A stretch of DNA of 46,126 nt. Source: a virus. The stretch spans positions 1 through 46,126 of the IMG/VR virus record IMGVR_UViG_3300011445_000032. One strand, written 5' to 3'. A program made the position numbers and the translations under genes. The notes beneath the pieces are model-generated. The model was not told where the DNA came from and did no database searches. It saw nothing but the letters and a program-made list of their open reading frames with translations. This document shows positions 1 through 46,126 of the stretch, one piece after another; the stretch's first letter is position 1; each line of letters opens with the position of its first letter.

Positions 1-44
1 GTCACTCGTGTGTGCCTGCAGGTTTTCAGGGAAGGAACGTAATT

Positions 45-602
45 TTGGGCCGAAGAGGGCCGAAACGGACGCCGACGGCGTTGAACGAGCTGCGGGGGAA
101 CCCTGGGCAGCGCCGTCGGGGGCACGTGGAGCCTCAGCCAACGTCTACCATCGCCGTCACGTGCCCGGTCTGGCTCAGCGCGACCGCGAAGGCCGAGTGG
201 CGGCGCCGTGCACCGGAGCTGTCGCGGCTCGGGCTGCTCACCGACCTTGACGTCGCGCAGTTCGCGGCCTACTGCCAGGCGTACGCGCGCTGGGTCCGGT
301 TCGAGCGGCGGCTCGAGGCGCTGATGCGGACGCGTGACGGCGAGCTCGTGGAGACGCCGAACGGGTTCCAGCAGCCACACGTGATGGTGAAGATGGCCAA
401 GGACGCGGCCGACACGATGCGCCGGTTTGCTGCGCTGTTCGGGATGTCGCCCAGCGACCGCGCCAGTCTGTCGATGCCGCTCGACCCGACGGCGCCGAAG
501 CCGAACGTGAGCGACAAGCCGGCGACGGTGATGCCGGCGCGTGACGAGTTCAACGAGTTCCTGCAGCGGAAGCGAACGGCGAATGCCCCTGACACGGACT
601 GA
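45..602 (+). CDS. terS: Terminase small subunit, P27 family
   Basis: Recognises phage DNA and loads the large terminase for packaging. The N-terminus after the chosen start reads MGRRGPKRTPTALNELRGNP, the hallmark opening of P27-type small terminases, followed by a conserved CPVWLSATAKAEWRR segment and a helical body; 185 aa is normal for the family. I chose TTG at 45 because it places the conserved GRRGPK at the N-terminus and has an AGGGAAGGA Shine-Dalgarno about 9 bases upstream; a GTG at 12 is possible but adds unconserved residues. The 3' end overlaps the terL start at 583. Identity is seen in the protein; the start is inferred. Confidence 0.9.
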   Translation: MGRRGPKRTPTALNELRGNPGQRRRGHVEPQPTSTIAVTCPVWLSATAKAEWRRRAPELSRLGLLTDLDVAQFAAYCQAYARWVRFERRLEALMRTRDGELVETPNGFQQPHVMVKMAKDAADTMRRFAALFGMSPSDRASLSMPLDPTAPKPNVSDKPATVMPARDEFNEFLQRKRTANAPDTD

Positions 603-2268
603 CTGGACGGCGGCGCGGCGCACCGCGAAGAAGCAGGGCTGGGACCCCGCGTGGATCGCGCACGTCCAAGACGTCCGCGCGGTGCGCGAGGGCTGCTGGT
701 TCGACGCGGCCGCGGGGCAGCACGTCGTCGACTTCTTCGCGACCTACCTCCGCCACTCGAAGGGCCGGCGCTGGGCGGGGCAGCCGTTCACGCTGCTGGC
801 GTGGGAAGAGCAGATTCTGCGGCGACTCTTCGGCTGGAAACGCAAAGACGGCACGCGGCGGTATCGCCGCGGCGGGTTCTGGATTCCGAAGAAGAACGGG
901 AAATCGACGCTCGCGGCGGGCATCGAGCTCTATCTCCTCATCGCCGACGGCGAGCCCGGCGCCGAGGTGTACACCGGCGCCGTGGACCGCGGCCAGGCCG
1001 GCATCATCCACGGCGAGGCGGCGAACATGGTCCGCCAGTCGCCGGATCTCCGGAAGCGTCTGCAGGTCGTCGACTCGACGAAGACGATTGCGTATCCCGG
1101 CATGGCGGCGAAGCTGAAGGCGCTGTCGGCCGACGCGGAACAGAGCGAGGGCCTGAACGCGCACGGCGTCGTGCTCGACGAGCTCCACGCGTGGAAGCGC
1201 AGCCTGCTCTGGGACGTCATGGAGTACGCCGGCGCGGCGCGCGATCAGCCGGTGTTCCTGGTTGTGTCGACGGCCGGCGTCTACGACGAGACGACGATCG
1301 CCTGGGAGCAGTGGTCCTACGCGAAGGCCGTGCTCGCGGACGAGGTCCACGATTGGGCGTTCCTCGCCGTCATCTTTGCCGCTGACGAGAAGGACGACTG
1401 GAAGGATCGGGCGACCTGGTTCAAGGCGAACCCGAGTCTGGGCGTCACGATCGACGTCGAGATCTTCGCCGAGGAATGCCAGGCCGCGCAGCGATCCCCG
1501 GCCGCCACGGCGAAGTTCCAGCGGTATCGGTTGAACCTCTGGCCCAGCCGGGAATCGTCGGCGATTGACCTCGAGGTGTGGGATGCGCAGGCCGGGCACG
1601 ATCGGCCGTTTCGTCCGGAGGATTTTGCGGGCCGGACGGTGCTCGGCGGCCTCGACCTGTCGTCGGTCAGCGACCTGTCGGCCGTCGTGTACGGCGCCGA
1701 GTGCGAGGACGATCCCGATCGTCTCGACCTCGCGGCGCGCTGCTGGGTGCCGGCCGCGCAGCTGGACAATCCGAAGAACCCCCACCGGCATCTCTACCGG
1801 CAGTGGGTCGAGGAGGGCTGGCTCGAGACGACGCCTGGCGACGCGATCGACTACGACCGCATCGAAGACGCCATCATCGCCGATGCCCAGGTCTTCGACC
1901 TCCGCGAGCTGAACATCGACCAGCTATTCCAGGGGCAACAGGTGGCGAATCATCTCGCCGCTCAGGGCCTGACCGTGTTCCCGATGCGACAGACCTTCAC
2001 CGGTCAGGGGCCGGCGATGAAGGAGTTCCGCCGGCTCGAGCTGCTCGGCGGGCTGCATCACGGCGGGCATCCGGTGTTGCGGTGGGCGGCGAGCAATGCG
2101 ATCTCGGCGTTCGACGGCGCGCAGAATGAGAAGCTCGTGAAGCCTGGCCAGAATTCGCCGAAGAAGATTGACCCGGTCGTGGCGCTCGTGATGATGCTCG
2201 ATCGGCTGTCGCGCCGCGTTGAGGATCCCCCATCGGTCTACGAGTCGCGCGGCCTCCTGGAGATTTGA
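583..2268 (+). CDS. terL: Terminase large subunit, HK97-like
   Basis: Packaging motor ATPase and headful/cos nuclease, 561 aa, the normal size for Terminase_1. The ATPase has a Walker A-like PKKNGKST at about residues 102-109 and Walker B VVLDE at about 196-200. The RNase H-like nuclease starts with the acidic strand LGGLDLSSVSDLSAV (Asp about 358) and ends with a C-terminal KKIDPVVAL acidic motif. The ATG at 583 is preceded by GGAAG and gives the usual N-terminus; the longer GTG start at 541 would run deeper into terS. It overlaps terS by 20 bases, and the portal gene starts a few bases after its stop, so all three are likely co-translated. Confidence 0.95.
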   Translation: MPLTRTDWTAARRTAKKQGWDPAWIAHVQDVRAVREGCWFDAAAGQHVVDFFATYLRHSKGRRWAGQPFTLLAWEEQILRRLFGWKRKDGTRRYRRGGFWIPKKNGKSTLAAGIELYLLIADGEPGAEVYTGAVDRGQAGIIHGEAANMVRQSPDLRKRLQVVDSTKTIAYPGMAAKLKALSADAEQSEGLNAHGVVLDELHAWKRSLLWDVMEYAGAARDQPVFLVVSTAGVYDETTIAWEQWSYAKAVLADEVHDWAFLAVIFAADEKDDWKDRATWFKANPSLGVTIDVEIFAEECQAAQRSPAATAKFQRYRLNLWPSRESSAIDLEVWDAQAGHDRPFRPEDFAGRTVLGGLDLSSVSDLSAVVYGAECEDDPDRLDLAARCWVPAAQLDNPKNPHRHLYRQWVEEGWLETTPGDAIDYDRIEDAIIADAQVFDLRELNIDQLFQGQQVANHLAAQGLTVFPMRQTFTGQGPAMKEFRRLELLGGLHHGGHPVLRWAASNAISAFDGAQNEKLVKPGQNSPKKIDPVVALVMMLDRLSRRVEDPPSVYESRGLLEI

Positions 2269-2273
2269 TCGCA

Positions 2274-4655
2274 ATGGGACTGCTCCCCACGTGGATGCGG
2301 CGCATGCTGGCAGAGGTCCGGGGGACGTGGGTTGGACCGATCGACGCGAGCTCGCCGGAGATCGCCCGCCTGTTCGCCAGGCCGCCGACATCCACCGGCG
2401 TGGCGGTGTCCGAGCAGACGGCCCTGACGTATTCCGCGGTGTGGGCGGCGGTCTCCTTAATTGCCTCGAACGTGGCGTCATTACCGCTGATTCTCTATAA
2501 ACGGCTGCCCAATGGCGGCAAAGAGCGGCTCATTGGTCATCCGCTGTACCGCCTCCTGCACGATCAACCCAACGCCGAGATGACCTCGATGGTCTTCCGC
2601 GAGACGCTGCAGGCGCATGTGCTGACCTGGGGGAATGGGTACGCCGAGATCGAACGCGACCAGGGCGGCCGACCCGTGGCGCTCTGGCCGCTCACGCCTG
2701 ACCGCGTCCAGCCATTCCGTGAGGAACGGAGTCTCCGGCTGCGGTACCGCGTGCGCAACGCCGCCGGCCTGTCCGATGTGGTCATTGAGGCGCCGGACAT
2801 GCTGCATGTCCCTGGCCTCGGTTACGACGGCACGTGCGGCTACTCCGTCATCGCGAAGGCCCGCGAGTCGATCGGCCTGGGGTTGGCCACCGAACGGTTC
2901 GGCGGCACGTTCTTCGGCCAGGGCTCTACGTTCGGCGGGGTCCTCGAGCATCCGAAGCAGCTCGGGGAGATCGCCCAGAAGAAACTGCGCGCGTCGATCA
3001 ACGAGCGTCATCAAGGCGTCGACCGCGCGCATCGGTTTCTGATCCTCGAAGAAGGGATGCAGTACAAGCGGCTGGGCATCCCGCCGAACGATGCGCAGTT
3101 CCTCGAGACGCGCAAGTTCCAGATCGCGGAGGTGGCCCGCTGGTTCAATATGCCGCCACACAAGCTGCGCGACCTCGAACGCGCGACGTTCAGCAATATC
3201 GAGCACCAGAACATCGAGTGGGTCGTCGATACGCTCCGGAACTGGCTCGTGCGCTGGGAGCAGGAGATCAACCGGAAACTCGTCGCCTCCACGGAACGTA
3301 ACATCCAATTCGCCGAGCACCTGGTCGATGGGTTGCTCCGCGGGGACATCGCGAGCCGGTACGCCGCCTATGCCATCGGCCGCCAGTGGGGCTGGCTCTC
3401 GGCCGATGATGTGCGCGAGAAAGAGAACATGAACCCGTTGCCCGACGGGTCCGGTCAGCAGTACCTCGTGCCGTTGAACATGGTGCCCGCGGATCGCATG
3501 GACGAAGTGATCGACAAGCAAGTCGCCCCGGCGCCGACCCCGCCCGCCCTGCCGCCGCCGCCCCAGGAGGACGACGAGGACGACCCGGCCGTCGACGCCG
3601 AGGAGAAAGAGCGGGCCCTGGCGCGCGTCGAGGATGCGCTCGCCCGGGTGCAGGCGTCGATCCTGACGGAACTGCAGGCGGCCGGGACCGCGCTCAACGC
3701 GCGCGTGGAGGCGCTCCCGGGGCTCATCGTTCCGGAGGTGGTCGCTCCCTCCGCGAAGGCGGAGGCCGCCGCCGCGGCGGTCGCCCTGGCCGTGGCGCAC
3801 GTCGACGAGGCCGTCACCCGCGTCGACATCTCCCTCCGGACAGACCTGCAGGCCGCGGTCACCGCGCAGCAGGCGCACCTGGAGGCCTTGCCGTCCCGCG
3901 TCTCCGAGGCTGTCGAGCCCCACCTCGCGGCGGTGGCGCGAGACGTGGAGGCCCGGGCGTTGACCCTGGCCGCTGTGGAGGCGCGCGCCACGGACGCGGC
4001 TGCGCAGCTCCTCGAGGCCCGGGCGGAGGTCGAGCGGGAGCGCCAGGCGGGGGCCGCGCTCGCCGAAACGGCCCGCCTGACCGCCGAGGCCGAGGCGGCG
4101 TCGCGCGCCGTGGCGGTGGCTGCGCACCAGACCGCTCTGTCGGCGGCGGCGGCCCAGGCGGCCCAGGCCGCGGAGACGGAGCGGTCGCGCCTGGCCGCAG
4201 CGCTCGACGCCCAGCGCGCCACAGAGGCCGCCCGCCTGACCGCCGTCATCGCGGCACACCGGGCGCTGTTCGTCGATGCCGCCGGCCGCCTGCTGCGCAT
4301 CGAAGCCGACCGTGCGCGGCGGGCCCAGGCCACGCCCGAAAAACTGCGCCGCTGGATCGAGACGTTCTATCCCGTGCACGAGGACGTTTGCCGGATGGCG
4401 TTCCTGCCGGCGCTGCGCGCGCACCTGGCGTGGATGCAATCCGACGCCGATCCCGTCCAGATGGCCGCCACGATGGCAACCCAGCACGTCGAGGACTCCC
4501 GGCGGCAATTGACCGTGGTCCTGGACGTCGACGTCGGCACCGTCAATGAATCGTTGGAGACGGTGTTACGCCGCTGGGAAGGGGAACGCGCCGACCAGAT
4601 AGCCGATCGGGTCTTACAGGAGGCGGTGAGCTATGTCCGGACCACTGGCCGGTGA
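2274..4655 (+). CDS. Portal protein with long coiled-coil C-terminal extension
   Basis: Forms the dodecameric DNA entry vertex. Residues 1-415 are a normal HK97-type portal (Phage_portal family): ALTYSAVWAAVSLIASNVAS near the start, RWFNMPPHKLRDLERATFSN in the middle, then a region ending DVREKENMNPLP. After a proline and acidic hinge (about 419-445) comes some 240 residues of alanine-, glutamate- and arginine-rich sequence predicted to be coiled coil, then a folded 100-residue C-terminal domain. At 793 aa it is nearly twice the usual 400-450 aa. ATG 2274 has a GGAG 11-12 bases upstream; TTG 2265 is too close to that site. The 3' end overlaps the protease gene by 23 bases. Confidence 0.93.
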   Translation: MGLLPTWMRRMLAEVRGTWVGPIDASSPEIARLFARPPTSTGVAVSEQTALTYSAVWAAVSLIASNVASLPLILYKRLPNGGKERLIGHPLYRLLHDQPNAEMTSMVFRETLQAHVLTWGNGYAEIERDQGGRPVALWPLTPDRVQPFREERSLRLRYRVRNAAGLSDVVIEAPDMLHVPGLGYDGTCGYSVIAKARESIGLGLATERFGGTFFGQGSTFGGVLEHPKQLGEIAQKKLRASINERHQGVDRAHRFLILEEGMQYKRLGIPPNDAQFLETRKFQIAEVARWFNMPPHKLRDLERATFSNIEHQNIEWVVDTLRNWLVRWEQEINRKLVASTERNIQFAEHLVDGLLRGDIASRYAAYAIGRQWGWLSADDVREKENMNPLPDGSGQQYLVPLNMVPADRMDEVIDKQVAPAPTPPALPPPPQEDDEDDPAVDAEEKERALARVEDALARVQASILTELQAAGTALNARVEALPGLIVPEVVAPSAKAEAAAAAVALAVAHVDEAVTRVDISLRTDLQAAVTAQQAHLEALPSRVSEAVEPHLAAVARDVEARALTLAAVEARATDAAAQLLEARAEVERERQAGAALAETARLTAEAEAASRAVAVAAHQTALSAAAAQAAQAAETERSRLAAALDAQRATEAARLTAVIAAHRALFVDAAGRLLRIEADRARRAQATPEKLRRWIETFYPVHEDVCRMAFLPALRAHLAWMQSDADPVQMAATMATQHVEDSRRQLTVVLDVDVGTVNESLETVLRRWEGERADQIADRVLQEAVSYVRTTGR

Positions 4656-5226
4656 CGGTCTCGAGCGGCGCGTTTCCCTGGGCGAGCTGCGCGCGGATCT
4701 GACCGAGGATCGCAAGCTCCGCGGGTACGCGATCGTGTTCAACAAGCTCTCGCTGGATCTGGGCGGGTTTCGGGAGCGGATTCTCCCGGAGGCCGTCACG
4801 CGGACGCTCAAGGAGGCGCTCGATGTGCGGGCGCTCGTGGACCACGACCCGTCGAAGATCATCGGCCGGACGCGCGCCGGGACATTGGACCTGCGGAAAG
4901 ATGGCCACGGCCTGAAGGCGACGATCGACCCTCCGAACACCACGGTGGCGCGCGACCTCCTCGAATCGGTGAGCCGCGGCGACATCTCGGGCATGTCCTT
5001 CGCGTTCCGAACCCTCGAGGACGATTGGCACATGGAGGACGGAGAGGCCGTGCGCGAGGTCCTCGACATGGAGATCCGGGAAGTCTCGGTGGTCAGTTTC
5101 CCGGCGTACCCGCAGACCGATGTGGCCGTGGCGGTCCGGTCCCTCACAGCGTTTCAGGCGACGCGCGCGCCGCGACGGTCGCTGGACTGGTGGCAGCGAT
5201 GGCACAAGACCCAACTCGCCCGGTAG
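4633..5226 (+). CDS. Prohead maturation protease (HK97 type, peptidase U35)
   Basis: Serine protease that cleaves the capsid scaffold domain during head maturation. The 197-aa protein has the family core: LRGYAIVF near residue 30, the histidine motif LVDHDPSKIIGRT (His 71) and the serine motif GDISGMSFAF (Ser 119 or 122). A textbook AGGAGG lies at 4618-4623, nine bases before ATG 4633. It sits between portal and capsid, the standard order. The last 28 bases overlap the next small gene in another frame. Confidence 0.94.
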   Translation: MSGPLAGDGLERRVSLGELRADLTEDRKLRGYAIVFNKLSLDLGGFRERILPEAVTRTLKEALDVRALVDHDPSKIIGRTRAGTLDLRKDGHGLKATIDPPNTTVARDLLESVSRGDISGMSFAFRTLEDDWHMEDGEAVREVLDMEIREVSVVSFPAYPQTDVAVAVRSLTAFQATRAPRRSLDWWQRWHKTQLAR

Positions 5227-5381
5227 GGCGCCCGCGCGAATTCGATGCGATCGTGTCGGTGCGCCTGCCCAAGGCCACGCACGACGAGCTGTCTCGCACC
5301 GCCTTGCGGCAACACCGGGATCTCTCCGACGTCATTCGTGACCGCTTGAATTTCGTATCTCAAAATTCAGCGAAGGGCTGA
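5199..5381 (+). CDS. Small ribbon-helix-helix protein
   Basis: A 60-aa protein whose middle reads IVSVRLPKATHDELSRTALR, the beta-strand then helix pattern of Arc/MetJ/CopG ribbon-helix-helix DNA-binding proteins, followed by a second helix (LSDVIRDRLN). It overlaps the end of the protease gene. A DNA-binding regulator inside a capsid cassette is unusual; it may control late transcription or bind the structured leader DNA just downstream. The family call is from the pattern; the role is not known. Confidence 0.68.
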   Translation: MAQDPTRPVGRPREFDAIVSVRLPKATHDELSRTALRQHRDLSDVIRDRLNFVSQNSAKG

Positions 5382-5420
5382 AGTCATGCGACGCTAGCCG
5401 AGCTAAGAGCCCGCCCCGGA

Positions 5421-5528
5421 GACGGACTGGGTTCCGTCCCCTGGGCCGGCGATAACTGTGAGGCCGCGTCCCTCTGGGAAGGGCGCTGCTCACGTGGCGA
5501 ACACGATTCGCCTGTGGGCTGCGCCCTT
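5421..5528 (+). promoter_or_regulatory. Structured leader before the capsid gene (two stem-loops, one nested)
   Basis: The 206-base gap before the capsid gene holds two foldable elements: GACGGA/TCCGTC (5421-5426 with 5433-5438), and an outer stem AAGGGCGC/GCGCCCTT (5479-5486 with 5521-5528) enclosing an inner perfect hairpin GGCGAA-CACGA-TTCGCC (5496-5512). The right arm runs into TTCCTTT. It could be a weak terminator, an RNA processing site or a translation-control element. Read by eye; no folding energy was computed. Confidence 0.5.
5481..5494 (+). repeat. 14-base direct repeat, left copy, flanking the capsid gene
   Basis: GGGCGCTGCTCACG occurs here, inside the capsid leader hairpin, and again at 6965-6978 just after the capsid stop codon. 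In both places it supplies the left arm of a stem. Confidence 0.7.
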
Positions 5529-5587
5529 TTCCTTTGGTGTGAATTGGTCGGGCCGTTCCCACGGCGAGCTTGAAAGGGAACAGGCCC

Positions 5588-6943
5588 ATGACGATTCAGG
5601 AACTTCGCACCGAGCGCAAGCGGCTCGCGGACCTGGCCGAGGAGATTCTCGCCAAAGCCCGCGCGGAAAACCGATCCGCGCTACATCCTGACGAAGAGAA
5701 GAAGTTCGACGAGATCCACGTCGACATCGAGAAGCTCGCCAAGCAGATCGAGCGCGAAGAGAAGCAGGCCGACGTGCTCGCCAGCCTGGAGCAGTCGACC
5801 GGTCGACGCTCGGACCCCACCCCCATCGAGAACCGCGGCAATCCCAACCCACACAGTCACCGGATGACCTCCGATGATCGGCTGCACGCGATGCGCTCTT
5901 GGCTGCTCGCGGGCAGCGACATCGAGCGCACGACGGAAATGCGCGAGGCCGCCGGTCGGTGCGGGCTCAATCTCGACCAGCGCGCGTTGACGTTCAAGCT
6001 GCCGCGCGTGGCGCCGAAGTCGCTCCGGGCCGACGACATGAAGGCCTGGGAAGAGCGGGCCGCGATCGGGACGACCTCCGGAAGCGTCGGCGGGTACACC
6101 GTGCCAGACGAAGCGATGCGCGCGCTGGAAGTCTCCCTGCTCGCCTTCGGCGGCATGCGCCAGGTGGCGACGATCATCCGGACCGACTCGGGCGCGGACC
6201 TGCCCATCCCGACCTCCGACGACACGTCAAACAAGGGCGTGATCCTGTCGGAGAACACCGCCGCGTCCGAACAGGGGATCACGTTTGGCCAGCTCGTGCT
6301 GAACGCCTTCAAGTACTCCAGCAAGTACGTGCTGGTCAGCGTGGAGTTCCTGCAGGACAGTTCGATCAACGTCGCCGAGTTCATCGGGCGCGCGCTGGGC
6401 GAGCGCATCGGGCGGATCACCAACGACCACTTCACGACCGGAGACAACTCGAGCAAGCCGAACGGGATCGTCACGGCCTCGTCGCTGGGCGTGACGGCGA
6501 CCTCGCTCACGGCCACGACCACGTTCAGCTTCATGATGGACCTGGTCCACTCAATCGACCCGGCGTATCGCACCAACGCCCGCTTCATGACCTCGGATGC
6601 GGGGCTGAAGATGCTGCGCAAGATCCTCATCCCGCAGTACTCGGGTGATACCGCCGGCGCGCCGCTCTGGCAGCCGGGCATGGTCGCGGGGGCGCCGGAC
6701 ACGATCTTCGGCTACCCCTACACGATCAACCAGTCGATGACGGCGCCGGCGACGACCGTCAAGTCGATCCTCTTCGGCGACCTGAGCAAGTACCTGATCC
6801 GCGACGTGCGCGACGTCACGCTGCTCCGGCTCGACGAGCGCTTCGCCGAGTACCACCAGGTGGCGTTCCTGGCGTTCAGCCGTCACGACGGCGATCTGCT
6901 CGACGCCGGCACCGACCCGGTCAAGCATCACCTCCAGGGCTAG
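5588..6943 (+). CDS. Major capsid protein, HK97 fold
   Basis: Main shell subunit, 451 aa. Residues 1 to about 75 are charged and helical (starting MTIQELRTERKRLADLAEEI), matching the delta scaffold domain that the upstream protease would remove. The mature part shows the HK97-family run SVGGYTVPDEAMRALEVSL, the E-loop and spine region, and a C-terminal RLDERFAEYHQVAFLAFSRH typical of Phage_capsid proteins. ATG 5588 follows an AAAGGGAA ribosome site. It is bracketed by structured non-coding sequences that share a 14-base repeat, which may help set its expression apart from its neighbours. Confidence 0.96.
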   Translation: MTIQELRTERKRLADLAEEILAKARAENRSALHPDEEKKFDEIHVDIEKLAKQIEREEKQADVLASLEQSTGRRSDPTPIENRGNPNPHSHRMTSDDRLHAMRSWLLAGSDIERTTEMREAAGRCGLNLDQRALTFKLPRVAPKSLRADDMKAWEERAAIGTTSGSVGGYTVPDEAMRALEVSLLAFGGMRQVATIIRTDSGADLPIPTSDDTSNKGVILSENTAASEQGITFGQLVLNAFKYSSKYVLVSVEFLQDSSINVAEFIGRALGERIGRITNDHFTTGDNSSKPNGIVTASSLGVTATSLTATTTFSFMMDLVHSIDPAYRTNARFMTSDAGLKMLRKILIPQYSGDTAGAPLWQPGMVAGAPDTIFGYPYTINQSMTAPATTVKSILFGDLSKYLIRDVRDVTLLRLDERFAEYHQVAFLAFSRHDGDLLDAGTDPVKHHLQG

Positions 6944-6964
6944 ACGCCTGGGCACTAGAGGCAC

Positions 6965-6990
6965 GGGCGCTGCTCACGCGGGCAGCGCCC
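6965..6990 (+). terminator. Perfect GC stem-loop after the capsid gene (terminator-like, no T-run)
   Basis: GGGCGCTGC (6965-6973) pairs perfectly with GCAGCGCCC (6982-6990) around an 8-base loop. It lies 21 bases past the capsid stop. There is no U-tract after it, so it may be a partial terminator or a 3'-end stabiliser rather than a classical terminator. The left part is the second copy of the 14-base repeat found before the gene. Confidence 0.5.
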
Positions 6991-7020
6991 ACACTTCAGT
7001 CACGACACGGGGAGGCATCC

Positions 7021-7440
7021 ATGCGAGGCGTCATCAGCGAAGACAGTCACATCACGGCGGAAGCGCCCACGGTGACCGGCACGTCGGCGATCGATTCAGC
7101 AGCCGTCGACATGGCTGGCTGGGATGGGGTGATTTGTATCTGCAAGGTCGGATCGATCGCCACGAACAACAATCTGCGCGCGCGTCAGGATGATGCGACG
7201 GGCGGCAGCTACGCCGACATTGCCGGATCGAAGGTCGGGGACAGTGCCAGCGCGACGCCGTTCGTGTTGGAGATCAAGCGGCCACAGAAGCGGTTCATCA
7301 AGTTCCGGGTGACTCGTGGCACGACGACCACGATCGACACGCTGGTCGTCATCAAGTACCGCGGGCGCACGGGGAACGTGACCCAGCCCACGAACACCAG
7401 CGTGGTACGTCTCGTGAGTCCGGCGGAAGGGACGGCGTAA
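7021..7440 (+). CDS. Putative head decoration or head-associated protein
   Basis: A 139-aa protein starting MRGVISEDSHITAEAPTVTG, rich in beta-forming and threonine residues. It resembles the small MRGVISED-type proteins often found straight after the capsid gene in siphophages. It has a GGGGAGG ribosome site just before ATG 7021. Position and composition suggest a capsid-decorating or stabilising protein; no catalytic motif is visible. The role is inferred from order. Confidence 0.55.
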   Translation: MRGVISEDSHITAEAPTVTGTSAIDSAAVDMAGWDGVICICKVGSIATNNNLRARQDDATGGSYADIAGSKVGDSASATPFVLEIKRPQKRFIKFRVTRGTTTTIDTLVVIKYRGRTGNVTQPTNTSVVRLVSPAEGTA

Positions 7441-7442
7441 TC

Positions 7443-7658
7443 GTGGCGCGGTTCAAGGCGGACCTGAACATCGTCGTCGCGGCCGATGACGCTACCGTCG
7501 AGACCCTCTCCGCGAAAGCGCAGGCACTGGTGGATGCCTGCGCGGCCGCCGGGGGCGACGTGCGCGGGAACGGGATCGAGGTCAAGCGCGATGCTTCGGC
7601 CGCCCCGGCCGAGGAGCCGCCCAAGGCGAAGGCCACCGCGCGCGCGGCGAAGGCGTAA
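7443..7658 (+). CDS. Small hypothetical protein, alanine-rich
   Basis: A 71-aa protein starting at GTG 7443, two bases after the previous stop. The first 50 residues may form a small alpha-beta fold (ARFKADLNIVVAADDATVET); the last 20 are alanine, lysine and proline rich. No family recognised. It is packed in the head-joining block, so it is likely a minor structural or assembly protein. Confidence 0.5.
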   Translation: MARFKADLNIVVAADDATVETLSAKAQALVDACAAAGGDVRGNGIEVKRDASAAPAEEPPKAKATARAAKA

Positions 7659-7663
7659 CGACC

Positions 7664-7870
7664 ATGCGGATCCGGTTCCTTGAAGCGACGGAATCCATGC
7701 AGCCCGGCTATCCGTTTCTGCGGGGCCAGGTGATCGAGGTCACGAAGCTGACCCCTGAGATGCGCGCCTGGCTGAAGGTGCGTCCGGATGGGACCGCCCG
7801 CGCGGAAGTGGTCAAGGACGAGGGGCCAGACGCGGCCGCGCTGCCACCGGCGCAGACGCGTTCCGCGTGA
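7664..7870 (+). CDS. Small hypothetical head-region protein
   Basis: A 68-aa protein starting MRIRFLEATESMQPGYPFLR and containing GQVIEVTKLTPEMRAWL. The fold suggests a small beta-barrel like those of short head-completion or SH3-like phage proteins, but this is only an impression. It lies between a small alanine-rich gene and the head-tail connector, six bases after the former. Confidence 0.5.
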   Translation: MRIRFLEATESMQPGYPFLRGQVIEVTKLTPEMRAWLKVRPDGTARAEVVKDEGPDAAALPPAQTRSA

Positions 7871-7879
7871 GCGCCCATC

Positions 7880-8476
7880 ATGGCCACGCACGTCAACACG
7901 ATCTGGTCATTACCGGTGGTCAAGGCGGCGCTCGGCGTGCCTGCGGCCGAGACCGGCCGCGACCTCCGGATCGAGGAAATCGCCGATGCGATGAGTGCGT
8001 ACATCGAGCGCTACACCGGCCGCCAGTTCGTTACGCGCGCCGTGAGCGAGATCCTGGATGGCGATGGCTGTCCCCTGCTCGAGCTGCTCCATGCCCCCGT
8101 GGTCGGAGGGGTGACGTCGCTGACGATCACGCGCGCCGAAGGCCAGGCGCCAGAGACGATCGGATCCACGGCCTACACCCTGGTGGCCGACCGCGGCCGG
8201 CTCCGACTCCTGAATGGCGACGTGTTCACCAGGGGATTCGGGAATGTCGCGGTCACGTACCAGGCGGGCTACGGCGCCCAGGGCGTGTCGACGATTCCGC
8301 GAGACATCTACCGGATCGGCCTCCAGATGGTGCGGATTGAATTCCAGATCGACGATGCCGGCGCCGGCGCCTCGAGCACGATGAGCGTCCAGGGGCACCA
8401 CTACACGCCGCGTTCGGCCTGGCCGCCGGTGATCTGGGACGTCCTCAACCAGTGGCGTCGCCGAGGGTTGGGCTGA
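7880..8476 (+). CDS. Head-tail connector (gp6-like adaptor)
   Basis: A 198-aa protein with the pattern of HK97 gp6/YqbG-type connectors: an N-terminal helical bundle with IEEIADAMSAYIERYTGRQF, a central beta domain, and the conserved VTYQAGYG motif followed by helices ending in IWDVLNQWRRRGLG. These proteins form the ring under the portal. The position directly before a tail-completion protein agrees. ATG 7880 is ten bases after the previous gene. Confidence 0.75.
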   Translation: MATHVNTIWSLPVVKAALGVPAAETGRDLRIEEIADAMSAYIERYTGRQFVTRAVSEILDGDGCPLLELLHAPVVGGVTSLTITRAEGQAPETIGSTAYTLVADRGRLRLLNGDVFTRGFGNVAVTYQAGYGAQGVSTIPRDIYRIGLQMVRIEFQIDDAGAGASSTMSVQGHHYTPRSAWPPVIWDVLNQWRRRGLG

Positions 8477-8477
8477 C

Positions 8478-9056
8478 ATGGACCTGGAGATCACGACCAA
8501 CGCGCGCGAGGTGGCGGACCGCCTGCGAGATGCGGCCGTGCGGCTGCAGGCCTCATGGCGCAAGGCCATGCGGTCCCTCCAGCCGGACGCGGAACGCGCG
8601 CTGCGCGAGCAGCTCCAGGGCCGCACGCTGCAACGCCGCTCCGGACGGTTGAGTGACTCGATCCGCTCGCGCCTGGTCGAGACGTCGGACGGCGTCGCTG
8701 TTGAGGCCTATGCCGGGATTGGGTACGCCGGGCTGCTGCGGCGCGGGGGTGTGGTGACGGCCTCACGTGCCGCGCGGCTGGCCGTGCCGAGACCGGGCGT
8801 GCGGTTCAGTGCGCGGGCGTTCCTGGCCAACCCGGCCGCGTTTGGCTACAGCCGAGGGTTTGTGACCCCGCGGTCCATCATCGGCATCCATGACGACCGG
8901 ACGTTTGACGTGCTGTTCACGCGCCCGACCAGCGTCGCGATCCGGGCGTTCGACTTTGCCGTACCGGCGGCCCGGGCGCTCGAGCCGTTGGTGCGCGACC
9001 GCCTGACGAACGCCGTCGAGGAGGCGCTCCGACCGTTGGGTGAGGGGGGTGGGTAG
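8478..9056 (+). CDS. Tail completion / head-tail joining protein (HK97 gp10-like)
   Basis: A 192-aa protein beginning MDLEITTNAREVADRLRDAA with LQRRSGRLSDSIRS, typical of HK97 gp10-like minor tail proteins in which an RTGRL-like motif follows an N-terminal helix. These act where the tail joins the head. The stop overlaps the GTG start of the next gene at 9056, suggesting coupled translation. Confidence 0.65.
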   Translation: MDLEITTNAREVADRLRDAAVRLQASWRKAMRSLQPDAERALREQLQGRTLQRRSGRLSDSIRSRLVETSDGVAVEAYAGIGYAGLLRRGGVVTASRAARLAVPRPGVRFSARAFLANPAAFGYSRGFVTPRSIIGIHDDRTFDVLFTRPTSVAIRAFDFAVPAARALEPLVRDRLTNAVEEALRPLGEGGG

Positions 9057-9544
9057 TGGCCCCGGCCGCCGACCCGAAGCGGCTGCAGATCATGCAGGCG
9101 GCCGCGACGGCGCTCCGCGCGATCAACGGCGGCTCGACGTACTGGTACACGGTCAAGGCCGCCTCGGTGCAGTTGGATGTGTTGACGACGCTGCTGAACA
9201 TGCCGTCGACGAATCTGCCCGGGTTCGTGATCGAGGCGTCGCCGAATAGCGAGCGGGTCCTCGAGGGCGGGCTCGTGATCAAGGACGCATTCGACTTCAT
9301 CGTCCTGGGGCGCGTGGACGTCGATGGCAGTGCCAGCGGGGATAAGAAGGTGACGGCCGGCGAAAAACTGGCGCACGACGTCGAGGTGGCCCTGGCGGTC
9401 GATGAGCGCCTCGGGATGCCGTCGCTGGTGATCTCGGCCCGCACGCAGCCGGCAGAGGTGATCTACGACGCCGGGACCACCAACGCCGTCTTCGTGGGGA
9501 CACGGGTGCGCTGCCTCTACAAGCGGAACTACGGACAGCCATAG
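9056..9544 (+). CDS. Putative tail terminator protein
   Basis: A 162-aa alpha-beta protein starting at GTG 9056 with KRLQIMQAAATALRAI, then a beta-rich core with a charged loop (VDGSASGDKKVTAGEKLA) and helix AHDVEVALAVDERLG. Helix-strand layout and position between the gp10-like protein and the tail tube match tail terminator proteins, which cap the tail at its head end. The assignment is from order and fold impression, not from a sequence signature. Confidence 0.5.
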   Translation: MAPAADPKRLQIMQAAATALRAINGGSTYWYTVKAASVQLDVLTTLLNMPSTNLPGFVIEASPNSERVLEGGLVIKDAFDFIVLGRVDVDGSASGDKKVTAGEKLAHDVEVALAVDERLGMPSLVISARTQPAEVIYDAGTTNAVFVGTRVRCLYKRNYGQP

Positions 9545-9554
9545 GAGCGATCCG

Positions 9555-9854
9555 ATGAAGATGATGGTCTTTCGCGGCGGCGAGGCGGGCGGGCTGACCG
9601 TCTCCGGCACGGGCTTCGGCCGGGCGTTCGCCGATGGGTCGGTCGTGGACTTCGACGAGGTCGCCGGGCACGTCGTCCGCGAGGTGCCCGGCACGAACGA
9701 CGACGACACGCCGAAGCAGAAGCGCATCGCTGTCACCTGGGGCGACGCCATCGGCGAGAAGTACGCGCACCTGTTCGAGCCAGCGGGGGCGCCGACGAAG
9801 AGCCGCCGCCGAACGACGTCGGACGCCAGTCCTGATGAAGGAGCAGCCGTATGA
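9555..9854 (+). CDS. Small hypothetical tail-region protein
   Basis: A 99-aa protein; residues 1-80 look folded (MKMMVFRGGEAGGLTVSG onward, with VTWGDAIGEKYAHLFEP), while the end is arginine and serine rich. No family recognised. GGAGCGAT precedes the ATG, and the stop overlaps the start of the tail tube gene (ATGA at 9851), so the two are probably translated together. Confidence 0.5.
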   Translation: MKMMVFRGGEAGGLTVSGTGFGRAFADGSVVDFDEVAGHVVREVPGTNDDDTPKQKRIAVTWGDAIGEKYAHLFEPAGAPTKSRRRTTSDASPDEGAAV

Positions 9855-11011
9855 GCGTATGGGAACTCGGACGCAATTTTCGCACCTACGATGCCGCCGA
9901 GGGCGCGTACGGCACGGCGGCGACGCTGGCCTCAGCCGACGCGATCCGGCACATCGGCGGCAGTCTCTCGCACAACCCGAACAACTTTCAGAACGCGCCG
10001 ACGCGGTTCCGGAGTGCGACGCTGACCGAGCGCCGTGTGCGCCGCGAGACGGCCGAGGCCGTGCTGCGCGGGGAGTTCTGGCCGTCTGGCACGATCAACA
10101 CGATCCCGGACCATGACGCGATCCTGACCGACGTGATCGGCTCGAAGACGAACGTCGTCCTGTCGACGACGGTGTCCGCGTCGCCGTCGCCGACGTCGAC
10201 GGTCTTCACGCTCGCCAGCACGACGGGTCTCGTGGTCGGCGGCGCCATCCTCGTGAACGCGACGAGCGGCGGGCGCCAGGTGCGCGTCATCACGAACAAG
10301 GCCACCGACGAGATCACGGTCGCCCCGGCGCTGAGCGCCGCGCCGACCACCGGCGACACCGTGAAAAGCTGCCTCGTCTACACGCTCGCCGATCTGAACG
10401 TGCCGACGTCGCACACGATGGCGGCCTTCGGGATCAACCGGAAGTACGAGGTCAACGGCTGGATCCTCGACAAGCTGACCCTGGAATTCGACAGCAACGG
10501 CGAGATCGTCTGGGAAGTGTCGGGCCCGGCAAAGACGCGCCTGAAGGGCGTGAGCGTGCAGAGCGAGCCGGGGGCGTTCACGACGGCCGGCACGGCGATT
10601 CCCTCGGGCCTCACCGGATCGCTGCGGATCGGGACCGCCGCCGAGGAGTTCGTGAAGGCGAAGCTCGAGCTGATGAATGGGCACGCCCTGCAAAACAACG
10701 CGTATGGGACGTCGACGCCGCAGGGCGCGTTCCGGAAGTCGCAATTCCGGACGGCGCGCTTCTCGGTCACGACCCAGGCGTCGGATGATTCGACGCTCCT
10801 GGACGCCGCCACGGTGCGGACCGAGATGGCGGGTCTGCTGCAGACGGGCCTGACGGAAGGCCAGATCATCGGGGTCTATTTCCCCAAGTGGCAGATTGAC
10901 GTGCCGCCCGCGCACGATCTGGGCAGCGTCGAAGACTATCAGGAAGAGTACGCCGGGCAGTTGCTCGGCACGACGACCGGCAACGACGAGTTCAAGCTCC
11001 TGATCGCGTAG
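9851..11011 (+). CDS. Major tail tube protein (putative)
   Basis: A 386-aa beta-rich protein. It opens VWELGRNFRTYDAAEGAYGT and contains SHTMAAFGINRKYEVNGWIL and LEFDSNGEIVWEVSGPAK, typical of tail tube proteins that work through type IV-like VGSGEYE repeats in other phages. A threonine and alanine rich insertion at about 110-165 may be a surface Ig-like or loop insert. It is followed by two assembly-chaperone-like genes and the tape measure, the usual order. No other gene here fits the tube protein better. Confidence 0.7.
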   Translation: MSVWELGRNFRTYDAAEGAYGTAATLASADAIRHIGGSLSHNPNNFQNAPTRFRSATLTERRVRRETAEAVLRGEFWPSGTINTIPDHDAILTDVIGSKTNVVLSTTVSASPSPTSTVFTLASTTGLVVGGAILVNATSGGRQVRVITNKATDEITVAPALSAAPTTGDTVKSCLVYTLADLNVPTSHTMAAFGINRKYEVNGWILDKLTLEFDSNGEIVWEVSGPAKTRLKGVSVQSEPGAFTTAGTAIPSGLTGSLRIGTAAEEFVKAKLELMNGHALQNNAYGTSTPQGAFRKSQFRTARFSVTTQASDDSTLLDAATVRTEMAGLLQTGLTEGQIIGVYFPKWQIDVPPAHDLGSVEDYQEEYAGQLLGTTTGNDEFKLLIA

Positions 11012-11020
11012 ACGGTTTCG

Positions 11021-11086
11021 GTCACACATTCGGCGCCCGCACTGCCGTCGGCTGTAGCTACCCTGCGACCGGCTGACGTCACACAT
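11021..11086 (+). repeat. Direct repeat pair GTCACACAT in the gap after the tail tube gene
   Basis: GTCACACAT occurs at 11021-11029 and 11078-11086, each followed after three bases by GCGC. It sits in the 142-base gap between the tail tube gene and the next gene, one of the larger gaps of the late operon. A regulatory or RNA role is possible; nothing more is visible. Confidence 0.4.
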
Positions 11087-11153
11087 CGCGCGCGCATCCT
11101 CAGGTGATTCGGTTCGTTCGCTGTTCCCTTCCATCACCCGGAGGAGTGCCAGT

Positions 11154-11597
11154 ATGCCGCTCGTTCTCTTCAGCACGTTTCCCCTGCCCCTGCCGATCGA
11201 CGGCGCGATCGTCACGCTCGCGCTGAAACGCCTGGAGCCCGACGAGGTCACCTGGCTGAAAGCCGAGATGGCTCGCATGGAACAGGCGCAGCCCAACGAC
11301 CGATCAGCTGAGGCCTACGCCGGCGACCAGGCCTTCGTAACGCGGTGCCTCACCGACTTCGTGACCGTGGAACCCGGAGAGCTCAAGTTCGACGGCGCCG
11401 AGGTGCGAACGGGCGCGCAGTTCTTGCGCATCTTCGCCGCTCGGACGGATCTCCTGGCGCGCGTCGTCCAGGCGATCCTCGTCGAGAACGCGTGCACCGC
11501 GGAGCAGAAGCAGCAGCTCGCCGCGGCGCAGCGTCACGACGCCCCGATGCCCGCGCCACTGCAGGCCGTCGCGGGCGGACGAAAGCGAGCCCGATGA
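11154..11597 (+). CDS. Putative tail assembly chaperone
   Basis: A 147-aa protein located just upstream of the tape measure pair, where siphophages encode the G-type tail assembly chaperone. It contains a helical N-terminal half (LALKRLEPDEVTWLKAEMAR) and ends in a basic tail. The SD CCGGAGGAG precedes ATG 11154. The next gene starts at ATGA 11594. I looked for the -1 slippery site that often fuses G and GT proteins and saw none at the overlap, so the two are probably separate proteins. Confidence 0.5.
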   Translation: MPLVLFSTFPLPLPIDGAIVTLALKRLEPDEVTWLKAEMARMEQAQPNDRSAEAYAGDQAFVTRCLTDFVTVEPGELKFDGAEVRTGAQFLRIFAARTDLLARVVQAILVENACTAEQKQQLAAAQRHDAPMPAPLQAVAGGRKRAR

Positions 11598-12376
11598 CGA
11601 CACGGACGGTCATCGTCCCGATCGACAAGGAGCCCGTCAGGCTCACGGTCGCGCCGTACACGGTGCGCACGGCCCAGCAGCTCGCGGCGCTCGGCCCGCA
11701 GCCCGGGCCCGGCGCGATGCTGACCGGCCCGCGGCTGCTCGCCTATATCGACGTCGTGGGCCCGCTGGTGTCGGTCGCGCCTGGTGATGTGCCATTCGAC
11801 GGGCGCCCCATCACAGACGGGCGCGAGCTGCTCATCAGGCTGTGTGGCCGCCAGGACGTGCTCCAGGCCGTGCGCCGCGGCGCCATGACCGCGCAGAGCG
11901 TCACGGACGACGGGCCACGGCCGACGCGGCAGGACCTCCGCGTCGCGGTCCGGTTCACGGCCTGGCTGTCGGACCAGCGCCGCGGGAGCGCGGCGGAGTG
12001 GGTTCAGACGGGCGCCTCGTGCGGCGCCTGCCTCGTGCGAGGGCTCTCGACGTCGCGCGGCTGTGACGGCACACCGCAGCGCCACATCGTGTGGAACGAC
12101 GGCGGCGACCTCGTCGTGCGCGTCTGCCCGGTGCGATCGCTGTTGCCGGAGGTGGAGGCACTCCTGCAGCTGTTTCGCCTGACCCACGACATCACCTTCG
12201 CACCCTCTGGGCTCCCGCAGTATGTGCGCGTCGCACTCCCGGCCGCCGGCGGCGTGCTCGACCAGGACGCGTGGACGCTCGAGGCCCTGGACGTCGTCCG
12301 GGCGACCGTGAACGAGCGCCTCGTGCGCGAGTTCCGCCGGCACCAGGAACAGGAAGCCGAGCGCCGCCATGTCTGA
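11594..12376 (+). CDS. Hypothetical tail protein with cysteine cluster
   Basis: A 260-aa protein that starts MTTRTVIVPIDKEPVRLTVA and has a cysteine-rich central part (ASCGACLVRGLSTSRGC, about residues 138-156) that could bind zinc or iron, then VVRVCPVRSLLPEVEALL. It occupies the slot of the second tail-assembly chaperone but looks different from known GT proteins. The start overlaps the previous stop and its end overlaps the tape measure start by 8 bases. Confidence 0.5.
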   Translation: MTTRTVIVPIDKEPVRLTVAPYTVRTAQQLAALGPQPGPGAMLTGPRLLAYIDVVGPLVSVAPGDVPFDGRPITDGRELLIRLCGRQDVLQAVRRGAMTAQSVTDDGPRPTRQDLRVAVRFTAWLSDQRRGSAAEWVQTGASCGACLVRGLSTSRGCDGTPQRHIVWNDGGDLVVRVCPVRSLLPEVEALLQLFRLTHDITFAPSGLPQYVRVALPAAGGVLDQDAWTLEALDVVRATVNERLVREFRRHQEQEAERRHV

Positions 12377-14642
12377 ACAGAACGTCGACATCGTTCTGCG
12401 CGGCCGAGACATCAGCCAGGAGGCCTTCCAGGGCGTGCAGGGCTCCCTGAGCAACCTCGGGACGACGGTCGGCCAGGTGCTCGGCACCGTGCGCAACGCG
12501 TGGTCCCAGATGGGCGGCACGCAGGCCCTGAAGGGCCTGGCCGAGGACGCCGGCAAGCTCGCCGACTTGTCATCGCAGACAGGGGTGTCGATCGAGGCGC
12601 TGCAGCGGCTCGGGTTTGCCGCCGAGCAGAGCGGGTCTTCGATGGAGAAGATCGCCCGCGCCGCGAGCACGATGGGGAAGACGCTCGCCGGCGGGTCGGA
12701 TTCGACGAAGGCCGCGATCGAGGCGCTCGGGTTGTCGTTCGACGAGCTCCGCGGCATGAAGCCGGAAGACGCGTTGCTGAAGATCGGCGACGCGCTCGGC
12801 CCGATGGAGGACAAGTTCAAGCAGACGCAGATCGCCGCGCAGCTGTTCGGCAAGGCCGGGATCGAGCTGTTGCCGACGCTCTCGTCCAACATGCGCGAGG
12901 TCGGCGCCAGCGCGACCGTGATGACGGAGCAGACGGTCACGGCGCTCGACGATGCCGGCGATCGGATCGACGCCGCTAAGGCCAATCTCCAGGCGCAGCT
13001 CGGGAACCTGCTCGGGAGCGTCGTGGCGGCCGTCGGCCCTGATGTCGTGGCGCTCGGGGCGATGTTCGGCACGGTGGCGAGCACGATCGCGCCGCTCATT
13101 CCGGCGATCGCGACCCTTTGGCCGTCGCTGGTGGGCCTCGCCGGTACGATCGGGACCGCCCTGGTGCCGGCCCTTGGGCTGCTGCTGTCGCCGATTGGCC
13201 TGGTCGTGGCGGCCGTCGTGGGCCTCGGGTTGATTTGGTATAAGTGGGGCGACGACATCAAGGCCGTCGTCAGCGCCGTCTACACCACCGTCAAAGAGTA
13301 CCTCTGGGACAAGTTCGAAGCCATCGTCGGGGCGATCGCCGGCATCCTCACCACGATCAAGGGGTATTGGGACGGGTTCATGGGCGGCGTGACGGCCGTC
13401 GTCACCGAGACCGCCGCGACCACGAAGACCTTCCTCGTGGACAAGTTCGAGACGGTGAAGAGCGGCGTCAGCAGTGCGTTGACAACGGTGAAGGGGTACT
13501 GGGACGCGCACAACGCGGCCGTCGGGACGGTGCTCGGGCTCATCGTCGGGAAGGTCTCGGAGTGGATCGGCGACCTGACCGAGTGGCTGGGGCCGAAGCT
13601 GCGGTCGATCTTCGAAGCCACGAAGGCGATCATCACTCTGATTTACACCTACCACGTCGAGATGGCGCGGATGGTGATCGAGAAGGTCAGCGACCTGTTC
13701 CGTCAGCTGACGGACTACTTCGGCGCCAAGCTCCGCGCGATCGTGACGGCCGTCAAGACCATCATCGATCCGATCGTGACGTTCTTCACCAGCGTGAAGG
13801 ACCGCGCGATCGCGGCCGCTGAGCAGCTGTACACCGGCGTTAAGCAGTGGCTGGTCGATCGGTTCGACGCCATTGTCGCCGGCATCAAATCGAAGATCGA
13901 CGCGGTCACCGGGTTCTTCAAGGACATGTACGACAAGGTCGTCGGCTCGTCCTACGTCGTGGACCTAGTGGAAGGCATCGGCGACTGGTTCGGGCGCCTC
14001 CAAGAGTACATGGTGCAGCCGGCGGAAGAGGCCACGGGCGCGGTCGCGTCCGCCTTCAACGAACTGAACAGCGACGTCAATCTCCGGGAGCTCGGGCGAA
14101 ACTTCGCGCAGACGCTCGACGACATGCGCATCGAGGCCGGCGGGTGGAAGGACAAGGTTCTCGACATCTGGGGCGAGGTCCGAGACGGGATCAGTGAGCG
14201 GATCGGAGACGTCAAGCGGACCTTCGAGCAAGCGCTCACCGACATGCTGCTGGGCCAGACGTCGTTCAAAGAAGGCATGAAGGCGATCTGGGACGCGATC
14301 AAAGAGGCCGTCGTGAGCACTGTCGTCAGCATGATCGCCAACATCCTGAGCGAGTACATCAAGGCGATCGGCATCATCGTCAGCCCGCCTCGGCCTGGTG
14401 GGGGTGGCGGGGGAGGCATCATCACGCCGCCGCCACCACCACCGCCACCAACCGGCGGTGATCGTGGTGGCTCCTTTGCGGTGTTCGGCGCGGCGGCGGC
14501 GCGAACGTTCAGCGTGAGCGGGGCGAGCGTCCAGGCGCCGGTAGTGATACCCGCGCAGTTGATCGTGAATGGTCGCGTGCTGGCGGAAGTGGCGTACGAC
14601 CGCCTGCCGAGCCTGCTCCAGGCGCGCGGCGTGCTGACGTAG
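12369..14642 (+). CDS. Tape measure protein
   Basis: Sets tail length and helps DNA entry. The 757-aa protein starts with a scaffold-like N-terminus (DIVLRGRDISQEAFQGVQG), has a long hydrophobic alanine, glycine and leucine stretch at about 211-292 with several membrane-like segments, and then repeated TVKEYLWDKFEAI / TIKGYWDGF-type units of roughly 11 residues with regularly placed Trp and Phe, typical of tape measures. A flexible glycine-rich then eight-proline linker lies near 671-696. At roughly 0.15 nm per residue the tail would be about 110 nm. Confidence 0.9.
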   Translation: MSEQNVDIVLRGRDISQEAFQGVQGSLSNLGTTVGQVLGTVRNAWSQMGGTQALKGLAEDAGKLADLSSQTGVSIEALQRLGFAAEQSGSSMEKIARAASTMGKTLAGGSDSTKAAIEALGLSFDELRGMKPEDALLKIGDALGPMEDKFKQTQIAAQLFGKAGIELLPTLSSNMREVGASATVMTEQTVTALDDAGDRIDAAKANLQAQLGNLLGSVVAAVGPDVVALGAMFGTVASTIAPLIPAIATLWPSLVGLAGTIGTALVPALGLLLSPIGLVVAAVVGLGLIWYKWGDDIKAVVSAVYTTVKEYLWDKFEAIVGAIAGILTTIKGYWDGFMGGVTAVVTETAATTKTFLVDKFETVKSGVSSALTTVKGYWDAHNAAVGTVLGLIVGKVSEWIGDLTEWLGPKLRSIFEATKAIITLIYTYHVEMARMVIEKVSDLFRQLTDYFGAKLRAIVTAVKTIIDPIVTFFTSVKDRAIAAAEQLYTGVKQWLVDRFDAIVAGIKSKIDAVTGFFKDMYDKVVGSSYVVDLVEGIGDWFGRLQEYMVQPAEEATGAVASAFNELNSDVNLRELGRNFAQTLDDMRIEAGGWKDKVLDIWGEVRDGISERIGDVKRTFEQALTDMLLGQTSFKEGMKAIWDAIKEAVVSTVVSMIANILSEYIKAIGIIVSPPRPGGGGGGGIITPPPPPPPPTGGDRGGSFAVFGAAAARTFSVSGASVQAPVVIPAQLIVNGRVLAEVAYDRLPSLLQARGVLT

Positions 14643-14650
14643 AGGACACG

Positions 14651-15469
14651 ATGCCCATCCAGTGGACGAGCAATCCTCAGAAGGTCTGGCCTCCCGGCGC
14701 CGATGGAATCACCATCGTCCCCAACGGCACGGCGTGGGTGTCGGGGAATTACGTCACGTTGGAAGCGAGCGCGGCTGAAGACTCCGTGCTCACGGGCGTG
14801 GTGATTCGCACGGCCAATTCAGACAATCTGGAACTGGAAGTCGACATTGCGACGGGTGCGGCCGCGAGCGAAACCGTCATTGCCACCGTCAAGGGCGACC
14901 AGCGAGGCGGCCCTGGAGCTTCAACCAATTACGTCAATATCCGGTGGGTCTTTCCGATTCCGGTCGATGCCATCTCCAGCGGGGATCGCCTCTCGGCCCG
15001 CATCCGCGTCTCCACTACCGCCACCTCCAACTACTTCGTTGCCGCGCAGTACTACGAGAAGCCGATCGTGGGAAATCTGCAGGTGTCCGCGCAGCCGATC
15101 AAGGTCATTCCATCGGCGGCTAACGCGCTGGGAGCACCGACGCCCTTCACCACACCCTGGGATAACGGGTCGTGGGTCCAACTCACAGCGGCGACGTCGG
15201 CTGCGTGGGTGGTCGACGGGGCAATGGTGTTCCAAGGAGGCAATGTTGAAGTCGAAGTAGATCTTGGCGTTGGAGCCGGCGGTGCAGAAACCGTCGTCAC
15301 GACATTTCGCGGGCACGGGGCTGGCGCTGGCAGCGGGATGTGCATCTTTCCGCTCGCATTCCCCTTGGATGCCATCGGCAACGGCGTGCGCGTGGCGGTG
15401 CGTGGTCGGTGCTCGGCGATCGGGAACACGCCGGTCATCAGTCTGAGTTACCGGGAGAAGCCTCTCTAA
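14651..15469 (+). CDS. Beta-rich tail protein with two internal repeats
   Basis: A 272-aa protein built of two copies of a ~130-residue module. Each has an ELEVDIATGAAASETVI-like strand pair, then a proline-rich segment, then SGDRLSARIRV and a final YYEKP or YREKP. The same module appears twice more in the next gene. No catalytic residues are seen; a beta-sandwich structural role at the tail tip is likely. The last base of the stop is shared with the start of the next gene (TAATG at 15467). Confidence 0.6.
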   Translation: MPIQWTSNPQKVWPPGADGITIVPNGTAWVSGNYVTLEASAAEDSVLTGVVIRTANSDNLELEVDIATGAAASETVIATVKGDQRGGPGASTNYVNIRWVFPIPVDAISSGDRLSARIRVSTTATSNYFVAAQYYEKPIVGNLQVSAQPIKVIPSAANALGAPTPFTTPWDNGSWVQLTAATSAAWVVDGAMVFQGGNVEVEVDLGVGAGGAETVVTTFRGHGAGAGSGMCIFPLAFPLDAIGNGVRVAVRGRCSAIGNTPVISLSYREKPL

Positions 15470-16344
15470 TGGCGCGGACCACGACGCTCCCGACGAAGAA
15501 TTTCCCCTCAAATGCGTCATCGGGCTCGACACCCGCCACCGTCGGATCGCCATCGTGGACGTATGGGGCCTGGGTCGAGCGCGTCGCATCCGCCAGTACG
15601 GACCTGTATCTTGTGGCCTTGGGGTTCGGGCAACTCAGCGCGGGCCAATTTCAGGTGCAGGTAGGGATTGGCGCTGTCTCGTCTGAAGTCCCCATCGGTA
15701 CCTTCCGATTTCATCTGACGAATAGCGGTACTGATGATCTGCCGCAGGTCTATGCCCTGCCTGCCGCCCTCTTGATTCCTTCCGGGTCGCGACTGGTCTT
15801 CCGCGTGGCGGAGAACGGCACTACTGGCACCTACCATGTGCTCCTCCACTACGTTGAGAATCTCGACAGCGACAACGTCCACAGTGGGACACCGACGTGT
15901 CTGCCGAACGCCGCCTCGGCCTCAAATCTCGCCGGCAGCGGCACGGACTGGGCGCCCTCCGCGTGGCTAGAACTGTCCGCCTCCCTCGCTGATTCGATCG
16001 ATGTCTACGGGCTCACCTGGGGGATCGGTGGAGGTCCGAACAACCTTCACTTGGAATGGGACATCGGTGTGGGCGCGTCGTCGAGCGAAGTGGTCGTGAC
16101 GACCCTGCGGAGTAGCAAGAACGAGAACAACGGCGGGAACATTCAAATTGCGATGCTCCCGGCCTTTCTGCCGATTGCCGCCGGAGAGCGCGTGTCTGTG
16201 CGGATACGGAAGGGCGGAACCGACACCGCGAATTGGGTGCCGGCCTTGCTGGCCTACACGCCGACCGCCGTGCCGAGGCCAATGCTCGTGCATCCCGGCA
16301 TGACGGGGCGGATGGCTGAACTGAGCGGCGGCATGAGGGCATAG
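15469..16344 (+). CDS. Beta-rich tail protein, paralogue of the preceding gene
   Basis: A 291-aa protein with two further copies of the module of the previous gene: QVQVGIGAVSSEVPIGTFRF with SGSRLVFRVAENG, and LEWDIGVGASSSEVVVTTLR with AGERVSVRIRKGG. It ends with a short tail including HPGMTGRMAELSGG. The four copies across two adjacent genes suggest local duplication. Probably part of the distal tail or adhesion device; the exact role is unknown. Confidence 0.6.
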   Translation: MARTTTLPTKNFPSNASSGSTPATVGSPSWTYGAWVERVASASTDLYLVALGFGQLSAGQFQVQVGIGAVSSEVPIGTFRFHLTNSGTDDLPQVYALPAALLIPSGSRLVFRVAENGTTGTYHVLLHYVENLDSDNVHSGTPTCLPNAASASNLAGSGTDWAPSAWLELSASLADSIDVYGLTWGIGGGPNNLHLEWDIGVGASSSEVVVTTLRSSKNENNGGNIQIAMLPAFLPIAAGERVSVRIRKGGTDTANWVPALLAYTPTAVPRPMLVHPGMTGRMAELSGGMRA

Positions 16345-16352
16345 AAACCGAA

Positions 16353-16718
16353 ATGGCTAAACGAACGATTCCACCAGGGACGACGTCGGTCATCCTCGAC
16401 GTCTTCATCCAGGACAGCACACAGACGGATGGGCGCGGCCTCGCCGGCCTCGTCCACAACTCCGCCAGCCTCACGGCCTATTACCACCGCGACACGGCCG
16501 CCGCGGCGGTCGCGGTGACCCTCGTCACCATGACCGTCGGCACCTTCACGTCTTCCGGGTTCAAGGAGATCAGCAGCGCCAACATGCCAGGGTGCTATCA
16601 GCTCTGCCTCCCCGATGCCGCGTTCGCATCTGGGGCCAAGAGCGTCTCGGTGCTCCTGAAAGGCGCGGCGGACATGGCGCCGCTCGCGCTCGAAGTTCAG
16701 CTCACGACGGCCGTCTGA
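16353..16718 (+). CDS. Stand-alone copy of the hub N-terminal module
   Basis: A 121-aa protein, MAKRTIPPGTTSVILDVFIQ onward, which is nearly the same along its whole length as the first 120 residues of the next gene (shared TDGRGL-GLVHN, YYHR, LVTMTVGTFTS-GFKE, MPG-YQ-CLPDA). It looks like a beta-sandwich tail module, similar to modules joined to other domains in phage tail proteins. ATG 16353 starts eight bases after the previous stop. Confidence 0.6.
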   Translation: MAKRTIPPGTTSVILDVFIQDSTQTDGRGLAGLVHNSASLTAYYHRDTAAAAVAVTLVTMTVGTFTSSGFKEISSANMPGCYQLCLPDAAFASGAKSVSVLLKGAADMAPLALEVQLTTAV

Positions 16719-16725
16719 CGACCCT

Positions 16726-18378
16726 ATGGCCAAGTACGTCGTCCCTCCCGGCGAGACGTCGCGCATCTGCGAGGTGTTCATTCTGGACACGTCGGAGACC
16801 GACGGGCGTGGCCTGACGGGGCTCGTGCACAACACCTCTGGGCTGACCTGCTACTACCACCGGAACCGCGCCGCGTCGGCCGTGGCCGTCTCCCTGGTGA
16901 CGATGACGGTCGGCACGTTCACGTCGGGCGGCTTCAAGGAAGTCGACGCGACGAACATGCCGGGCGTCTATCAGGTCTGCCTGCCAGACGCGGTGTACGC
17001 GGACGGATCGCAGAGTGTCGTCGCGTTCCTCAAGGGCGCCGCCAACATGGCGCAGACGCCCTTCGAGATCCAGATCACATCGGTCACCAACGAATCCCCG
17101 TCCGACTTCATCGTCTGGATCGACGACATCAACCGCACCAGCTACGTGCAGTCTGGGCTGATCTACCGGCGCGTCATCAACGACATCGGGACGTGCGACT
17201 TCGACTTCGAGGACATCACCGGCGCTCTCATACCGGAGGCCGACCAGCTCGTCGAGGTCGAGATCGGCGGCGTCATCAAGTGGTCCGGCACGATCGCCCA
17301 CGTCTCCGGTCTGACGTTCCTCGGGCGCGTGACCGGCATCAACTGCCACGTCGTTGCGCAGGACTTCAACCAGGTCCTGCTCCGCACGCTCGTCAATGAC
17401 ATCTTCCCGGCGGACACGCTGAAGGCGCTGCTCGAGGAACTCGTCGGCTCCATCGGCTGGCTCGCTGATTACGGCATCTCTCTCGCCGCAGACCAGGTCG
17501 ACGGTCCAGCGCTCACCGAAATCGTGGCGCCCTGGATGACGGGCGAGGAGCTGCTCCGCTACCTCTCCGAGCTCACGAACTTCGTGCGGCACATCAACTC
17601 GAATCGCGAGCTCGAGATGTGGGACATCGGCACGAAGGATAGCGGCGTCACGCTCTCGATCGACAACGCCACGATCATCGACGCCGAATACGAGATCAGT
17701 CGGTTCGACTATCGCAATGTGCAGTACGTCGTCTACGGCCCGAACGAAGTGCTGACTGTGACGGACACGTGGATCGGGGACGGCAGCATTCAGGAGTTCC
17801 CGCAGCGGTACAGCGTGCAGGCGACGCGGCCGGAGACCGTGAACGTCGATGGCGTCGACTTCCCGGTCGGCATCTTCGGCGTTGACGTCATGGAGTGGAC
17901 CTGGCGCGAGTCCGATCACACGCTCGTCCAGGACGGCACGCCGGTCCCGAACGGGGACGTCATCATTGCCGTCTACACGTCGCTGTTTCCCAACTCGGTC
18001 GTCTTCGACGATCCGACGGAGATCGGCCTGCATGGTCCCTGGCTCAAGGTGGAGTTCGTCGAAAGCATCCTGACCTACGAGGAGGCGCTCGCCTACGCCG
18101 AGAACCTCATCAGGGTGAATCTGCCGCGGCCGCCGCTCCCTCGTATCAGCACGGAGGTGACGACCATCGAGCCCGGGCGACTCGTGATCGCCGACCTGCC
18201 GGAGATCGGGCTCGACGAGGTGCAGTGCTTCGTGCGCGGTATCGAGGTCCGCGTGATTCAGCAGGGCACGCAGGTGTATCGCGAGACGACCCTCGATCTG
18301 ATCGGCGGCGAGGAGCTGCCGGCCAACAGCGTGATCGATATGTGGCGCCGGATCGTTTTTGGAGTTTCGACGCAATGA
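16726..18378 (+). CDS. Baseplate hub-like tail protein with duplicated N-terminal module
   Basis: A 550-aa protein. Residues 1-120 are a paralogue of the 121-aa protein just upstream. From about 125 it reads FIVWIDDINRTSYVQSGLIY, continuing with the beta-domain order of tail hub proteins of the gp27/gpD or ReqiPepy6 Gp37-like kind, with GLTFLGRVTGINCHVVAQDF and a C-terminal ISTEVTTIEPGRLVIADLP. Such proteins form the trimeric ring at the tail end under the tape measure. The protein lacks a visible peptidase motif. The hub role is inferred from order and fold. Confidence 0.62.
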   Translation: MAKYVVPPGETSRICEVFILDTSETDGRGLTGLVHNTSGLTCYYHRNRAASAVAVSLVTMTVGTFTSGGFKEVDATNMPGVYQVCLPDAVYADGSQSVVAFLKGAANMAQTPFEIQITSVTNESPSDFIVWIDDINRTSYVQSGLIYRRVINDIGTCDFDFEDITGALIPEADQLVEVEIGGVIKWSGTIAHVSGLTFLGRVTGINCHVVAQDFNQVLLRTLVNDIFPADTLKALLEELVGSIGWLADYGISLAADQVDGPALTEIVAPWMTGEELLRYLSELTNFVRHINSNRELEMWDIGTKDSGVTLSIDNATIIDAEYEISRFDYRNVQYVVYGPNEVLTVTDTWIGDGSIQEFPQRYSVQATRPETVNVDGVDFPVGIFGVDVMEWTWRESDHTLVQDGTPVPNGDVIIAVYTSLFPNSVVFDDPTEIGLHGPWLKVEFVESILTYEEALAYAENLIRVNLPRPPLPRISTEVTTIEPGRLVIADLPEIGLDEVQCFVRGIEVRVIQQGTQVYRETTLDLIGGEELPANSVIDMWRRIVFGVSTQ

Positions 18379-18425
18379 CGTAACCAGGAACCTGACCCGC
18401 ATCCGCTAGGCCGGCCAGCCGAAGC

Positions 18426-18520
18426 GCTCACGGAGCCCGTGAGCTGTGGATGCGACAAGGGCTGCACGCAGAGGCCGCGTGCTGATTCCTCGCTACATCG
18501 CGAGGGGTTGGCCGCGGCCT
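18426..18520 (+). promoter_or_regulatory. Stem-loops before the small membrane protein genes
   Basis: The 173-base gap after the hub gene holds a hairpin GCTCACGG-AGC-CCGTGAGC (18426-18444) and a nested structure: outer stem AGGCCGCG/CGCGGCCT (18472-18479 with 18513-18520) around an inner hairpin CCTCGC-TACATC-GCGAGG (18488-18505), followed by TTGTGTT. The architecture repeats that before the capsid gene. A terminator or attenuator between tail and lysis genes is plausible. Pairing was read by eye. Confidence 0.5.
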
Positions 18521-18551
18521 TTGTGTTGGCGGCCAGAAGGGAGACACCGAT

Positions 18552-18722
18552 ATGGGGCTGCTGATTCTGATCGCCGTCGTCATCGTCGTGCTGATCCTCG
18601 CGCTCATGCTCGTGGACCAGCTGCCGTTCGGAGAGCCGCCGTTGAAGAACATCCTGAAGGCGATCGTCATCCTGATCGCCATTCTCGTGATCTGCCAGCG
18701 TGCGGGATTGCTGGCGCTCTGA
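18552..18722 (+). CDS. Small two-span membrane protein, holin candidate
   Basis: A 56-aa protein not longer than its two hydrophobic helices (about residues 2-20 and 34-52) joined by a short loop DQLPFGEPPLKN. The sequence resembles the Thivi_2564-type small membrane proteins common in prophages. AAGGGAG precedes the ATG. It opens a block of small membrane genes leading to the endolysin, so a holin role is likely but not proven. Confidence 0.6.
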   Translation: MGLLILIAVVIVVLILALMLVDQLPFGEPPLKNILKAIVILIAILVICQRAGLLAL

Positions 18723-18727
18723 CGCGA

Positions 18728-18964
18728 ATGACCGTCGAGTCCCTGCTCCTCGGCGCGCTCTCGACACTCGCCGCGGTGATTCTCGCGAATCACGCGGGGC
18801 TGTGGGTGTCGGGTCGCGAGTTCAAGGTGATGCAGGCCGACCGCGACTTCTACCAGCGGTTGTTCGTACGGCAGACCCGCATCATCCGCAAGCTGACTGC
18901 CGCGAAGGGCGATGACCTGGGAGACCTCGATGACGATGGCGACGACAGCGAGCGGGTGGCCTGA
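18728..18964 (+). CDS. Small protein with N-terminal membrane helix
   Basis: A 78-aa protein; residues about 3-28 (VESLLLGALSTLAAVILANH) form a hydrophobic helix, followed by a charged helical part (REFKVMQADRDFYQRLFVRQ) and a very acidic C-terminus. One-span topology with a coiled cytoplasmic or periplasmic part resembles i-spanin-like or antiholin-like proteins of lysis cassettes, but there is no specific signature. It begins five bases after the previous gene. Confidence 0.5.
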   Translation: MTVESLLLGALSTLAAVILANHAGLWVSGREFKVMQADRDFYQRLFVRQTRIIRKLTAAKGDDLGDLDDDGDDSERVA

Positions 18965-18965
18965 C

Positions 18966-19145
18966 ATGACGTGGTTTGACCGTCTGTGGGCGTTCTGTCG
19001 CTTCCACTTGATGCGACACGAAGGGACTGCGCCGGAAATCCTCGCCGCGTTCGAAGAGGTGGTGGCCGAGCAAGAAGAGCAGGCGCGCGTCGCGCTCGTC
19101 CAGGCTCGGCATCGCGTCATGACCGGCCGCGGAGCGCGCCCATGA
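18966..19145 (+). CDS. Small hypothetical protein in the lysis block
   Basis: A 59-aa protein, MTWFDRLWAFCRFHLMRHEG onward, with a helical glutamate and arginine rich C-terminal half. No family recognised and no clear membrane span. It begins one base after the preceding stop and overlaps the next start at ATGA 19142, so it belongs to the same translational unit. Confidence 0.48.
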   Translation: MTWFDRLWAFCRFHLMRHEGTAPEILAAFEEVVAEQEEQARVALVQARHRVMTGRGARP

Positions 19146-19540
19146 TGTTGAGCCTCAGCCCTGTCGAGGCCGTGCTCATCGTCGTCGCTGCGGCCGGCAC
19201 GTGGTGGGCGTGGCGCAACACGCGCGAGTCCGAGCGCGACGTGCAGGCCGTTCTGGCGTCTGGCCAGAACGGCATCTTGCTGTTGACGGCGCAACAACTG
19301 CGCGCCCAGCAGCGGGCGTGGGGCGTTGTCGCGTCTCTGATGTTTGTCATCACGCTGACTAGCATCCCTGAGCCGTCGCCGTGGCTGCGTGGCGTGCGTC
19401 GGCTCGCCGGCCTGGGCGTGCTCGTGGCGGTGGTCGTCGGCTCAGGGCGGGCGGATCGCCACCGGCGCCGGCTCCTGGAGCACGCCATCGAGATCGAGCG
19501 GCAGGCCAATGAGCAGCGCCGCCGGAGTACGGACGCATGA
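19142..19540 (+). CDS. Small membrane protein with about three spans
   Basis: A 132-aa protein with hydrophobic segments at about residues 8-22, 61-78 and 86-104 and a basic, helical C-terminus rich in arginine. The N-terminal span followed by WWAWRNTRESERDVQAVLAS recalls small phage membrane proteins of lysis cassettes. No family recognised with confidence; holin or accessory lysis protein is the best guess from neighbours. Confidence 0.5.
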   Translation: MMLSLSPVEAVLIVVAAAGTWWAWRNTRESERDVQAVLASGQNGILLLTAQQLRAQQRAWGVVASLMFVITLTSIPEPSPWLRGVRRLAGLGVLVAVVVGSGRADRHRRRLLEHAIEIERQANEQRRRSTDA

Positions 19541-19941
19541 CCGATTTACCGCCTACACCGGACATCGGCACGCTCACGGCCACCGTGACCGGGGAGATCC
19601 CCCCCGTGACCGAGGCCAGCGTGACCGCGCAGAAAGCTGCAGCTTTTCACAAGGCCGGAGAGGAATCCCTGCGCTCGGAAGGGCAGCGGCACATCAATCT
19701 GATTTGGGAATCCACGCAATCGAAAATCTCGGTAGCCGTGGTGTTCACCGCGCTGTTTGTGTCTGGTCTGCTGTCGCTGCTCGCGCTGTATCCAAACGCG
19801 ACCGAACGTCAGATGGCGATGGCGATCACGGCGTTCATGCTGGTGAGCAATCTCGCCACCGGGATCATCGGCTTCTACTTCGGGCGCACGAACCATCAAC
19901 GCACGGGCGGCGTCCCCGCCGGGGAACAGGAGGGGCGATGA
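19537..19941 (+). CDS. Two-span membrane protein, holin-like
   Basis: A 134-aa protein. After a soluble N-terminal part containing WESTQSKISVAVVFTALFVS, it has two hydrophobic helices at about residues 67-86 and 96-117 and a short charged tail ending in GEQEGR. The layout, N-terminal domain plus a hairpin of two spans, fits a class II-type holin or a host-membrane protein. It overlaps both neighbours by four bases (ATGA). Confidence 0.55.
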   Translation: MTDLPPTPDIGTLTATVTGEIPPVTEASVTAQKAAAFHKAGEESLRSEGQRHINLIWESTQSKISVAVVFTALFVSGLLSLLALYPNATERQMAMAITAFMLVSNLATGIIGFYFGRTNHQRTGGVPAGEQEGR

Positions 19942-20171
19942 GGCCTGACCTGACCGGCGCACCGCTCGCGGGACGAGCGCTCCTGGCGCTGCGGGCGGGC
20001 GACATGACGAGCATCGAACTGGCGGGCCGTCTGCGAGCCTGTCCAAGCAACCTCGCCCGGGTGCTCCGTGACCTCGAGGCGCAGGGCCTCGTGCGGTGCC
20101 TTGTGCCGCGGCACGGCTGCGTGCCGAGCGAGTGGGCGCTCGTGCGCGAGCAGGAGCGGCGCGCGTCATGA
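19938..20171 (+). CDS. Winged-helix DNA-binding-like protein
   Basis: A 77-aa protein with LALRAGDMTSIELAGRLRAC and NLARVLRDLEAQGLVRCL, a typical helix-turn-helix plus wing pattern of the MarR/ArsR-like kind. Its place in the middle of late lysis genes is odd. It may regulate late expression. The stop is 10 bases before the next start. Confidence 0.5.
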   Translation: MRPDLTGAPLAGRALLALRAGDMTSIELAGRLRACPSNLARVLRDLEAQGLVRCLVPRHGCVPSEWALVREQERRAS

Positions 20172-20181
20172 GGTAAAGACG

Positions 20182-20583
20182 ATGACTGATCGTGAAATTC
20201 CGACGGTAGACCGGAGCCAGTGCGTCCTGACGGATGGTTCGCCAGTGACGGCGGACCATCGCGAGATTGACCCGCGAACTGGTCAACAGAAGGGGTACGT
20301 CGTCCTGACGCCAGAGGAGCGCGCGAAGGGGTTCGTGCGTCCGGTGCGCGACAGCTATCGGCACGTCGGACGCCGCGAAGTCATCGTCAATGACGGCAAC
20401 GTGCAGGACACGGAGGGACACGTCGGAGGCTGTGGCGCTGTCACGACGATGGGCCGTCCGCTGGCGGAGACATACGCACGTGATCCGTCCTTCTACTCCG
20501 GCACCTTCTGCGCAACGTGCCGCGCGCATTTCCCTCTCGACCAATTCGTGTGGGAAGGGACGGACGAACAGGTCGGGTCATGA
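20182..20583 (+). CDS. Hypothetical protein with possible zinc-binding cysteines
   Basis: A 133-aa protein with a region of turns and beta strands (DRSQCVLTDGSPVTADHREI) and a late CxxCxxHF motif (FCATCRAHFPLDQFVWEG), together with an earlier GGCGAV, that could coordinate zinc. AGGTAAAG precedes the ATG. This GYVVLTPEERAKGFVRPVRD core occurs in many phage hypothetical proteins, but no function is assigned here. Confidence 0.5.
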   Translation: MTDREIPTVDRSQCVLTDGSPVTADHREIDPRTGQQKGYVVLTPEERAKGFVRPVRDSYRHVGRREVIVNDGNVQDTEGHVGGCGAVTTMGRPLAETYARDPSFYSGTFCATCRAHFPLDQFVWEGTDEQVGS

Positions 20584-20852
20584 AACACGCGCGCACGCAC
20601 GCGGCGACGCCGGACATGGAGCAGTGCTACCAGGAGATGGTGGCGGCGATTGGAAAGCTCACCGTGCGGTATCCATCCATCCGCAACATCGAGTTGATTG
20701 CGCTCATCGGCCGCATGGCTGGTTACTGCGTCGCGATGTGCTTTCCTGACGAGCGCGACCTTGCGCGGCAAACCGCGATTGAGAATCTTGACCACGCTGT
20801 GAGCGACGTCGCGCAGCAAGGGCCGGCACGCGCTGGAGTCATTCAGCCATGA
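20580..20852 (+). CDS. Small hypothetical helical protein
   Basis: A 90-aa protein, mostly helical (MEQCYQEMVAAIGKLTVRYP; ELIALIGRMAGYCVAMCFPD). No family recognised. It overlaps the previous and next genes by four bases each, so it is translated with the endolysin, and could be an accessory lysis or regulatory factor. Confidence 0.45.
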   Translation: MKHARTHAATPDMEQCYQEMVAAIGKLTVRYPSIRNIELIALIGRMAGYCVAMCFPDERDLARQTAIENLDHAVSDVAQQGPARAGVIQP

Positions 20853-21430
20853 CGTTCACGCTCGCGCGCGCCGCCGAGTATCAGCGTCTCTTCGCTGACT
20901 GCGTCGTGCTGCCGACGCGGCGCCGTGAGGTGGAGCGGACCGTGAGCCGGATCGCGCTGTCGGTGTCCCGGTATCAGGCGGTGAGCGAGGGGATCGGCGT
21001 CCCGTGGTTCGTCGTCGGCGTGATTCACGCGCTGGAGGCCTCGCTCGACTGGAGCACCCATCTCCACAACGGCGACAAGTTGACCGCGCGGACGGTGCGC
21101 GTGCCGAAGGGGCGACCGCGCGACGGCGAGCCGCCGTTCGAGTGGGAGGACTCTGCGTCCGACGCGCTGCTGCTCCACGAGCTCGACGCCGTGCCGGAGT
21201 GGACGATCGCCCGCGCCTGTTACGAGCTCGAGCGGTTCAACGGGTGGGGTTACCGGCGGCACGGGATTCCGTCGCCGTATCTGTGGTCCGGGTCGCAGCA
21301 CTACATGTCCGGGAAGTATGTCGCGGACGGCCTGTGGTCGGCGACGGCGGTGAGCCAGCAGATCGGGGGAGCGGTGCTCATCAAGCAGGCGCTGGCCGCG
21401 GGCATGGAAACGGGGTTGACCGATGCCTAA
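20849..21430 (+). CDS. Putative endolysin (phage lysozyme family)
   Basis: Degrades peptidoglycan at the end of infection. The 193-aa protein has the core of a phage lysozyme-like family: VPWFVVGVIHALEASLDWST (Glu 63 is the likely catalytic acid), HLHNGDKLTARTVRVPKGRP, and a C-terminal ERFNGWGYRRHGIPSPYLWS followed by SGKYVADGLWSATAVSQQ. Its position, right after the holin-like block, agrees. There is no signal peptide, so it needs a holin. The family is recognised from memory of similar proteins, not from a search. Confidence 0.72.
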   Translation: MTFTLARAAEYQRLFADCVVLPTRRREVERTVSRIALSVSRYQAVSEGIGVPWFVVGVIHALEASLDWSTHLHNGDKLTARTVRVPKGRPRDGEPPFEWEDSASDALLLHELDAVPEWTIARACYELERFNGWGYRRHGIPSPYLWSGSQHYMSGKYVADGLWSATAVSQQIGGAVLIKQALAAGMETGLTDA

Positions 21431-21530
21431 GACGCCGAAGTGCCCATCGTGCGGGGAGACGCGCCTGGTCGAGCGCATCGGTCACGTCTACTTCTGCCAG
21501 TGCTGCGCGAAGACCTGGAGGCCGTCGTGA
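21423..21530 (+). CDS. Tiny zinc-ribbon protein
   Basis: A 35-aa protein with two CxxC pairs: CPSCGE near the start and CQCC near the end, separated by a beta-like segment, i.e. a zinc ribbon. The stop overlaps the GTG start of the next large gene, and the start overlaps the endolysin by 8 bases. Such mini-ribbons are common in phages; partner unknown. Confidence 0.5.
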   Translation: MPKTPKCPSCGETRLVERIGHVYFCQCCAKTWRPS

Positions 21531-23290
21531 CCGCGTTTCCACGGCTCTCACCAGACGCCGCGCACGTCACCAGCGGCTGGGGCACCGTTGAGATCGACGG
21601 CCGCCCGATTGCGCCGGGGCAAGGCAGTTGCTGGTTCAATCGCGAGCAAATCGTGTACGGCGATCCGCAGGGGTGCCCGTGGTTGTACGGGGGCGGGACG
21701 CAGTTGAAACTCGCGTCGGTCGGCTACAACGACCTGGTCGCTGGCGGTGGCCGCTGGGCCGGAGGGATCGTCAACAGCGCGGTCGTGCGCATCGATCGCA
21801 GTGACGGGCCGTCGATCGAACGCGCCTACCAGCCGGCCATGTCGGATGCCGGCGACCTCGCCTACCTCACAGCTCCAACGTCGCCAGAGCACGAGCTGCG
21901 GTGCATCCGCGCAGGCGGCACGCGCGCGGACCTGATCACTGCTGGTCCGATTGAGTATCCGTCCGTCTGTTCTGCCGGGATCGTCTGGTCCAGTTTCGCG
22001 AGCGGGATTCAGCGCACCTGGGCCTGTCCAACCGGCGACACCCCGCGCGAAGTCCACGCGAGCTTCTGCCGGTGGGAAGTGCGCCCGATCGCCGTCGATG
22101 TCGGCGGGGCGCTGTGGGTCTGCTCGGTCGATGAGACGCGCGTGCTGCTCTACCCGGCCGGATCTACCTTCGGGTACGTCGTCATCGAAGGGTCGGTCGG
22201 AGAAGCCAATTCCAAGGATGTGCGCTACGACCTGACGCGCCGAGCGTTCCGCTGTGTCTACACGCAAGGCGAACAGTTGATCTGGATCGATGCCTTCCGC
22301 GTGGACCTGTCGAAGCCGCCGAATGTCGATCCGCCACAGCCTGAACCGATCGTTCCGCTGCCGGCCGGCACCGTCATCGCAGACACGCTGCCCTATGTCA
22401 TCGGCACGCCGGCCGCCTGGCCGCGCGTCGGCGACGAGGGCGGCAACATGGACTGCGTGCCGGTCGCCGGCCAGGCCGCGGTCGCGTTCGTGAAGTTCGC
22501 CTCGCCTTCATTCGCCGAGTGGTGGCGCTGGGACGGCGACTACATCTACCACCACGAGGACCGGTCAGACGGCCTCGACCAGCCGTACCACTGGACGAAG
22601 GACCGTTGGATCAAGCGGCGCTGGGCCATCGGCGAGCAGATAGACAGCCGAGAGAACAACGTCATCAGGCGCACGGCTGACGAGGGCGACAACTGGAGCG
22701 AGCGCCCGTGGGCGATGGTTATGCGGTTCGTGGCCGCGTTCGAGTCCTACCCGTGCGGCGGCGACATCGGCGACGCGCCGGTCATCGTCGTGGAGTACGA
22801 CCCGACCTACACATTGGAACCGCGCCGCGGCGGCGTCGAGCGCTTCTGGTTCGCCGCTGGCTGGGGCTGGTTCCGCTGGCAGTCGGCGCCCTTTGGCACC
22901 GTCTTCGACTTCTCCCCGGACCCGTCCACGCCGAACCTGACCGATGCCTTCTTTCACCGTCTCGGCGGCGTGCGCGTGACGCCGATCGATCCCGTCCGTC
23001 CGTGGGCGGCGCCGCCCGTTGAACCACCACCAGAGGAGCCTATGAAACCGCGCGACCAGTTCTACCGAGAGTTTCAGGACGTCAACGCCTTCTATCAGGC
23101 CGACGAGGGACTGAAGCGGCCCGGCGGCATGATGCTCAACGACCCGTCCCGCTGCGACGTCGAGGCGATGGGCGCGTGGGGCTACGACCTCGCCGCCGGC
23201 AAGACCGTCAACGACTGCAAGAACGCCATCGTGCGGTCCGACGAATGGGCGACGAAGCACCCGGGCGAGGTACCACCGACTTTCCCGTAG
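21527..23290 (+). CDS. Large tail-tip or fibre protein, first part of a -1 frameshift pair
   Basis: A 587-aa protein. The first ~250 residues repeat short beta-strand blocks (WGTVEIDGRPIAPGQGSCWF; NDLVAGGGRWAGGIVNSAVV) like a beta-propeller. A proline hinge follows (PPNVDPPQPEPIVPLPAG), then a second globular part with many aromatic residues, then a PPVEPPPEEP hinge and a short helical end with FYREFQDVNAFYQADEG. It starts at GTG 21527. The frame stops at TAG 23288, directly after a TTTCCCG heptamer, and the -1 frame goes on without a break into the next gene. No enzyme motif is recognised; likely host-contact protein. Confidence 0.6.
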   Translation: MTAFPRLSPDAAHVTSGWGTVEIDGRPIAPGQGSCWFNREQIVYGDPQGCPWLYGGGTQLKLASVGYNDLVAGGGRWAGGIVNSAVVRIDRSDGPSIERAYQPAMSDAGDLAYLTAPTSPEHELRCIRAGGTRADLITAGPIEYPSVCSAGIVWSSFASGIQRTWACPTGDTPREVHASFCRWEVRPIAVDVGGALWVCSVDETRVLLYPAGSTFGYVVIEGSVGEANSKDVRYDLTRRAFRCVYTQGEQLIWIDAFRVDLSKPPNVDPPQPEPIVPLPAGTVIADTLPYVIGTPAAWPRVGDEGGNMDCVPVAGQAAVAFVKFASPSFAEWWRWDGDYIYHHEDRSDGLDQPYHWTKDRWIKRRWAIGEQIDSRENNVIRRTADEGDNWSERPWAMVMRFVAAFESYPCGGDIGDAPVIVVEYDPTYTLEPRRGGVERFWFAAGWGWFRWQSAPFGTVFDFSPDPSTPNLTDAFFHRLGGVRVTPIDPVRPWAAPPVEPPPEEPMKPRDQFYREFQDVNAFYQADEGLKRPGGMMLNDPSRCDVEAMGAWGYDLAAGKTVNDCKNAIVRSDEWATKHPGEVPPTFP

Positions 23291-24378
23291 GGGGCGGGGG
23301 GCCTGCGCCAGGTCCACTCCCCGTCCCTCTTCAGGACCAACTTTTTGGCTGCTTCTGGTGGGGTGTCTTCACCGACATCGAAGCCGGCAAGCAGCGCGAC
23401 GAATTCTTTCGGCGCACGCAAGATGCCGGCTGCAACGCGACCGAGTCCGGGCTCGACAACGCGTGGTTCGACTACCCGGAGCACGGCCACGGCGGGTTCG
23501 TGCCATGGGAGCGGGCCAACGGTTCGCCGGCGTTCGGCGGCACGGGCCCATTCGATCTCACCCGGAAGTCTGAGGCGTTCTGGGACCACTACCTCGCGGG
23601 CGTTGAGTCGGCCATCGCCCACGGGCAGGTGGTGCAGGTCAAGGTCGCGCCGAATTACTACAGCTGCGCGTCGCACACGCAGGGCGCGCTCTGGGTGCCG
23701 GACCGCGATCTGAATCCGCGCCGCTACAACATCCAGGGCGAACGACTCGGCGACCCGGACAACGACCGGGGCATTCATGACTATGTCGGCACCGACGATG
23801 ACTGGGTGGGCAACGCCCTCATCGAGGAAGGCTGTCGCCGGTTCAAGCCCTACGTGGAGCGCGGGCAGCTGTACTTCTGCACGGCGCTCGAAATGGCGCA
23901 GAAGGAACTGCACGTCCGGGTGCGCGACCGCATCCTCGGTCATCTGTCGGACGCGATCGTCATCGCCAACCGGCAGGAGTGGCCGACCGGCATGTGGCGG
24001 AACATGGTCCGCAAGACCGGGTTCGACGGCAACGAAGAGCACAAGAAACCCATTCTGGAGAAGTTCCTCGCCGAGTACGACGCCAACAACCTGCCGCCCA
24101 CGCGGTCAGAGATGCTGGCCGAGGCGCGGGCCTACAACCCGTGTTCGGCGTTCTGGTCGTCTGACGGCTGCCGGATCGACAAGGACCCGGACCGTTGCTA
24201 CGACTACCCGAACCTGGAGGAGCACGCGGTCTACATCCTCCGGGAGTTCGGCGGGAACTGGTGTCAGCAGTCGGTCTCCAAGATGCCGCAGTACTCCTGG
24301 GGCCGCGTGGACCTCGGGCCCATGGACCGGAACGAGATCCCGATGCTCAAGAACATCTACCGGCGGTGGAAGGCATGA
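23245..24378 (+). CDS. Second part of the frameshift pair, glycan-binding or hydrolase-like
   Basis: The folded part starts at about 23330 (LFGCFWWGVFTDIEAGKQRD) and is rich in aromatic and acidic residues, resembling a TIM-barrel glycoside-hydrolase-like domain (acid residues in WFDYPEHGHGG and LEEHAVYILREFGG), but no catalytic motif can be assigned. The nearest ATG (23245) lies inside the upstream gene and has no ribosome site. The likely product is a 950-aa fusion from -1 slippage at 23281-23287, with the frame change inside a proline and glycine linker (VGGGGPAPGPLPVPL). If slippage is real, the 363 residues from 23287 are the extension. A single-base sequence error is the alternative. 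Confidence 0.6.
   Translation: MGDEAPGRGTTDFPVGGGGPAPGPLPVPLQDQLFGCFWWGVFTDIEAGKQRDEFFRRTQDAGCNATESGLDNAWFDYPEHGHGGFVPWERANGSPAFGGTGPFDLTRKSEAFWDHYLAGVESAIAHGQVVQVKVAPNYYSCASHTQGALWVPDRDLNPRRYNIQGERLGDPDNDRGIHDYVGTDDDWVGNALIEEGCRRFKPYVERGQLYFCTALEMAQKELHVRVRDRILGHLSDAIVIANRQEWPTGMWRNMVRKTGFDGNEEHKKPILEKFLAEYDANNLPPTRSEMLAEARAYNPCSAFWSSDGCRIDKDPDRCYDYPNLEEHAVYILREFGGNWCQQSVSKMPQYSWGRVDLGPMDRNEIPMLKNIYRRWKA
23281..23327 (+). promoter_or_regulatory. Candidate -1 programmed ribosomal frameshift signal
   Basis: Slippery heptamer T TTC CCG in the zero frame (23281-23287) fits X XXY YYZ exactly and is followed at once by the UAG stop (23288-23290). A stem starts at 23291: GGGGCGGGG (23291-23299) pairs with CCCCGTCCC (23319-23327), nine pairs with one G-U, enclosing an inner hairpin CCTG-CGC-CAGG (23302-23312). 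The spacer is only 3 bases, shorter than typical. Confidence 0.6.
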
Positions 24379-24839
24379 GGCCCGCCGCGCGGCGCGTCTC
24401 GGCGGTGCTCGTGCTGCTGACCCTGCAAAGCGGCTGCGCGCTGACGCTCGCGCGCCGGCCGGCGCACGCGATCGCCCCACTCGGCGTCCAGGTGCTCACC
24501 GCGGTGGACGCCGCCCAGGACGTCATCATCGCGCTCGGCCAGGCCGGCACAATCCCGCCGGCCCAGGAGCGAGCGGCGCTCAAGGCCACCGTGGCCATCG
24601 GCTACGCGGGGAAGAAGCTCGCCTCGGCCCTGCGCACGATGGACGCGGCGCAGTCCGCGCTCGAGCAGGCCCAGGCGAGCGGGGAAGTGGGCGCGCTGCT
24701 CGACGTCATCAACGGGCTGATCTTCGAGGCGCTGGCGCCGTTCACCGACACGACGGTCCGCGCGCAGGTGGCCGGACTGTTGAAGGAAGTCAATGCACTC
24801 CTGCTGGCGATTGCCGGCGCCATTGCGAGGACGTCATGA
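24375..24839 (+). CDS. Putative lipoprotein in the tail-lysis region
   Basis: A 154-aa protein with a positively charged N-terminus (MRPAARRVSAVLVLLTLQSG) followed by Cys 21, giving a lipoprotein-like signal with an imperfect lipobox (QSG-C). The rest is alanine-rich helical sequence with little charge. A phage lipoprotein next to lysis genes could be an outer-membrane spanin or a surface-exclusion protein. The start overlaps the previous gene (ATGA at 24375) and the end overlaps the next. Confidence 0.5.
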   Translation: MRPAARRVSAVLVLLTLQSGCALTLARRPAHAIAPLGVQVLTAVDAAQDVIIALGQAGTIPPAQERAALKATVAIGYAGKKLASALRTMDAAQSALEQAQASGEVGALLDVINGLIFEALAPFTDTTVRAQVAGLLKEVNALLLAIAGAIARTS

Positions 24840-25126
24840 GCGTCACCGATGCGACCAAAGCCGTGCAGAGCCTCACGTCCCTGCTCGGCGCCATCAACCC
24901 GCTGGTGGCGGCCGGCGTCACCGTGTTCGAGGCCGTGCGCGCCATTGCCAGCCGGCGCGGGGCCTCCGACGCGGAAGCCGACGCCCTGGCCCGCGAGTTC
25001 ATTCGGGACATCAGCCGCATGGAGATGATTGCGGATCGGCTCATCACCAAGGGGGAAGCGCGGCTGCGCGAGTTGGAACGCGCGGCGGCGCCGTTCAACG
25101 GGCCACGCGAGGGCCGCGAAGACTAA
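24836..25126 (+). CDS. Small hypothetical helical protein
   Basis: A 96-aa helical protein starting at ATG 24836, overlapping the lipoprotein gene by four bases. Residues 15-50 are amphipathic (LLGAINPLVAAGVTVFEAVR) and the C-terminus is charged. No family recognised; it could partner the lipoprotein. Confidence 0.42.
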   Translation: MSVTDATKAVQSLTSLLGAINPLVAAGVTVFEAVRAIASRRGASDAEADALAREFIRDISRMEMIADRLITKGEARLRELERAAAPFNGPREGRED

Positions 25127-25168
25127 ACACGCGCGTGTGACCAGCACACCAGCAGAAGGAGATCACCA

Positions 25169-25606
25169 ATGTCCGACATGTCCGACTACCTCGAGAACAA
25201 GCTGATCGATCACATCTTCCGCAACCGCTCGTACACCGTACCGTCGACGATCTACGTCGGCCTGTTCACGGCCGCGCCGTCCGACTCCGGCGGCGGCACT
25301 GAGGTCAGCGGGGGATCGTACGCCCGTGTCCAAGTCGGCCCGTCTGACACGACGTGGGAAGCCACGCAGGGCGGCACGCCGGCGGCGGCGAGCTCGGGCA
25401 CGGGCGGCGCCACGCAGAACGCGGCGGCGATCACGTTCCCGACACCGTCCGCGAACTGGGGCAGCATCACACACATGGGCATCTTCGATGCCTCCACGAG
25501 CGGGAACCTGCTGATGTGGAAGGCGCTCACGGTGGCGAAGACGGTGAACAACGGCGATCCAGCGCCATCGTTCGCAACCGGCGCACTCGATGTCGTCCTC
25601 GCGTAG
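25169..25606 (+). CDS. Tail fibre-type structural protein
   Basis: A 145-aa protein of a familiar phage tail family: it begins SDYLENKLIDHIFRNRSYTV and has STIYVGLFTAAPSDSGGGTE, then a beta-rich core with SANWGSITHMGIFDASTSGN and a final MWKALTVAKTVNNGD. AAGGAGA is six bases before the ATG. These proteins are tail fibre or adhesion-type components. It is preceded by a 12-base palindrome at 25127-25138. Confidence 0.7.
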   Translation: MSDMSDYLENKLIDHIFRNRSYTVPSTIYVGLFTAAPSDSGGGTEVSGGSYARVQVGPSDTTWEATQGGTPAAASSGTGGATQNAAAITFPTPSANWGSITHMGIFDASTSGNLLMWKALTVAKTVNNGDPAPSFATGALDVVLA

Positions 25607-25627
25607 GCCGCGCCTGAGTGCCCTGGT

Positions 25628-25647
25628 GGCGGCTCTGGCGAGCCGCC
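25628..25647 (+). promoter_or_regulatory. Stem-loop in the gap before the exported protein gene
   Basis: GGCGGCT (25628-25634) pairs with AGCCGCC (25641-25647) around CTGGCG. It lies in the 67-base gap between the fibre gene and the gene at 25674, similar to the stems in other late-operon gaps. Confidence 0.45.
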
Positions 25648-25673
25648 GCCGTTTCCCAGATTGGAGCTGCAAG

Positions 25674-26129
25674 ATGCGTCAGTGGATTGCGATTGTCGCG
25701 CTCGTGGGCCTCCTCGGCGTCGACGCCGACGCGCAGATCGGCTCACAGAAGAAGTCGCCCGGGAACATCAGCGGCACCATCAGCGTCGCGCCCGGCAGCA
25801 ATGTCTCACTCGGCGGCGCGGTGGCCTTCGACTACGCCTGCGCTGGGCACGGCTGCGCGGACTTCGAAGCGTGGTCGTACACCAAGAGCGCGTTTGCCAT
25901 CGTCGTCCACTGCACGTCGCCGTCGGCCAGCTTTGACGAGTGGTTCGGCTTCGAGTGGGCGCTGGCCAACGCGTTCGTGCTGGGTGAGCCGTCCGCGCCG
26001 CTGCTGTTGAATGAGTGGGCCGATGTCGGTGGGCCGGCGAACTGCACCGCCTTCATCGGCTATTACAAGAACATGGGCGGCGGTTCGATTTTCATCGCGC
26101 TCGGGTCGACGGCGTTCGACGTCCCATGA
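25674..26129 (+). CDS. Exported protein with signal peptide
   Basis: A 151-aa protein with a classical signal peptide, MRQWIAIVALVGLLGVDADAQ, with a likely cleavage after A-D-A. The mature part contains SGTISVAPGSNVSLGGAVAF, paired Cys residues (CAGHGCADFE; Cys in VHCTSPS) and beta structure. Signal peptides are rare among phage structural genes. The end overlaps the next gene by four bases. A surface or periplasmic role in the host is possible. Confidence 0.55.
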   Translation: MRQWIAIVALVGLLGVDADAQIGSQKKSPGNISGTISVAPGSNVSLGGAVAFDYACAGHGCADFEAWSYTKSAFAIVVHCTSPSASFDEWFGFEWALANAFVLGEPSAPLLLNEWADVGGPANCTAFIGYYKNMGGGSIFIALGSTAFDVP

Positions 26130-27373
26130 CGCCGATCTTTACTTGCGGCGGCGAGTGCGGATGTGTGCTCGGCTCTGGCGCGTCCGGGCATACACTGTCC
26201 GGCGCGGCGGCGACCATTTCAACCAGCGTGAAGCGGACCGGCGACCGGTCGGTGCGGCTGAATCCGACCGCGACGACAGCGGCTTGGCTGTCGCCTGCGA
26301 ATCCGTCACCGGCGACACGCCATATGGTGTGGCGGCTCTATCGCCGATTCGACGCCCATCCGGCCGCGAACCTCATGGTCAGCACGGCGGCGAACGGCTC
26401 TGCCGCCCGCAACCTCGGGCTCGCCTATCAATCCTCTGACGGGAAGTACTACGCTGGCGCCGCGACGTCGGCCGGCGCGTCGTTCGTGGTGGGGTCGAGC
26501 GGGATCACGATACCGGCCAACGACGGCGTCTGGCACCAGATTGACGTCTACGTCAACGCCTCGGCGAACCCGAACACCGTGGACGTCAAGATCGACGGCC
26601 AAGCCCTCGGCCAGCTCTCGCTGGCTGTCGTGGCGGGGGACTTGACTGACCAACGCAACGGCAACACGGTCAGTGCCTCCTACGACTACTACGACGACGA
26701 TTGGATCCTCAGCGGCACCGCGGCCGACTACCCGATTGGTGCGGGCTACGTGAACCACTTCGTCCCGACCGCCGATGGCACGCATAACGTCGCGTCCTCG
26801 GCTGACTTTCAAAGGGGCAACACCGCTGTTGACATCACGAACGCGACCACCACGGCGTGGCAGCTCGTGGACGATGTGCCGTTGCCGTCTGGCGCGGTTG
26901 ATGAGGCCGATAATCAGCGGGCGGTCGCCCCGGTTAACCCTACCACCGACTACGTGGAGGGCCTGTTTGGGCCGGCCAGTGGCATCAGCACCCCGACGAC
27001 GGCTCCTCGGTCGGTCGAGTGCCTGCTGGCGTATCACCAGATCGCCACGCAGACCGGGTCGATGCGCGTCGCACTTAATGACAATGGCACGCTGGGCGAT
27101 GTGTTGAATATCTCCGCTCAAGCTGGCGTCGTGACGTACCGCTATGCCAGAGCCCATTTCGCGACTGGGCCGGCCGGGGCGTGGGTCATCGGCGGCGGTG
27201 GCAACGGCGACTTCACCGACCTGCGGGTCCGGTTCTTTTCAGCGGATGCCGCGCCCGACCAATGTCTCGACGCCATCATGCTGGAAGCGGAATTTGCTGA
27301 AGTGGCCGCTGGGCCGAGGCGTGTAAAACCCCTGTTTGGCAATCAAGCCGTGAACCGTGCGGCAACTTTTTAA
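26126..27373 (+). CDS. Large LamG/concanavalin-like tail protein (receptor-binding candidate)
   Basis: A 415-aa protein whose middle part (WHQIDVYVNASANPNTVDVK and IDGQALGQLSLAVVAGDL) looks like a LamG or concanavalin A-like beta-sandwich used for carbohydrate binding. Aspartate-rich YDYYDDDW could bind calcium. The C-terminal half is another beta domain ending FEFAEVAAGPRR-like. Likely a receptor-binding or fibre protein. It overlaps the exported protein gene by four bases (ATGA). Confidence 0.55.
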   Translation: MTPIFTCGGECGCVLGSGASGHTLSGAAATISTSVKRTGDRSVRLNPTATTAAWLSPANPSPATRHMVWRLYRRFDAHPAANLMVSTAANGSAARNLGLAYQSSDGKYYAGAATSAGASFVVGSSGITIPANDGVWHQIDVYVNASANPNTVDVKIDGQALGQLSLAVVAGDLTDQRNGNTVSASYDYYDDDWILSGTAADYPIGAGYVNHFVPTADGTHNVASSADFQRGNTAVDITNATTTAWQLVDDVPLPSGAVDEADNQRAVAPVNPTTDYVEGLFGPASGISTPTTAPRSVECLLAYHQIATQTGSMRVALNDNGTLGDVLNISAQAGVVTYRYARAHFATGPAGAWVIGGGGNGDFTDLRVRFFSADAAPDQCLDAIMLEAEFAEVAAGPRRVKPLFGNQAVNRAATF

Positions 27374-27383
27374 GGAGTGACGT

Positions 27384-27905
27384 GTGGCTCAGTATCAAAT
27401 CTTCAACGGGGCGTCGCCCACGACGGCCAAATTCGTCGCGGTGACCACGGGGACCTCGATCAAAACGCTGTTGCAGGTCAAGCCGTCGGCCACCATCGCG
27501 GCGAAGATCATCGAATGGGGCTTCTCCTGCGACGCGCCCAGTGCGGCCGCCCTCGCCGTAGTCGAACTGATCGAGACGGATGTGGCCGCCACTGTGACCG
27601 CGCATGTAGCTGCTGGGATCGTGAAGTTCGATCCGGCGGCCCTCATCGGTGGCGACCCCACGACCAACCTCATTCAGGTCGGCACGACCAGCACCGGTTA
27701 CACGTCCTCCGGTGAAGGGTCGATCACCACGTCCCGCCTGCTCGATCAGCGGATCACGACTATTCCCACGACCAACGGGTACGAATTCAAGTGGGCGTTC
27801 CCGTTGGGCCGGGAGCCGGTGCTCCAGGTCGGCTTGTTCGCGCGGATTCGGGTGCATTTCTCCGTCGCGACCAACGCCGTCTGCTACATGACCGTCGAGG
27901 TCTGA
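27384..27905 (+). CDS. Putative tail fibre or adhesin subunit
   Basis: A 173-aa beta-rich protein starting at GTG 27384, with AAGGAG eight bases upstream. It contains TTAKFVAVTTGTSIKTLLQV and LIETDVAATVTAHVAAGIV and ends in YMTVEV, as in small structural tail proteins. No family recognised. It is followed seven bases later by the repeat protein, so both may act together in the fibre. Confidence 0.48.
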   Translation: MAQYQIFNGASPTTAKFVAVTTGTSIKTLLQVKPSATIAAKIIEWGFSCDAPSAAALAVVELIETDVAATVTAHVAAGIVKFDPAALIGGDPTTNLIQVGTTSTGYTSSGEGSITTSRLLDQRITTIPTTNGYEFKWAFPLGREPVLQVGLFARIRVHFSVATNAVCYMTVEV

Positions 27906-27912
27906 GCTACAG

Positions 27913-29040
27913 ATGGCGAGGTACGGTCGCAGCTACCCGGCGAAACCGCGCTTTGCGGAGTACGCGGTCCCCGCCGCCGGGGCCTCGCTGGACGCGTCGG
28001 CGACTGGGTCGGCCACGATCACCGCGACGCTGACGACGGCCATCACGGCCGCCGCGGCGCTCGCCGGGTCCGCGGTCATCACCGCCGCCCTTACGACGTC
28101 GATTGCGCTCGCGTCGGCGACGAGTGGGAGTGGCGTCGCCACGGCCGACCTCACGACCGCGATCCGCCCGGCGGCGGGGCTTTCAGGGACGGCCTCCCTC
28201 GCGGGCGACCTCACCACGGCGATTCCGCTCGCCAGCGCCACGTCTGGCACCGCCACGATCACGGCGACGCTCACCAACGTCGCGGCCGAATTCGTCGCGA
28301 GCGCGAGTGGCACCGCGACCGTCTCCGCGAGCCTGACCACGGCCATGCCGCTCGCGTCATCGGCGAGCGGGACCGCGACGGTCACGGCGGATCTCACCAC
28401 GGCCATCCGTTGTGCGGCCGCGGCGTCCGGCACCGGCAGCCTCACCGTAGACCTGTCGACGGCCATCCAGATGGCGTCGGCCGCCACGGGGACCGCCGCC
28501 GCGGTTGCGGATCTCACCACGGCCATCCGCTGTGCAGCGTCCGCGACTGCGACCGCCACGATCACCGCCGAACTCGCCGGCACGGGCGCGGCCCTCGAAT
28601 CGACGGCCACCGGGACCGCGACGGTCACCGCGGTGCTCACCACGGCGATCCGCATGGTCGCCGGCGCGCAAGGCACGGCGACGCTCACCGCGAGTCTGAC
28701 GGCCGGATCCGCCGCCGAGCTAGTCGCGAGCGCCACCGGATCGGCCAGCGTCTCGGCCGCGCTCACGACCGCGATCCCGCTCGCGACCGCGCTCGTGGGC
28801 ACGGCGGTTACCACCGGCGACCTCACGACCGCGATCCCGCTCACCACCGCGGGGCTCCTGGGCCGGGCGACGATCACCGCAGACTTCACGGCCGGCATCC
28901 CGGTCGGGACGCTGTATCCTCAGCCCGTCCTGCGCACGGCAGCGCTCGGGACCGTGACGGCCACCGTCCCCTCGGTCTCGTTTGGCGGGCTCACGACGCC
29001 CGCCGTCACGGATTGGACCCTGACGACTCCTGGAGACTGA
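27913..29040 (+). CDS. Repeat protein built of about fifteen 20-residue repeats
   Basis: A 375-aa protein with residues 28-331 made of ~15 tandem units of mostly 20 residues, consensus A-x-A-S-G-T-A-T-x-T-A-D-L-T-T-A-I-x-x-A, three units being 21 or 22 long. Ends are unique (N-terminal YGRSYPAKPRFAEYAVP; C-terminal TPAVTDWTLTTPGD). Short regular beta-hairpin repeats suggest a long beta-solenoid or shaft, perhaps a tail fibre. Function unknown. Confidence 0.6.
   Translation: MARYGRSYPAKPRFAEYAVPAAGASLDASATGSATITATLTTAITAAAALAGSAVITAALTTSIALASATSGSGVATADLTTAIRPAAGLSGTASLAGDLTTAIPLASATSGTATITATLTNVAAEFVASASGTATVSASLTTAMPLASSASGTATVTADLTTAIRCAAAASGTGSLTVDLSTAIQMASAATGTAAAVADLTTAIRCAASATATATITAELAGTGAALESTATGTATVTAVLTTAIRMVAGAQGTATLTASLTAGSAAELVASATGSASVSAALTTAIPLATALVGTAVTTGDLTTAIPLTTAGLLGRATITADFTAGIPVGTLYPQPVLRTAALGTVTATVPSVSFGGLTTPAVTDWTLTTPGD
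27994..28905 (+). repeat. Tandem 60-base coding repeats
   Basis: DNA encoding the 20-residue units above. Units differ by many substitutions yet keep GGACCGCGACGG and ACCACGGCCATCC-type blocks in phase, so they are old tandem duplications rather than recent slippage. Confidence 0.65.
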
Positions 29041-29045
29041 CGCCC

Positions 29046-29414
29046 ATGCCCTCTTTCACGATCAAGGAACGCACGACGGCGACCATTGCGTTCAGCCTCG
29101 TCGATGAAGCGGAGGCCGCCATTCCGCTCTCGTCCCTGCTGACGCTCACCCTGACGGTGAAGGACATGGCCAGCGGGACGGTCGTCAATGGCCGGAACGC
29201 CCAGGACATCAAGAACGCGAATGGCGTCACGGTGGATTCGAGTGGGAATGTGACCTGGCCGTTGACGCAGCTGGACACCGCGCTCGTGAATGCCCCGGCC
29301 ATCCATGAGCTCCACCGCGCCCTGGTGGATTTCACGTATGACGCGAGCGGCTTTACGAAGCGGTTCTATCAGGACTTCGAGATCGCGATTCAGGCCGAGG
29401 CGTGGGTGCCCTGA
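29046..29414 (+). CDS. Small tail-fibre-type protein
   Basis: A 122-aa beta-rich protein (SFTIKERTTATIAFSLVDEA; DSSGNVTWPLTQLDTA; VDFTYDASGFTKRFYQDFEI), resembling short tail-associated proteins (BppU-like N-terminal or fibre-attachment modules). It is the last gene of the late block, followed by a perfect 12-base palindrome at 29420-29431. Confidence 0.5.
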   Translation: MPSFTIKERTTATIAFSLVDEAEAAIPLSSLLTLTLTVKDMASGTVVNGRNAQDIKNANGVTVDSSGNVTWPLTQLDTALVNAPAIHELHRALVDFTYDASGFTKRFYQDFEIAIQAEAWVP

Positions 29415-29432
29415 GACGCGCAGACGTCTGCA

Positions 29433-29674
29433 GTGCCACGGTCCGTGCCACGGCGGCGGTGAGAACGTGTGAAATGATTGAGATAATCTGACACAACGTG
29501 ACGCGAGGTGGAGCTGCGTCAACAGGGCCGATCGATTGAATTCTCCAATGAATGCAACGTCGGCCGGCGTGGTAGCATGGCGGAAGCGCCTGGGAGTCGA
29601 AAAGAAACACGTCCAGCTGTAACAGCTTTCCTATAGGCGCTTTATCGTCCCGTGCCACTGTTCTGGTGCCACGG
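29433..29674. other. Candidate attP region with paired arm-type repeats
   Basis: Four copies of GTGCCAC(G/T)G: 29433-29441, 29445-29453, 29652-29660 and 29666-29674, i.e. two direct pairs separated by about 200 bases, as in lambda attP where integrase arm sites flank the core. The region lies just beyond the 3' end of the integrase gene, the usual place. The core is not defined; an almost tRNA-like 3' end, TTCGACTCCC then CGCTTCCGCCA, can be read on the minus strand at 29578-29601 but is one base too long. Confidence 0.5.
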
Positions 29675-29686
29675 TGGAGCGCCCAA

Positions 29687-30181
29687 ATGCCCCAGCCGAA
29701 GATGTGTCCTCGGACCTGCCTGAAATGCGGGTCCGGGTTCATGGCTCAACAGCGCGATGTTGCACGAGGGCGTGCCCGGTACTGTGGGCGCCAGTGCGGT
29801 GGGTCCGTGGGTGCCGCCGCGACCCATCAGAAGCATCCCCAGCAGGGCGAAGGCAATTTCAATTTCAAGAACTGGCGATCTCGCGACAACGTCTACTATG
29901 TTCGCCGCACTCACGCGCGGTACCCTCACCACCGGCGCGCTGGGAGGATCCTTCAGAGGGCCGTACGTGGCGGTCGCCTCATCCGGCCGTCCCAGTGCGA
30001 TGCCTGCGGTGTCCCCTGCTCCCCGCACGGCCACCATGAGGACTACGCGCAGCCGCTTCAGGTGCGCTGGCTCTGTCGACCGTGTCACCGGCTGGCGGAT
30101 CGCCGGCGCCAGGCGCGTGAGGCTGCGTCACGGCCGCCGGCCACTGCAGCCGCCCCGATAACCGCTCACTCGCATCCTTGA
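29687..30181 (+). CDS. HNH endonuclease-like zinc protein
   Basis: A 164-aa protein with two zinc motifs (CLKCGSGF with a later RYCGRQC; CDACGVPC) and the HNH-type core PHGHHEDYAQPLQVRWLC followed by RPCHRLADRR, seen in many phage and intron-linked HNH nucleases. The catalytic histidines are His 116-117. ATG 29687 is assumed; GTG 29666 is possible. The C-terminal third is antisense to the last 67 codons of the integrase gene, an unusual convergent overlap of 203 bases. Confidence 0.6.
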   Translation: MPQPKMCPRTCLKCGSGFMAQQRDVARGRARYCGRQCGGSVGAAATHQKHPQQGEGNFNFKNWRSRDNVYYVRRTHARYPHHRRAGRILQRAVRGGRLIRPSQCDACGVPCSPHGHHEDYAQPLQVRWLCRPCHRLADRRRQAREAASRPPATAAAPITAHSHP

Positions 30182-31166
30182 GACGGGAACCCAGCACGGG
30201 CACGTAGTGCAGGCGCGTCGTCGCGATCCGCTTGTGGCCCATCATCGCCTGGATGTCGGCGAGATCCTCGCCCTGCTCTGAGAGGGCGATGCCGAAGGCG
30301 TGACGCAGGTTGTAGGGCCGCACGTCAGCCGGCCATCCGGCCCCGCGCAGCGTGCGATCGAACGAGCTGACATCGAATGTCCCCCAGGCGCGCGCCGCCG
30401 CGAACAGCGTCCAGGCGGCGAGCATGTCGTCGTTCAGCCAGAGGCCGGCCGACCATCCGCCCTTGCCGTCGCGCACGCGCCAGATACGCCGCGCGAGGTC
30501 CACGTCGCCGGGCTCGGCGCGCATCACTTCCGACGGGCGCTTCCCAGTCGCCGCCAGGACCATGAACCTGGCCCGCGTCTTCGCGCTGCGGAGATACCCG
30601 CCGCGCTCGTGCTCGAGCAGCTGCGCGGCCACGGCGAGCACCATAGCCGGGTCGATCGTTTGTGGCACCGTGCGCGGCACCGCTGGCAGCGTGACGTCGT
30701 CGCAAGGCGTGACGGCACGCTTGCCGTCAAGGGCCCGGTAGAGTGTCTGCAGGCTGCCGACGCGATTGACGATGGTCTTCGGTGACTTCGCCGGCGTGGC
30801 CTGGCTCCATCGACTCATCGCGAGCCGGACATGCTCCGCGGTGATCGCGCGCCGCGGCAGGTGCCCGAGGATGGCGACCCACGCGCGCAGCTCGGCTCGG
30901 CGCTCGCGCCAGCTCGCCAGGTAGTGAATCTGGTCGACGTAGCGATCGACGTCGCCGGCGAGCGTGCCCTTCGCGCCGTGCACGGTGACGCCCTTGGCGA
31001 GCTCGGCGCGCAGCCGGCCGCGCACATCGCGCATCGTTGAGATGTCGGTCCCGAGCGGCCATCGCTCCTCGCGCCTGTCATCGCCGAGGAACCCGACGAC
31101 GCGGTAGCCGCCCTTGTCGCGATAGATGCCGTCCTCGACGCGGACGGACTTGCCCTTACGACCCAT
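29979..31166 (-). CDS. int: Tyrosine recombinase (phage integrase)
   Basis: Integrates and excises the prophage. The 395-aa protein has an N-terminal arm-binding-like part, a core-binding helical domain, and a C-terminal catalytic domain with Arg 210 (ATGKRPSEVM), the second-box Arg 288 in RPYNLRHAFG (the usual His is Tyr 285), His 311 (MGHK) and nucleophile Tyr 321 (TTRLHYVPV). Residues beyond ~340 are low-complexity and antisense to the HNH gene. The gene is last in the leftward lysogeny operon and next to the candidate attP. Its start overlaps the upstream small gene by 11 bases. Confidence 0.9.
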   Translation of the reverse strand: MGRKGKSVRVEDGIYRDKGGYRVVGFLGDDRREERWPLGTDISTMRDVRGRLRAELAKGVTVHGAKGTLAGDVDRYVDQIHYLASWRERRAELRAWVAILGHLPRRAITAEHVRLAMSRWSQATPAKSPKTIVNRVGSLQTLYRALDGKRAVTPCDDVTLPAVPRTVPQTIDPAMVLAVAAQLLEHERGGYLRSAKTRARFMVLAATGKRPSEVMRAEPGDVDLARRIWRVRDGKGGWSAGLWLNDDMLAAWTLFAAARAWGTFDVSSFDRTLRGAGWPADVRPYNLRHAFGIALSEQGEDLADIQAMMGHKRIATTRLHYVPVLGSRLKDASERLSGRLQWPAAVTQPHAPGAGDPPAGDTVDRASAPEAAARSPHGGRAGSRGHRRHRTGTAG

Positions 31167-31407
31167 ACTCAGATGCCGGGCTCACGGCCTCGGTCCACCG
31201 CTGCGCCTCCAGCAATCGCCGCAACTCGTCCGCCTCCCGCACCACGTCGGCCAGCTCTTGGAACACCTGGCCGTAGAGCAGCTCGCCGTCCACTATCGCG
31301 CGGAGGTCGAGGCCGTGCGGGTGGGTGAACACCTCGGCGGATCGCTGCTCGCCGTTGCGCGTGAGGCGCCAGAGGACGGTGACGAGTTCGGGAATGAACC
31401 GGATCAT
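31156..31407 (-). CDS. Small hypothetical protein upstream of integrase
   Basis: An 83-aa protein, MIRFIPELVTVLWRLTRNGE onward, with a C-terminal coiled helix (ELADVVREADELRRLLEAQR). Its 3' end overlaps the integrase start by 11 bases, so the two genes are probably co-translated, as seen for excision or regulatory partners. No DNA-binding motif is obvious. The function is unknown. Confidence 0.5.
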   Translation of the reverse strand: MIRFIPELVTVLWRLTRNGEQRSAEVFTHPHGLDLRAIVDGELLYGQVFQELADVVREADELRRLLEAQRWTEAVSPASEYGS

Positions 31408-31445
31408 CTGACGTTCCCTAGCGGCATCCGGGCCACGACGTGCGG

Positions 31446-31742
31446 TCAACCCTCAAGAAGGGAGTGGACGAACTGATTTTGGCATGCGTTACAGCTGGCG
31501 TTCAGCTGCGGCGGATTGCTGCTCGTCCCCCAGACATCAGTGTCACAGCTCTGACAGACCGGACACGGCGGATTGGTGTGCGCGTTCTGGCAGCGATAGC
31601 CGTCGGCGCGCTCGCCGCCGCCGGTCATCCCTTTGGAAGTCCCAGCGAGCGGGTCCGGCAACCTAATCCCGCCCGTTGTCCAGACCATCGGTTCCCTGCA
31701 TTCGTAGCACGTATGAGCCGCTCTGGTTCCGATCGCCGGCAT
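31446..31742 (-). CDS. Cysteine-rich zinc-binding hypothetical protein
   Basis: A 98-aa protein with CYECREP near the start, CQNAHTNPPCPVCQSC in the middle and CNACQNQF at the end: eight to nine cysteines arranged as two zinc ribbons. It lies in the lysogeny operon between the methyltransferase and the integrase. GAGAGGAG lies before its ATG. No function assigned. Confidence 0.5.
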   Translation of the reverse strand: MPAIGTRAAHTCYECREPMVWTTGGIRLPDPLAGTSKGMTGGGERADGYRCQNAHTNPPCPVCQSCDTDVWGTSSNPPQLNASCNACQNQFVHSLLEG

Positions 31743-31806
31743 GATTGAACTCCTCTCCGCGCTAGATCCTGGCTGTCAACAGTCGATCGTCAAAGTTTCA
31801 GAACAG

Positions 31807-33468
31807 CTAATTGTCCTCATCGACCGGCTGCAAAATACGCTGCTCGCCCTGCCGCTCTGGGGCCTTCGGCGCCTTCTTGAAGGTCGTGCTGGCCTGCACG
31901 GGCGGACGGTCTAGCGTCTTGCCCGTGAGCAAGTCCTCGACCGTGAGGATCTGCAAGCGCGGATGCTTGCCCCACGGCGACGTGTAGAAGCCCGCGCTGG
32001 CCGCTTCCTTCCTCATCGGTCCGGTCGGTTCCTCCAGGCACAGCAGCGCGCCCATCTCTGCCTTCTCTCTATCCAGCACGCCACGAAGATCGCGGAGATG
32101 TGAGACGCTGACGTGACCGGCCTTCACCGAGAGGATGATCTGCTTCGTCTTTGAGCCGGCGCCTTCGTGGAAGTAGATCCGACCGTCGATGCCGTGGTCG
32201 CGGCCCTTCTTTTCATCGACGGGTCGAGCACCGACCAAGCCGAGCGCCCACCACTGGAACTGATACGGATCGTCGGCCGCTAGCTTCACCGCATCCGGTA
32301 GCGACACTGGCTCACCGATGACTTTGTACTCGGCCGCCGTGATGAACGTGTCTGCCAGCCGACTACGAATCAGGCTGATGGCAAGGCTCGTAATGTCGAT
32401 TCCGATCCATCGCCGCTTCAGTTTCTGAGCAGCCGCAATCGTCGTGCCGCAGCCGCAGAACGGATCCAGTACGGTGTCGCCTTCGTTGCTGGACGCGAGG
32501 ATGATGCGCTCAAGTAGTGCCTCCGGCTTTTGCGTCGGGTAGCCAAGACGCTCCCTCGCCGACGTCTGCAGGCGAATATCCGTCCACACGTCGAGGGCTG
32601 GAACCCCCTTGGACTCGTCAAGGTACAGCCTCAACATGGGAGTTCCGCCGGCTTTCTTCGGCCAGAAGACGCGGCCCATCTTGTCCAGAGCTTCAAGCGC
32701 CTCAATCGTGTCGAGATCACCGATGACATCACGGGCGAACCCAGGGACTGCCCAATGCCGACCCTTCGCGGTCGGATCAATTCCACGCCACTGCTTTCCA
32801 GATGAACCGGACCGAACGCCAGGCGCCGTAAGCGTGTTCCGATTGAATCTGCGTCCTGTATCCGGTTCCACATTGTTGAACCACGCGTCCGCAGTCTCCT
32901 GTGGCAGGGGCATATAGGCAGGGTTCCATACGTACGCCTCGCCCTTTGTGTAGAAGAAAATTGTGTCGTGTATCGGCCCAAATCGCTTGGAGCTGCCGTG
33001 CGCCCCAGTCCGCTTCCAGATGATTTCGTTCCGGAAACACTGTGGACCGAAGACGGCATCGAGGAGCATCTTCAGGTAGTGGCTCGCGGTCGGGTCGCAG
33101 TGCAGGTAGATTGATCCGGTCGGATTCAGCACGCGCCGCAGCTCCAAGAGCCGAGGCGCCATCATGGCGAGGTAGGCCATCATGTCGCTGTCGCCGAGGA
33201 GCGTCCGAAACGCCTGCATCGCCTCAGACACCTTGCCGCCCGCCACGATCACCTCGTCGCACGAGCGCGCGGCGGCTTCGTCCCACTTCCACGTATCGCT
33301 GAACGCCTTGATCTGAGACGCTGCTTCCGTCCCATCGTGCTCGGCGAACAGCACGTTGTACGAGGCATTCGAGTTGAAAGGCGGGTCTAGGTAGACGAGA
33401 TCGACGCTGGCGTCGTCGATGTGACGCCGCATCACTTCGAGGTTGTCGCCGTAGAATAGTTGGTTCAT
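31807..33468 (-). CDS. DNA methyltransferase fused to an Mrr-like nuclease domain
   Basis: A 553-aa fusion. Residues 1-380 are a beta-class amino-methyltransferase: motif IV DPPF at 28-31 (as in N6-adenine or N4-cytosine enzymes) precedes motif [16 protein letters not shown] near 333-347. Residues ~400-515 form a restriction-endonuclease-like domain with [11 protein letters not shown] (Asp 428) and [10 protein letters not shown] (Ser 447, Lys 449), followed by conserved [19 protein letters not shown]. In Mrr-type enzymes the motif is Asp then (E/Q)xK; here Ser replaces E/Q, so cleavage is uncertain. It may be a modification enzyme with a regulatory or silent nuclease domain, or a one-gene restriction-modification system. 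Gap to upstream gene: 27 bases. Confidence 0.8.
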
Positions 33469-33495
33469 GAACGAGTCAGGCGGGTTGTCTGTCCT

Positions 33496-34314
33496 TTATT
33501 CATCGGATTGGCGTTCGTCCGCGTCGACGGCATCGTCGTCGGACTTGGTGGCGGCATCTTCCTTCTCTCGTTTCGTCCGAAGCGACTTGCCAGCCGCCTT
33601 CCCCACGCGCCGACGAGCGGCATCCGCCTTGTCGCCTTCGATGACGTCGCGCTTGAGGACCTCCTGCTTGAGAGCCTCGCGGAGCGTGTCGACGTCGAGC
33701 TTCGCGTCAGGTGAGAGCCGCCGCAGCTCGCGCCGGACGCTCTCGAGGACCGCGTCGGAGAGGATAACGGCGGCCAGGTAGAACTTGCTCGTCGCCTGCT
33801 TTTGGTCGTGGTAGGCGTAGAGGCCAGACTTAACCATGCTCTCGCGCGTCAGGTGGTACACGCGCTCGATGTCGTCGCCGCTCTTTGGATTCAGGGTGAG
33901 CAGGTCAACGTCGAGCACGAGCTCGGCGTCAATCGGCTTCGCGAAGATGACTTTGAACACCTTCCACACGTGGCCGTTCGTGAGGCCGACCCACTCGATG
34001 CCCTGGTTGGCGGCGTAGTCGACCGCCTGCTTCATGTGCGAGTCCTTCAGATCGAGGCCGATTGCCTTGACCTCGATGAGCATCTGGAACTTGCCGTCGA
34101 TCCGCGTGGCCAGGTCACAGTACGTGCCGCGGATACAGAGCTCGCGCGTGATCTCGCTGTACTTCTCGTAGCCGAAGACCTCCGCGAGGACGTCAGTCGC
34201 GATCATCGACGTGTCTGATTCGTTCACATCCCTCGATTTCGCCGACGACAGGATCGGTTGGTACCGCTTCAGCCCCGCTGTCAAACGTTCGGAAACGCGC
34301 GACGAAATAGCCAT
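33496..34314 (-). CDS. Stand-alone HsdR-N-like nuclease
   Basis: A 272-aa protein matching the N-terminal nuclease domain of type I restriction R subunits: YCDLATRID (Asp 67), FQMLIEVKAIG (Glu 81, Lys 83) and HMKQAVDYAANQGIEWVGLT then NGHVWKVF. The PD-(D/E)xK residues look intact, but there is no helicase or other R-subunit domain. The C-terminal third is charged, low complexity. ATG 34314 has GAAGGGAC upstream; TTG 34335 is less likely. It lies between an outer-membrane protein and the methyltransferase fusion, so a role in restriction or anti-phage defence is possible. It could also be a DNA-end processing factor. Confidence 0.65.
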   Translation of the reverse strand: MAISSRVSERLTAGLKRYQPILSSAKSRDVNESDTSMIATDVLAEVFGYEKYSEITRELCIRGTYCDLATRIDGKFQMLIEVKAIGLDLKDSHMKQAVDYAANQGIEWVGLTNGHVWKVFKVIFAKPIDAELVLDVDLLTLNPKSGDDIERVYHLTRESMVKSGLYAYHDQKQATSKFYLAAVILSDAVLESVRRELRRLSPDAKLDVDTLREALKQEVLKRDVIEGDKADAARRRVGKAAGKSLRTKREKEDAATKSDDDAVDADERQSDE

Positions 34315-34370
34315 ATCTACCGTCCCTTCCGCCAACGAACGACTTCACTGATCCCGAGACCTTTTCATCG

Positions 34371-35021
34371 TCAGAATTGAAACGACGCGCTGACCCCGAA
34401 CGAGGCCGGCCCGCTGAAGTCGGTACTGAAGGGCACCGAGAGCCACGGTCGGATGAGGGCGCGTCCGTTCTGGAGGCCGACGCCGATCCCGATCCGCCCG
34501 TAGGTGTCGCTCTGTTCTTGCTCGAAGAACCCACTCAACTCGGTCCGACGATGCGCCACCCCAAGAGACACGTATGGGATGACACCGATCCGCGTGCCGG
34601 GACGCGTCGCCAGGACGCCGGCACTCACACCAGCAGACGTGCTGGACGCGTCGAAATAGGTGCCGGTGTCGAGGATGTTGTCCGGGCCGAGCTCCCAGCC
34701 GACGCTCGCCCGCGGGCAGATGGACACACGCCCCGCCGCGGCCGGGAAGTCGTAGCCGGCGGCGAGGCCGATGTCGATGGTGGTACCGTCCCACGGGTCG
34801 TACTCGCTCTGGCCGACGCTGAACGTCCCGAAGAAGTCGCGTCCTGCTGTGACGAACGCCTCATAGCCGAATTGGTCGGAGGTGCCCCAGATTCCGCCGC
34901 CGACGCGGACATGGCGCTCTTGCAGGGACGGCGCGCCGAGGCACACCTGGGCCTCGGCGGTTGCGGCGGTCCAAACCATCAGTAGAGGAACGGCGACGAC
35001 GAAGGTGCCAAGACGTCTCAC
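34371..35021 (-). CDS. Outer-membrane beta-barrel protein, lysogenic conversion candidate
   Basis: A 216-aa protein with a signal peptide (MRRLGTFVVAVPLLMVWTAA then TAEAQ, cleavage after A-E-A) and alternating beta strands (FGYEAFVTAGRDFFGTFSVG; IDIGLAAGYDFPAAAGRVSI; RIGIGVGLQNGRALIRPWLS) that end in SFQF, the aromatic C-terminal signal for barrel insertion. It starts at GTG 35021, overlapping the repressor stop by GTGA, so it is translationally coupled to the repressor and made in the lysogen. A phage-encoded surface barrel of this kind may change receptors or exclude other phages. Function is inferred. Confidence 0.7.
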   Translation of the reverse strand: MRRLGTFVVAVPLLMVWTAATAEAQVCLGAPSLQERHVRVGGGIWGTSDQFGYEAFVTAGRDFFGTFSVGQSEYDPWDGTTIDIGLAAGYDFPAAAGRVSICPRASVGWELGPDNILDTGTYFDASSTSAGVSAGVLATRPGTRIGVIPYVSLGVAHRRTELSGFFEQEQSDTYGRIGIGVGLQNGRALIRPWLSVPFSTDFSGPASFGVSASFQF

Positions 35022-35713
35022 CGCTGCCTCCGTGACCAGATGATTGGATGCATCGCGCCAATCTCTGACTTTTTCACGAACCGCGATTCATACGCCGGGT
35101 TGGCTGATTCGAGCATCCAGCCGCCAGGCACCTTGCGCGCGATCTTCAGCAACCGCTCGCCGTTCAACAGCATCACGTAGACCTCGTCGCCGTCGCGAGC
35201 CGGTGTGTTCGGCGACACGATGAGCTTCATGCCAGGGCGATAGATAGGCGCCATCGAATCGCCGCGTACCTTGACGCCGTAGGCGCGTGGGTCGGTGACG
35301 TCGTGCGGGCGAGAGATCCGATCCTCGATGTCCGATTTGAGCGTACCGTCCTCCTCCCAGAAGAGACCAGGCTGCGGCGAGGCGTCGCCCTCCGCGATCA
35401 TCGGGATGTCGTCTCGCTTGTACCCGGTCGAGACGTCCGTGAAATCGGGCTCGGCCTCTCCGCGCCCGATGACCCCGGCGGTGTGGGTTCCGTGTCCGGC
35501 GTACTCGGGATCGATGCCGCTCAACAGATCCTCGACGGAGCAAACGAGCGCCTTCGCCGCGCGCAGAACGGTGCCGGTCTCAGGAAGGCCAAAGCGATCC
35601 GATTCCCAATTCGACAGTTGGCCCTGGCCAACGCCCATTTTCTCTGCGAGTTCCTTCTGAGAGAGCCCACGCTCCTCGCGGACGCGCCTGAGGTTCTCGC
35701 CGAACGTCGCCAT
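35018..35713 (-). CDS. CI/LexA-like repressor with S24 peptidase domain
   Basis: Maintains lysogeny by binding operators between it and the cro-like gene. The 231-aa protein has an N-terminal helix-turn-helix (ENLRRVREERGLSQKELAEK MGVGQGQLSNWE, residues 6-37), a linker with candidate autocleavage site Ala-Gly at 79-80 or 72-73, and a C-terminal S24 domain with Ser 153 in VRGDSMAPIYRPGMKL and Lys 190 in GERLLKIARK, the Ser-Lys dyad. RecA-stimulated self-cleavage and induction by DNA damage are expected from the family. The start is ATG 35713; an upstream ATG (35773) is possible but crosses the operators. Confidence 0.93.
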   Translation of the reverse strand: MATFGENLRRVREERGLSQKELAEKMGVGQGQLSNWESDRFGLPETGTVLRAAKALVCSVEDLLSGIDPEYAGHGTHTAGVIGRGEAEPDFTDVSTGYKRDDIPMIAEGDASPQPGLFWEEDGTLKSDIEDRISRPHDVTDPRAYGVKVRGDSMAPIYRPGMKLIVSPNTPARDGDEVYVMLLNGERLLKIARKVPGGWMLESANPAYESRFVKKSEIGAMHPIIWSRRQR

Positions 35714-35715
35714 GT

Positions 35716-35805
35716 TTAGTGAGAGCAACGCTACCGGCGACCGTGAAGTCTTGCAAGCACTAAGTCTTTCCACTACCGTCAGTTAGTGTGAGCGCTAAAT
35801 TAGTG
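35716..35805. promoter_or_regulatory. Operator region with repeated TTAGTG half-sites
   Basis: Five hexamers of the TTAGTG type: TTAGTG at 35716-35721, CACTAA at 35758-35763, TTAGTG at 35783-35788, CGCTAA at 35793-35798 (paired with the previous as an inverted repeat, 4-base spacer), and TTAGTG at 35800-35805 abutting the -35 box. These are candidate repressor/Cro operators. Confidence 0.6.
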
Positions 35806-35834
35806 TTGACAAATGTATTTGCAGGCCCTATGTT
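35806..35834 (+). promoter_or_regulatory. Strong sigma-70 type promoter of the early operon
   Basis: TTGACA at 35806-35811, a 17-base spacer, and TATGTT at 35829-35834. Start of transcription would be about 35841, exactly the GTG of the cro-like gene. The -35 box touches a TTAGTG operator, so the repressor would block it. Confidence 0.75.
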
Positions 35835-35840
35835 TAGGGC

Positions 35841-36122
35841 GTGCAAAAGAAGAAGTTAGGCCACGACCAGCTCAGTCACCTACGCGCTGTTCCTCCGACC
35901 GCATTCCCGAATCGCGTTCGAGTGGCGCTTGACCTTCTCGGTGTCACGCAGATGAAGGCGGCTGAGGAGACGGGAATCCACGCGTCGACCCTCAGTCAGA
36001 TCATCAACGGCAAGCACGCGGACGTGAAGCTCGACACGAGTCGGCGCCTGGCCGAGTACGTCGGTTGCGCGATCGAGGACCTATTTCCCGTGAGCCGCGA
36101 AGCCGAGCGAGCGAGCGCGTAA
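35841..36122 (+). CDS. Cro-like HTH protein, probably translated from a leaderless mRNA
   Basis: A 93-aa protein with a helix-turn-helix (QMKAAEETGIHASTLSQIIN), first gene of the rightward early operon, opposite the repressor. It begins at GTG 35841, seven bases after the -10 box, leaving no room for a ribosome site. The only AGGG (35836-35839) is too close to serve. This matches leaderless initiation as in lambda cI from PRM. The stop overlaps the next gene by TAATG. Start is inferred from promoter position. Confidence 0.75.
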   Translation: MQKKKLGHDQLSHLRAVPPTAFPNRVRVALDLLGVTQMKAAEETGIHASTLSQIINGKHADVKLDTSRRLAEYVGCAIEDLFPVSREAERASA

Positions 36123-36511
36123 TGGCCCGCCGCGCGTACTTCACCGGCGCTCGGCGTCCTGCAGGTGTGGCCGCGACCTCGCCCGTGGAGCTGACTCCTG
36201 GACGCCAGGCGTCGAGCGTCGCTGAAGTATCCGAGCCCGTCTCTGGCCACACCCTCGACCGCGCGATCGTGCGCCTGCAGCAGGTCGCCGGCGACTCGGT
36301 CTGGCTCGACGGCACGCAGATCGCGGAGTTCCTCGGCATCTCCCCCGCGACCTACTACCGGCTCCGGAGCGCGAAGGTGTTTCCGATCCCAGAGGCCTGG
36401 CCGAAGCTGACCTGGCCCCGCTACCACGTCGACGACATCGCCCACTACCTGCGCACCAGCGCGCAGTGCCACGCCTCCCAACGGCTGCGCATGCAGAAAG
36501 GGGCGCGGTAG
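36122..36511 (+). CDS. AlpA/excisionase-like DNA-binding protein
   Basis: A 129-aa protein. The C-terminal half reads DGTQIAEFLGISPATYYRLR followed by FPIPEAWPKLTWPRYHVDDI, the MerR-like winged helix seen in excisionases and AlpA-type proteins. The first 50 residues are low complexity. Directly following cro, it may be the excisionase or an early activator. Translation is coupled by TAATG overlap with cro. Confidence 0.6.
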   Translation: MARRAYFTGARRPAGVAATSPVELTPGRQASSVAEVSEPVSGHTLDRAIVRLQQVAGDSVWLDGTQIAEFLGISPATYYRLRSAKVFPIPEAWPKLTWPRYHVDDIAHYLRTSAQCHASQRLRMQKGAR

Positions 36512-36697
36512 ATGGCGCCTATCAACCTCGACCAGCTGAAGGCCCGCATCACCGGCCTGAACCACGCCGACCGGCTGCGCCTGGCGGCCGACCTCCTGTC
36601 CGAGCAGCCGGAGCTCGCCGAGTGCATCGCGGCGATCGTCGTGCACGAGCTCCGGACCGAGCGTGAGTCGCAGGCGCCGAAGAAGGGGGAGGCGTAG
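36512..36697 (+). CDS. Small hypothetical helical protein
   Basis: A 61-aa helical acidic and leucine-rich protein (INLDQLKARITGLNHADRLR). AAAGGGGCG lies before ATG 36512. No family recognised. It belongs to the chain of tiny early genes. Confidence 0.45.
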   Translation: MAPINLDQLKARITGLNHADRLRLAADLLSEQPELAECIAAIVVHELRTERESQAPKKGEA

Positions 36698-36925
36698 ATG
36701 GACGCCCTGCAGCAGCCGACGCGCATCTCCGATTCTGAGTCCGGTCGCGCGATGGGATCGCTGGCGTCGTGCGTGCCTTGGCCGGTTCGCGTCCGCAACA
36801 CGGTGGCGCTGCAGATCGTCGCCCGCGACCAGGCGCCGGATGCGATGCCGATGTCCTACGCCCTGAAGACCATCACGTTCTGCCGCTGCTCGGTTACCTT
36901 CCACGATTCCAAGGTGGGCTCCTGA
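36698..36925 (+). CDS. Small hypothetical protein
   Basis: A 75-aa protein with CVPWPVRVRNTVALQIVARD and a late CRCS. It begins right after the previous stop and its stop overlaps the next start (TGATG). No family recognised. It could partly be a linker frame, but the tight packing supports translation. Confidence 0.4.
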   Translation: MDALQQPTRISDSESGRAMGSLASCVPWPVRVRNTVALQIVARDQAPDAMPMSYALKTITFCRCSVTFHDSKVGS

Positions 36926-37344
36926 TGGCGTCGAGTCCAGTCATGTCTCGTGTCTCGTCGTCGACCCATGAGGTCAACCGGCATGACCTGAGCGGTCTCC
37001 TGGCCATCGTGCTGCAGCGGCTCGCCGTGCAGGTCAAGGAGCTGGCGCACTGGTGGGCCTGCGATGCGGCGTACGCCTCGCGCGTCCTCTCCGGCGAAAA
37101 GCCGCTGAGCGGTGAACGGATCTCGCAGCTCCCCGTGCACGTCCAGGTGGAGCTCGCGCGCGAGTGGGGGGAAGCGTTGGGCCTGCTGGTTGGGGCCAAG
37201 GCGGCGGCCATCGGTGCGTTGACCGCCGCCTGTTATCTGCTCGCCGTGGACGAACGATCGGCCGGCCTGCCGCTGAAGGCGGGTCCACCGATCAAGGCGG
37301 AACTGCCGGACGTGCCTACCGTGCCGGCCCGGAGGCGTGCATGA
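36925..37344 (+). CDS. Putative early regulator
   Basis: A 139-aa protein with HDLSGLLAIVLQRLAVQVKE and LAHWWACDAAYASRVLSGEK followed by PLSGERISQLPVHVQVELAR, a helical, lambda-type HTH arrangement. The position in the early left-to-right operon suggests a regulator comparable to CII or an antirepressor, but no known sequence motif proves it. Start at ATG 36925 in TGATG overlap. Confidence 0.45.
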   Translation: MASSPVMSRVSSSTHEVNRHDLSGLLAIVLQRLAVQVKELAHWWACDAAYASRVLSGEKPLSGERISQLPVHVQVELAREWGEALGLLVGAKAAAIGALTAACYLLAVDERSAGLPLKAGPPIKAELPDVPTVPARRRA

Positions 37345-37463
37345 CGACGCACGAGCCGCTCCCCGTCCTCTACGTGCCGGTGCTGTTCCTGTTCGCCGCC
37401 GGCCTGGTCGTCGCCCTGATCGTGCTCGCGCCGATCGCCTGGCTCGTGCGGAGGGTCCGGTGA
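37341..37463 (+). CDS. Tiny single-span membrane protein
   Basis: A 40-aa protein of which residues 11-32 are a hydrophobic helix ending with basic WLVRRVR. It overlaps both neighbours (ATGA and TGATG). Possible superinfection-immunity or stress peptide; function unknown. Confidence 0.45.
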   Translation: MTTHEPLPVLYVPVLFLFAAGLVVALIVLAPIAWLVRRVR

Positions 37464-37762
37464 TGGCGCTGCTTATCGACTACGCGCCGCCGAAGAAAGT
37501 CAGCCGCCGCGGAGACTGGCACGACTCAAGCGCCATCTACAGCACGTTGCCTGGCCGCGAGGGCTACCTCGAGCTGTTCCGGCTGGCGGGGCGGATCGGC
37601 GTCCACCCGCGGCGCGTGCACCTGACGGGCGACCGGGCGCACGCGCTGCTGCGCTGCCGCGAAGTCTTCCTCGCTGAGAAGGCTGGTGCGCGGCGCGGCA
37701 CGCCCGACGAGATCCGCGCGCTGTGGCCGCGGCCGGTGCCGCTGGAGGCCGACCATGTCTGA
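37463..37762 (+). CDS. DUF4031-like small protein
   Basis: A 99-aa protein with MALLIDYAPPKKVSRRGDWH, then an alpha-beta fold (LELFRLAGRIGVHPRRVHLT; HALLRCREVFLAEKAGARRG) resembling DUF4031 proteins, which occur in many phages and bacteria. It may bind DNA or nucleotides; no function known. Start in TGATG overlap with the previous gene. Confidence 0.5.
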   Translation: MALLIDYAPPKKVSRRGDWHDSSAIYSTLPGREGYLELFRLAGRIGVHPRRVHLTGDRAHALLRCREVFLAEKAGARRGTPDEIRALWPRPVPLEADHV

Positions 37763-37979
37763 CCGTCGTCCGCCGCGCTGCCAGTGCCAGCAAGACACCT
37801 GGCCGACCGCTCGCGCCATCCCGCCGGTGTGCGGCGCCTACGGACAGCCGAAGAGCACCGGCCGCTGCCATTGCACCAAGTGTGGCCACGATCCGGAGTG
37901 CCACGGCATTGCGCGCTCGATCAACCGTCGGGCGTCCCATCGGCAGACCATCGAGATCGTCGCGGAGTCGCCGGCATGA
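37755..37979 (+). CDS. Small zinc-binding protein
   Basis: A 74-aa protein with CQCQ, a central C, and CHCTKCGHDPECHG, which gives several cysteine pairs likely to bind zinc. The start overlaps the previous gene by 8 bases. No family recognised. Confidence 0.45.
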   Translation: MSDRRPPRCQCQQDTWPTARAIPPVCGAYGQPKSTGRCHCTKCGHDPECHGIARSINRRASHRQTIEIVAESPA

Positions 37980-38335
37980 GCACCTTCGACTGGACTGTCC
38001 TCGCCGCCGCGATCGCCGTCGCCTACGCGCTGCTCGTCGGCGCCAAGGAGCTGACCCATGAGATCCGTCGTCGCCTCCGTCGTAGACGCGTGCGTGCCGA
38101 GCTGGCTGCGGTGTCTCGTGGGCGTGCACGAGTTCGTGAGGCTGCACGAGTCGACGGAACACGCGGGCCGCATGTGGCTGCAGTGCATCCACTGTCGACA
38201 CGAAACGCCGGGACTCCGGCACGCGATCCGTCGATCGGGGTCGACCAGGTGATCGCGGAGCGCCGCGCGCGGTTCCTGCGGCACCTCGACGAACGCGGCC
38301 TCTGCGTTGACGACGTCCGCATCGAATCCAGGTAA
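37976..38335 (+). CDS. Small protein with N-terminal membrane helix; 3' part overlaps another ORF
   Basis: The frame from ATG 37976 begins MSTFDWTVLAAAIAVAYALL, a membrane helix, then a highly basic stretch (EIRRRLRRRRVRAELAAVSR) and runs on without stop to 38335, 119 aa. The second half is probably partly antifunctional because the 38058 gene reads through it in another frame. A short GTG-started piece at 38249, MIAERRARFLRHLDERGLCV, could also be separate. Boundaries uncertain. Confidence 0.35.
   Translation: MSTFDWTVLAAAIAVAYALLVGAKELTHEIRRRLRRRRVRAELAAVSRGRARVREAARVDGTRGPHVAAVHPLSTRNAGTPARDPSIGVDQVIAERRARFLRHLDERGLCVDDVRIESR
38058..38252 (+). CDS. Small zinc-finger-like protein, nested in the overlapping frame
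   Basis: A 64-aa protein with CLVGVHEFVRLHESTEHAGR and MWLQCIHCRHETPGL: a pattern of Cys, His, CxxC seen in phage proteins with a small zinc finger. It is read in a different frame from the 37976 gene, over which it lies, and its conserved layout makes it the more credible of the two in this stretch. Confidence 0.5.
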   Translation: MRSVVASVVDACVPSWLRCLVGVHEFVRLHESTEHAGRMWLQCIHCRHETPGLRHAIRRSGSTR

Positions 38336-38345
38336 TAGCATTACC
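38331..38345. promoter_or_regulatory. Perfect inverted repeat upstream of the DNA-metabolism gene
   Basis: GGTAAT-AGC-ATTACC, 15 bases, over the stop codon of the preceding frame. Followed by CCCTTTTGACA. It could be an operator or a weak hairpin; no ribosome or promoter role is shown. Confidence 0.4.
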
Positions 38346-38374
38346 CCCTTTTGACACGGAAGGCAGGTCCCCGC

Positions 38375-39478
38375 ATGGCAGGTATGACCGCGCTCGCCGA
38401 CATCGCGCGCACCGCGACCGGCAGCACCCAAACCATCGACCGCGGCGCCCTGAGCACCGAGGCCGTCCTGGCGCGCGTGACGCGCATCCAGGAAATCAAG
38501 CGGAAGGTGATGAAGAAGGGCGTCCACTTCGGCGACCCGTTCCCCGGCGCCGACAAGGACACGCTGCTCAAGCCCGGCGGCGAGCTCCTCCTGATGACGT
38601 TCCAGATCGGCGCGATCCCCGAGATCGAGGACCTCTCGACGCCGGACGCCGCGCGCTACCGGGTGCGCATGCGGGCGTCCCACCAGGTCACCGGCGAGAT
38701 CCTCGGCGAGTACACGGCCGAGGCCTCCAGCGACGAGGACAAGCGGCGGTGGCGCGCCGCGGTCTGCGATGAGGAGTGGGACGAGGCGCCGATCGACCAG
38801 CGGCGGAAACAGTGGAAGAAGAAGAAGAGCGACGGTAGCGCCTACAGTGTGCTGCAGATCCGCACGTCGCCCGCCGACGAGTCGCCCAACGTCCTCGCGA
38901 TCGCGCAGAAGCGCGCCATGATCGGCCTGACCCGTCAGGTGCTCGCCTGCTCCGACATCTTCGACCAGAACCTCGAGGACATGCCCGACTACCTGCGCGA
39001 GCAGCCCGTCGACGGGCACACGGGCAAGCCGACGCGCACGTCCGCCGCGGGATCTACGAATGGCGGCGGCACGGAGGGGAAGGGCACCAGCGCCGGCGAC
39101 GACAAGCCGAAGAGCGGCATCACCGAGGCCGTGCTCATCACCGGGTTCAAGGAACGCGAGGGGAAGAAGAAGGCCGGCGGCACGTTCACGAAGTACGAGA
39201 TCGCCGTCGGGAACCTCGTCTACGAGACCCTCTTCCAGAAGCTCGCGGCCAGCGCGAAGGAGGCCCACGACACGAAGGCGTGGGTCCGTCTCCACTGGAC
39301 GCTCAACGAGCCCTGGGGCCGCAAGCTCGAGAAGCTCGAGGCGGCCGAGGCGCCGAAGCCGGTCACGCCCGCGAAGGCCCATGCCACGCCGGCGGCGCCC
39401 GCGCGCGAACGCGAGCCAGGCGACGAGGACGACGCCGACCTCACGCCAGACGCGTCGTCCCTGAACTTCGGGAAGTAA
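38375..39478 (+). CDS. Conserved phage DNA-metabolism protein (recombination factor candidate)
   Basis: A 367-aa protein with VMKKGVHFGDPFPGADKDTL followed by LKPGGELLLMTFQI, then ARYRVRMRASHQVTGEILGE and ADESPNVLAIAQKRAMIGLT. This core occurs in many phages and integrative elements near recombination and replication genes. A Rad52/annealase-like fold is my guess only. Residues after ~235 are low-complexity linker, then a second small beta domain, then a proline and alanine-rich acidic tail. ATG 38375 has AAGGCAGG upstream; TTG 38351 is possible. It heads the recombination block. Confidence 0.65.
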   Translation: MAGMTALADIARTATGSTQTIDRGALSTEAVLARVTRIQEIKRKVMKKGVHFGDPFPGADKDTLLKPGGELLLMTFQIGAIPEIEDLSTPDAARYRVRMRASHQVTGEILGEYTAEASSDEDKRRWRAAVCDEEWDEAPIDQRRKQWKKKKSDGSAYSVLQIRTSPADESPNVLAIAQKRAMIGLTRQVLACSDIFDQNLEDMPDYLREQPVDGHTGKPTRTSAAGSTNGGGTEGKGTSAGDDKPKSGITEAVLITGFKEREGKKKAGGTFTKYEIAVGNLVYETLFQKLAASAKEAHDTKAWVRLHWTLNEPWGRKLEKLEAAEAPKPVTPAKAHATPAAPAREREPGDEDDADLTPDASSLNFGK

Positions 39479-39482
39479 CCCC

Positions 39483-39782
39483 ATGGCCGCCGGCACCCTC
39501 GAGCTCTGGATGTATCCGCGCGACCGCGGCACCTGCAAAGGGCCGACGTGTGGCGCGCCGATCATCTGGCGCAAGACCACCGATGAGCGCGCCGTCCCGT
39601 TCAACGTCGACCCTGATGTGATCGAGCGACGCCGATCGAGCAGCGGCCGGATGGTCGAGATCGTAGCGACCGACGACATGCATCACCGCACCTGCCCCGA
39701 CGTCGACCTGTTCCGGCAGGACCGTCAGGCCGCCGCGGCCGCGAAGAAGGCGCCCGCCGCGCCGGCGCTGCCCTTGGAGTAA
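39483..39782 (+). CDS. Small zinc-binding protein
   Basis: A 99-aa protein with WMYPRDRGTCKGPTCGAPII and a second cysteine in MHHRTCPDVDLF: Cys and His residues spaced to bind zinc, followed by an alanine and lysine tail. Similar CKGPTCGA proteins occur in many phages. It starts five bases after the previous gene. Confidence 0.5.
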   Translation: MAAGTLELWMYPRDRGTCKGPTCGAPIIWRKTTDERAVPFNVDPDVIERRRSSSGRMVEIVATDDMHHRTCPDVDLFRQDRQAAAAAKKAPAAPALPLE

Positions 39783-39789
39783 CCCGCCA

Positions 39790-39963
39790 ATGTATCGCCT
39801 GACCATCACGCACGAAGAACAGCAGCCCGCGCCGGACCCGAAGCTTGAGACCGGTAAACGCACGCGTCGCCGGAAGCCCGTCACGCGGACGGCGATGTCC
39901 ATCGAACTGACCGAGGACGAATACAAGGCGGCACGCGTCGCGCTCATCGAGGCGCTGCGATGA
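39790..39963 (+). CDS. Tiny hypothetical protein
   Basis: A 57-aa protein, MYRLTITHEEQQPAPDPKLE onward, ending with SIELTEDEYKAARVALIEAL, an amphipathic helix with a strand before it. It overlaps the next gene by four bases (ATGA at 39960). Function unknown. Confidence 0.45.
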   Translation: MYRLTITHEEQQPAPDPKLETGKRTRRRKPVTRTAMSIELTEDEYKAARVALIEALR

Positions 39964-40394
39964 CGCAGGGCAGGGCAGGGCATATGACACCCGGCCAGAA
40001 TTCCATCGCCAGAGCGATCGATGCGATCGAAGAGGAACGCGCCAACCTCGCCGCGAGGCTCGCGACGGTGGAGCAACTCCTCGTGACGATGCGCGAGGCG
40101 TTCCACCTGCCGGCGCCGGCGACGAAATCCCGCTCGAAGGCCACGACGCCACGGCGCGCGAAGGACGATCCAGCCGACGGCCCGGCCTACGAGTCGAAGC
40201 ATGGCCTCGCGATTCAGACGGCGCTGCAGCCGGGGCCGATGACGCTGAAGGCCCTCGCCGCGGCGATCGGCGCGTCGCCCTACAAAACCAACAAACACGT
40301 CGCGGCGCTCGTCAGCGCGGGCGCGGTAGTGCGAACAGGGGCGACGAGCACCAGTCGGATCGCCCTGGCGCGCGCGCCGAAGGAGGCGCCTTGA
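39960..40394 (+). CDS. Helical protein with C-terminal winged-helix
   Basis: A 144-aa protein. Residues 10-50 form a coiled coil (IARAIDAIEEERANLAARLA), then a basic linker, then a winged-helix domain (GLAIQTALQPGPMTLKALAA AIGASPYKTNKHVAALVSAG). The stop (TGA 40392) is preceded by an AGGAGG and followed by a frame that continues for 43 codons. The domain suggests DNA binding. Confidence 0.55.
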   Translation: MTQGRAGHMTPGQNSIARAIDAIEEERANLAARLATVEQLLVTMREAFHLPAPATKSRSKATTPRRAKDDPADGPAYESKHGLAIQTALQPGPMTLKALAAAIGASPYKTNKHVAALVSAGAVVRTGATSTSRIALARAPKEAP

Positions 40395-40524
40395 CGACGC
40401 CGACCCCGAGCTGCTCGCGCGCATCGAACGCAGCGCGCCGCCTCCGGTGGTCGAGTACGAAACCGTGTGGCACGGCGGGGAAGGCCTGAGCAGCTATCAG
40501 CAGAAACAAGGAGCAAGCCGGTGA
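40393..40524 (+). CDS. Short coding frame without a normal start
   Basis: The frame reads DDADPELLARIERSAPPPVV then EYETVWHGGEGLSSYQQKQG and stops at 40522, overlapping the next GTG start (GTGA). It looks like real protein. But the last stop in frame is upstream at 40327, and between there and 40393 there is no ATG, GTG or TTG. It could be made by +1 frameshift from the upstream gene at CCT TGA (40389-40394), which has AGGAGG two bases before it, or there may be one base missing (TTG GAC GAC). Confidence 0.45.
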   Translation, partial: DDADPELLARIERSAPPPVVEYETVWHGGEGLSSYQQKQGASR

Positions 40525-41225
40525 CTAAAGAGATCGCCCACGTTAACGTCGTCGCGCTCACGCCGGCCGAGATGGTGCCAGCGCAGGCCTCGCTCGTAGC
40601 CTGGTGCGGCCGTAAGGTGCAGGCGCTCGAGGACGAGGTCGCCGAGCTGGAGCTCCATCACAAGCTCGCGACCGAGAACGGCTGGAGGACGAGCGTCGTC
40701 ACGGCATCGCTGAACCGGGCCGCGAAGCGCGTCACCTACTACGAGAACATGCGGGTCGCGCTGGAGGCGGGCTACCTAATGGTGCCGAATATGCCGGTAG
40801 ATGTGCTCGCCGTTCGTGTGAAGCGAGACGCACCAGTTCCGCAGCGACGGGACAGCCAGTGGGGCGGATTCGCCGCGCCGCCGCAAGCTGGGCTGCCGGC
40901 CGGCGAAGGCCGGTACGTGGATGACGCGCTGAAATACCAGGATCTCAGCCACGTCAACACGAAGGACGGCAAGCAGGTCCACGTCAGGGAGTATCTCGCC
41001 GACGAGTACGACGAGGGCGTCGACTTCCCGATCTCGCTGACAAAACCCGTCGTGCTCGACGCCGTCGCGCGGGCCATGGCGCTGAAGGTGTTCGACCGCA
41101 TCGGACGCGTGCAGAACGGCGGCGGCCGCGATCCGATCTATGTCGGGCAGCTGCTCGACCCGCGCGGCAACGGGCGAATGACGACGTTCTTTCTGGCGTG
41201 GTGGGTGGACACCACGAGCCTATGA
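40521..41225 (+). CDS. Conserved hypothetical phage protein
   Basis: A 234-aa protein with a coiled-coil N-terminal region (WCGRKVQALEDEVAELELHH), then RAAKRVTYYENMRVALEAGY, then a C-terminal beta domain (EYLADEYDEGVDFPISLTKP). Such proteins are found in many phage early regions with no known function. ATG-like start is GTG 40521, after AAGGAGC. Overlaps the short frame before and the next gene after. Confidence 0.55.
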   Translation: MTKEIAHVNVVALTPAEMVPAQASLVAWCGRKVQALEDEVAELELHHKLATENGWRTSVVTASLNRAAKRVTYYENMRVALEAGYLMVPNMPVDVLAVRVKRDAPVPQRRDSQWGGFAAPPQAGLPAGEGRYVDDALKYQDLSHVNTKDGKQVHVREYLADEYDEGVDFPISLTKPVVLDAVARAMALKVFDRIGRVQNGGGRDPIYVGQLLDPRGNGRMTTFFLAWWVDTTSL

Positions 41226-41422
41226 GCCGCGAGCGGGACTACCTCACCGTAACCACGATGGCCCGCGTCGGCGGATCGTTCGTGCAGGCGCTGGCGGACG
41301 CCTGGCGGATGGCCGATGACGAGAACCGCGCCCGGCTCGTGGCCGCGTTCCCGGAGGTGTGGGCGAAGTACGCCGCGATCGCCCAGCACCGCGCCGCTCG
41401 CTCGTTGGAGCAGGCCACATGA
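41222..41422 (+). CDS. Small hypothetical helical protein
   Basis: A 66-aa helical protein (TTMARVGGSFVQALADAWRM; ENRARLVAAFPEVWAKYAAI). No family recognised. Starts in ATGA overlap with the previous gene. Confidence 0.45.
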   Translation: MSRERDYLTVTTMARVGGSFVQALADAWRMADDENRARLVAAFPEVWAKYAAIAQHRAARSLEQAT

Positions 41423-41667
41423 CGCCAGTCTCGCCGACCGTCCTAGCTCCTGATGCTCGGCTCGTCGTCTTCGCGAAGGACCAGCCGGAGTACCTGCCGT
41501 TGCCGGCACTGTGCTTTCCCGATGGTCGAGTGCTCACCGAATGGAGGCTGACTGAGGAGGAACGCGCTCGGCTCGTCGCGGGCGAAACGTTGCGCCTCTG
41601 GATGTGGACGTTCAATCAACCGCTGCAGCCGATCGCGCTTGAAGTGACATCGGAGGACGCACCGTGA
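41419..41667 (+). CDS. Small hypothetical protein
   Basis: An 82-aa protein with beta strands LVVFAKDQPEYLPLPALCFP and WRLTEEERARLVAGETLRLW. This layout is seen in other small phage proteins of unknown function. It overlaps both neighbours by four bases, including the nuclease gene, so it might be its partner. Confidence 0.45.
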   Translation: MTPVSPTVLAPDARLVVFAKDQPEYLPLPALCFPDGRVLTEWRLTEEERARLVAGETLRLWMWTFNQPLQPIALEVTSEDAP

Positions 41668-42305
41668 CGACCGCCGCGGCGACGCCTCTCCTGACGTTCG
41701 ACGCGCCGACCCACACGTACGCGCTCGACGGCGTCACCGTCCCGAGCGTTACGACGGTGCTCAAGGAGGCCGGCTACATTGACTTCTCGCGCATCCCGTC
41801 CGAGATCCTGGAACGGGCCCGCGACCGCGGCTCCGTCGTGCACCAGGCGCTCCACTACCTCAACGACGGCGACCTCGATCCCGACTCCGTTCGCGACGAT
41901 CTGCGCGGCTATGTCCAGGCAGGCATCGACTTCCGCCGGACCGCCGGCTTCACCGTCTACAGCTGCGAGCTGCGAGTGTGCTCGCCAACCTGGCGCGTCG
42001 CCGGAACGCTCGACCTGCTCGGCCGCTGGGCCGACGACACGCTGACGATCGCCGACTACAAGACGGGCTCGCCGGCCGACGTCGCCGCGGACCTCCAGCT
42101 CGCCGCGTACGCCGAGCTCGTGCGCGAGACCTACCCTGAGCTCGCCGACGAGCCGATTCGCCGGGTGTCGGTGCGCCTGACGAAGGACGGCGCGTTTCAC
42201 GTGGAACCCTACGACGACGACTCTTCGACCGACTGGTCGATCTTCCTCGCCGCGCTGACGACCGTGACCGAGGTCCGGCGCCGCAAGAACCGGAGGTGGG
42301 AGTGA
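41664..42305 (+). CDS. RecB-type PD-(D/E)xK nuclease
   Basis: A 213-aa exonuclease-like protein. Motifs: GSVVHQ (His 60), CELRV (Glu 102), GTLDLLG (Asp 117), IADYKTG (Asp 131, Lys 133) and QLAAYA (Gln 145), which together are the RecB/Cas4-type set. It starts MTTAAATPLLTFDAPTHTYA at GTG 41664. It likely acts with the 367-aa protein as a recombination pair, processing DNA ends. There is no Cas4 iron-sulphur cysteine cluster. Confidence 0.85.
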   Translation: MTTAAATPLLTFDAPTHTYALDGVTVPSVTTVLKEAGYIDFSRIPSEILERARDRGSVVHQALHYLNDGDLDPDSVRDDLRGYVQAGIDFRRTAGFTVYSCELRVCSPTWRVAGTLDLLGRWADDTLTIADYKTGSPADVAADLQLAAYAELVRETYPELADEPIRRVSVRLTKDGAFHVEPYDDDSSTDWSIFLAALTTVTEVRRRKNRRWE

Positions 42306-42967
42306 ACGCCACAGCAACCATCGACACGCGCCCGATCGAGAGCGACGTCCAGGTCGCCCTCGTCACGGCCCAGGGCCTCGCCGTCACCGATGCGCCCTCC
42401 TACGAGCTCGCCGGCCGCGAGCTGCTGGCCCTGGGCCAGTACGAGCGTAAGGTCACGCTCTGGTTCGAGCCGCTCAAGAAAGCGGCCCACCACGCCTGGA
42501 AGGTCCTGTGCGACCGCGAGCGCGACGTGCTCGCCCCCCTGCAACGCGAGATCACGCGCGTCAAGCGAGAGCGCGTCGTCTGGAAGGACGCCGAGGATCG
42601 CCGCCGGCGCGCCGAAGAGCAGCGCCTCGCCGAGGAGCAGCGCCGCCGCGCCCAGGAGCTAGCCGCACGCCAGGCCGCCGCCCTCGAATCACGCGGCCAG
42701 GTCGCCCGCGCCGAGGCCGTCCTCGAACGCGCGATCACCGCGCCGGCGCCGGCCGTCGTCCTCCCCGACAGCACGCCGAAGGTCGCCGGCATCAGTCAGC
42801 GCCAGGTGTGGAAGTGGCGCGTCGTCGACGAGGCCCTCGTCCCGCGCGATTACCTGAAGCTCGACGACACGAGGATCGGCGGCGTCGTGCGCGCGATGAA
42901 GAGCACGTGCGCCATCCCCGGGATCGAGGTCTACGCGGAGATGGACGAGAGCGTACGGCGGACGTAA
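42302..42967 (+). CDS. Coiled-coil phage protein next to the nuclease
   Basis: A 221-aa protein. It opens with beta-alpha (VQVALVTAQGLAVTDAPSYE), then helices YERKVTLWFEPLKKAAHHAW and an arginine-glutamate coiled coil (EQRLAEEQRRRAQELAARQA), then a C-terminal domain with WRVVDEALVPRDYLKLDDTR. Proteins like it are frequent beside annealase/exonuclease genes. The start is taken as GTG 42302, in GTGA overlap with the nuclease stop; GTG 42296 is also possible. Confidence 0.6.
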   Translation: MNATATIDTRPIESDVQVALVTAQGLAVTDAPSYELAGRELLALGQYERKVTLWFEPLKKAAHHAWKVLCDRERDVLAPLQREITRVKRERVVWKDAEDRRRRAEEQRLAEEQRRRAQELAARQAAALESRGQVARAEAVLERAITAPAPAVVLPDSTPKVAGISQRQVWKWRVVDEALVPRDYLKLDDTRIGGVVRAMKSTCAIPGIEVYAEMDESVRRT

Positions 42968-42983
42968 GGGGGGACTTACTCGT

Positions 42984-43784
42984 ATGCCCTGGGCTCGGCT
43001 CGACGACAACTTCCCGTACCACCCGAAGACGCTGCGGGCGATCGGTCTCGTCAAAGGCCGGGAGCGCCTGCAGCGCGTGTTAGGCCAATACGTCGCGGGT
43101 CTGTTGTATTGCAACAAGTACCTGACCGACGGGTTCATCCCCTCCGATGAAGTCACACTCATGCAAGGGGATGCGCTCGCCGAGACCCTCGTCCAGGTCG
43201 GGCTCTGGGAGCCTGTGGACGGCGGGTTCCAGATCCACGACTTCCACCACCACAACGACTCAGCCGACGACGTGAAGGCGCGTCGCGACGCCGATCGGGA
43301 GCGTAAACGGCTCGCCAGAGGCGGTGTCTCGTCCGACCGCCGTCCGACCGCCGTCCAGCCGCCGTCCAACCGGACGGCGAGCGGACAGACGCCGGACACT
43401 CGCCCGCGCGTAGGCGCGCCCGTAGGCCCGCGCGCGGGCACGCCCGCAGGCGTCCGTACCGTACCTGTACCAGGACTGAAGTCCAAAGATAAAAGCACCG
43501 CCTTCGGCGGACCGCGAGCTATCGGGCCTGTGAAAACCCTCGATCCGGCCGTGGACGCCGACCAGGCCTACCAGACGCGGATGGCCGAGGCGGAGGCGAA
43601 CTATAAGGTGATCCTCCGACTCGCGCACGAGGTGATCGGCTTCTTCGGCGTCGAGCCCGAGGCCGACATCACGGAAGCCATCAAGGAGCGCTGCGCCCAG
43701 GCGCGTATCACCTACAACAGCCGAGTGGTTCAGAAGGCCTACGACGCCGCGAAGCACTCGCGAGCAAAAGAGCACCTCGCATGA
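42984..43784 (+). CDS. Replication initiation-like protein carrying phased repeats in its DNA
   Basis: A 266-aa protein. Residues 1-110 form a winged-helix (PWARLDDNFPYHPKTLRAIG then LQRVLGQYVAGLLYCNKYLT), like the N-terminal domains of phage replisome organisers. Residues ~115-170 are a serine, proline and arginine linker. The C-terminal part is helical (VILRLAHEVIGFFGVEPEAD; KERCAQARITYNSRVVQKAY). The linker DNA holds the iteron array below, just as lambda ori lies within gene O. Start ATG 42984 after GGGGGGAC. Confidence 0.6.
   Translation: MPWARLDDNFPYHPKTLRAIGLVKGRERLQRVLGQYVAGLLYCNKYLTDGFIPSDEVTLMQGDALAETLVQVGLWEPVDGGFQIHDFHHHNDSADDVKARRDADRERKRLARGGVSSDRRPTAVQPPSNRTASGQTPDTRPRVGAPVGPRAGTPAGVRTVPVPGLKSKDKSTAFGGPRAIGPVKTLDPAVDADQAYQTRMAEAEANYKVILRLAHEVIGFFGVEPEADITEAIKERCAQARITYNSRVVQKAYDAAKHSRAKEHLA
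43331..43495. other. Candidate replication origin: helically phased iterons inside the replication gene
   Basis: GTCC at 43331, 43342, 43353 and 43364, exactly 11 bases apart, within 9-mers CCGCCGTCC (43337, 43348, 43359), then inverted GGAC at 43372, 43383 and 43394, also 11 apart. Next are CGTAGGC (43409, 43421), GTACC (43456, 43461, 43467), a GGACT-GA-AGTCC palindrome (43473-43484) and an A-rich stretch (43485-43495). An 11-base period is not a codon period, so it is not a protein repeat. Confidence 0.6.
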
Positions 43785-44062
43785 CGCAACCGACCCTCTT
43801 CCCCGGCGCCCCCGACACGATGCCCGTCACCGCGGCAGTCCCGGCCATCGAGCGCCCACGCCTGCGCCGCCAGTGCTACGCCGTGCTTGAGCGCCTGCGC
43901 CAGGGCGACGCCAGCAATCACGACCTGGCGGCGATCGCCCTGAAGTACACCGGCCGCCTCAGCGAGTGTCGCGAGGCCGGCTACGACATCCGCATCGTGT
44001 CCCGCGACCACGCCACCGGACGCGTCGTGTATCGCCTCGTCGAGCTGAAGGAGACCGCATGA
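43781..44062 (+). CDS. Small winged-helix-like protein
   Basis: A 93-aa protein with LRRQCYAVLERLRQGDASNH and AAIALKYTGRLSECREAGYD, an HTH-wing pattern that resembles small phage DNA-binding proteins with IRIVSRDHATGRVVYRLVE at the end. It follows the replication protein with ATGA overlap, perhaps as a replication helper or regulator. Confidence 0.55.
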   Translation: MTQPTLFPGAPDTMPVTAAVPAIERPRLRRQCYAVLERLRQGDASNHDLAAIALKYTGRLSECREAGYDIRIVSRDHATGRVVYRLVELKETA

Positions 44063-45000
44063 GAAAGCCGAAGAGCAAGCCGAACGGGAAAGACCACGAC
44101 GTCACGCCGCCACGCGGCAAGCAGAAGCCGCGATCGCACCGCGTGCGGCACCCGAAGGAGGCCGCCGCGCCGGATCAGTCAGTTTGCGAAAATGCGCAGA
44201 CTCCGAAACCTGAACCTGAGAACCCCGTCGCGCGCGCGGCCGCCATCCTCGAGGAGGAACGCCAGGCCGCCCCCGTCATCCGCGGCCTGAGCGACAGCGA
44301 GCGCGACGAGCTCCGAGCCGCGACTTCCGCGATCGAGGCCGCCGGCGCCGACCTGGCTCGCGCCACCAAGCGCCGCAAGGAAGCGCAGGTGGCCTTCGAT
44401 AAGGCCAACGCCGCGCTGGTGCAGCTGTCCATCCGGCTCGCCAACGGCACCAGCCAGCCCGGCTTGCCGTTCGACGCGGCCGAACACGCCGCCGATCGCG
44501 ACGCGATGCTCCAGGCCGACCGTGAGGCCAACACCCCGGCCCTCATCGAGCGCCTGAGGCGGGCCCGGTACCTCGTCACGCGCGAGCAGCTCGACGCGCT
44601 CGACCACACGGCGCGGCACCAGCTCGCCGAGTACGTGAAAAAGTGCGAGGCGGCGATTCTCGACGGCAGCGTGCTCAACGGCGTCGTGGTGCCGGCGCTC
44701 CTGGCGTCGATGCACGTCGCCGACGAGAAGCGGTTCGTCGATCCCGACGACCAGGTAGACCTGGCGCAGTACTGCACGCTCTGCGGCTGCATGCTGCGGT
44801 ACGTCGGCGTGGCGACGGAGAATTTCGAGGGCTGGCTCGAGCCGGGGATCCGCATCGGGTCCGACTGCGCCGGCGTCGACCTCGCCGAGGAGCGCACCAC
44901 CGCGGCCGCCGAGACCAGCGACGCGGTTGTCGGCGAAATTGCGCAGACCTCGGACGAACCCGAGACCGACGACGCGGCGCTCGAGGAGCAGCTCCACTGA
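44059..45000 (+). CDS. Hypothetical coiled-coil protein with cysteine motif
   Basis: A 313-aa protein: a basic N-terminus (SKPNGKDHDVTPPRGKQKPR), an acidic and alanine-rich coiled coil (RDELRAATSAIEAAGADLAR), then a region with AQYCTLCGCMLRYVGVATEN and SDCAGVDLAEE, four cysteines that may bind zinc. C-terminus is acidic. No family recognised. Start ATG 44059 in ATGA overlap with the previous gene. Confidence 0.5.
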   Translation: MRKPKSKPNGKDHDVTPPRGKQKPRSHRVRHPKEAAAPDQSVCENAQTPKPEPENPVARAAAILEEERQAAPVIRGLSDSERDELRAATSAIEAAGADLARATKRRKEAQVAFDKANAALVQLSIRLANGTSQPGLPFDAAEHAADRDAMLQADREANTPALIERLRRARYLVTREQLDALDHTARHQLAEYVKKCEAAILDGSVLNGVVVPALLASMHVADEKRFVDPDDQVDLAQYCTLCGCMLRYVGVATENFEGWLEPGIRIGSDCAGVDLAEERTTAAAETSDAVVGEIAQTSDEPETDDAALEEQLH

Positions 45001-45017
45001 ACGCCGGTCTCTTCCGC

Positions 45018-45623
45018 GTGCTCGCGATCGACCCAGGGCCAACACAGTCGGCCTACGTGGTCTATGAGCATGTTTGCGATTTGATGACGCGCCGCAACGT
45101 CTTGGCGCGACCACTCGTCGAGCACGCGAAGGCCGCGAACGATGTCGTCCTGACACGGATCTACCGCGCGATCGCGGAGAACCGCGTCCGCCACATGGCG
45201 GATCGCGTCCATCAGGTCGCGATCGAGAAGGTCGAGAGCTTCGGGATGCCCGTTGGCGAGGAAGTCTTCGAGACGGTGCATTGGGCGGGTCGCTTTGCCG
45301 AGGCCTGGACGACCGACAACCCCGTCGGCGTGGCTCGCGTGCCCCGGATGGAAGTCAAGATGCACCTGTGTCGATCCTCGCGTGCGAAGGATCCCAACAT
45401 CCGCCAGTCGCTGCTCGATCGCTTCGGGTCGCCAGGCACCATCAAGGCGCCCGGGAAGACGTACGGCGTGAGCGGTGATGTGTGGTCCGCCCTCGCCGTG
45501 GCAGTCACGGTCGCCGAAGGTGGGCACACCGAGCGCGGTCTCAGGGCCAGGCCGACACGCGCGCCGAAGCTGCTGGACGTCGACACGTTCGACGACCCCA
45601 AGCAGCCGTTGTTTCCAAGGTAA
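45018..45623 (+). CDS. RuvC-like Holliday junction resolvase
   Basis: Cuts branched DNA before packaging. The 201-aa protein has RuvC-fold acidic residues: Asp 5 in MLAIDPGPTQSAYV, Glu 70 in VAIEKVES, Asp 154 in GVSGDVWSALAVAV, plus KDPNIRQSLLDRFG, typical of phage resolvases. GTG 45018 gives the usual short start before IDPG, but no strong ribosome site is seen; CTG 44997, overlapping the upstream stop, is an alternative. Confidence 0.8.
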   Translation: MLAIDPGPTQSAYVVYEHVCDLMTRRNVLARPLVEHAKAANDVVLTRIYRAIAENRVRHMADRVHQVAIEKVESFGMPVGEEVFETVHWAGRFAEAWTTDNPVGVARVPRMEVKMHLCRSSRAKDPNIRQSLLDRFGSPGTIKAPGKTYGVSGDVWSALAVAVTVAEGGHTERGLRARPTRAPKLLDVDTFDDPKQPLFPR

Positions 45624-45629
45624 CGCGCA

Positions 45630-45821
45630 ATGGCCGACGAGCGCGACCACCTGCTCACCGTGCGTCAGGTCGCTGAACGCTGGAACACCGACGCGTCGAC
45701 CATTCGGCGGTACATCCGGAATGGCGTGCTCCACGTGGTGCGCGTCGGCCCGAGTAAGCTCCTGCGCATCCGCCTCAGCACGGTCCGCGAACAGGAAACG
45801 AGCGTAGGTAATCCCGGATAA
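45630..45821 (+). CDS. Small HTH (excisionase/MerR-like) protein
   Basis: A 63-aa protein, LLTVRQVAERWNTDASTIRR then YIRNGVLHVVRVGPSKLLRI, the HTH_17-type fold of excisionase and DNA-binding helper proteins. It may control late genes or excision. A 93-base gap with no recognised feature follows. Confidence 0.7.
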   Translation: MADERDHLLTVRQVAERWNTDASTIRRYIRNGVLHVVRVGPSKLLRIRLSTVREQETSVGNPG

Positions 45822-45914
45822 TCCATGACAATCGCATACATCCGGCAACAACCCCCTTGCGCCAGGTGCAGCCCAGCCCGACACTGAGCCCATGCGCCGC
45901 GTGCTGGTGGCTGT

Positions 45915-46126
45915 ATGCCTCAGCGCCTGCTCCCTGCCTGTCGCTCCTCTCGCTGCGCCGGCCGTGCCACCCATCGGGGCGGGCTCTGTGCTGCGCACTA
46001 CCGAGCCTATGAACAAGCCCGAGGCAGCGCATCGGAGCGTGGCTACGACAGAGACTGGCGCACGCGTCGGGCCGACTTCCTCGCTCGCCATCCCACCTGC
46101 TGCGAGTGCCCAGCGCCAGCCACCCA
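45915..46126 (+). CDS. HNH endonuclease, N-terminal part, cut by the window edge
   Basis: 70 codons visible: a zinc-ribbon start with Cys 9, Cys 14, Cys 25 and His 28 (LCAAHYRAYEQARGSASERG), then YDRDWRTRRADFLARHPTCC, the typical opening of phage HNH nucleases that act with terminase in packaging. The His-Asn-His core lies beyond the edge. Joining the window's two ends does not restore a core, so some sequence is missing. Confidence 0.75.
   Translation, partial: MPQRLLPACRSSRCAGRATHRGGLCAAHYRAYEQARGSASERGYDRDWRTRRADFLARHPTCCECPAPAT

Follow-up and report, generated by a model that had tools for sequence, protein, structure and literature searches.

A conserved slip site, stem-loop and linker point to programmed −1 frameshifting that would add a glycoside-hydrolase-like barrel to a siphophage protein

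Programmed −1 ribosomal frameshifting, by which two overlapping open reading frames (ORFs) would be fused into one long product, is very probably the best explanation for a gene pair of a metagenomic phage. The site combines a zero-frame X XXY YYZ heptamer near a stop codon with a long coding −1 ORF that lacks a conserved start of its own (Table 1). A frameshift fusion had already been proposed in a first-pass annotation of this DNA, and it stands as the best-supported reading, with the same heptamer and the same −1 relation recurring in two further phages.

Table 1. Positions of the features of the gene pair and its junction in the window
Feature	Positions	Strand	Remarks
Upstream ORF, 587 aa	21527..23290	+	GTG start behind GGAGG ribosome site; UAG stop
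82-aa C-terminal domain with possible internal start AGAGGAGCCTATG	23042..23290	+	In frame with upstream ORF
Shine-Dalgarno-like GGGCGAGG (GCGAGG), candidate upstream stimulator	23263..23270	+	About 10 nt before slip site
Slippery heptamer T TTC CCG	23281..23287	+	In frame of upstream ORF; same in L043 (2016) and L046 (5953)
−1-frame extension, 363 codons	23287..24378	+	Gly/Pro linker, then (beta/alpha)8-like domain; stop 24376-24378
UAG, 0-frame stop	23288..23290	+	Directly 3′ of heptamer; likewise in L046; 18 nt farther downstream in L043
Stem-loop with inner hairpin	23290..23328	+	Outer stem 23291-23299 / 23319-23327 plus pair 23290-23328
Candidate pseudoknot pairing, GGTCC (23311-23315) with GGACC (23334-23338)	23311..23338	+	Both invariant in three phages

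The window, that is, the whole stretch of DNA analyzed, is one IMG/VR virus record of 46,126 bases. Judging from its sequence, the phage that carries the gene pair is a tailed, temperate siphophage known from metagenomes only, and the genes of the window include those for terminase, portal, protease, capsid, adaptor, tape measure and integrase. A lysozyme-like gene precedes the pair and a fibre gene of the GP4 gp80 type follows it 0.8 kb downstream. The first-pass annotation had called the two genes tail tip genes, a label that finds no backing, since Pfam and PHROGs profile searches gave no match for either the upstream protein or the extension and the pair lies between lysozyme-like and fibre genes. 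The Rfam and tRNA searches of the window returned no match. The tape measure gene (12369-14639) lies far from the slip site; the two genes that precede it (11154-12376) overlap as ATGA (11594-11597), with no canonical slippery heptamer there, so that the usual tail chaperone frameshift seems absent from the window. Elsewhere in the window, two neighbouring genes (16353-18378) resemble each other over their first 120 residues or so; this duplicated domain is also present in many otherwise different phage contigs. In addition, a single minus-strand gene near the integrase (31807-33468) combines a DNA methylase domain with a restriction-endonuclease-like domain (NA-iREase1/Mrr-like).

By position-specific GC, the coding signal passes from the upstream to the −1 frame near 23290; codon-model scores locate the switch broadly, within about 23245-23350. 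On both grounds, the upstream ORF and the −1 ORF look coding. The −1 frame is open from 23023 to its stop, giving products of 587 aa without a slip and of 587 + 363 = 950 aa with one, and the predicted fusion junction reads ...PPTFPVGGGGPAPG... Both lengths agree with the first-pass annotation, as do the position of T TTC CCG immediately before UAG and the Gly/Pro linker that opens the −1-frame continuation. In-frame X XXY YYZ heptamers occur at only 12 of the 10,713 codon positions in the window's genes, and T TTC CCG at 23281 is, apart from C CCG GGC at 23260, the sole one that lies at most 10 codons from the stop of its gene and has a −1 frame of more than 300 codons. Given this rarity, the proximity of the stop and the long −1 frame, the heptamer at 23281 is not a chance occurrence.

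Other heptamers of the window were rejected as slip sites. C CCG GGC at 23260, within the same overlap, is absent from L043 and is reported as a non-shifty motif (PMC4066793), and G GGG GGT at 9044 falls inside the ribosome site of the next gene. Another T TTC CCG, at 5097-5103 in the gene for the head maturation protease, was taken as a control and appears to be an incidental codon pair that encodes a conserved SFPAYP motif; nucleotide similarity to its counterpart in another contig (L054) collapses past the 0-frame stop, the −1 frame not being conserved.

Direct searches with each protein against viral contigs, phages and bacterial genomes returned nothing, and a DNA search of plasmids gave short spurious matches only. 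Relatives were reached via the terminase and the tail gene at 16726-18378, then by searches within those records and by alignment of the barrel. Contig 3300045965_000122 (L043) has the same two-gene arrangement, −1 relation and heptamer, GAG rather than a stop being the next codon; its upstream protein is 72-74% identical to that of the window over the last 321 residues (267-587 in the window's numbering), and its downstream protein 37-38%. Contigs 3300045952_000116 (L046) and 3300045931_000290 (L048), identical over the compared region, share with the window the two-gene arrangement, the −1 continuation and the sequence TTTCCCGTAGGGGGCGGGGG, whereas the end of the upstream protein in L046 has no meaningful blastp similarity to that of the window (E about 0.7). 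A scan of the collection for TTTCCCGNNGGGGGCGGGG found six stretches, three of them in the phages with this arrangement; the other three (L049, L050 and L053) are chance matches of the DNA pattern in which the two-ORF arrangement is absent. The conservation thus comes from three distinct phages, L043 and L046 being close to each other in the barrel (79%).

In the comparison of the window with L046, the similarity begins on the slip site itself. Before the heptamer, 19 of 60 bases match (the 60 nt that end 12 nt upstream, which is chance level) and 4 of the last 12, whereas agreement rises to 21 of 22 bases once the heptamer begins, and BLASTN homology starts on the first base of the heptamer (window 23281-23353 against L046 5953-6022; 73 nt, 80.8%, E = 8.5e-11). 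The first 24 codons of the −1 frame have a nucleotide identity of 81-84% between the window and L043 and L046, compared with mostly 40-65% in later blocks, and between the window and L046 identity past these codons is about 50% through the remaining ORF. The best-conserved part of the −1 frame reads FPxGGGGPxGPxPVPxxDQLFGC. In L043 as in L046/L048, the site is therefore conserved beyond its neighbouring sequence, and this island, running from the slip site over stem and linker, has the look of a selected frameshift signal. A further relative, linked by its propeller and tail genes (L024, 3528-5014), has a like gene order with a barrel ORF in the −1 frame that carries its own GANES motif; its junction contains no canonical heptamer and reads GAC CCT TCG UAG, followed by a strong hairpin.

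Downstream of the heptamer, the 9-pair stem around a second hairpin described in the first-pass annotation is right, one of its pairs being G-U, and the minimum-energy fold adds the pair that reaches 23290. Stem and inner hairpin of the window fold at −27.7 kcal/mol, and the fold energies of the 50 nt that follow the heptamer fall into the bottom 0.3-0.7% of those of 50-nt stretches of the window. Against shuffled sequences, z ranges from −1.55 to −2.15 in the window and L043 (window segment −1.69; L043 −2.15) and is −0.58 in L046. When fully formed, the stem, which modestly beats its shuffles, begins 2-3 nt past the heptamer, compared with the approximately 4-10 nt expected for stimulators. 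The 3-base spacer had been noted as short, and so it is, but it need not be an obstacle given the length of the stem: once the first pairs open and 5-6 nt are free, what is left keeps a predicted fold energy of −18 to −21 kcal/mol.

As evidence for a frameshift signal, conservation carries more weight than fold energy by itself. Across the aligned junctions of the three phages, each of the 14 consensus pairs persists and none is broken; two have one-sided changes (G-U/G-C and A-U/G-U) and none is changed on both sides. Third-codon positions in the outer stem are constant apart from one, at which pairing is maintained, whereas the loop is variable. For the 24-codon junction as a whole, synonymous conservation (11/18 vs 46/95, p = 0.23) does not reach significance on its own, and the minimum-energy fold of L046 differs to some extent from the consensus if the segment ends at 55 nt. 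The sequence further suggests that GGTCC in the inner hairpin and GGACC shortly past the stem could pair into a pseudoknot. The Shine-Dalgarno-like element has an anti-Shine-Dalgarno energy of −8.5 in the window and −7.3 in L043, among the strongest 5% of coding positions, and of only −5.5 in L046.

Based on these features, we propose that ribosomes on the upstream ORF would decode TTC CCG (23282-23287) and that most of them would terminate at the adjacent UAG, releasing the 587-aa form. A fraction would re-pair on TTT CCC, for which tandem slippage of tRNA-Phe and tRNA-Pro is the simplest route, and would go on reading in the −1 frame; the GC-rich stem-loop, which may form a pseudoknot, and perhaps the GCGAGG element would assist the shift. 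Shifted ribosomes would then add the Gly/Pro linker and the glycoside-hydrolase-like barrel to give the 950-aa form. We infer the slippage itself as well as its efficiency. In a survey of all heptamers in E. coli, those with CCN codons, including mixed ones like CCG, were weaker slippers, but the three heptamers at which the IS3 pseudoknot brought about no shift did not include U_UUC_CCG (PMC4066793). By this analogy, slippage at T TTC CCG is likely to be modest, and a host similar to E. coli would be expected to make a modest share of the long form, given that CCN motifs are weaker and yet this one did not fail. The description of the site as near-textbook therefore overstates its motif, a CCN heptamer less shift-prone in E. 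coli (PMC4066793).

Alternatively, the barrel ORF could be a separate overlapping gene that initiates at GTG 23176 or ATG 23245, independently or coupled to the upstream stop, a reading that we regard as improbable. The earlier claim that the −1 frame has no credible start other than ATG 23245 proved incomplete, because GTG 23176, with GAGG 10 nt upstream (−5.9 kcal/mol, compared with −2.4 kcal/mol for the ATG), exists as well and is the one candidate with anything resembling a ribosome site; in L024, an ATG for the barrel ORF in the corresponding place lies 36 nt past the upstream stop. The window, L043 and L046 nevertheless share no −1-frame start equipped with a ribosome site: L043 has a −1-frame stop between the counterpart of GTG 23176 and the slip site, and its only candidate, GTG 1980 (−3.3), comes right after a −1-frame stop and lacks a ribosome site, as does the only candidate of L046, TTG 5890 (−3.9). 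Past the slip site, the nearest start in the window is GTG 23500, within the barrel. The conserved FPxGGGGPxGPxPVPxxDQLFGC stretch precedes any usable −1 start, which makes separate initiation unlikely; moreover, in L046 heptamer and stem are conserved although the sequence before them is unrelated. A frameshift by another route appears more improbable still, whether one tRNA slips on C_CCG while UAG occupies the A site or the slippage is transcriptional. UAG does directly follow CCG in the window and L046, and when combined with the IS3 pseudoknot in E. coli, C_CCG exceeded background 1.8- to 3.6-fold (PMC4066793), but L043 retains the whole heptamer with GAG, not a stop, behind it, and the runs at the slip site are just three T and three C, the G runs of the window lying past the stop. 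We give hardly any credence to the idea that the two ORFs are really one gene, split by the erroneous loss or gain of a base near 23290 during sequencing or assembly. The window is a single metagenomic contig and its GC-rich homopolymer region GGGGGCGGGGGG is error-prone, but the same −1 relation in L043, L046 and L048, which are separate assemblies, contradicts an error, and UAG precedes the G runs in both the window and L046.

A nested gene would add to the frameshift reading rather than compete with it. Initiation at 23042 would yield an 82-aa protein and, after the shift, a barrel protein of 445 aa, which could accompany or replace the 587/950-aa pair; we consider this conceivable but rather unlikely. 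In four phages, a ribosome site and an in-frame start lie at the beginning of the small C-terminal domain (GAGGAG...ATG 23042 in the window, at 23033-23044; GGAGG...GTG 1780 in L043; GGAG...ATG 5693 in L046; GAGG...ATG 3528 in L024), and only 34 of the window's 462 internal in-frame ATG and GTG codons (7.4%) have such a ribosome site. Against this, the pattern was found after the fact in phages that are not independent of each other, and in all four of them the upstream frame is open straight through.

Under frameshifting, the added domain looks like a predicted glycoside-hydrolase-like (beta/alpha)8 barrel of roughly 345 residues. AlphaFold2 gave a low-confidence model of the extension (pLDDT 56, pTM 0.66) with alternating strands and helices, for which the best Foldseek matches were the GH140 apiosidase (E = 9.7e-7) and many GH5 enzymes, at a TM of about 0.5; the related structures 8t9w, 4qfu and 1rh9 (GH140/GH5) have about 10% identity to the extension. 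The extension proteins had no profile match above cut-off, Pfam Apiosidase being hit for L046 only and below it (E = 0.021). A Glu (position 204) at an acid/base-like place is kept in the three phages, within ANE in L043 and L046 and ALE in the window; of the two catalytic carboxylates expected in a GH140/GH5-type hydrolase, it is the only one with a candidate. Frameshifting would probably serve to equip a minority of the copies of a virion or cell-surface-acting protein with an enzyme-like C-terminal domain; we infer the location of that protein and the activity of the domain.

The upstream ORF encodes an N-terminal part, a Pro-rich linker, a middle domain, a second Pro-rich linker and the 82-aa C-terminal domain. 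The N-terminal part is putatively propeller-like, and structure prediction of the middle domain gave no usable model (pLDDT 31). L043 and L046 have the N-terminal part (59%) and the barrel (79%) in common, not the middle domain, whereas the middle domain of L043 matches that of the window (72%), whose N-terminal part is different. The Pro-rich linkers are the places where modules are joined, and barrel and frameshift junction remain together. In L046, a large repetitive ORF (2412-4490) with no Pfam match lies immediately before the propeller gene, and its C-terminus appears to resemble an intramolecular chaperone of tail spikes. We tentatively suggest, with more doubt than conviction, that slip site, stem, Gly/Pro linker and enzyme-like barrel form a portable recoding cassette that moves between phages behind unrelated upstream domains and that, with the conserved internal start, could give up to four products per gene (587, 950, 82 and 445 aa).

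If frameshifting operates here, recoding would set how many copies of a virion or surface-acting protein carry an enzyme, and gene finders would miss fusions of this kind. An island that starts on the slip site suggests that the frameshift signal is retained together with the added domain across mosaic genomes, and the conserved junction offers a 70-nt element that is directly testable.

Frameshifts near the end of a gene that add a C-terminal domain to a fraction of the copies have been described as Ig-like extensions of structural proteins in phage T3 (coat protein) and Lactobacillus phage A2, a modular domain found on different proteins (Fraser et al., as cited in PMC5009743). Compared with what is related there, the domain predicted here is a glycoside-hydrolase-type barrel, along with which slip site, stem and linker are conserved; its alpha/beta barrel pattern is the wrong fold for an Ig-like extension, so that the site is not of that type. 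The fusion of the major tail protein with TpeX in lactococcal 936 phages and the tail extension of SPP1 likewise arise from a shift at the stop codon, and their long forms decorate the tail, with a proposed role in carbohydrate binding (PMC4759559); these are +1 shifts in the major tail protein (CCC.UAG in a 936 phage), whereas the site described here lies in another gene and combines T TTC CCG with a stem for a predicted −1 shift. The tail assembly chaperones G/GT also use a −1 slippery heptamer in the structural region of siphophages (Xu et al. 2004, as cited in PMC3556154), and joined genes in the SEA-PHAGES set are tail assembly chaperones in 2397 of 2476 cases (PMC10885494). As summarized in the citing paper, however, the G/GT site lies just before the tape measure gene, and the site at 23281, being in the wrong place, is not of the chaperone type. 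The −1 frameshift of IS3/IS911 transposases resembles ours in its heptamer, and its 3′ hairpin or pseudoknot and Shine-Dalgarno-like upstream stimulator have candidate counterparts here, but its motif is usually A_AAA_AAG or alike, whereas the CCN motif found here is expected to be less efficient (PMC4066793). As for the domain itself, its predicted (beta/alpha)8 fold would match that of GH140 apiosidase and GH5 hydrolases, with the conserved Glu at an acid/base-like place; identity is low and the fold matches are weak. In the literature searched, which was largely open-access, we found no paper on a frameshift that adds a glycosidase-like barrel. The mechanism is known in kind; the new aspects are that the extension is enzyme-like and that slip site, stem and linker are conserved behind upstream domains that are unrelated to each other.
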